DNA from: a virus
Length of the DNA: 30,368 nt
IMG/VR virus record: IMGVR_UViG_3300027763_000171
Span: 1 to 30,368 of that record
Strand: one strand, 5' to 3'
Shown here: in pieces, positions 1-30,368 of the stretch
How positions within the stretch are numbered: the stretch's first letter is position 1
Layout: each line of letters opens with the position of its first letter
Position numbers and translations under genes: made by a program
Notes under the pieces: model-generated
Told to the model about the DNA's origin: nothing
What the model saw: the letters and a program-made list of their open reading frames with translations, nothing else
Databases searched by the model: none

Positions 1-60
1 TCCCTTGGGTTCGTTGCTTGTATATCTCATGTTGCAACTTGGTGGCGATTGTAACCGCAA

Positions 61-489
61 ATGAAATCTGAACGACTGCCAACTTTTGCGGACTCGATGT
101 CTGCTGCGTCGAATCTTTACGGACTTGATCTCGAAGAAATTCGCCGCGCAAAACATGCCGGCTGTCGAGCGTTTCGGAACAACCGAATCCATCGCGACGA
201 TCTGATCGCATGGCTGAAAGCGAATCCTCGAAGTGCCGAGGAGCTGGCAATGGACGGCAAAAACCTTTCCCTCCAGGATCAGAAACTCGCCAAGCAGATC
301 GAGAAGCTAGACATCGAGATCGCGCGGAGCCGTGAATACTTGGTCGAGAAAGCTATCGTGACCGAGGAATGGGGGAAGCATATCACGCGCCTTTTTGACA
401 TCGTGAACCAGAGCTGTTCACGCGATATGGCGATGATTATCACCAAGGAGTTTCGCGGCTATCTAGGGAAAGCCGCAAAGGATTTATGA
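61..489 (+). CDS. Terminase small subunit (Nu1-like DNA-packaging protein)
   Basis: 142 aa. Residues 1-60 look like an excisionase/Nu1-type winged helix-turn-helix, with the pattern FRNNRIHRDDLIAWL following a recognition-helix-like segment. Residues 63-95 are a charged helix rich in K and E that probably dimerises. Small terminase subunits bind the phage packaging site and hand the DNA to the large subunit. The role is inferred mainly from position: it is the first gene of a packaging module and lies two tiny genes before a clear GpA-type large subunit, the same order as lambda Nu1-A. Its stop overlaps the next start as ATGA. The 60 bases upstream hold no gene. Confidence 0.62.
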   Translation: MKSERLPTFADSMSAASNLYGLDLEEIRRAKHAGCRAFRNNRIHRDDLIAWLKANPRSAEELAMDGKNLSLQDQKLAKQIEKLDIEIARSREYLVEKAIVTEEWGKHITRLFDIVNQSCSRDMAMIITKEFRGYLGKAAKDL

Positions 490-695
490 CCACCGATATA
501 CTCGCCCGGCTTTCGGGCATCACACCATTGACCAAGACCGAACTGCGCGATCTTCGCCGAGCTGGCGACAAAAAGAAGCGCGTGCAGCTCTGCGAACCGG
601 AGACGAAAAGCCGACACTCTCGGGAGGAACTAGCGCATGCATGGAAGACCCTAGAAAAGCGGAAGGCACAGCAGGAAAGGATCAAGCGCGGATGA
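486..695 (+). CDS. Small basic protein in the packaging operon, unknown function
   Basis: 69 aa, strongly basic. Most of it should be helical (the segment around residues 20-65 is rich in R, K, E and Q). It overlaps the small terminase gene by four bases (ATGA) and the following tiny gene in the same way, so it is almost certainly translated by coupling. No family is recognised. A packaging accessory role is suggested by position only. Confidence 0.6.
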   Translation: MTTDILARLSGITPLTKTELRDLRRAGDKKKRVQLCEPETKSRHSREELAHAWKTLEKRKAQQERIKRG

Positions 696-823
696 TCACG
701 CTCCAGAATACGCCGTGGAATAGTCGGGTGCGGATCGTCGGCACCATCACGCGCAATGGCGTCGTGACCTATCTTGTCTGGCGCAATGGCGCGGTGCATC
801 GTGTGGCTAATCCCGAGGAATGA
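692..823 (+). CDS. Tiny protein (43 aa) between the terminase genes
   Basis: The start chosen is the ATG at 692, which overlaps the previous stop as ATGA. A longer reading from 641 would overlap the previous gene by 55 bases. The product is a short beta-rich peptide (the pattern VRIVGTITRNGVVTYLVWRNGAVHRV looks like two or three strands, given here as positions 10-35). Its stop overlaps the large terminase start as ATGA again. Function unknown; the tight coupling on both sides is the main evidence that it is real. Confidence 0.55.
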   Translation: MITLQNTPWNSRVRIVGTITRNGVVTYLVWRNGAVHRVANPEE

Positions 824-2658
824 CTGATCGCCGCTGGCTAGCCAACATGCTCCACGGCATGGTGCCGGAACGATTCGCCGGCAGCATGGTCGAATACTTC
901 GACGGCACCCTGCGCCTTCCGCACTCGACTCGATACCCGGTGTATATCGCCGAGGAGTCACCGTGGCTGATCGAGCCGATGCGCGCGGCAAATGATTCGA
1001 CGGTAAAGCGCGTGGACGTGCGAGGGCCAGCGGGCGCCGCGAAGTCGCTGATCGGCGAGATGCACATCGCCTGGTGCGTGGACAACGACCCCGGCCTGTA
1101 TTACTACGTCCATCAATCCGACCCTGACGGCGTGGACGCTATGGAAGACCGCATCCTGCCGATGCTCCAGGCCAACGACTTTCTTGCGAAGCGCCTGCCG
1201 AATGATCGGCACAAGCAACGCATCGCCAAGATCGCTTTCCCCCACATGAGTCTCTACTGCGTCGGCGCGAACATGAGCGCAGCACAGTCGAAGCGCGTGA
1301 AGTTCCTCACGATGGAAGAGCCGCACATGTATAAGCCGGGCATGATGTCGGCATTTGAAAAGAGGTGCGAAGGTGTCCGCAACGCTAAGATTCTCACGCT
1401 CTCCACCGGTAGCGTGCTCGGTGATGAATCGGACAATGCCTTTCAATCTGGCACTTGTGAGGAGTGGCAAGTGCCGTGTCCGCACTGCCGACAGTTTCAG
1501 CGGATGACCGATGGGAGGGATAGACTCATCTACACGCAGGGCGAAAACACCACGGATGAGAACGGCCAATACAACTGGAAAGACATTCTGCCAACCGTCC
1601 GCTACAACTGCGAACACTGCGGGCGGGACTGGCCGAGCGACGAAGCCAGCCGCCGCGCACAGGCGCAACAAGGTCGCTACGAGGCCACCAACCCTAACGC
1701 GCCGGAGTGGCACCGCTCGTTCCACTGGGAGGCTGCTGCCGTTCATTATTTCCATCTTGGCTCCTTGCTGATGGAGAAACTCAAAGCGAGCTACGCGGCC
1801 AAGGCTGGGCAGATCGAACCGCTGCGGGATTATATCCAGAAACGACGCGCGCTGGCATGGGACGAGTCACCGACCGATGCGGATGGCGACTTGAATTTTG
1901 AGCGCATGAAAGGGCAGTATTTGAAAGGCGACAAATTCGAGGGAGAAATCTGCCGCTTCCTGACTATCGACAACCAGGCAGGCCGAGCGAGCAAAGGCGA
2001 GGGCGCACATCGCTGGTATGTGTGCAGGGCATACGGCGAAAAGGAGGCGCGGATCATAGACGAGGGGCGGATCACAACATGGGAGGAACTAGAAGAAAAA
2101 CGGATTGCGCTAGAAGTCGAACCGGGACGGACGCTGGTGGACATCGCATTCGATACGATGGCCGTGCAGGAGGTGATTGTGCGCTACGGATGGACTGGGC
2201 TTTGGGGAGACAATACGAACCGCCGCGACTTTCCCCACCACGAAATGGCCAACGGTCAACGCATCACCCGCAAATATCCGTTCAGCCCCGTCAACGTCGG
2301 TCACGTAGGTATCGGAACCGACAGGACACGCCGGCAAGCGCGCTATTTTTTCTGGGCACAGCAGCCGGTGAAGTCAATGTATCACCGGCTGAGGTCAGGC
2401 ATGGCGACGTATCGCTTCACCGCACCGCAGGACGTTTCAAGCGAATACCAAAAACAGACTTCCGTGGAGTTTAAGAGGCAAGAGGTGAACCGGGACGGCT
2501 CGAAAAAATGGACGTGGACAGTGATGAAAGGCCGAGCGAATCACCTTTTGGACTGCGATCAAATGAACCTTGTCGCCGCAATGCTGGACGCTCGGCTGCG
2601 CTCGGTGCTCTTCACGACGGAAGCGCAAGCACCGGAAAAAGAAGAAGAAGCAAAATAA
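820..2658 (+). CDS. Phage terminase large subunit, GpA family
   Basis: 612 aa, normal length for the lambda GpA family, the ATP-driven motor and nuclease that fills the prohead and cuts the DNA. Seen: a Walker A-like loop GPAGAAKS at residues 69-76 (a variant of the classical GxxxxGKS), a Walker B-like FLTMEE at 162-167, and two CxxC pairs (CPHC 220-223 and CEHC 264-267) typical of GpA proteins and probably binding zinc. The C-terminal half should hold the RNase H-like nuclease; FLTIDNQAG and DIAFDTMAVQ are plausible acidic strands of that fold. The start is coupled by ATGA to the preceding tiny gene and has a GAGGA sequence just upstream. Confidence 0.93.
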   Translation: MTDRRWLANMLHGMVPERFAGSMVEYFDGTLRLPHSTRYPVYIAEESPWLIEPMRAANDSTVKRVDVRGPAGAAKSLIGEMHIAWCVDNDPGLYYYVHQSDPDGVDAMEDRILPMLQANDFLAKRLPNDRHKQRIAKIAFPHMSLYCVGANMSAAQSKRVKFLTMEEPHMYKPGMMSAFEKRCEGVRNAKILTLSTGSVLGDESDNAFQSGTCEEWQVPCPHCRQFQRMTDGRDRLIYTQGENTTDENGQYNWKDILPTVRYNCEHCGRDWPSDEASRRAQAQQGRYEATNPNAPEWHRSFHWEAAAVHYFHLGSLLMEKLKASYAAKAGQIEPLRDYIQKRRALAWDESPTDADGDLNFERMKGQYLKGDKFEGEICRFLTIDNQAGRASKGEGAHRWYVCRAYGEKEARIIDEGRITTWEELEEKRIALEVEPGRTLVDIAFDTMAVQEVIVRYGWTGLWGDNTNRRDFPHHEMANGQRITRKYPFSPVNVGHVGIGTDRTRRQARYFFWAQQPVKSMYHRLRSGMATYRFTAPQDVSSEYQKQTSVEFKRQEVNRDGSKKWTWTVMKGRANHLLDCDQMNLVAAMLDARLRSVLFTTEAQAPEKEEEAK

Positions 2659-2699
2659 CTGTTGCGCGAATGTGAAACGTGCGCGATACATGGGGCGCA

Positions 2700-2840
2700 A
2701 TGAAAAAGCTCACCGCCAGTATCAACACCCGCGTCACTTCGGCGACGAGGGATAAACTCAAAGCTAAAGCAGACAAACGCAAAATTCGCCTGACTGACAT
2801 CGCCCGCGAGGCGCTGGAAGAAAAGGCACAAAGTAAATAA
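2700..2840 (+). CDS. Ribbon-helix-helix (Arc/CopG-like) DNA-binding protein
   Basis: 46 aa. The pattern matches the ribbon-helix-helix fold: a short strand with alternating residues (TASINTRVT, residues 5-13), helix A (about 15-29) and helix B beginning LTDIAREALEEKA (31-43). Proteins of this fold bind DNA as dimers through the paired strand and usually repress transcription. It ends three bases before the DGQ/ParB-like gene, so the two are probably co-transcribed. It may control that gene or the palindromic elements nearby, but this is inference. Confidence 0.68.
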   Translation: MKKLTASINTRVTSATRDKLKAKADKRKIRLTDIAREALEEKAQSK

Positions 2841-2843
2841 ACT

Positions 2844-3650
2844 ATGAACAAAACAATGGAACCTCAAGAAATTCTAATCACGCCTGCACTTGCGGCGCAC
2901 TGGTTAACATTCAACACGGCAAACAGAAATCTTCCTGTTGGAAATTCTAAACATTACGCGGAACTAATCAGGAAGGGGGAGTTTCTTACTACGCATCAAG
3001 CTCTTGCATTTACGGGAGATATTGATAATCCAAAGAGGTTGCTGGACGGGCAAACAAGACTTTCTGCAATTATTTCAACAGGAAAGTCGATTCGCCAATG
3101 GGTTTTCTGGAACGCGCCAGAAATAACCTTTCGGGCAATCGACGGAGGAAAACCAAGGTCGTTTGTAGATCACAACCCAGATTTTACAAGCGCATCAATT
3201 GCTGTGGTGAATGTTTTTTGGTGGCTATGCAATTCAAGCCCTTCAAAAATAACCAGAACCGACGCAGATAAAATCTGGAATTGTTTCGGACCTAGCTTTA
3301 ACACGCTAATGGAGCATGCGCCAGGATCTCGAAAAGGACTAACAGCGGCATCTGTAAGAGCGGCGTTTTGTCTTTGCATGCTTGAAAATCCAAAAAAAGC
3401 GCAAGAAATTGCAAAAATTTACAGGAGCCTTTCTTTGGAAAAAACCGAAAACATACCAGTATCTGCAAATCGTCTTTGCTTCAAATTGCTATCTATAGCA
3501 GGAAGCGGAATGGTGGCCGGAAGAATCCAATTCTCTTTTACACACAAGGCAATAACGCCGGAAAATTGGAGTCTTACAAAACTTTACGCACCAGAACAAG
3601 ATTATTTCGATAATCTTTCGGAAAAGATTAGAAAAGTTACTGGAGTGTAA
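2844..3650 (+). CDS. DGQ-motif / ParB-like fold protein
   Basis: 268 aa. Residues 14-95 resemble the ParB/sulfiredoxin-like N-terminal domain seen in many phage and DGQHR-type proteins. The signature is LLDGQTRLSA with the DGQTRL core at residues 68-73, followed by a strand and a helix. The remainder (about 110-268) is mostly helical and unassigned. Members of this superfamily bind DNA or nucleotides, some are nucleases and some accompany DNA modification systems; which applies here cannot be told. Base and codon use is clearly more AT-rich than in the flanking terminase and portal genes, and the gene interrupts the usual A-W-B head order. With the small regulator in front it looks like an acquired cassette. 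Confidence 0.65.
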   Translation: MNKTMEPQEILITPALAAHWLTFNTANRNLPVGNSKHYAELIRKGEFLTTHQALAFTGDIDNPKRLLDGQTRLSAIISTGKSIRQWVFWNAPEITFRAIDGGKPRSFVDHNPDFTSASIAVVNVFWWLCNSSPSKITRTDADKIWNCFGPSFNTLMEHAPGSRKGLTAASVRAAFCLCMLENPKKAQEIAKIYRSLSLEKTENIPVSANRLCFKLLSIAGSGMVAGRIQFSFTHKAITPENWSLTKLYAPEQDYFDNLSEKIRKVTGV

Positions 3651-3664
3651 ACTTTGTTGAATTG

Positions 3665-3700
3665 AAAAAAGGGCGGCACTGGAAACGGTGTCGCCCTTAG
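3665..3700. terminator. Hairpin with A tract on one side, probable terminator
   Basis: A 9-bp stem pairs 3671-3679 with 3688-3696, including one G-T pair, around an 8-base loop. Six A precede it, so on the - strand it reads as a textbook hairpin plus T tract. On the + strand the following bases (TTAGCTTT) are a weaker tail. It sits directly after the DGQ/ParB-like gene and before a promoter-like element, as expected for a boundary between transcripts. Confidence 0.55.
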
Positions 3701-3713
3701 CTTTGCTCCCATA

Positions 3714-3764
3714 TTCTCATTTTTGAGAAATAGCGTTGCAAAATTGAGAATCCCGCATTACAAG
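3714..3764 (+). promoter_or_regulatory. Repeated promoter/operator element, copy A
   Basis: Seen: palindrome TTCTCA-TTTT-TGAGAA at 3714-3729, a six-base gap, TTGCAA at 3736-3741 (-35-like), a 17-base spacer with a further TGAGAA half-site at 3745-3750, then TACAAG at 3759-3764 (-10-like). The same arrangement occurs at 12456-12506 and, more degenerate, at 7720-7770. A start about seven bases after the -10 would fall at or next to the ATG of the gpW-like gene (3772), giving a nearly leaderless transcript. Promoter function is inferred. Confidence 0.55.
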
Positions 3765-3771
3765 AGCGGGA

Positions 3772-4029
3772 ATGAAGGGAACGCTCGTCGGGCTTACCGG
3801 CACCGAATTGGGAACGCTACGCACCTCCGCGCTGGCGTGCATCGTCGCGGGCACCGTGCGCGGCACCTCCTATTCCATCGCCGGGCGCACGTTTAGCTTT
3901 CCAAGTCTAGAGTCCGCGCAGGACTTGCTCTCAGAGGCTAACTACGCCCTCGGGCTGATTAACGGCACGCGCGGAACCAACATCCGCTCAAACTTCAACC
4001 CTAGCCTCGGGCGCGGCGTGAATTTCTAA
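3772..4029 (+). CDS. gpW-like head-tail joining protein
   Basis: 85 aa, a little longer than lambda gpW (68 aa). The segment from about residue 24 to 62 resembles gpW: a small beta hairpin (VRGTSYSIAGRTFSF) followed by an amphipathic helix (SLESAQDLLSEANYALGL). gpW joins the filled head to the connector. Position agrees exactly with lambda, between large terminase and portal. The stop overlaps the portal start (TAATG). It directly follows promoter-like copy A. Confidence 0.6.
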   Translation: MKGTLVGLTGTELGTLRTSALACIVAGTVRGTSYSIAGRTFSFPSLESAQDLLSEANYALGLINGTRGTNIRSNFNPSLGRGVNF

Positions 4030-6905
4030 TGGAAGCTCCCGCATTCAAGCCCTCGATCCTCGACCGCGCCATCTCGGCGATCTCACCCGTCGCCGGGATG
4101 AAGCGTCTGGCTGCGCGGCAGGTGCTCCACCAATTCAGCTACGACGGCGCACAAGCTACCACCAAGCGGGCGCAGGCGCCGGCGCAGATCGCACCCAACT
4201 CTTTTTCTGTCCAGCGCGACCGCCTCCAGCTTCTCCGCGAGGCTACCGACCTGGAGAACAACTTCGCACCCGCAAAAACTTTGAACCGGAAATACGCGAT
4301 GTATGTGGCACCGCAAGGATACCACGCTCAAACCGGCGATCCTCAGCTCGACACGGACGTTGAACACTACCTCAACCATCTATGGTTCCCAAACGCCGAC
4401 GTTGCCGGTCGAGCTGATTTCTTTCGCCTGATGGAGTTCGGCGTGATCGGGATGAATCGCGGAGGTGACTACGGATGGGCCTACATGCGGCCAGGCTACG
4501 AGGAAGGGATGAGCATTGACGACGCGGCGCAGCTACCGTTCGCCATTCAGCCGGTGGAATCTGACCGCATCGGCGGCGTTTATCAAAACGTCGTGAGCGA
4601 GGACTATGTGAGCGGCGTAATCGTTGGACAGGACGGCGCGAAAGTAGGCTATCGCGTATTCCGGCGCGGGATGTCCGCCGGCCAATACATGGACCCGGTG
4701 GACGTTCCTGCCTCGCAGTTCGTGCACTACCTCGATCCCATGCTCGTGGATATGTATCGCGGAGTTTCCAAGCTCGACGCCGCGTGCTCTCAGCTTCGTG
4801 ATCTTTACGAGATGATCGATCTGACCAAGGGCAAGTCGAAGCTCGCCGCCGCTCTCACCGTGTTCACAAACAGCATCGGCGCGACATCGGGCAGCGGCGC
4901 GATGGACGGATACTCCAGCCAGCTTTTCGACAACCAGCAAAGCGGGATGCAGCAGGACATCCTATACGGTCAGATCAACCATCTGACCGCTGGGCAGGAC
5001 ATCAAATTCCCGTCCAACGAATCACCTGGCACAAGCGATCAGTATTTGATGAATCTACTGCTGAAGCTCGTTGCGATGAGCTACAATCTGCCGTTCTCTT
5101 TCGCGCTCGACGCTACCGCACTGGGCGGTGTTTCTTCCCGACTCGAAAGCGAACAGGCAAAAGCGGAGTTTGAACGCGGGCAAAAGGTTCTCGCGCCACA
5201 CGCGCACCGCATCAAGAACGCCGCGCTCATTGACGCCATCGGGAAGGGACTTTTTCCGGCCAGCGTAGCCGACAAAATTGGCAGCGGTCGGTGGAGCTAT
5301 CGTCCGCATCCTCAGCCCGACATCGGCAAAGAGGCAAACGCCGCGATGAACCTATACCAAAATGGGCTGCTCAATCCCATGCAGTATTGGACGGACGACG
5401 CGCAAGACCCGGAGAACGTAGCCAAAGATATGGTGCGATGGGCGATCATCAAGCGTGACGCAGCGGCAAGAGAAGGATTCACCGTCGAAGAAGTATTCGG
5501 CAGCGGTCCCGCCAAGCCAACAAATATCAGTCAGAGCGAAACGACGACTACGGACGAAAACGGCCAGCCGGTTGAGCCTGCCGCCAAGGCATTTGCAAAG
5601 CGTCCCAAGAAAACGCCAGCCGAAGCCGAGCGCGCTGTAATCATCCGCGATCTTGTGGATTTGCTTAAGGAAAAATTGCCGACAGATCAAGCCATTGCAG
5701 CCGCTTATAAAATCTACGATACTGGCAAGACTCGAGCGCAACTTGTATCCGAGGTGCAGGCGCGTTTGAAAGAAAAAGAGAAAAATGCAAAAATTTCCAA
5801 GAAAGCACCAGTCGACAAAACACCAGCCGAGAAAACACCAGAAGCAACCAAACGCGCGGCAATCATTCAAGACCTGATAGAACTGCTAAAGGAAAAGCTG
5901 CCAGCAGATCAAGCCATCGCCGCCGCTTACAAAATATACGACTCCGGAAAAACCCGCGAGCAACTTGTGTCAGAGGTGAAAGCGCGTTTGAAAAACAAGA
6001 AAACAAACATGGAAATGTCTGAGTTTGCAAGCTGGGACGAGTCAAAGGTTGATCGCGCAAATGATGGGAAGTTTGGAGGCGGAGGAGGCGAAAGCAAATC
6101 ATCGTCCGAAGGCGAAACAAAATCAACGAAGCCCTCTAAAACCGAAGTTTTAAAAGCAAAATTGGAGAAACTAAAAGCAGGAAACTTGGAACGCGCCAAA
6201 GATTTAGCAGAAACAAATGCGCGAGTGCAGGAGCTTCACGGGAAACTTGTAGATCAATTGAAATCAAATAAATCAACGGACGAACTGAAAAAAACCGTTG
6301 CGGATTTAGGAGCAAAATTAGCGGAGACTGAAGCGCACACCAAAAGCATTGAAGCCGCTTTGGCAAATGAGGACCGGATTTCTGATAAGTATGGCGACGA
6401 TTCTGATGAGAGTAAATCAGCCAAGGAAAAAACAAGCAAAGCCGCGAAGAACCTTAACCAGAACGAACCGATCAACTCAATAAAGTTTGCCGCCGTTGGA
6501 GAACGTGGAGGAATCAAGGCATCACCGAAGGCTCCGAAGTCTGACACGCCTAACAAAGACCCACAGGGCAAAGGCACGGCAAAGGGCGATGCGTCAGGAA
6601 AGAGCGGCGCAAAGGTCACCGCCGATCAAGAGAAAACCTTGCAAAACAAGGCGGACGAATTTAACGACAAGGAAAGCAACACCAAGAACGGCAGGGCTTC
6701 CTTAGGCGCGCTCAAGTCTGTATTTCAGCGCGGCCTCGGGGCATTTGCCACCTCTCATTCTCCAGTTGTAAAATCGGCAGAGCAATGGGCATTTGCTCGC
6801 GTCAATGCCTTCCTTTACCTGCTGAAAAACGGACGGCCTGAGAACGCAAAATACACCACTGACTTCGACTTGCTCCCAGAGAAACACCCCAAGGCCACGA
6901 AATAA
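4029..6905 (+). CDS. Portal protein (lambda GpB family) with a long C-terminal extension
   Basis: 958 aa against roughly 500 for usual GpB-type portals. Residues 1 to about 500 read as a portal: LENNFAPAKTLNRKY near 75, DRIGGVYQ near 180, HYLDP near 236, YNLPFSFAL near 355. The dodecameric portal is the DNA channel of the head. Beyond residue 500 lies an extra 450 residues: a duplicated helical repeat (copies at 536-584 and 610-658), a glycine-rich linker after DGKFGGGGG near 685, a long K/E-rich coiled coil (about 695-785), and a distal domain with the RGLGAFATSHSP pattern and DFDLLPEKHP end that I associate with other phage head proteins. An internal ATG at 6009 could give a separate C-terminal product. 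Stop overlaps the next start (TAATG). Confidence 0.88.
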   Translation: MEAPAFKPSILDRAISAISPVAGMKRLAARQVLHQFSYDGAQATTKRAQAPAQIAPNSFSVQRDRLQLLREATDLENNFAPAKTLNRKYAMYVAPQGYHAQTGDPQLDTDVEHYLNHLWFPNADVAGRADFFRLMEFGVIGMNRGGDYGWAYMRPGYEEGMSIDDAAQLPFAIQPVESDRIGGVYQNVVSEDYVSGVIVGQDGAKVGYRVFRRGMSAGQYMDPVDVPASQFVHYLDPMLVDMYRGVSKLDAACSQLRDLYEMIDLTKGKSKLAAALTVFTNSIGATSGSGAMDGYSSQLFDNQQSGMQQDILYGQINHLTAGQDIKFPSNESPGTSDQYLMNLLLKLVAMSYNLPFSFALDATALGGVSSRLESEQAKAEFERGQKVLAPHAHRIKNAALIDAIGKGLFPASVADKIGSGRWSYRPHPQPDIGKEANAAMNLYQNGLLNPMQYWTDDAQDPENVAKDMVRWAIIKRDAAAREGFTVEEVFGSGPAKPTNISQSETTTTDENGQPVEPAAKAFAKRPKKTPAEAERAVIIRDLVDLLKEKLPTDQAIAAAYKIYDTGKTRAQLVSEVQARLKEKEKNAKISKKAPVDKTPAEKTPEATKRAAIIQDLIELLKEKLPADQAIAAAYKIYDSGKTREQLVSEVKARLKNKKTNMEMSEFASWDESKVDRANDGKFGGGGGESKSSSEGETKSTKPSKTEVLKAKLEKLKAGNLERAKDLAETNARVQELHGKLVDQLKSNKSTDELKKTVADLGAKLAETEAHTKSIEAALANEDRISDKYGDDSDESKSAKEKTSKAAKNLNQNEPINSIKFAAVGERGGIKASPKAPKSDTPNKDPQGKGTAKGDASGKSGAKVTADQEKTLQNKADEFNDKESNTKNGRASLGALKSVFQRGLGAFATSHSPVVKSAEQWAFARVNAFLYLLKNGRPENAKYTTDFDLLPEKHPKATK
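5634..6002 (+). repeat. Duplicated 49-residue coding repeat in the portal extension
   Basis: Copy 1 occupies 5634-5780 and copy 2 occupies 5856-6002, an offset of 222 bases (74 codons). By eye 39 of 49 residues are identical, with the shared core LLKEKLP-DQAIAAAYKIYD followed by GKTR-QLVSEV-ARLK. Synonymous differences are many, so the duplication is not recent. Each copy should form three helices. Confidence 0.9.
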
Positions 6906-8356
6906 TGAAGCCGCCCGACTATATCATCAACGCGGCGAAGCGGGGTCTTGAGTTGCTCGACCAAGCAGGGGATGGACTCACCGAAGGCACCAAGGACGCC
7001 GCTAGGCGCATGGCAGCGGGCGAGATCAGCGACGAGAAAATTGTGAAGGCTAACGCATGGGCAGAGCGTCACGCGGTGGATCTTGAAGCAGGCAAAAACA
7101 GCAATGCCGATGACACGGACTGGCCGGGCGCCGGCGCAGTAGCGCACTATCTCTGGGGCATCAACCCGCTCTCCCCCGATGCCGCCCGCGAATGGTTCAA
7201 GCAACAGGCCGAGAAAATTCAAAACCCGAAAAGCAACTTCTCAGCACCGCGCCATTACTTCGCTGCCATACCAGGCGAATCCCGAGTTGATGAGGCGAAC
7301 CGCGTCATCCGTCGCGTATCGCTGATCAGCGAGGGAGACGCCAAGGGACACAAGGATGATGAGGGTCGGCAGGTCGTAGTGGATCAGACTTGCCTCGATC
7401 AGATTTTCGAGTTCTGCCTAGCGTCGGAAACAATCAAGGTGAAGATTGACCACGGCAGCGGCGTTTTCGCAACTGCTGGATATGTGGACAACTTTTTCCG
7501 CGAGACATCGCGCGTCACTGGGAATCTGCACATCTACGAGACAGAGGACGAAGCACCTCGCATCTTTGAAATCGCACGCACAAACCCTAGGCACATGGGC
7601 ATCTCTTTGGAGTTCATCGGCCAGGATGAGATCGACGGCCGAACCATACTGGCGCGCTGCTCGGAAGTAATGACTGCGGCACTTGTGTCTGACCCTGCTG
7701 CTAATCATTCTTTGTTCTTTTCTCAAAAATGCGAAAAAACAGTTGCAACAACTCTTAAGTCTGATATAACCCCAATCAATCCCGAATTTATGCCACCCAA
7801 AAAACTCGCAACTGACTCCGCCGAAAAAGAACTCGCAGAAACCCAGGACGAAGCGGCTCCTGAGCCGACCATGAAACAGATCGCGGAACAGATCACCGCG
7901 CTTGCCAGCGAATACGCGGCTTTCAAAAAAGCATTTGAAGATGCTAACCCAAAAGAAATGGCCGAGGACGACGAAGTGAACGATGCCGGGACTGAAGGTG
8001 AAGAACCCACGGAAGGCATTGATCCGAATGTCGAGCCAATCGGCAAAGGCAAGGCCGTCATGGGCAAAGGTAATAAGATGGCCGCCGACGAAGAAGAGGA
8101 AAAGAAGATGTCGCGCGTGATCGAAGCGACGATCAAGCGGCTTTCCGCTGGTCTCGGCATTAAGCTCCCCGCCGCCGGCGCACCCGCCGCGACCAAGTCC
8201 GAAACGCCAATTGACGCCGCGCAGAAATCTTTCGAGTCCGAATTGAAACGGCACGAAGGCAACCCCGCCGAAGCTGTCAAGACCTTCGCCCGCGTCAACC
8301 CGACCGCGTTCAAAGTCTGGCGCGACAATGGCCAGCCCGGCCTCGCTAAGAAGTAA
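6905..8356 (+). CDS. Head maturation protease fused to scaffold (C/Nu3-like arrangement)
   Basis: 483 aa. Three parts are visible. Residues 1-105 are a helical domain (RRMAAGEISDEKI, then WPGAGAVAHYLWGINP) that often precedes phage prohead proteases. Residues 106-285 look like the protease: KIDHGSG with H183 and MGISLEF with S234 are good candidates for the catalytic His and Ser, followed by the ALVSDPAAN strand end common in this group. Residues 296-483 are acidic and helical like a scaffold. An in-frame ATG at 7790 (residue 296) preceded by a promoter-like element suggests that free scaffold is also made, as in lambda C/Nu3. Position between portal and decoration protein agrees. Confidence 0.78.
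   Translation: MKPPDYIINAAKRGLELLDQAGDGLTEGTKDAARRMAAGEISDEKIVKANAWAERHAVDLEAGKNSNADDTDWPGAGAVAHYLWGINPLSPDAAREWFKQQAEKIQNPKSNFSAPRHYFAAIPGESRVDEANRVIRRVSLISEGDAKGHKDDEGRQVVVDQTCLDQIFEFCLASETIKVKIDHGSGVFATAGYVDNFFRETSRVTGNLHIYETEDEAPRIFEIARTNPRHMGISLEFIGQDEIDGRTILARCSEVMTAALVSDPAANHSLFFSQKCEKTVATTLKSDITPINPEFMPPKKLATDSAEKELAETQDEAAPEPTMKQIAEQITALASEYAAFKKAFEDANPKEMAEDDEVNDAGTEGEEPTEGIDPNVEPIGKGKAVMGKGNKMAADEEEEKKMSRVIEATIKRLSAGLGIKLPAAGAPAATKSETPIDAAQKSFESELKRHEGNPAEAVKTFARVNPTAFKVWRDNGQPGLAKK
7720..7770 (+). promoter_or_regulatory. Repeated promoter/operator element, copy C (degenerate, inside the protease-scaffold gene)
   Basis: Seen: TTCTCA-AAAA-TGCGAA at 7720-7735 (one mismatch in the right arm and a different loop from the other copies), a seven-base gap, TTGCAA at 7743-7748, a 16-base spacer and TATAAC at 7765-7770. 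The internal scaffold ATG at 7790 lies 20 bases after the -10-like box. The coding stretch here (about residues 273-295) looks like a low-constraint linker between protease and scaffold, which would leave room for a control site. Confidence 0.42.
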
Positions 8357-8389
8357 CATCACCCTAACCAACTACCCACTACCACCACT

Positions 8390-8761
8390 ATGGCATCTCA
8401 AAACGAAATCGGCTTTCGCAGCTTCATCGCAAGCGGCGCAATCTCCGCTTACAAAGCCGTCACCATCCAGTCTGACGGCACGATCACACCTTCCGCCGGA
8501 AACGCTGACATCGGCGTCGGCATCACCCAGCAGGACTTTGCGGACGCCAACTACGGCACCGTGAAGCTCTGGACTGCTCCCGGCACCTTCCTGATCCAGG
8601 CCACTGGCAGCGCCGTAACGGCTGGCACCGCTTACGCCATTGTCACCGGCGGATTCGCTGCCGCTGTCAACGGCACATTCGGGCCTGCCAAGCTCCAGGC
8701 GTTGCAGGCTGGCGTTGCCTCCAACGGCATTACCTTGGAATTTGCGTTCAAGCTTCCCTGA
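8390..8761 (+). CDS. Capsid decoration protein (DUF2190-like)
   Basis: 123 aa, small, beta-rich, with alternating A, G and T residues. The pattern of a disordered N-terminus, a strand AVTIQSDGTITPSAG, then IGVGITQQDFADANYGTVKLW fits DUF2190-type head decoration proteins, which stabilise the expanded capsid in the way lambda gpD does. Its place immediately before the major capsid gene supports this. The leader 8357-8389 contains no G at all and carries a CCCACTACC pattern; no Shine-Dalgarno sequence is seen. Confidence 0.68.
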   Translation: MASQNEIGFRSFIASGAISAYKAVTIQSDGTITPSAGNADIGVGITQQDFADANYGTVKLWTAPGTFLIQATGSAVTAGTAYAIVTGGFAAAVNGTFGPAKLQALQAGVASNGITLEFAFKLP

Positions 8762-8808
8762 TACCCACTCACCCACTCAACCCACTACCCACCGAGGAAT
8801 AACACCAC

Positions 8809-9780
8809 ATGCCTTACACTAACGCACAAGCAACTCCCCGCAGCGACATTTTCGCGCTCGTCATGCAGGCGAATAGCGACTTCAACAAGCTCTTCATCGG
8901 CGATGCCGTCTTTCCGGTAAAAGCCGAAAGCGTTCGGCGCGGCATCTACATGAAAGCCAAGCTGGCCAACGCCGAGCTGATGAACGCCGATGCCATCCCG
9001 CGTGAGCAGGGATCGGCCTACAACCGCGTGAACCGCAAATACGATACCGACACCTACGACACGCAGGAATACGGTCTGGAGGCTGTTATCGACGACAGCT
9101 ACGAGGAAGAGGTTGAGCGGTTCATGAACTTGGAAGCCGCTGAAGCGATGCTCTTGGAGCGTTCGCTTCGCATCAGCTACGAGGCGCGCGTTGCGGCGCT
9201 CATCAACGCAACGACGTCTTGGAGCGCTACCGCACTGTCTGCGACCGCCGCCTACACCGTCGCCGCCGTTGCTACGACCGACCCAGCCGCCGACGTGGAT
9301 AACGCGAAAACAACTCTGCTCAAGCAGGGCATCATTGCCAACGCGGTGATCATGTCGCAGCCTGTTTTCAACCGCCTCCGCCGCGCTCAGCTGATGCAGA
9401 ATCAGATCTACGGCGTTGTGCCTCGCACCGCCAACCAACGCGCGCTGCCAGCAGAGAATGATGTCGCTCAGGCGCTCGGCGTGGATACCCTATACATCGG
9501 CAAAGCACCGAAGAACGGCAACCAGAAGGGGCAGACCTTCTCTGGCTCGTTTATCTGGTCTGACACCTACATCTGGGTCGGCCAGGTGCAGGGCGGCGAA
9601 TATCAGGCGGGCGGATGCGGTCGCACAATCCAATGGGACCGCGACACGACCGGCCTCTTCACTCCTGAGACTTATCGGGACGACAGCCGCCGCTCAAACA
9701 TCCTCCGCGTTCGCCAGCACACCGCCGAGAAAGTAATCGACGAAACCGCGGGCATCCTAATCACCACCAGCTTCGCCTAA
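8809..9780 (+). CDS. Major capsid protein (lambda gpE-like/HK97 fold)
   Basis: 323 aa, close to lambda gpE length. Seen: N-terminal LVMQANSDFNKLFIGDAVFPV; a long helix with EYGLEAVIDDSYEEEVERF; a glycine- and alanine-rich middle; AVIMSQPVFNRLRRA, typical of the P-domain helix region; and the C-terminal strands GGCGRTIQWDRDTTGLFTPETYRDDSRRSNILRV (positions about 267-300). It forms the icosahedral shell. It follows the decoration protein and is followed at once by a strong terminator, as usual for the most expressed structural gene. A GAGGA sequence lies about 10 bases before the ATG. Confidence 0.9.
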   Translation: MPYTNAQATPRSDIFALVMQANSDFNKLFIGDAVFPVKAESVRRGIYMKAKLANAELMNADAIPREQGSAYNRVNRKYDTDTYDTQEYGLEAVIDDSYEEEVERFMNLEAAEAMLLERSLRISYEARVAALINATTSWSATALSATAAYTVAAVATTDPAADVDNAKTTLLKQGIIANAVIMSQPVFNRLRRAQLMQNQIYGVVPRTANQRALPAENDVAQALGVDTLYIGKAPKNGNQKGQTFSGSFIWSDTYIWVGQVQGGEYQAGGCGRTIQWDRDTTGLFTPETYRDDSRRSNILRVRQHTAEKVIDETAGILITTSFA

Positions 9781-9799
9781 TCGGAAGCAACCCACTAAT

Positions 9800-9840
9800 G
9801 AGCCGCCGCCGAACTAAAAGACGGCGGCGGCTCTTTTTAT
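9800..9840 (+). terminator. Strong rho-independent terminator after the capsid gene
   Basis: A perfect 12-bp GC-rich stem pairs 9800-9811 with 9822-9833 around a 10-base A-rich loop and is followed by TTTTTAT (9834-9840). It lies 20 bases after the major capsid stop and six bases before the glycosyltransferase start, so the downstream gene depends on read-through or another promoter. Confidence 0.93.
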
Positions 9841-9845
9841 GACTT

Positions 9846-11666
9846 ATGAAAAACCAAAACAACCCACCATTCACCCAGCCGCTCATCGCGCTGGCCGTCA
9901 TCGTCGGCAACGAGGATAAGGTAATTGAGCGATTCATTCGCGGCTTTTACGATGTGGCAGACACCATGAGCTTCGTCATGGCTGTCGGGAACCGCGACTC
10001 AGACGGGACAGAGACAATCATTCACCGAGTCTGTCAGGAATTGAAAATGCCATACGGTGTTCATCACTACAAAAACAAAGCCGACTTTCCCCACGTTGAC
10101 AACTTTGGGGCAGCTCGCCAAGTAGCTTGGGAGATGGCACAAGACGGCGGGCCTAAGTATCTACTTTGGGCGGACTGCGACGACACCCTTGACGAAGGCG
10201 CAGCGGAGGCCATGAGCAACGCGGCAACTGAGGGGAAATACGACGTTTTCGTATGTCCCTACAAGGTGCGCGGCGACATTCACGCGCAGCAAGTAGTTCA
10301 TCGGGAAAGGCTGATCCTAAACAATGGACGCTCTCACTGGCGATATCCGATCCATGAGCAACTCCGATTTGATGGAGAGGTATCTTACAAGATGCTCGAT
10401 GCAGCTAAATTTGTTCATTCTCCCGACTCCACAAAAAGCGGAAGCCGGGAGCGAAACGTGGCAATCCTTCAAACGCGAATTGAGGACAATGCGCGGAACT
10501 ACTTCTATCTTCATCAGGAATATTTCGAGGGAAACGACACGGTGCTTGCGAAGAAATACGGACTGGCTGCGCTGCACGCTCCCGGCCTTGAGACGTTAGA
10601 GAAATACGAGACACTGCTGAACCTTGCGCAGCTTGAGCCTGGCGCACTGGCAAAGAAGCGAGCCAGCGAAGCGTTCGAGCTGATGCCTGACCGTAGGGAG
10701 GCGCTGGCGCTGCTAGTCAATTACGCGATCATTGACGGCAACCATGACAAGGCGATGACGCTTTGCCGGATGATGATGGGAATACCCAAGCCGATTCGCA
10801 CTTATTGGAGCCTCAATCATCTTTGGTATGGATGGAAAGGCGCGGAGCTTTACGCGCAATGCTTGCGACTCAGCGGAGGCGACATCACCGCTTTCGAGGA
10901 GCTCTACAACAGCGAGGACGGACCCACATTCTCAATCGTTCACGCAACGCTGGCAAGGCCATTGCAGGCACTCCAAATGCGCGAGCTCTGGATGTCGCGC
11001 GCAAAGCATCCAAACAAGGTCGAATACATTTTCGGCACTCACGAAGGCGACGAGAGAAGCGCAAAGATGTTGAAGGGATTCCGGCACACCGTCGCGCCAA
11101 AGGGCTGCGGATGTCCGACGAACTACGACATCGCCGCCGGCGCCGCGCGCGGAAAGATTATCATCCAGGCGCAGGACGACATTATCCCGCCATCGGGATG
11201 GGATGAGATGCTCCTAGACAAGATCGAAGACTTAGATGCGCCTGTCTTCATCGCCGTTGCAGACGGACAGCGCACCGACAGACTTTGCGTTTCAACAGTG
11301 ATGACACGCGCCTACATGGAGCAAAAGAAAACCGAGGACGCAGACGGATCAAATGGGTTTATGCACCGCGAATACACCGGAGTCTTCGCCGACACAGAAA
11401 ACACTTACCGCGCATATACCGACGCAGACAAGGGCCGGTGCCAGCTAATCGAGGCGCGCGACATCATCCTTTTCCATGACCACCCGGCCTTCAATCAGGC
11501 GGTGCCGTGGGATGATACTTACGCGCAGGAGAACAGCAGCGAAGCTAACAAGATCGGCAGTGATGTATTCAACCGCCGCTTTCCTAATGCGAAAAGTGAC
11601 GGAGTCCTTGAGCTTCCGCCAGGTCAGCCCGCAGTGCGCGAAGAACTAGAGGAGGTTCTCTCATGA
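9846..11666 (+). CDS. Two-domain glycosyltransferase with helical (TPR-like) middle
   Basis: 606 aa. Residues 10-200 are a GT-A (family 2) glycosyltransferase: ALAVIVGNEDKVIERFI at the nucleotide-binding strand, the DNFGAARQVAWEMA helix, and DCDD at 110-113 as the DxD metal/sugar-nucleotide motif. Residues 205-370 are helical with TPR-like character. Residues 385-580 read as a second GT-A-like unit: CPTNYDIAAGAARGKIIIQ then QDD at 443-445 in the DxD position, and PPSGWDEMLL. The enzyme probably glycosylates a virion protein or DNA base; the acceptor is unknown. It sits between capsid and connector genes, starts just after a terminator and couples by ATGA to the next gene. Confidence 0.8.
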   Translation: MKNQNNPPFTQPLIALAVIVGNEDKVIERFIRGFYDVADTMSFVMAVGNRDSDGTETIIHRVCQELKMPYGVHHYKNKADFPHVDNFGAARQVAWEMAQDGGPKYLLWADCDDTLDEGAAEAMSNAATEGKYDVFVCPYKVRGDIHAQQVVHRERLILNNGRSHWRYPIHEQLRFDGEVSYKMLDAAKFVHSPDSTKSGSRERNVAILQTRIEDNARNYFYLHQEYFEGNDTVLAKKYGLAALHAPGLETLEKYETLLNLAQLEPGALAKKRASEAFELMPDRREALALLVNYAIIDGNHDKAMTLCRMMMGIPKPIRTYWSLNHLWYGWKGAELYAQCLRLSGGDITAFEELYNSEDGPTFSIVHATLARPLQALQMRELWMSRAKHPNKVEYIFGTHEGDERSAKMLKGFRHTVAPKGCGCPTNYDIAAGAARGKIIIQAQDDIIPPSGWDEMLLDKIEDLDAPVFIAVADGQRTDRLCVSTVMTRAYMEQKKTEDADGSNGFMHREYTGVFADTENTYRAYTDADKGRCQLIEARDIILFHDHPAFNQAVPWDDTYAQENSSEANKIGSDVFNRRFPNAKSDGVLELPPGQPAVREELEEVLS

Positions 11667-12010
11667 GCATGAGGACACAGCTTGCCACAGATTTGGCGGG
11701 ACTTTTCACCAACGAGATGACCGCGACCGCAACGCTCGTTCGTTCTGGAAAATCCACGACGTTTACAGTTCTGCTGGACGATCAGCAAAACATTGACGTT
11801 GAGGCTTACGGAGGCGCTGAAATGGACAGTCCGCAGCGCATCCATTTCCAAACTTCCGATCTGGCCGACATCAACGACGGCGAAACGCTGACGATTGCCG
11901 AGCCAAAGCCGGGACAGCCGGGACAGACCGTCCAGACGAAAAAGATCGTCACAGGCAGCGTAACCAGCGCAGACGGCGCAGAGTTGATCGTAACCGTCCG
12001 AGGAGCATGA
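11663..12010 (+). CDS. Head-tail joining protein, gpFII-like
   Basis: 115 aa, nearly the length of lambda gpFII (117 aa). The middle and C-terminal strands fit the FII/head-tail attachment pattern: VLLDDQQNIDVE, then RIHFQTSDLADINDGETLTI, then a final strand ELIVTVRG. gpFII completes the head so that the tail can attach. Both ends overlap neighbours by four bases (ATGA). Assignment rests on pattern and gene order. Confidence 0.65.
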   Translation: MSMRTQLATDLAGLFTNEMTATATLVRSGKSTTFTVLLDDQQNIDVEAYGGAEMDSPQRIHFQTSDLADINDGETLTIAEPKPGQPGQTVQTKKIVTGSVTSADGAELIVTVRGA

Positions 12011-12450
12011 GCACGACAAACAACATCACGGGACAGACCGAGCTCGCCTTGCAAACGCAGTTGCTCGCCGCCGTTATCGGCACCGTCTGCGAGGGCAAGG
12101 TTTACATCAGCGACTCGTCACTCATCAAAGACCCGATGCCTTACATCATCGCCCGTGCAACTGGCAATGAGGAGGAAATATCGCCGGGGTGCGGCATATT
12201 CAAGCTGACATGCGCCTCGATGTTTCGCAGCCACACCAAGGAAACCACGGAAGCCGAGCGGCAGGAAGTCATCATAGCGATGAACAATTTCGCTTACAGT
12301 GCGCCGGCCTCAGCCCTTTCCACGCTGGCGGAATTTCACTGCCACGGATTCGTTCCTACTAGCGGACAGATGACCGTGGACACCGACCTCAAGGCCTACA
12401 TTTACGAGATGCAATACGAGCTTCATGCGATGCCAAGAGACAACGTATGA
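12007..12450 (+). CDS. Probable tail completion/terminator protein
   Basis: 147 aa, mixed alpha/beta. A segment of the form LIKDPMPYIIARATGNEEEISPGCGIFKLTCASMFRSHT (positions about 39-77) alternates strands as in gpU/gpZ-type tail terminator and completion proteins. The position, after the gpFII-like gene and before the putative tube gene, is where lambda carries Z and U. No single diagnostic motif is seen, so the call is by synteny. It is coupled to the upstream gene by ATGA and followed by an intergenic control element. Confidence 0.5.
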   Translation: MSTTNNITGQTELALQTQLLAAVIGTVCEGKVYISDSSLIKDPMPYIIARATGNEEEISPGCGIFKLTCASMFRSHTKETTEAERQEVIIAMNNFAYSAPASALSTLAEFHCHGFVPTSGQMTVDTDLKAYIYEMQYELHAMPRDNV

Positions 12451-12455
12451 GCAAT

Positions 12456-12506
12456 CTCTCATTTTTGAGAAAGCAACTTGCAAATTTGAGAATTTTGACG
12501 TAAAAG
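12456..12506 (+). promoter_or_regulatory. Repeated promoter/operator element, copy B
   Basis: Seen: CTCTCA-TTTT-TGAGAA at 12456-12471, a six-base gap, TTGCAA at 12478-12483, a 17-base spacer with TGAGAA at 12487-12492, and TAAAAG at 12501-12506. The spacing matches copy A (3714-3764) exactly: TTGCAA to half-site is nine bases in both, and TTGCAA to -10-like box is 17 in both. It lies in the 96-base gap before the putative tail tube gene, leaving a leader of about 35 bases that is C/A-rich and without a Shine-Dalgarno sequence. Confidence 0.58.
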
Positions 12507-12546
12507 ACCCACTAACTACTAACACAGAAACCCATCACCCTTATTT

Positions 12547-12906
12547 ATGGCCGTCATCACTATTGGAACCACCGGAGCCCTCTTCGGACTTACCGCAGAA
12601 ACCGGAATGATTGTGCAGACCGTGACCGCAAAAGTCGTTCGTGAAAAGAATGAAGTGCGGAATGAAGCTGGCGAATTTGTTGCCGTCGCGTTTTACAATC
12701 CGCTTCAGACGTTCTCGATCTCTGGCGTGCTCACCGGCACGATCACAAACGCGGCTCCTGGCCTATCCTTGACCGTGGCGAACACCAACACGGCGAACGG
12801 CGTCACTAGCGGCGGTATCTACGTTGACGATATCGAGATCGCCAAGACCAATACCGAGTTTAAAAAGATCACAGCCAACGCTACGCAATACCCGCTTATC
12901 GCGTAA
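12547..12906 (+). CDS. Putative tail tube protein
   Basis: 119 aa, almost all beta strand and small residues. Strand-like runs IVQTVTAKVVREKNEVRNEAGEFVAVAFYN and QTFSISGVLTG (positions about 20-62) suggest a beta-sandwich. Tail tube proteins of short-tailed siphoviruses have this size and character, and the gene lies two genes before the frameshifted chaperone, where lambda has gpV. A dedicated promoter-like element upstream fits a highly needed structural protein. No diagnostic motif; a decoration or other tail protein remains possible. Confidence 0.45.
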   Translation: MAVITIGTTGALFGLTAETGMIVQTVTAKVVREKNEVRNEAGEFVAVAFYNPLQTFSISGVLTGTITNAAPGLSLTVANTNTANGVTSGGIYVDDIEIAKTNTEFKKITANATQYPLIA

Positions 12907-12925
12907 TTGCACGGGCCTATGACCT

Positions 12926-13330
12926 ATGGACAATCTCCCTACCTGCGACATTAAACTGGCCGCAATCCTTGTGGCGCTTGGGATACCCATCCGCCAAGTT
13001 GATCCGGTGACCTGCGTTGTCGATCAAGTGCGCGGACGTAGGAGCGAAGTCTTTACGTTCTGGTTTGACGTTTCCGGCTTTGGCCTGCGCGACAAAGCCA
13101 AGGGACTGATGGAGGCATATAAGTCCGCGCGAGATTGGGCCGAGTTCAAACTCGACAAGGAGCATCCGCTTTACTGGATGAAAGGTGCGCTTGAAAACCG
13201 AGAGGTGCTGCTGAACTGGATTCGGAAAGACGTTAAGCCGATGCAAATTCTAACTGCCGGAAACAAAACTGTCCTAATCGGCGAACACGCCAGCGCCGGA
13301 CTGCGCGCAAAAATGAAAGCCATGCTCTGA
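12926..13330 (+). CDS. Tail-region protein of unknown function
   Basis: 134 aa. The N-terminus (residues 1-55) looks like a small alpha/beta domain with two Cys (C7 and C30); the rest is basic and helical with WMKGALENREVLLNWIR near 88-104. No family is recognised. It starts in a CCTATG context with no Shine-Dalgarno sequence and ends three bases before the chaperone gene, so it belongs to the tail operon. Confidence 0.6.
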   Translation: MDNLPTCDIKLAAILVALGIPIRQVDPVTCVVDQVRGRRSEVFTFWFDVSGFGLRDKAKGLMEAYKSARDWAEFKLDKEHPLYWMKGALENREVLLNWIRKDVKPMQILTAGNKTVLIGEHASAGLRAKMKAML

Positions 13331-13333
13331 CCT

Positions 13334-13696
13334 ATGAAAGACCCCAACGAAAACTTCCTCAAAACCTTTGAGTTCAAAGGCATCGAGATCAAACCACTCA
13401 GCTACGCTCGCAAGGCGTCGATCCTTGGACTGCTAGCAAACCCATCAGCTCCGACATTTACCGACATACCGACTTTTGTTTACGGGACAATCTGTCCGGA
13501 GAGTGAACTGATTCGCGCACGCCGCAAGCCAGAGGCTTTTGATCTAGCCGTGAACCGATGGATGGATCAGGTGCAATATCAACCCGAGGACGTGGAAGTT
13601 GCCGCTGAACTTATCCGCGCTCTGCTTGAAAACAGCGAAGCCGACAAAGCGCAACCAATGGAGGACGTTAGCCTTGCATCCGACCCAAACTCCTAG
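13334..13696 (+). CDS. Tail assembly chaperone, gpG-like
   Basis: 120 aa. It sits one gene after the putative tube region and one gene before the tape measure's neighbour, where siphoviruses encode gpG. The protein is alpha-helical with an acidic C-terminus, as expected for a chaperone that holds the tape measure unfolded. The stop TAG at 13694-13696 lies directly after a canonical slippery heptamer, CCCAAAC at 13684-13690 in the phase C CCA AAC, which leads into a longer -1 product. The start is three bases after the previous stop in the TGA-CCT-ATG arrangement repeated elsewhere here. Confidence 0.75.
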   Translation: MKDPNENFLKTFEFKGIEIKPLSYARKASILGLLANPSAPTFTDIPTFVYGTICPESELIRARRKPEAFDLAVNRWMDQVQYQPEDVEVAAELIRALLENSEADKAQPMEDVSLASDPNS

Positions 13697-13887
13697 AGCC
13701 GCCACCGTGCGCGGCCTATGTGGCGACGTTAGCACGGTATTTCCGCTGGGACGAGCAATTCATCCTTTGGGAGCTGCCGCTCTGCCGTGGCAACGCATAC
13801 CATCACGCGCTGATGCGGATGCACTCAATCGCCACGGAGCCGGCGCAAATCAACGAGGAAATGGAGGCAATGCGTAATGCGCTTTGA
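13334..13887 (+). CDS. gpGT-like fusion made by programmed -1 frameshift
   Basis: Ribosomes slipping back one base at 13684-13690 would continue in the frame beginning CTC CTA GAG at 13690 and end at TGA 13885-13887, adding 65 residues to residue 119 for a 184-aa protein. The added part looks like real protein: CAAYVATLARYFRWDEQF, then WELPLCRGNAYHHALMRM, then a helical NEEMEAMRN end. That frame has no plausible start codon of its own nearby. In lambda and many siphoviruses the G and GT forms are needed in a fixed ratio for tail assembly. The extension overlaps the start of the next gene by 11 bases. Confidence 0.78.
13684..13725 (+). promoter_or_regulatory. -1 ribosomal frameshift signal (slippery site and stem)
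   Basis: CCCAAAC at 13684-13690 obeys the X XXY YYZ rule in the gpG frame. Nine bases downstream CGCCAC (13700-13705) can pair with GTGGCG (13720-13725), and a smaller alternative stem CCG/CGG closes at 13705-13714. The zero-frame stop follows the heptamer by three bases. Frameshift efficiency cannot be judged from sequence. Confidence 0.78.
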
Positions 13888-14323
13888 CCCTTCGGGACTT
13901 ACCCAGGCTTTCGACCGGATGCAAAAGGCCGCGAAGGACAAAGGAAAAAACCTTGCCACCGAGCAGGGTAACTTTTTCCTGCGGACTACGCGTAAACTGG
14001 GATACATAGTCGCGCCAACAAAGGATGATTTATTTGCGGTATTCCGTAAACTAGGAGGCAAAATAAGGCGCAAGAAAGGCGTATCGCCGATGAAAGAGCT
14101 AATGCGGCGCATCAGAGCGCGCGGCACGTTTGCGCGCGGATGGAAGATCGACAAAGTGGAAAGCTCTGGCACTCGCATCCGCATTTACATTGGCAACGCC
14201 ATCAAATACGCTGGCATCGTTGAGAGCAAAGATCGCGTTGCCAGCCGCTCGGCGGATATTGTCGGCGCCGGATACAAAACCAAACTTCAAAAGCTAGCAA
14301 AACAAGTGACCAGTATTTTCTAA
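13877..14323 (+). CDS. HK97 gp10-like tail component
   Basis: 148 aa, strongly basic. The C-terminal half has the features of gp10-type minor tail/tail-terminator-like proteins: WKIDKVESSGTRIRIYIGN followed by an aromatic segment KYAGIVE, the usual Y..yvE pattern. The start overlaps the end of the frameshift extension by 11 bases; the alternative, a later start, would remove a conserved-looking N-terminus. In most phages this gene lies before the tube protein, so its location between chaperone and tape measure is unusual. Confidence 0.5.
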   Translation: MRFDPSGLTQAFDRMQKAAKDKGKNLATEQGNFFLRTTRKLGYIVAPTKDDLFAVFRKLGGKIRRKKGVSPMKELMRRIRARGTFARGWKIDKVESSGTRIRIYIGNAIKYAGIVESKDRVASRSADIVGAGYKTKLQKLAKQVTSIF

Positions 14324-14326
14324 GAT

Positions 14327-15649
14327 ATGGCAGCAGCAACAGCCACAGGATTTCTTGAGCTAAACATCGCAGGATTCGACAAGGCGATCTCGACGGCGAA
14401 AAAGGCGCTTGTCGCATTGACTGCTGTTTTCGCTGTTTTCAAGACGGTAAATTTTTGGAAAGAGGGGATCGAGGGCGCGATCAATTTTGGAAACGAGATT
14501 TACCACGCCAGCCAGCGGATTGGGGCGATGGACCCGGGCAAGCTGCTAATCGCGCAGAAGACGCTTGAGAACGCGGGATTGGGCGCCGAGGAGGCGCGGA
14601 CGCAGATCAATGAGCTTGTCGAGAGTGGACGCTCGATGTCCACGCTTTTCAAAGGCGCGGATGACTACGCGCAGGCGCTACAAAACGCCACAGCCAGCTA
14701 CGGATCGCAAGCGAAGGTTCTTAGCCAGAGCGCGGAGAAGCTGTCAAAGGTTTTTGAGATCATCCAAAGCGTCGGAAGCAAGATGCAAACTTTCTTTCTT
14801 GCGATGACTGCTCAATTAGTGGTGCCGCTGCAAGTCGCATTGAGACTTCTTGATCAGATTGATCTGGCAGGAATTGGCGAAAGTTTTGGCAGGCATATAA
14901 CAAACGCGGTTCAAGTCGTTTTCGGTTTATTCAAAACTGGAAATGTGGGACTAGCTATCGGTCTTTCTCTTAAAATTGCATTCACTGAAGCGCTCAAATA
15001 TCTTGCAGAAGGTGTAACATTTTTGTTTAGTGGTGCGGGCAAGCTGTTTTTTCAAGACATGGTCAAAAGGTTATCTGGTATAAAGGACATGTTCATTGGT
15101 ATAGCTGAGATAATTACCAGCGCGATCATGAAGGGCATCGCCGAGGCATTGCGCGATTTAAAGATTGCCGGTATGTATGTAACAAGTCACGATGAGCTCA
15201 ATAAGCTCAACATGGCTGGCAATGAGATGGAGGATAAAGGAAACAAGCGCATAAGCGGTTCGCTTGATCAATTCGGAGCATCAGGATTGGCGGGTGCGCT
15301 GGCTGGTTTTGCCAAGGGATTTACAACCGATCCAGAGAAGGCCAAAACGGATTTGGCAGCCATCATAAAAGAAGCAATGGATGCGGCAGGTAAAATAATG
15401 CAGACAACCGCAGGTTCTCAAAAGAAAGACAAGATCATGACCGAGGGCTTAGGCGCGCAAGACCCTTACAAGGTGATTGCATCCAGCATGGCCAAGATCG
15501 GCGGCGGTGGAGGCTATATGGTGCAAGGAATGAGCATTGAGGCACGCCACCAGATCAAGCAAATAAACGCCGCAAACTTGGCCAACGAGATAAACGCAAA
15601 AACCCTAGTTGCTGTTCAGAAGATCGGCACCGACAAAATGAAGCCATAA
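14327..15649 (+). CDS. Tape measure protein (short)
   Basis: 440 aa. Long helical stretches with little charge variation, a hydrophobic middle (about residues 150-270, with several membrane-like runs such as VVPLQVALRLL and FIGIAEIITSAIM), and no enzymatic motifs are typical of tape measure proteins. These fix tail length and pass into the host envelope. At the usual 0.15 nm per residue this predicts a tail of about 65 nm, short for a siphovirus. It follows the chaperone pair and gp10-like gene. The middle third is more AT-rich than the ends. Confidence 0.78.
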   Translation: MAAATATGFLELNIAGFDKAISTAKKALVALTAVFAVFKTVNFWKEGIEGAINFGNEIYHASQRIGAMDPGKLLIAQKTLENAGLGAEEARTQINELVESGRSMSTLFKGADDYAQALQNATASYGSQAKVLSQSAEKLSKVFEIIQSVGSKMQTFFLAMTAQLVVPLQVALRLLDQIDLAGIGESFGRHITNAVQVVFGLFKTGNVGLAIGLSLKIAFTEALKYLAEGVTFLFSGAGKLFFQDMVKRLSGIKDMFIGIAEIITSAIMKGIAEALRDLKIAGMYVTSHDELNKLNMAGNEMEDKGNKRISGSLDQFGASGLAGALAGFAKGFTTDPEKAKTDLAAIIKEAMDAAGKIMQTTAGSQKKDKIMTEGLGAQDPYKVIASSMAKIGGGGGYMVQGMSIEARHQIKQINAANLANEINAKTLVAVQKIGTDKMKP

Positions 15650-15652
15650 CGT

Positions 15653-16387
15653 ATGCCAACCATTCAAATAGGAAATTTCTTTGAGCAGTATCAACCTGAC
15701 GGAGACGATGTAAAGCAAGGGCCAGACGGAAGCGGCGAGGCAACTCTTACCTTCAAGAGATCATCGGATTCATTCACCTTATCCAGTTTACCAAATCCGC
15801 TTTCTGAACATCCGAAATATTCAGCTCTAAGACTTTACGAAGCGCAAGCCAAACGAGAACCGGGAAACATCATGGTTGTCACCTGCACCTATCGCGGGGT
15901 GATTGTAGGAGACAAATATACATTCTCTCAGCAGGAATTTATCGTTAATACTAGCTCAGATCCGATTGAATCGCATCCGAGATTCGCTCAACCAGTTGCC
16001 GCTCCTCCAGTGTCTCCGACTGAGATTGCAACAATTCAAAAGTTTATGGATAACAACAACGTTCCGGTTTACACTAAAGACATAGCTGGCTCTACCGATG
16101 CAGGAGTTCTGCTCTACAACAAAAAGCGCCGAGGGACTGATTCGTATTTGAGCGTTGGCGGCACATATAAGCTAACCTATATCCAAGCCGATGTGCCCAG
16201 CGAATATAACTCCATCGGGAAAATCACCATTGCACCTACGCTTGCTCCTATTCCTCCAGGTAATCGTAATTACCTTTACACAGGGCTCTCTTGGCGTAAG
16301 CAAGGAGGGGTTGTTACGGTGAACGAAGAATACACCATGAGCGGATTCAATGGATATGACTCTGACCTTTACGATTTCAACGTATAA
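15653..16387 (+). CDS. Distal tail protein of unknown function
   Basis: 244 aa. Mostly beta, with the run VVTCTYRGVIVGDKYTFSQQEF near 82-103 and a repeated-strand C-terminal half. A short proline-rich hinge (QPVAAPPVSP, about 112-121) divides two domains. It follows the tape measure, where distal tail or tail-tip proteins are encoded, but no Dit or Tal motif is recognised. Somewhat AT-richer than the head genes. Confidence 0.58.
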   Translation: MPTIQIGNFFEQYQPDGDDVKQGPDGSGEATLTFKRSSDSFTLSSLPNPLSEHPKYSALRLYEAQAKREPGNIMVVTCTYRGVIVGDKYTFSQQEFIVNTSSDPIESHPRFAQPVAAPPVSPTEIATIQKFMDNNNVPVYTKDIAGSTDAGVLLYNKKRRGTDSYLSVGGTYKLTYIQADVPSEYNSIGKITIAPTLAPIPPGNRNYLYTGLSWRKQGGVVTVNEEYTMSGFNGYDSDLYDFNV

Positions 16388-16393
16388 ACCACT

Positions 16394-16768
16394 ATGGCCA
16401 ACGAACTACAACCAACCGCGCAGCTAAATTATACCAAAGGCCTTGCCAGACTGGCCGTCCAATCAACCGCATCAATTACCGTTGCAGGAACAAAATATTG
16501 CGACGTTATTCAAAACATCGGCACCACTCGGGAGGACATTGTTTTCGGAGACATCGGGACACCGGGCTTCTTTATGGTGCAAAACATCGACGCGACTAAT
16601 TTTGTCGAATTGAGTTCTGACGGAGGCACTACGTTTTCGATCAAATTGGCAGCAGGCACAACCACCGCGGGCGGAGGGATGAGCTTAATCTCCAACAACG
16701 GATCCACTTGGTCGGCTCGAGCCAATACCGCGGCTTGCAACGTTACCGTGCGCGGAGTCGCTCCTTAA
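16394..16768 (+). CDS. Small beta-rich structural protein
   Basis: 124 aa, rich in T, A, G and V with short alternating strands (ASITVAGTKYCDVIQNIGTT, then FVELSSDGGTTFSIKLAAGTT). This resembles small beta-sandwich virion proteins such as tail-tip or decoration proteins. Start in an ACCACTATG context, one base before the next gene starts after its stop. No precise family. Confidence 0.55.
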   Translation: MANELQPTAQLNYTKGLARLAVQSTASITVAGTKYCDVIQNIGTTREDIVFGDIGTPGFFMVQNIDATNFVELSSDGGTTFSIKLAAGTTTAGGGMSLISNNGSTWSARANTAACNVTVRGVAP

Positions 16769-16769
16769 T

Positions 16770-17279
16770 ATGCAATCGAATAACAGACTGCCGGTTTTTC
16801 AGTCAGGGGATTCTTTGGTCAACCAGTTAACGCAATCTCGGCTGACGCAGCTTGTCGAATACATCCGCGGAAACACTCCTGTCGCTGGCGTTGGCGTGCG
16901 AGTAACGCGAACCACAAGCGGATCACTGATTGAGGCCGTGAAGCCTCGCATGCCGTCTGGATCGTTCAGTCCTGGATACATCCTTGGCTCTACCAACTAC
17001 GGCAGCTCGACCGCAGGGCCGGGAGGCGTCAGCGGGCCGTGGGGCGGTAGCGCAGACACGCAAAGCGGCGATCCGAATAACGCCTTCTCGGATACATGGG
17101 ACGCCGACCGGGCGCCGAGAAACACCAGCAACGCCAACACAAACGGAGTGAAATTGACGCTTTTGCGTTGTGTCACCGGAAGCTCAACCAGATTTTTCAT
17201 TCGCTCGCCTGAGCTGGACAGCGCCGGCAGGATAATGCACATCCCAGGCGAGACGCTTCTTATTGAGCTTGCCATCTAG
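16770..17279 (+). CDS. Structural protein of the tail region, unknown
   Basis: 169 aa. An N-terminal helix (about residues 15-33) is followed by strands and a low-complexity loop rich in G, S, P and N (about 72-125), then a final pair of strands. This composition is common in tail fibre or fibre-network proteins that present a flexible loop. It lies directly before the fibre gene. No known family is recognised. Confidence 0.52.
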   Translation: MQSNNRLPVFQSGDSLVNQLTQSRLTQLVEYIRGNTPVAGVGVRVTRTTSGSLIEAVKPRMPSGSFSPGYILGSTNYGSSTAGPGGVSGPWGGSADTQSGDPNNAFSDTWDADRAPRNTSNANTNGVKLTLLRCVTGSSTRFFIRSPELDSAGRIMHIPGETLLIELAI

Positions 17280-17287
17280 TTTTTCTC

Positions 17288-17315
17288 TTTACGAAACGCG
17301 GTTTCACTGTAAATA
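17288..17315 (+). promoter_or_regulatory. Possible promoter before the tail fibre gene
   Basis: TTTACG at 17288-17293, a 16-base spacer and TAAATA at 17310-17315 lie in the 42-base gap before the ATG at 17322. The gap is AT-rich. It lacks the TTCTCA/TGAGAA palindrome of the three repeated elements. Weak evidence. Confidence 0.28.
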
Positions 17316-17321
17316 AATCCC

Positions 17322-19091
17322 ATGCCGTCCGCCATCGTCAAAACGATCTTCTTCGACCTCGACAAACTAGCGTGGACGATTACCGCCGGCGGCAATGCAC
17401 TTTTGCAGCCGCTGACCATCGGCCAGAACGACACCATTGATTTCAATGTGCAGTTCATCAAAAGCGGCGCGGCTCAAACCCTGACCTCGCCGACGTTCAG
17501 CGCGGGAATCAAGGTCCTAAACGGATTCAGCAATGCCTTTGTCGTTCAGTTCGGCGCTCCTACGGGAACGCCGCCGACCTACACATTCACAGCGACGATT
17601 TCATCAACGGAGCTTTCCGCCGCGCTGCTTACCGGCGTGCAATTTGCTATTGAGTTTCGGGACTCGACAAACGGCATCGTGACGCTTCCAGCGCTGACGC
17701 TGAACATCGTAGCGAGCTACACGATCAGCGGGACAACGCCAACCAGCGCGAACGGCACGCTCAACGTGGCAGCAGGCAAGACAGTCACCTTCCCGCAAAG
17801 CCTGACCTTTCCCAGCGCACTCGGCACAAATGGCTTCCAGCTTACCACAGACGGCGCAGGCGCGTTGACTTGGGCCGCGAGCGGCGCACTGACAGACGGC
17901 GACAAAGGAGAGATAACAGTCAGCAACAGCGGCGCTCAGTTTACGATCGACAACGATGTGGTGACGCTGGCGAAGCTAGCGCACATGGCTACCGCTCGCG
18001 TAATTGGTCGCACGACAGCCCTGACAGGCTCACCGGAACTGCTGACCATCAGCGGCACTGGCAGCGTGGCGATGACCAACACGCCGACGCTTGTGACTCC
18101 GGTGCTAGGAGCAGCCACGGCGACTAGTATCAATGGCATCACGATCACGGCGGGAACGGGCACACTCAATCTTGGAACTAGCTTAATTACTACGGCGAAC
18201 GGCGGCAACATCAACACCAGCTTCGGCGGATACATCAACACATCGTCTTCAGGCGGAGACATCGACACCAGCGTTGGCGGAGGCTACATCGACACCAGCG
18301 TCGGCGGAGGCAACATTGACACCACAGGCACCGGCAGCATTGAGTTAGGAGTTACTGGAACGCGCACTATCTTTCGTGGAAATGCCGCCACCAACAACAA
18401 GACCATTGATCTTCCCAACGTCACAGGCACCGTAGTAGTAACAGCCAACACCAGCGCAACCGCCACACAAGCCTTGTTTGCACAGGCTACCGGATTCCCT
18501 GCCTATCGTGGGATAGCCTCGGCAGACATCGCCACCGCGCTGACCACACCGGGAGCCATCGGCGGCACTACGGCAAGCACTGGAGCTTTTACGAAGGTTA
18601 CGCTTCCGGTTAACAGCGCAGACTATGTCCCAACGCTGAACCTTGGAGGAAACAAAGGGCTGATAGCGGAAACCAATTATGTAACTGTCGTAAATGGCAG
18701 CACATACATCATTGCCTTTAATTCCGGTGATACCATTGTAAACTGCAATCTAGCAGCAAACCCGACCAACTCTAAATCTTGTGGCACTACCGGAGGCAGG
18801 TGGAGCAATGTGTTTTCTGTTCTAGGCAATTTCAGCGGTGCGGTGACCTGCTCGACCACCTTATCAGTCAGCACAACTACAACGATGAGTGGACGGCTTA
18901 CGGCCAACGGCGGCATCACTGTTTTCGGTGGATCATACTTGCTGACCACGAATAGCAGCTTAACAAATAATTCTGGCAGCAGTGTTGGAACGCTTACCAA
19001 TGCACCGGATACCGGCAACCCGACAAAGTGGATAGCTATCAACGACAACGGAACAGAAAGATACATACCAACTTGGGAATCTCCTCCTTAA
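17322..19091 (+). CDS. Tail fibre / receptor-binding protein
   Basis: 589 aa. Residues 1-140 resemble a BppU-like N-terminal attachment domain (TITAGGNALLQPLTIGQNDT and FAIEFRD segments). Residues 185-260 carry a pattern I have seen in many environmental phage fibres: GDKGEITVSNSGAQFTIDND, then VVTLAKLAHMATARVIGRTT. Residues 294-336 are five short glycine-rich units of the GG-x-I-(D/N)-T-S type, likely a beta-helix shaft. The C-terminus (about 480-589) would hold the receptor-binding tip. No chaperone or lyase motif is seen. It is the last virion gene before the lysis region. Confidence 0.8.
   Translation: MPSAIVKTIFFDLDKLAWTITAGGNALLQPLTIGQNDTIDFNVQFIKSGAAQTLTSPTFSAGIKVLNGFSNAFVVQFGAPTGTPPTYTFTATISSTELSAALLTGVQFAIEFRDSTNGIVTLPALTLNIVASYTISGTTPTSANGTLNVAAGKTVTFPQSLTFPSALGTNGFQLTTDGAGALTWAASGALTDGDKGEITVSNSGAQFTIDNDVVTLAKLAHMATARVIGRTTALTGSPELLTISGTGSVAMTNTPTLVTPVLGAATATSINGITITAGTGTLNLGTSLITTANGGNINTSFGGYINTSSSGGDIDTSVGGGYIDTSVGGGNIDTTGTGSIELGVTGTRTIFRGNAATNNKTIDLPNVTGTVVVTANTSATATQALFAQATGFPAYRGIASADIATALTTPGAIGGTTASTGAFTKVTLPVNSADYVPTLNLGGNKGLIAETNYVTVVNGSTYIIAFNSGDTIVNCNLAANPTNSKSCGTTGGRWSNVFSVLGNFSGAVTCSTTLSVSTTTTMSGRLTANGGITVFGGSYLLTTNSSLTNNSGSSVGTLTNAPDTGNPTKWIAINDNGTERYIPTWESPP
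18201..18330 (+). repeat. Tandem GGxI(D/N)TS coding repeats in the fibre
   Basis: About five units of 24-30 bases. Each begins GGCGG and contains ATC(A/G)ACACCAGC or a close variant. The last three units are the most alike. They encode units such as GGDIDTSV and GGGYIDTSV. The periodicity suits a triangular beta-helix and slipped-strand change in repeat number. Confidence 0.85.
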
Positions 19092-19095
19092 CCTT

Positions 19096-19560
19096 ATGAA
19101 AGACCTATTCACCATCCAAACCGAATCCGGCCAGCTATGGCTCGACATCAAAGCGCAACTTGACGCGAAAGACGCGGAGCTTGCCGAGCTAACCGCTAGC
19201 CATGCCGAAGCCATCGCCGCCAAAGACGCGCAACTCGCAACCCAAGCGGACGAGGCTTGGAACGAGACTAAAACCGTTGCCAGAAAACACTCCGCTGCTG
19301 TCACCGAGCTAGAAGCACAACACGCCGCTGACCTAGCTGCCGCCGTAGAAGCCGAGGGACGCGCCGTGCATAACAGACTTGACGCTCTAGTGCAGGCAGG
19401 CCAAGAGGCACACGCAGCAGGCGACCTAGACGCACTGGGCAAGGTGCTGGTTGCGGCTTACGCTCACACCTCCAAGGCACGCCGCGCAAAGCTGGAAGCC
19501 GACCTAGCTAGCGCACAGACCGCAGTCACAGCAGCCACTGACAAACTAGCCGCGCTCTGA
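19096..19560 (+). CDS. Coiled-coil protein at the start of the lysis region
   Basis: 154 aa, almost entirely helical, rich in A, E, K and L. Heptad-like spacing runs from about residue 20 to 75 and again from 130 to 154. No signal peptide or membrane segment is seen. Lies between fibre and lysis genes; it could be a fibre assembly chaperone or a structural spacer. Unassigned. Confidence 0.6.
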   Translation: MKDLFTIQTESGQLWLDIKAQLDAKDAELAELTASHAEAIAAKDAQLATQADEAWNETKTVARKHSAAVTELEAQHAADLAAAVEAEGRAVHNRLDALVQAGQEAHAAGDLDALGKVLVAAYAHTSKARRAKLEADLASAQTAVTAATDKLAAL

Positions 19561-19563
19561 CCT

Positions 19564-19866
19564 ATGATTGATTTAGGAGAACAACAACACAAAGATTTGA
19601 CTGAGATTCGCGCTATCGCGGAGAAGTCCTTCGTCTTTATCCGCATGGTGCTTGCTCCGCTCATCGCGCTAGGCATTGCCTCACTTGTCGGTGGCTGCTG
19701 GCAAGTCCACGACATGGGGAGAGATTTTAAGGGGATGCAAGCGCAACAGACCGAGCTAAACACAAAGCTAGAGTCCATGAACGAGAAGGTGCTGCGGATG
19801 TTTTATGGCGGCGGATGGGACAAGCGAGAGGCGGCGGGCCGTCCGCTCAAGGACGCAGCGCAGTAG
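19564..19866 (+). CDS. Small membrane protein with coiled coil
   Basis: 100 aa with one hydrophobic segment at about residues 27-45 (ending LVGGC), followed by a coiled coil (about 50-80) and a basic tail. It starts three bases after the preceding stop in the TGA-CCT-ATG arrangement. The adjacent u-spanin and holin make a role in lysis likely, for example as antiholin or holin partner, but nothing proves it. Confidence 0.55.
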   Translation: MIDLGEQQHKDLTEIRAIAEKSFVFIRMVLAPLIALGIASLVGGCWQVHDMGRDFKGMQAQQTELNTKLESMNEKVLRMFYGGGWDKREAAGRPLKDAAQ

Positions 19867-19907
19867 ATCGCTGTTGACCGCAAGCGAAACGGTGAGAAGG
19901 TGGGCGC

Positions 19908-20417
19908 GTGAACCCGCGAACTATTAGCCTGCTATCAGCAGCAAGGAATTTAATAGTTCTCACAATCCTTCTGACCTCATGCCAAAGCGCACCAACTCAA
20001 GCGAGGAAGATCATGGGGCCGATGACGAAGAAGGCCGCACAGGCGAACGCGCTAGTCGAGCGGCAGACCGGGAGCATAGTAAGGCTACGGACCAGTGTGG
20101 CGGACTCCGTAGAGACGGCAAAGCGGCTCGCCGCAGGCCGACCGGACGGCGACACAGCCGCGTTAATTCTTTCCCTCCGCATCGCAACGAGCGAAACGGA
20201 TTTGCTACGTGGAACGAATGACGAACTCAGACTTACAGTCAGCGGCATGGAACTCGCAATCGCGCGCGCTCAGGATCAGGTGGCAGTCGAGATCGCGGGG
20301 GCCGAGGCGTGGAGGACGTGGGCATGGAGATGGTGGTGGGCGTTTTCGGCGACAGTTGCATCCATCGCCGCACTGGTATATTTTCGCCATTCAATCCCTC
20401 TCCTAAGATTCCTCTGA
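19908..20417 (+). CDS. Unimolecular spanin (u-spanin) candidate
   Basis: 169 aa. An N-terminal signal with a lipobox, LLTSC with the acylated Cys at residue 25, is followed by a long helical periplasmic part (about 35-135) and a single C-terminal membrane segment (about 142-162, rich in W, A and V). An outer-membrane lipoprotein anchor plus a C-terminal inner-membrane anchor on one chain is the u-spanin architecture known from phage T1 gp11. It would fuse the two membranes after peptidoglycan loss. The start is the GTG at 19908, with AGAAGG about 10 bases upstream. The next gene, a holin, follows after four bases. Confidence 0.7.
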   Translation: MNPRTISLLSAARNLIVLTILLTSCQSAPTQARKIMGPMTKKAAQANALVERQTGSIVRLRTSVADSVETAKRLAAGRPDGDTAALILSLRIATSETDLLRGTNDELRLTVSGMELAIARAQDQVAVEIAGAEAWRTWAWRWWWAFSATVASIAALVYFRHSIPLLRFL

Positions 20418-20421
20418 CTAT

Positions 20422-20772
20422 ATGAAAATCATCACCCGCTATGGCTCTCCGCTCCTCCTATTCATCGCCTGCGTTGCGTCTTGGCTACTGTCCTCGATCT
20501 ACACCGAGCAATATCAAGCGAGTGTCGGACCTGATTTCCTGACTCGGCTTCCGACAAAGGTGATCAACCTAGCAGTCGCACTGCTTCTAACTCGCTACCT
20601 AGTGGGTTTCGTGTTTCCGACTATCGGAAAATTCACGACAACCAGCGGCGGCAAAAAGGAAAGCCAGTTTGCTTATGCGTGGAAAAACGACGAAACCGAC
20701 CCAAGACTATGGATTTCCGTTCTAGTGTATCTCGGAGCCTTATTTGTGCTTTCTCAGCTTTTGCTGGGCTAA
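20422..20772 (+). CDS. Holin-like three-helix membrane protein
   Basis: 116 aa with three hydrophobic segments, about residues 9-27, 46-66 and 94-115, and a charged loop with KKES between the second and third. This is class I holin topology. Holins make the membrane holes that time lysis. It follows the u-spanin gene and overlaps the endolysin gene by 64 bases, the normal cassette arrangement. The holin call is by topology and place only. Confidence 0.68.
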   Translation: MKIITRYGSPLLLFIACVASWLLSSIYTEQYQASVGPDFLTRLPTKVINLAVALLLTRYLVGFVFPTIGKFTTTSGGKKESQFAYAWKNDETDPRLWISVLVYLGALFVLSQLLLG

Positions 20773-21284
20773 CATCGGCTGCTGAGGTAGATGCGCCAAC
20801 TGGCAAGCGACTGCTGACCGTGGATGCGGCTGCTCTGCTCAAGACGTTTGTTTCATACGTCGGCATCAAAGAGTCGCCAATGGGCAGCAACAACGGCTTG
20901 ATGGTAAACAAGTTCAACGCATCCTGTGGGCTAAGGCCGAGCGATCACGCGCCGTGGTGCGCCTCGGTGGCTCACTACGGCTACCTAGTCAACGGCGCAC
21001 CTGACCGACCCGGTGCCTACTCGCCAAGCTGGTATTCCAGGACGCGGGTTATTCCTGCTGCCATGGTTCAGCCGGGTGACGTGGGACTGATATACTTCCC
21101 TTCGAAGGGACGTTACGCGCACGTCATCAGCTCCATCGAAAGGGTCAACCGCTCTGGCCGCATCGTATCCTCCTACATCACGCTCGAGGGTAATACGAAC
21201 GCGATGGGAAGCAGGGAAGGCGACAGCTTTGCGCGACGAGTAAGACCAGCCGACACAGTGAAAATAGTGAGATGGACAAAATGA
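20709..21284 (+). CDS. Endolysin with signal peptide, CHAP/NlpC-P60-like
   Basis: 191 aa from the ATG at 20709, chosen because it begins a good Sec signal peptide (basic MDFR.. then hydrophobic LICAFSAFAGL and cleavage near TSAA). A GTG at 20679 would add ten charged residues in front. The mature part is a cysteine peptidoglycan hydrolase: PWCA for the nucleophile Cys, GDVGLIYFP before a strand, YAHV for the His, and LEGNTN with the late GDSFARR segment typical of CHAP phage amidases. Export by signal peptide implies that the enzyme reaches the periplasm independently of the holin. It overlaps the holin by 64 bases. Confidence 0.82.
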   Translation: MDFRSSVSRSLICAFSAFAGLTSAAEVDAPTGKRLLTVDAAALLKTFVSYVGIKESPMGSNNGLMVNKFNASCGLRPSDHAPWCASVAHYGYLVNGAPDRPGAYSPSWYSRTRVIPAAMVQPGDVGLIYFPSKGRYAHVISSIERVNRSGRIVSSYITLEGNTNAMGSREGDSFARRVRPADTVKIVRWTK

Positions 21285-21538
21285 AAAAAACAAACGACAC
21301 AAGATACGGATTTAAAATCTTCAACGGCAGAGTCAAAGTTTATGTGAATGACTATGTGATGTTCACCTTCAACCAGATTGACTTTAAGGGATATTACGCC
21401 TACAAAGATGACACGCTTCTCTACGGCCTCGACATATACTTAATGAACGAGAAGGGAGGCGCGACCACTATGGAAATTTACTTCAAGACCAAAGAAAACT
21501 GGCTCGGCATCCTGCGCCTGCTCGACGAAAACCTATGA
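21281..21538 (+). CDS. Small beta-rich protein after the endolysin
   Basis: 85 aa from the ATG at 21281, which overlaps the endolysin stop as ATGA; another ATG lies at 21272. The product alternates strands (GFKIFNGRVKVYVNDYVMF, then a later TMEIYFKTKENW) and is fairly acidic. No family recognised. It is coupled to the next tiny gene by ATGA. Confidence 0.6.
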   Translation: MKKTNDTRYGFKIFNGRVKVYVNDYVMFTFNQIDFKGYYAYKDDTLLYGLDIYLMNEKGGATTMEIYFKTKENWLGILRLLDENL

Positions 21539-21639
21539 TCCTGGCAGACTCCTATTCCGTCGGCGTCTCGTTTATCGCGCTCCTAGGACTCGTCATTTTT
21601 CTCTGGATCGTCTGGATCGCAATGAGGTCGCAGCCATGA
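21535..21639 (+). CDS. Tiny membrane peptide (34 aa)
   Basis: Begins with ATGA overlap on the preceding gene and ends with ATGA overlap on the next. After a short polar N-terminus, residues 12-28 are one hydrophobic helix with aromatic ends, followed by MRSQP. The overlaps on both sides and the clear membrane span support translation. Function unknown. Confidence 0.5.
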   Translation: MILADSYSVGVSFIALLGLVIFLWIVWIAMRSQP

Positions 21640-21719
21640 AGGCGATCCACTGCTCGATCTGCTGGGCCGTTGCAGCGCTGGCGCTGGCCGGCGCCCTGCT
21701 CTGGACGAATAGAGAATAG
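21636..21719 (+). CDS. Tiny membrane peptide (27 aa)
   Basis: Coupled by ATGA to the preceding tiny gene. The product is essentially one hydrophobic helix (ICWAVAALALAGALLW) with two Cys near the N-terminus and a charged TNRE end. It is the last reading frame before the structured terminator. A role in lysis timing is possible but not shown. Confidence 0.45.
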   Translation: MKAIHCSICWAVAALALAGALLWTNRE

Positions 21720-21722
21720 CTT

Positions 21723-21797
21723 TGCGCCGAGATGCCTGAACCCGCGAGGGCCAGGTGGGTTTTTGTCTGACCCTCATACATCTCGGCGCACTTTTTT
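21723..21797 (+). terminator. Large structured terminator ending the late region
   Basis: A perfect 12-bp stem pairs 21723-21734 with 21779-21790 and is followed by CTTTTTTT. Inside it 21746-21754 can pair with 21767-21775 (one G-T pair). The loop of that inner stem holds GGGTT (21757-21761), which can pair with AACCC at 21739-21743, giving a pseudoknot or a mutually exclusive hairpin (21739-21745 with 21755-21761) that itself ends in a T run. This is more elaborate than a simple terminator. It separates lysis genes from the early genes downstream. Confidence 0.8.
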
Positions 21798-21862
21798 TGC
21801 AATTTTAAGGCGCTGAAAACCAGCGACTTGCAAACCAAATACAGAAAAGCGCAAAGTTTATT

Positions 21863-21889
21863 TTGACAACCGCCCCACTCCGCCCCACT
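21863..21889 (+). promoter_or_regulatory. -35-like box and tandem 10-base direct repeat before the early region
   Basis: TTGACA at 21863-21868 is followed by two perfect copies of CCGCCCCACT at 21870-21879 and 21880-21889. No convincing -10 box is seen at the right distance. A repressor or activator binding there would act on the small-gene operon that starts at 21904. A small hairpin (CGCTG at 21811-21815 with CAGCG at 21821-21825) lies just upstream. The rest of 21798-21903 shows nothing else. Confidence 0.42.
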
Positions 21890-21903
21890 TTGCACCACAT
21901 CAA

Positions 21904-22122
21904 ATGAGCAAGAAACGACCACTAGAAATTGAAATGGATTTAGCTCGGGCTGCTGCACTTCCAACTGTGCAAGTCAGAATCAACGGCTACATCTGCGACA
22001 AACTGCTTTCCTTCTATCGCAACAACCCGTTTGCGCCTTCGCTAACCAATCTCGTAAACCGCGAACTGGCAGCAGCGATTAACGCAAAGCCAACCCGCAA
22101 GCCGCTGACAAAATCCAAATGA
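21904..22122 (+). CDS. Possible ribbon-helix-helix regulator
   Basis: 72 aa. Residues 19-60 have the strand-helix-helix order of a small DNA-binding protein: TVQVRINGY (strand), ICDKLLSFYRNN (helix A), then SLTNLVNRELAAAI (helix B), with a basic tail. It is the first gene after the terminator and directly follows the direct repeats at 21870-21889, so autoregulation is a reasonable guess. It is coupled to the next gene by ATGA. Confidence 0.5.
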   Translation: MSKKRPLEIEMDLARAAALPTVQVRINGYICDKLLSFYRNNPFAPSLTNLVNRELAAAINAKPTRKPLTKSK

Positions 22123-22340
22123 ACGCAACGAACACATCGACATTCCTATCAGGAAAGTTTGTCCCGCTAGGCTATTACAACAAGGCAATGGAGGACTGCG
22201 AAGCATTAACGGAAAGACTGATTGAAACGACCAAGGCGCTTGCCGAGTGCGTTGAGCGCCGCGACTCTGCCGAGGGGATGCTGAAGAAACTTAAATTCCA
22301 GCGCGAGGAAAATGGCATCTGGACAAATTCCGAACTATGA
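22119..22340 (+). CDS. Small coiled-coil protein
   Basis: 73 aa. Residues 20-65 form a charged coiled coil with regular leucines. Overlaps both neighbours by four bases (ATGA). No family recognised; early-region accessory protein. Confidence 0.58.
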   Translation: MNATNTSTFLSGKFVPLGYYNKAMEDCEALTERLIETTKALAECVERRDSAEGMLKKLKFQREENGIWTNSEL

Positions 22341-22558
22341 AAAAACAAGAACCATACGGCGACACCGCGGAGCAACGGCGATCCGCTGACCTGCGATTCC
22401 AACGCTACCAAGAGCGAATCGAAAGCGAGGCTGCTTTCTTCCGGGCCAAGCTCCTGACCCTGGCGCTCCTGACAGCCACCGCGACTCTAGTGTGGTCGCT
22501 GTCCAGCACCGAAAACGGCAAGCAGGTTTGCCAAATCATCTCGGAGATATTCCGATGA
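22337..22558 (+). CDS. Small single-span membrane protein
   Basis: 73 aa. A charged N-terminal helix (about residues 12-36) is followed by one hydrophobic segment (about 38-57) and a short polar end. It begins in a CTATG context and overlaps the next gene by ATGA. Function unknown. Confidence 0.57.
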   Translation: MKKQEPYGDTAEQRRSADLRFQRYQERIESEAAFFRAKLLTLALLTATATLVWSLSSTENGKQVCQIISEIFR

Positions 22559-22854
22559 ACATTTTGCGCGCAACGTATAACCCGTTGGAACCCCAAGCCT
22601 GTGGAGTGCAGGATAAAGGCTCGACTCATCAGGCAATTAAGTCGGATGGCCGCGCACCTACTAAGGACAACACTCTACTCCGGCAGTTCTGCGACTGCGG
22701 AAACAAGGTGGCGATCAAGCGCGGAAACAGTATGATCTGCCAGCGGTGCGCTGATATAGACGGAAAGGCGCAACCTTTGGTGGCAGGCAAGAGACGCTTC
22801 TGGGGCGCGCCGAGCCAGCGTGAATACACAGTGACGCTAGGAGGTTGGAAATGA
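22555..22854 (+). CDS. Zinc-ribbon-like small protein
   Basis: 99 aa from the ATG at 22555, chosen because it overlaps the previous stop as ATGA and has GGAGAT upstream; the same frame is open further upstream from 22492. The middle carries CDCGNK and then CQRC 16 residues later, a possible zinc ribbon. The rest is basic. Role unknown, perhaps nucleic-acid binding. Confidence 0.58.
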   Translation: MNILRATYNPLEPQACGVQDKGSTHQAIKSDGRAPTKDNTLLRQFCDCGNKVAIKRGNSMICQRCADIDGKAQPLVAGKRRFWGAPSQREYTVTLGGWK

Positions 22855-23051
22855 CTGCGTGGGAACGAGCTATGGACTCAATGCAAGAGGACGAGGACAT
22901 GCGATCTCCCGAAGCTGCGCGCCTGGCACAGGCTGACGCCGAAGGCTACCGATACCTCGGCGCACTTAACCCACTGAAGCACCTGCTGCCAGACGTAGGA
23001 GCAGCCGAGCGACATGCGGCCAACAAGGTAAGACAAGAGGGAAGCCGATAA
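22851..23051 (+). CDS. Small helical early protein
   Basis: 66 aa from the ATG at 22851, which has a clear AGGAGG at 22839-22844 and overlaps the previous stop (ATGA). The N-terminal part is acidic (QEDEDM) and the C-terminal part mildly basic. No family. The 74 bases that follow to 23125 hold only a small 5-bp hairpin (23065-23079) and no gene I can support. Confidence 0.55.
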   Translation: MTAWERAMDSMQEDEDMRSPEAARLAQADAEGYRYLGALNPLKHLLPDVGAAERHAANKVRQEGSR

Positions 23052-23125
23052 CAGACAACTATCCGCCGGCAGAACCGGCAACCGCATCCGGGCAGACCGA
23101 TGGCAACAACTAGATCAAAGCAATT

Positions 23126-23368
23126 ATGGCATACGAAATGAAAGAAAACAGCGGCTCGATGTTCGTCAACACGAAGAAAGAGAAAGAGACTCATCCCGAC
23201 AGGAACGGAACTGCACTCGTCGGGGGTGTCGAGTATTACGTTTCCGGATGGATTAAAGAAACCAAGTCAGGCGACAAGTGGCTGTCGCTCGCCTTCAAGC
23301 CTAAAGAGCAAGCACTTAGCAAGCCGCCGTCCTCGATCAAGGACGACGAAGACGGAATACCATTCTGA
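23126..23368 (+). CDS. SSB-like protein with SSB-type C-terminal tip
   Basis: 80 aa. A small beta-rich part (about residues 26-60, ALVGGVEYYVSGWIKE then KWLSLAFKPK) is followed by a disordered linker and an acidic tip DDEDGIPF. The tip closely resembles the conserved end of bacterial SSB (DDDIPF), which recruits repair and replication proteins. The fold is shorter than a normal OB domain, so it may be a minimal relative or only a tip-bearing partner. It lies three bases before the ERF gene, as expected for a recombination cluster. Confidence 0.55.
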   Translation: MAYEMKENSGSMFVNTKKEKETHPDRNGTALVGGVEYYVSGWIKETKSGDKWLSLAFKPKEQALSKPPSSIKDDEDGIPF

Positions 23369-23371
23369 TCT

Positions 23372-23848
23372 ATGACACGTTCTGACTCTATTGCCGGACT
23401 TGCGGCTGCGCTTTCTAAGGCGCAAGCAGCAATGGGTGCAGCCAAGAAGGACAGCACTAACCCGCACTTCAAGTCACGTTATGCAGACCTAGCTTCCATC
23501 TGGGACGCATGCCGCGAGCCATTGACGAAAAACGGACTGGCCATCGTGCAACTGCCAGGGAAAGACGAGGCTGGCTATTACGTAGAGACAGTGCTGATTC
23601 ATGCTAGCGGTGAGTTCATCGGTGAGAAGCTGCACATCGTCCCAACCAAGGACGATCCGCAGGGACTCGGCAGCGCCATCACATACGCTCGACGCTACGG
23701 CCTTTCGGCTGTCGCTGGTATCGCACCAGATGACGATGATGGCGAGGCCGCTATGGGTCGCACTGACGTTCGTCGTGAACAGTCAGCGAGAGCGGTGGCG
23801 CAAGGTAAGCCACAGCCAATCAGCAAGTCTTCACCGGAAGACTTCTAA
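23372..23848 (+). CDS. ERF-family single-strand annealing protein
   Basis: 158 aa. The ERF signature is plain: NPHFKSRYADLASIW at about residues 30-44, and LGSAITYARRYGLSAVAGIAPDDDDG at about 98-123 (shown here by its ends and centre). ERF proteins bind ssDNA and pair complementary strands during phage recombination and genome circularisation. The C-terminus is a short variable tail. It is preceded by an SSB-like gene and followed by a hairpin terminator and then a RusA-like sequence. Confidence 0.92.
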   Translation: MTRSDSIAGLAAALSKAQAAMGAAKKDSTNPHFKSRYADLASIWDACREPLTKNGLAIVQLPGKDEAGYYVETVLIHASGEFIGEKLHIVPTKDDPQGLGSAITYARRYGLSAVAGIAPDDDDGEAAMGRTDVRREQSARAVAQGKPQPISKSSPEDF

Positions 23849-23865
23849 CCCAAATCAACTCCGAC

Positions 23866-23894
23866 GCCGAGCGGAAGAATCTCGGCACCTTTTT
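23866..23894 (+). terminator. Probable weak rho-independent terminator after ERF
   Basis: GCCGAG (23866-23871) pairs perfectly with CTCGGC (23881-23886) around a nine-base loop, followed by ACCTTTTT. The stem is only 6 bp, so partial attenuation of the genes downstream is more likely than complete stop. Confidence 0.5.
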
Positions 23895-23897
23895 CCA

Positions 23898-24308
23898 ATG
23901 ATCTGCAAAACCTTAATTAAACAAGGCTGGAAGGAATACCCTAACCAGTTCAAGAAATACTCTCGCTGCTTTTACAAGCAATTTGCGACACCTACCTCAT
24001 GCAGACTTAATGAAGGGAAAGCTGGAATCCAAATAGAAATTGCAGTCTTAGAATGGCAGGGTACAGAAAGCTGCGAACTAGAATTAGGCGGCGAGCTTGC
24101 GGATGGAACGTGGATGCGACTGCACAACCACCAACTACCAAGTGACATTGATGCCGTGCTGGCATTGATCCCAAGGATGATCATGGTCTGGGAAGCATCA
24201 AACAAAGGAGTGCTGGAACTGATGGTCGAGCGAGGAACAAAGGCGTGGAAGGATGTGCCAGATGCTAGCGCATGGGTCGAAGAGCATAGAGGCAACGACG
24301 CGGCATGA
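23898..24308 (+). CDS. Early protein of unknown function
   Basis: 136 aa from the ATG at 23898; the same frame is open further upstream but overlaps the ERF gene there. Mixed alpha/beta with IQIEIAVLEWQG and a paired strand CELELGGELADGTWMRLH, then a helix with LALIPRMIMVWEA. A recombination-cluster role is suggested by position. Its stop overlaps the following start as ATGA. Confidence 0.58.
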   Translation: MICKTLIKQGWKEYPNQFKKYSRCFYKQFATPTSCRLNEGKAGIQIEIAVLEWQGTESCELELGGELADGTWMRLHNHQLPSDIDAVLALIPRMIMVWEASNKGVLELMVERGTKAWKDVPDASAWVEEHRGNDAA

Positions 24309-24679
24309 GCCCAATAGAAATGACCGACGCTATGCGGCGCTGCATGCACCGCGAGCCAACCCTTAAAAAACCAAATGCTAACCATAACACTAACGATACC
24401 GGGAAAACTCCCATCGCTCAACGCACTGCTAGCGATGCAACATTGGTCGAGGCACAAGTTCAAAGCGGAACTGGCGACCGTATTCTCATCCGCATTGAGA
24501 GCGTCAGAAAACGACTCCTGGATGAGGACAACCTTGTTTCCAAATATCACACAGACCTTTGCCGATACTCTGGACTCATACCTTCGGACGCGCCGGGATT
24601 CTGCAAAATTGAAACAAGCCAACGCAAAGCCGAGAAAGGCGAAGAGGAGAGGACGGAGATAACCATTAGTTACCCGTGA
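24305..24679 (+). CDS. Reading frame carrying the RusA-like C-terminal half
   Basis: 124 aa. The start overlaps the previous stop as ATGA. The first 55 residues look unlike any protein domain, but residues 63-124 match the catalytic half of RusA-type Holliday junction resolvases: RIESVRKRLLDEDNL with the acidic DED, then YSGLIPSDAP and a final strand ERTEITISY. The matching N-terminal half lies in the overlapping frame from 24375. Translation of this frame as it stands would lack the usual N-terminal part. Confidence 0.45.
   Translation: MSPIEMTDAMRRCMHREPTLKKPNANHNTNDTGKTPIAQRTASDATLVEAQVQSGTGDRILIRIESVRKRLLDEDNLVSKYHTDLCRYSGLIPSDAPGFCKIETSQRKAEKGEEERTEITISYP
24375..24679 (+). pseudogene. 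RusA-like Holliday junction resolvase, split by a frameshift
   Basis: From the ATG at 24375 the frame gives a RusA-like N-terminus (LTIPGKLPSLNALLAMQHW, then KFKAEL). The homologous continuation RLLDEDNL with the catalytic acids lies one frame back, up to 24679. A -1 change (net loss of two or gain of one base) between about 24465 and 24490 would join them. A short linker suggests that a few codons were also lost. RusA resolves branched recombination intermediates, fitting the ERF neighbourhood. Either a genuine inactivation or a sequencing error. No slippery heptamer lies in the required interval. Confidence 0.6.
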
Positions 24680-24717
24680 AAACACTTACAAACCCTACAA
24701 CTTAAACAGAAACAGTT

Positions 24718-24930
24718 ATGACCGAAGACAACGAAAGATACTGGGCAGACCAAGCTGATAAAACCAGAGGCGAGGCCGAACCAAAGCGCAGGGCGTATCG
24801 CTGCCGCGACCGGATGTGCGGAGGCGAAGACTGCGCGACTTGTCACGGCGAGTCAGCAGCACGGGACTTTATTAGCCAAGAAGAACAATGGGCACAAGAC
24901 TTTATGAGCCAAGAACAAGAAAAAGAATAA
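24718..24930 (+). CDS. Cys-rich small protein
   Basis: 70 aa. A cluster YRCRDRMCGGEDCATCHG at about residues 27-44 has four Cys and one His and looks like a compact zinc-binding knuckle also seen in other phage small proteins. The end contains two similar copies of the segment DF(I/M)SQE. The 38 bases before it show no signal. The stop overlaps the next start (TAATG). Confidence 0.6.
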   Translation: MTEDNERYWADQADKTRGEAEPKRRAYRCRDRMCGGEDCATCHGESAARDFISQEEQWAQDFMSQEQEKE

Positions 24931-25124
24931 TGAGCGCAACCTGCTATCAACACAGCGACGAAGAAGCGCCTTGGATGTGTGCTTGCACGCGCCGCACACT
25001 TGAATCGTCCCGCAGCATGGTCGAGACGCGCGACCGAATCATCGTAGACCTGCATCGCGAGATCCGTGAGCTAAAGGCGATGCTCAACGGCGTCCCTGAT
25101 CCGTCGTGGAATTATCGCGTATGA
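24930..25124 (+). CDS. Small protein with Cys motif and coiled coil
   Basis: 64 aa from the ATG at 24930, chosen for the one-base overlap with the preceding stop. Residues 5-18 hold Cys and His (CYQH, then CAC), possibly zinc binding; residues 22-52 are a coiled coil. Function unknown. Overlaps the next tiny frame as ATGA. Confidence 0.52.
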   Translation: MSATCYQHSDEEAPWMCACTRRTLESSRSMVETRDRIIVDLHREIRELKAMLNGVPDPSWNYRV

Positions 25125-25195
25125 TGGAAAAAGAATCGCCAATGGAAAACTTTCGCTTGATATGCAAAGCGGTTCGCATATTTTCTAAATCGTAA
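25121..25195 (+). CDS. Possible tiny ORF (24 aa)
   Basis: Starts with an ATGA overlap and stops directly against the next ATG at 25196. It encodes a 24-residue basic, partly hydrophobic peptide. The junctions are the only evidence; it may be a coupling ORF rather than a functional protein. Confidence 0.3.
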   Translation: MMEKESPMENFRLICKAVRIFSKS

Positions 25196-25474
25196 ATGAA
25201 AAAATACTCCTTAGATTACATGGCTGATGACGCATCCTGCTCATACGGATGCCGTGGAATTGGATTCCAGATGATTGATGAGCTTCCTCCAGGTCGCAAG
25301 GCATGCTCAGAAGGAAGGGAGGCGTTCACCTTAACGGCTGACATCGTTCTTATGCGAGGCCACAAATCTGTAACCGTAAAAGCATCACTAGAAAAGCCAA
25401 TCACCGGATACACCATTATTTATCCACTAAGCGGAATCGACACGGAATTTGTTCACCCACTCGACAGAAAATGA
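25196..25474 (+). CDS. Small protein before the radical-SAM-like gene
   Basis: 92 aa. Short helix-strand pattern with several Cys (SCSYGC near residues 14-19, another at 37) and a C-terminal beta part. No family recognised. It overlaps the following Fe-S protein gene by ATGA, and base use turns AT-rich from here, so it probably belongs to the same acquired unit as the next two genes. Confidence 0.55.
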   Translation: MKKYSLDYMADDASCSYGCRGIGFQMIDELPPGRKACSEGREAFTLTADIVLMRGHKSVTVKASLEKPITGYTIIYPLSGIDTEFVHPLDRK

Positions 25475-26295
25475 GAAACTATAGAAATGTGCTAACAGTT
25501 GACATAAACGAGAAAGGAGTTCTTGACGTGGATACCGTGAAAGGCTGCACCGCAGGAATGGCAGCACGGCCTGGAACTGGATGCTACGGAGGATGCTACG
25601 CCGCAAAAATTGCTAAGTATCGAGGTATAGATTTTTCCAAGGCTGTAACAAGAACTATACATTCCAAAGCACAAGCTCGCGCAATAGAGCGCCAAGTTGC
25701 AGCGGCTCCGCAGGGATTTTTTCGCATAGGTGTAATGGGCGATCCTTGTCACGCATGGGAAGAAACCGTAAGCGTAATTGAGTGGCTTTCAGATTTTGCA
25801 CACCCGGTATTAATAACTAAGCATTGGAAAGTGGCGACGGACGACCAGCTAAAGCGAATGGCAGCGTGCGGAACGGCTCTAAACACTTCGCTTTCCGCGC
25901 TGGATACTCCACAGGAACTAAAGCACAGGAAGGCACAGTTTTTCCGATTTAAACTATTGGGCGGAAACAGCGTGGCGCGCATAGTCTCGTGCGATTTCAA
26001 CCCCGACAACGCCGAGGGAGTCAGGATGAAGGCCATTCAAGACGAGCTTTTTGAGCTTATGCCAACGCTTGACAACCCGTTGCGAGTTCCAAGAACGCAC
26101 CCAATGGTAGTTAGTGGAACGATATTGCTAACTGTAATAAAAGACCTTTCTTCAAAGCGAACCATATCGCTAGCAAATGCAAAAACCTACATTGGACACT
26201 GCGCAGGGTGTCCAGACGTTTGCGGAATACCAACTCAGCCAAAAAACCAACAATACAAACCCAAAAAACCAAGACAACTAATACTATGGAAATGA
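25471..26295 (+). CDS. Radical-SAM-like Fe-S protein (phage Gp37/Gp68-like relative)
   Basis: 274 aa. Near the N-terminus C26, C38 and C42 appear as KGC..., then GTGCYGGCYAAK, resembling the cysteine arrangement of phage Gp37/Gp68 (DUF5131)-type proteins rather than classical CxxxCxxC. RIGVMGDPCHAW and HPVLITKHWK look like successive barrel strands of a radical SAM fold. Near the end YIGHCAGCPDVCG gives C244, C247 and C251, a possible second cluster site. The substrate is unknown. It is coupled at the start by ATGA and overlaps the GNAT-methyltransferase gene at the end, so the two probably act together. More AT-rich than the head genes. Confidence 0.6.
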   Translation: MRNYRNVLTVDINEKGVLDVDTVKGCTAGMAARPGTGCYGGCYAAKIAKYRGIDFSKAVTRTIHSKAQARAIERQVAAAPQGFFRIGVMGDPCHAWEETVSVIEWLSDFAHPVLITKHWKVATDDQLKRMAACGTALNTSLSALDTPQELKHRKAQFFRFKLLGGNSVARIVSCDFNPDNAEGVRMKAIQDELFELMPTLDNPLRVPRTHPMVVSGTILLTVIKDLSSKRTISLANAKTYIGHCAGCPDVCGIPTQPKNQQYKPKKPRQLILWK

Positions 26296-27725
26296 CAATC
26301 GAACAACCCGCCGAAACGCTGCTTTTCAAATTGGAAGCAGAACCTACCAAAACCAGCAAAGCAATCGCCGAGTTTATCGCGCTTGAAAGCGTTATCGGAT
26401 CAGGATACGAAACAGACGTTGCCAAACTTGCTATTGAAGACGGAATCGCTATGCGCGCCGCTCGAAAGAATATGCAAATTCATTCTGCAATCGTCCTAAA
26501 GATAAACAGTGAGTTTGCTGGGTTTATGACCTTTCAGAAAAACCATGAGGTAAAGGAGTTTTGTCTTTTGCAATCCGTTATTGCTCCGGCTCATTATACT
26601 CCGGCACTTTATCGGGAAATGGTTGAGGCTGTGTTGGCGCAGAATACAGGTAATTACGTTGCGCTGATAACCACCGACCCGAAAAGCAAATTTGAAACAC
26701 CAGCATTATTCAAGAGCTTGGGCTTTGTGGACAATCTGCTAATGTCTGGGTTTCATTATATGGTCAAAGGTGATCTAAAAGATGCTCGCATGAAGATTCT
26801 AGCACACGTCACGATGACAAACGTGTGGAATACAGTTAAAGGTGATTGGCTAAGGCTAAAGCGAGAATGGAACGAAAAACTTAACGCGGTAGGCGAGGCC
26901 AAAGGAGTTACAAATCCTGGATACGCAACCCGAGACGGGTGTTGGCAGGGGGAAAACGGATACAGCAACGTGGTGAACACAAAGCGATACATTGACGCTG
27001 CTGGCGAGATCGTAACGACAACCAAGGCGCATAACGGGAACGCGAGCGTTCTTGATCCCGTAGCGTGCGAAGTTATTCTGCGGTTTTTCATGCCGACCGC
27101 AGGCCGGCGCGTATACAACCCTTTTGGAGGTGGAGTTCAATTTGGATTTGTTACAGGTAGCTACGGATACGAATACGTTGCCAGCGAAATCAGACAAAAT
27201 CAATGTGACGCTAACAACAAGCTCACCGAAGACTTTGGAACGTGTAATTGGATTCAGAGCGACAGCTCGCAATACGAACCGGAAGGAAAGTTTGACTTAG
27301 TGTTCAGTTGCCCTCCCTACTACAAGGTAGAGGAGTATCTTGACTACGATGGGAAACCGCCCAAAGGAGAACTAAATAGCACTCCGACATATGAAGAGTT
27401 CCGGTCGCTTTTGTGGTCAGGATACGACAAAGCTATTGCAGCAATGAACGACAATACTTTCTTCGTGGTAATGACCGGAGACAGCAGAGACAAAAACGGC
27501 GCTTATTACTGCTCAGAAGCCGAGACAATCCTATTTTTCAAAGAGCGCGGGCTGTCCGTTTACAATCTAATTACCTATTTGGAATGCGAGTTTACGCGCC
27601 TTGCTCACGCAAAAACCACATTGAACTATCGCAAATTCCCGAAGCGTGAGCAAAAAATCATTGTTGCATACAAGGGGGATATTAAAGCGATACGGCAATC
27701 GTTTCCAGCAATCGGCAGGCTATAA
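26286..27725 (+). CDS. GNAT acyltransferase-DNA methyltransferase fusion
   Basis: 479 aa. Residues about 60-165 read as a GNAT-type N-acyltransferase (IVLKINSEFAGFMTF, then LLQSVIAPAHYTPALYREMV, later ALFKSLGFVDN). Residues 230-460 are an amino-methyltransferase: NPFGGG at 278-283 as the AdoMet motif and SCPPYY at 341-346 as the catalytic (S/D)PPY motif, with the target domain behind. Such enzymes methylate N6-adenine or N4-cytosine. The GNAT domain suggests a further acyl-type step on the base, as in phage Mu Mom, but this is inference. The ATG at 26286 has a CTATG context; 26292 gives an ATGA overlap and is equally plausible. Confidence 0.72.
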   Translation: MEMTIEQPAETLLFKLEAEPTKTSKAIAEFIALESVIGSGYETDVAKLAIEDGIAMRAARKNMQIHSAIVLKINSEFAGFMTFQKNHEVKEFCLLQSVIAPAHYTPALYREMVEAVLAQNTGNYVALITTDPKSKFETPALFKSLGFVDNLLMSGFHYMVKGDLKDARMKILAHVTMTNVWNTVKGDWLRLKREWNEKLNAVGEAKGVTNPGYATRDGCWQGENGYSNVVNTKRYIDAAGEIVTTTKAHNGNASVLDPVACEVILRFFMPTAGRRVYNPFGGGVQFGFVTGSYGYEYVASEIRQNQCDANNKLTEDFGTCNWIQSDSSQYEPEGKFDLVFSCPPYYKVEEYLDYDGKPPKGELNSTPTYEEFRSLLWSGYDKAIAAMNDNTFFVVMTGDSRDKNGAYYCSEAETILFFKERGLSVYNLITYLECEFTRLAHAKTTLNYRKFPKREQKIIVAYKGDIKAIRQSFPAIGRL

Positions 27726-27760
27726 AATTAAGTTTGATCAATTACCGCCTTAAGACATTT

Positions 27761-28069
27761 ATGAAAACACCAGAACAACTACACGCCCATCAAGCATCAC
27801 TCCCAGGGCTTCGCAGTTACTTCATCGTCTGGGAACGACCTCATGGCAGCTACACTTGGACGCAACTCGGCGACATGTTCACCGAGCGCGATAAGGCTAA
27901 CGAGTTCGCCAAGCTACGCGTTGACCACAAGGAGCGACCGATCTGCGACTGTGTAGTCAGCGAGTCGAAGATGGCTAGAATGCCAGAACCGGAAGGCAGC
28001 GAGCCGGTGGCGTTACTGGCCGAGGAGAAACATGGTTATCTGTATTTTGGAAGGGGACATGCCCGGTGA
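27761..28069 (+). CDS. Small early protein, unknown
   Basis: 102 aa from the ATG at 27761 (TTTATG context). A TTG at 27734 would add nine residues but has no support. Mixed alpha/beta: SYFIVWERPHGSYTWTQLGDMF, then a helix and a strand CDCVVSES. No family recognised. Its stop overlaps a GTG as GTGA. Confidence 0.52.
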   Translation: MKTPEQLHAHQASLPGLRSYFIVWERPHGSYTWTQLGDMFTERDKANEFAKLRVDHKERPICDCVVSESKMARMPEPEGSEPVALLAEEKHGYLYFGRGHAR

Positions 28070-28107
28070 AAATCTACAAGAACACACACAAGGAGGACGC
28101 ACAGTGA
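28066..28107 (+). CDS. Possible 13-codon mini-ORF
   Basis: GTG at 28066 overlaps the previous stop and TGA at 28105-28107 overlaps the next GTG start. It encodes MKIYKNTHKEDAQ and contains the AGGAGG ribosome site of the next gene (28091-28096). It may only serve to keep ribosomes on the message. Weak, but the double GTGA junction is exact. Confidence 0.28.
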   Translation: MKIYKNTHKEDAQ

Positions 28108-28445
28108 ACGCTAACTGCAAATGCGGGAAGATACTGAGACCGGGATACATTCGCTGCTGGATGTGCGAGCGAGACACCGCGCTTGAAACGGTAGAGCGCA
28201 ACGCAGGCGAGGACTTCAAAGAGCGAGCGATGGCTTTCGCCCTAGAATGGATGGCAGGCAAAGGCATCGTCTCTGGCGAGGACATCACCGACGCCTGCAA
28301 GGCAGCAGGCATAGTCCCACATGAGGATCGTGCCTTTGGGCCTGTCTACCTAGCTCTCGCAAGGCAGGGTGCCATTGTGCGCGTCGGCTATATGAGCAGG
28401 AGACGCGGCCACGGTGCGCCTGCGCCGGGATGGAGGCTCGCGTGA
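28104..28445 (+). CDS. Zinc-ribbon and winged-helix-like small protein
   Basis: 113 aa from the GTG at 28104, chosen because AGGAGG lies at 28091-28096, seven bases before it. Earlier in-frame starts at 28032 and 28059 are less well placed. Residues 4-20 hold CKCG and CWMC, a zinc ribbon. The C-terminal two thirds look like a small winged helix (SGEDITDACKAAGI, ending RRRGHGAPAPGW). Likely nucleic-acid binding. Stop overlaps the next GTG (GTGA). Confidence 0.62.
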   Translation: MNANCKCGKILRPGYIRCWMCERDTALETVERNAGEDFKERAMAFALEWMAGKGIVSGEDITDACKAAGIVPHEDRAFGPVYLALARQGAIVRVGYMSRRRGHGAPAPGWRLA

Positions 28446-28714
28446 AAACAGTTGCCAAGGAATCCTCGGTAGCTGCCGCCGAGCGTGCTACGCCGGAGAC
28501 GGATGCTGTTTGGGCGGACAAAAGCCGCAACATACTCACGCACTCCAAGAACCTTGAGTGCCAGCGGGATGAGGTAGTGGCCGAGCGTGACGCCGAGCAA
28601 GCCGCACGGAAGGCACTGGTTGAGGCACTGCTGATCTGCATCAGGTATGCTGATAGCAGCGCAGACACGGAGCAGGCTTATGCTGCTCTGGCACTCGCCG
28701 CAAAGCTGCCATGA
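28442..28714 (+). CDS. Small helical protein
   Basis: 90 aa from the GTG at 28442, which has GGAGG at 28432-28436 and a GTGA overlap with the previous stop; an ATG at 28430 would add four residues. The product is a long helix with heptad-like leucines in residues 35-75. Function unknown. Overlaps the next start as ATGA. Confidence 0.55.
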   Translation: MKTVAKESSVAAAERATPETDAVWADKSRNILTHSKNLECQRDEVVAERDAEQAARKALVEALLICIRYADSSADTEQAYAALALAAKLP

Positions 28715-28944
28715 GATACGACTCAGGAATTCGCGGAAGGACGGCGAAAGAGATGCTTCGCAATGTTTTGGAGCAGACGCGACCAATCCAAGGAACCAAA
28801 TCCAAAGCTCCTCAAGCAATAGGATTCAACACTCCATACAGTGAGTATTTTCTGGAGGATTTCACAAAGCGACTATTCACAGATGAAGAATTTGCAAAGC
28901 TCAAATCATGGAACGCAGAACCCCACGGAAAACTGCACCGTTAA
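28711..28944 (+). CDS. Small early protein, unknown
   Basis: 77 aa. Basic N-terminal helix, then a segment SEYFLEDFTKRLFTDEEFAKL typical of a short helical pair. ATGA coupling to the preceding gene. No family recognised. The gene ends inside the palindromic region that precedes the replication initiator. Confidence 0.55.
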   Translation: MRYDSGIRGRTAKEMLRNVLEQTRPIQGTKSKAPQAIGFNTPYSEYFLEDFTKRLFTDEEFAKLKSWNAEPHGKLHR

Positions 28945-28979
28945 ACTATTTGTAAAACAATCCTTTACAGTAAATTTAA
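28941..28979 (+). promoter_or_regulatory. Palindromic operator-like site before the replication genes
   Basis: TTAAA (28941-28945) and TTTAA (28975-28979), and TGTAAA (28951-28956) and TTTACA (28964-28969), are all symmetric about base 28960. The gap 28945-28987 is very AT-rich. A dimeric repressor site for the replication operon is a reasonable reading. TTTACA could also be a -35 box, but a matching -10 would run into the ATG at 28988. Confidence 0.45.
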
Positions 28980-28987
28980 CCTAGTAT

Positions 28988-29809
28988 ATGATTCCTTCTA
29001 TGTATGCCAAATTATTCAGCCGAATTGCTCAAAGCTCTCTGATGGAAGAGGATGTCGAGGTTCGATACTGCTTTATGATGCTGCTTGCTATCGCGGACTC
29101 AACAGGCGACGTGATCGGCACCGACATTGCGCTCGCTCGCACGGTCAACCTTCCGCTGGATACGTTCCGACGTTGCGTTGCGGAATTGATGGAGCCTGAC
29201 AAAGACTCAAACTCTCAGGTTTTCGAGGGCCGAAGGATCGTTTTGAGTGAAAACGGGCGAGGCTATCAAGTTGTAAATTACGTCACGTATAGGCAAATCA
29301 AGACGAATGACGAGAAGCGCGCATACATGCGGGAGTATATGCAGCGCAGGCGTAAAGTGCTGAAAATCAACGATGTAACCCCATGTAAAACTCTGTTAAC
29401 CGATGTAACACATGCAGAAGCAGAGGGAGAAGCAGAGGGAGATACAGAAACATACCAAACCAAAGCCCCGGCGAAGGCGGGCGGGATCGTCGATGGAAAA
29501 GGTTCAGACCGACTACCGACATCTGAGCAGGCCAAGCGAGTCGCCAAGATCATGCACCGCAGAATAGACACGGCGTGGGACAAGAAGGAGGTGGACGCAT
29601 ACGTGGCGATTGGCGTGATACCGGAGGATGACATGGCGATTCTCGAAAAATACTACGCATCAAACTGGCCGCCAAAAACCAGCGTCAACCACCTCCGTCA
29701 AAACCTCGTAACTCTGCTGAATAATTTCCAAGGCGAAATTGATCGCGCAAAGCACTTTTTCACAGCGGCTAAATTCATTTCCAAACCCAAGCCCAAAGCC
29801 TCAACATGA
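28988..29809 (+). CDS. Replication initiator / helicase-loader-like protein
   Basis: 273 aa. Residues 1-100 look like a winged-helix DNA-binding domain common in phage replisome organisers (FMMLLAIADSTGDVIG, the helix LARTVNLPLDTFRRCV, then YQVVNYVTYRQI). Next come a basic helix YMREYMQRRRK (about 113-123), an acidic AEAEGEAEG linker, and a C-terminal helical domain (about 175-250). It is followed with ATGA overlap by a DnaB-type helicase, so it probably loads that helicase at the phage origin. Start at 28988 or, in frame, 29000 (CTATG context). Confidence 0.65.
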   Translation: MIPSMYAKLFSRIAQSSLMEEDVEVRYCFMMLLAIADSTGDVIGTDIALARTVNLPLDTFRRCVAELMEPDKDSNSQVFEGRRIVLSENGRGYQVVNYVTYRQIKTNDEKRAYMREYMQRRRKVLKINDVTPCKTLLTDVTHAEAEGEAEGDTETYQTKAPAKAGGIVDGKGSDRLPTSEQAKRVAKIMHRRIDTAWDKKEVDAYVAIGVIPEDDMAILEKYYASNWPPKTSVNHLRQNLVTLLNNFQGEIDRAKHFFTAAKFISKPKPKAST

Positions 29810-30368
29810 CACCCGCCTTCCTACGACACGCCGAAGAATCCCAGTGTGCTGCTCTCAGCGCGCTCCGCAACAACCTAACCGAAGCCGGGGCGCTGCTCTC
29901 GACCTCGGGAGTGACTGAGGCCCATTTCTACGATCATCACCGGGAGGTTTTTACGGCGCTGATGGAGATGTGGCAGCAGGCGAAGCCCTTCAATTTCCGC
30001 TCGCTGGCGATCCGCCTGCGTGAGATGGGCTCAACCATTGAGGAAACCGCGCTGCAAACGATCTTTGCCGAATCCTCACCGATGCACGCGCTTCCGGCCA
30101 CCATCGGCGCGCTGATGCGTTGCGAGGCGTCCAGACGGCTTTACAAGCTCGGGCAGCGGCTTTCGGGCAGTGCGTTCGACCTGACCTCCGACATTGAGGA
30201 GAATCTCGCCAATGCTCGCGCTGAGTTGGATGCCGTGAGTGTGGAGCCGGATCGCGAGGAAACCAGTCTGGCCTATTTCCTCAAGCAAGCGGTGATGGAA
30301 CTGGAGGGCCACTCGGCCAGTCCAGACGTGATCGAATTTGGCCTCGGCCTGGACCCGGTCGCTGGGCC
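29806..30368 (+). CDS. DnaB-like replicative helicase, N-terminal part (cut by window end)
   Basis: 187 residues visible, no stop before the window ends. The N-terminal domain has the DnaB pattern: HAEESQCAALSALRNN, FYDHHREVFTALMEM, and a later helical LYKLGQRLSG segment. FGLGLDPVAG at the very end corresponds to the start of the RecA-like motor domain (before the Walker A loop). The helicase would unwind phage DNA at the fork. It is coupled to the initiator by ATGA. The part with the ATPase motifs lies beyond the window, so activity cannot be checked. Confidence 0.85.
   Translation, partial: MTPAFLRHAEESQCAALSALRNNLTEAGALLSTSGVTEAHFYDHHREVFTALMEMWQQAKPFNFRSLAIRLREMGSTIEETALQTIFAESSPMHALPATIGALMRCEASRRLYKLGQRLSGSAFDLTSDIEENLANARAELDAVSVEPDREETSLAYFLKQAVMELEGHSASPDVIEFGLGLDPVAG

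Follow-up and report, generated by a model that had tools for sequence, protein, structure and literature searches.

Environmental phages carry a near-obligate pair of genes in which a radical-SAM-fold Fe-S protein (gene 1) accompanies a fusion of a GNAT-fold domain with a SAM-dependent methyltransferase (gene 2). We read this pair as a phage-encoded base-hypermodification machine that most likely works on the phage's own DNA and attaches a group larger than methyl, and we put the probability of this reading at roughly 55%. The aim of such a modification would most likely be to keep host defences from recognising the phage DNA, and we infer that it protects from restriction. The GNAT-methyltransferase is present on more than 160 environmental phage contigs in IMG/VR, and its nearest match in the library of viral structures bears the name 'Uncharacterized protein'. 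In the open literature searched, we found no description of the radical-SAM/GNAT/methyltransferase architecture, and an earlier one may exist.

The pair was found in the window, by which we mean the whole stretch of 30,368 bases that was analysed. The window is of tailed-phage type, with recognisable terminase, portal, major capsid, Erf-like recombinase and DnaB-like helicase genes. The two genes overlap by 10 bases, gene 2 starting with the ATG at 26286, and their GC contents of 0.474 (gene 1) and 0.462 (gene 2) lie below the 0.54–0.60 of most head genes, which confirms the overlap and the AT-rich base use described in the original prediction. A small ORF overlaps the 5′ end of the radical-SAM gene via ATGA, and no counterpart of it was seen in related loci. 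A search of the window record, which is a fragment, for a SAM decarboxylase, a PLP enzyme or ParB_N found none.

Features of the gene pair and the small ORF that precedes it in the window
Feature	Coordinates	Strand	Description
Small ORF 5′ of gene 1	25196..25474	+	92 aa; no family; membership doubtful
Radical-SAM-fold Fe-S protein (gene 1, P0001)	25471..26295	+	274 aa; ORF intact
GNAT-fold/methyltransferase fusion (gene 2, P0002)	26286..27725	+	479 aa; ORF intact
GNAT-fold domain of gene 2	26364..26770	+	~residues 27-162; beta4-alpha3 CoA loop degenerate (SVIAPAHYTPALY)
SAM-dependent methyltransferase (alkyltransferase) domain of gene 2	26820..27725	+	~residues 179-479; NPFGGG, CPPY

Two other genes of the window were noted in passing. 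A 268-aa ORF beside the terminase (2844-3650) has a GC content of 0.418, far below its neighbours, and matches phrog_5931 (function unknown, 1.7e-19); it contains a DGQTRLSAI stretch that looks ParB-like, yet it has no ParB_N match in Pfam. Immediately 3′ of the major capsid gene lies a 606-aa family 2 glycosyltransferase (9846-11666; Glycos_transf_2, phrog_13126).

What speaks most strongly for a joint action of both activities is that the pairing persists while its arrangement changes. A first scan of IMG/VR recovered 168 relatives of gene 2 with identities of up to 75%. GNAT-methyltransferase relatives share 61-75% identity, and in six gene pairs the synonymous differences were saturated (pS 0.82-0.87) while pN was only 0.11-0.24, so the conservation of gene 2 is not due to chance. 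Among the first 84 loci, a count that includes some loci from a single contig and, in L004, an apparent fusion that arose by deletion or is chimaeric, gene 2 was fused to a relative of gene 1 in 32, preceded by one in 17 and followed by one in 25, and in most of the exceptions the neighbouring position was taken by another radical SAM, of the canonical type. After more loci had been added and near-copies removed, there were 108 non-redundant GNAT-methyltransferases, 5 of them without enough flank to be judged. A radical SAM is fused or adjacent in 102 of the 103 that could be judged: 43 are fused, 18 have the partner upstream and 27 downstream, 14 have a distantly related partner of the canonical CX3CX2C type, and one has none. 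This sole exception (L008/L009) shows no recognisable radical SAM on a contig of 40.8 kb. Seen from the side of gene 1, a GNAT-methyltransferase is adjacent or fused in 73 of 80 loci. A maximum-likelihood tree implies ~26 changes of partner state, and its well supported branches require at least seven changes to or from the canonical-type partner. Since the pairing survives changes in gene order, in fusion and even in the family of the radical SAM, we conclude that both activities very probably act together; the functional coupling proposed in the original prediction is thus supported, and the search for the same pair in other phages that it had suggested shows the pair to be recurrent and often fused into one gene.

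Some individual loci depart from the common arrangement. The L004 ORF (5899-6600, 234 aa) consists of the first 115 residues of a radical-SAM protein and the last ~110 of a methyltransferase, and is an in-frame deletion or an assembly chimaera. In L048 (5158-5967), a stop near residue 39 interrupts the radical-SAM gene of a pair that is otherwise normal, and one contig of 54,773 bases (L176 and L177) carries the radical-SAM domain twice, in copies that differ and lie near opposite ends of the contig. A scan of bacterial genomes, in which the few patterns used would miss divergent copies, gave three contigs only (Desulfobacterales, Smithella and Desulfobacula); the locus of Smithella sp. SCADC on contig JQDQ01000132.1, with integrase, RecE and RuvC genes, is clearly a prophage.

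The original prediction had called gene 1 radical-SAM-like, and structure prediction bears this out. An AlphaFold2 model built from an alignment of 57 relatives forms a radical-SAM barrel with a pLDDT of 94. Its best structural match (VIA) is spore photoproduct lyase (Z 12.4, 3.8 Å across 214 residues), followed by viperins, pyruvate-formate-lyase activase (PFL-AE) and RlmN, and all of the best 50 structural matches listed are radical-SAM enzymes. Foldseek on its own returned weak E-values, the best being 3e-3. The family HMM of gene 1 also matches 20 members of the canonical CX3CX2C radical-SAM family (E 2.8e-7 to 8e-4), and the four members of that family that were tested score 33-41 bits against Pfam Radical_SAM, where the cut-off is 29.5. 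Direct comparison of the gene 1 sequence with Pfam, NCBIfam, PHROG and PDB sequences gave no match, a Pfam scan of each family member gave scattered chance matches only, a profile search against PDB sequences gave chance pentatricopeptide matches only, and a tblastn search of sequenced phages found no gene 1. A kinship with DUF5131 (PF07505), prompted by the GC...GC..CYA pattern, was rejected, as the window record has no match to it and hhalign gave 0.5%.

The CYGGCYA site (residues 38-44) and the second Cys triplet named in the original prediction are both present, the triplet as C244-x2-C247-x3-C251, and C26 is a further conserved cysteine that had not been listed there. The cluster cysteines are likely C26, C38 and C42, whose spacing (C26-x11-C38-x3-C42) differs from the canonical CX3CX2C. 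C42, C244, C247 and C251 are conserved in 57 of 57 sequences, and C26 and C38 in 56, the one exception being a truncated row. Variant cluster motifs occur in accepted members of the superfamily such as Elp3. By fold and homology, gene 1 falls within the radical-SAM superfamily, with a predicted [4Fe-4S] cluster and predicted reductive SAM cleavage.

The neighbours of relatives point to base modification. Where a relative of gene 1 occurs without gene 2, the adjoining genes are a TAGT glycosyltransferase and ParB (L180, L181), ParB and PAPS reductase (L196), or a second, SplB-like radical SAM (L182, L213). Members of the canonical radical-SAM family, of which 130 relatives were found and 80 fetched, have ParB, TAGT, PAPS_reduct, N6_N4_Mtase and also gene 2 as neighbours. 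The setting of a modification cassette suggested by the original prediction agrees with these ParB, TAGT and PAPS reductase neighbours. We additionally observed a recurrent protein with a DSGAF-like motif and no Pfam match (L334 5373-6140, L353 5315-6082, L303 1476-2288) two genes from a canonical radical SAM and ParB; by eye it looks TGT/DpdA-like.

The C-terminal domain of gene 2 matches the phage DNA-methyltransferase families phrog_498 (3.4e-34) and phrog_12517 (3e-36), and the predicted methyltransferase motifs are where they had been reported, NPFGGG (motif I) at residues 278-283 and SCPPYY at residues 341-346. The FGGG of motif I resembles FxGxG, and motif IV reads CPPY: its first residue, normally D/N/S, is a Cys (Cys342 in gene 2) in 67 of 67 members and likewise in each of the 13 remoter relatives examined. 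Against Pfam N6_N4_Mtase, gene 2 of the window scores 14.6 bits, below the curated cut-off of 26.7, and PF01555 is matched weakly by 59 of the 67 family members (best 3.5e-6). Relatives of this domain in sequenced phages are usually ParB fusions, in which ParB occupies the position that the GNAT-fold domain takes in gene 2. Some of these relatives adjoin other enzymes: in ZRG1 and P2559S the methyltransferase gene overlaps a gene of the AdoMet-decarboxylase family, in Vincenzo it overlaps a PLP gene of the PALP family, and the CPPY proteins of Pam4 and ZS04 themselves contain a PALP domain, which separates motif I from motif IV (L287 1012-3501, L288 2036-4474). The reading of the ZRG1 and P2559S genes as SAM decarboxylases is uncertain, and the analogy is weakened, because phage homologues of SpeD can act on ornithine or arginine instead (PMC10407285).

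The N-terminal part of gene 2 had been described as a GNAT domain and as an acyltransferase. The fold holds: the model (m56941037855c) has the canonical GNAT order of strands and helices and matches an acyl-CoA N-acyltransferase with Z 16.0, RimI/Ard1 with Z 15 and acyltransferases generally with Z 14-16. The loss of the CoA pyrophosphate loop (R/Q-x-x-G-x-G/A) in 66 of 66 GNAT copies of the gene 2 type casts doubt on the acyltransferase role, and canonical use of acetyl-CoA is not supported by these sequences. Despite the loss of the loop, the domain is strongly conserved (RAARKNMQxHSA, with RAAR at residues 57-60, and EFCLLQS), and it may be non-catalytic. One locus, L061, contains the start of a tandem second GNAT-methyltransferase (5209-5871, ended by the contig edge) that keeps a CoA loop, KGNGLA, and matches Acetyltransf_1 (E 0.0024); patterns made from this single sequence gave no further relatives.

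The computations show the three folds, a pairing that is close to obligate, recurrent exchange and fusion of partners, and the context of the relatives; for the machine as a whole we propose the following mechanism. The CPPY methyltransferase domain would recognise a base, flip it and alkylate its exocyclic amine with a group derived from SAM. Bound in one complex with this domain or part of one polypeptide, the radical-SAM partner would generate a 5′-deoxyadenosyl radical and convert the alkyl group, or the base itself, into something bulkier, while the GNAT-fold domain would hold or deliver a third component or position the substrate. The order of these steps and the nature of the group are our own interpretation, and DNA rather than RNA is the probable substrate by analogy with the relatives.

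We place the system among phage nucleic-acid hypermodification systems, several of which share some of its components. The phage ParB-methyltransferase fusions of the phrog_498 group (ZRG1, P2559S, Vincenzo, phiFL3A and Listeria B054) have a homologous CPPY domain, and some are paired with other SAM- or PLP-dependent enzymes; they differ in having mostly ParB rather than GNAT at the N-terminus and are usually without a radical-SAM partner of the window type. Lee et al. reportedly found that thymidine hypermodification in M6 and ViI employs radical-SAM, PLP-dependent and acetyltransferase enzymes on phage DNA. That pathway starts from 5-hydroxymethyluracil and not from an N6/N4-type methyltransferase. 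The CmoA-CmoX-CmoY system, which makes phage carboxymethylcytosine via Cx-SAM, is a proven case of a SAM-type DNA transferase in phages that adds more than methyl and so provides a handle for hypermodification, although CmoX is a cytosine-C5 enzyme that uses Cx-SAM, and the system has neither radical SAM nor GNAT (PMC12783734).

Elp3, the catalytic subunit of Elongator (tRNA cm5U), also has a radical-SAM and then a GNAT-fold domain in one chain, and adds acetate from acetyl-CoA to a tRNA base through radical chemistry (PMC13315578). The phage system could operate in the same manner on DNA, with the acetyl group of acetyl-CoA becoming a carboxymethyl radical that is added to the base and the methyltransferase capping or priming the product. 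The natural fusions do show both catalytic folds in the Elp3 order, and phages make carboxymethylated DNA bases by the other route of CmoX with Cx-SAM (PMC12783734). However, the loop that would bind the CoA pyrophosphate is gone from every gene 2-type copy while the L061 paralogue retains it, and this loss disfavours a simple transfer of the Elp3 mechanism. With the CoA loop absent, the GNAT domain does not correspond to the acetyl-CoA-binding KAT domain of Elp3, no match to the Elp3 family was obtained, and Elp3 is absent among the 50 gene 1 structural matches listed. The phage system also differs in being virus-borne and in its extra methyltransferase domain, and the replacement of GNAT by ParB in relatives means that GNAT is dispensable for the core pairing. 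We therefore consider acetyl-CoA-based chemistry unlikely. A looser correspondence, in which the system, as one polypeptide or a pair, is a DNA counterpart of Elongator that combines alkyl transfer with radical-SAM chemistry, yields an undescribed DNA base and has a radical module exchangeable between two enzyme families, is plausible, though less likely than not. The target could also be RNA, such as a tRNA of the host or the phage; RlmN, TYW1 and QueE are among the fold matches of gene 1, and Elp3 is itself an RNA enzyme. This too seems improbable to us, as spore photoproduct lyase, the closest fold match, acts on DNA, the methyltransferase relatives are phage ParB-methyltransferases, and the radical-SAM relatives adjoin TAGT and PAPS reductase genes.

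That same match to spore photoproduct lyase, together with the N6/N4-type motifs of the methyltransferase, would suit a simpler account in which gene 2 carries out ordinary restriction-protecting DNA methylation and the nearby radical SAM is an independent repair enzyme resembling spore photoproduct lyase. An accidental neighbourhood is excluded by a pairing kept in 102 of 103 loci, fused in 43 and maintained through ~26 changes and an exchange between two divergent radical-SAM families, and we regard the account as quite improbable. Least probable of all, in our estimation, is an acylation like that of Mu Mom, in which the GNAT domain would move a glycinamide-like group onto adenine with the other enzymes as helpers. 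Mom modifies DNA, belongs to the same GNAT superfamily and likewise has no glycine-rich CoA loop, but it has no radical-SAM or methyltransferase partner. A profile comparison of Mom with the GNAT domain, made with a shallow profile, gave no match (hhalign probability 0.1%), and the Mom signature residues KHYS and SFADxRxG, sought in the GNAT domain, are absent. A Mom homologue lies ~1.4 kb upstream of the fused radical-SAM/GNAT/methyltransferase copy in L176 (322-1092, E 6.5e-38), and another lies close to such a fused gene in L063 (9981-10679). Because a true Mom gene is co-resident in L176, the two systems are distinct, and the kinship with Mu Mom suggested in the original prediction is not supported beyond the shared superfamily. 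In both L176 and L063, a single phage thus carries two predicted modification systems.

If the preferred reading, a hypermodification machine acting on phage DNA, is true, the pair would stand for a new class of chemistry in the modification of phage DNA, one in which radical chemistry is coupled to a SAM transferase. The natural single-chain fusions, such as L014:3663-5843, would then be handy for biochemistry, and how phages make bulky bases on an amino-methyltransferase scaffold would become testable.
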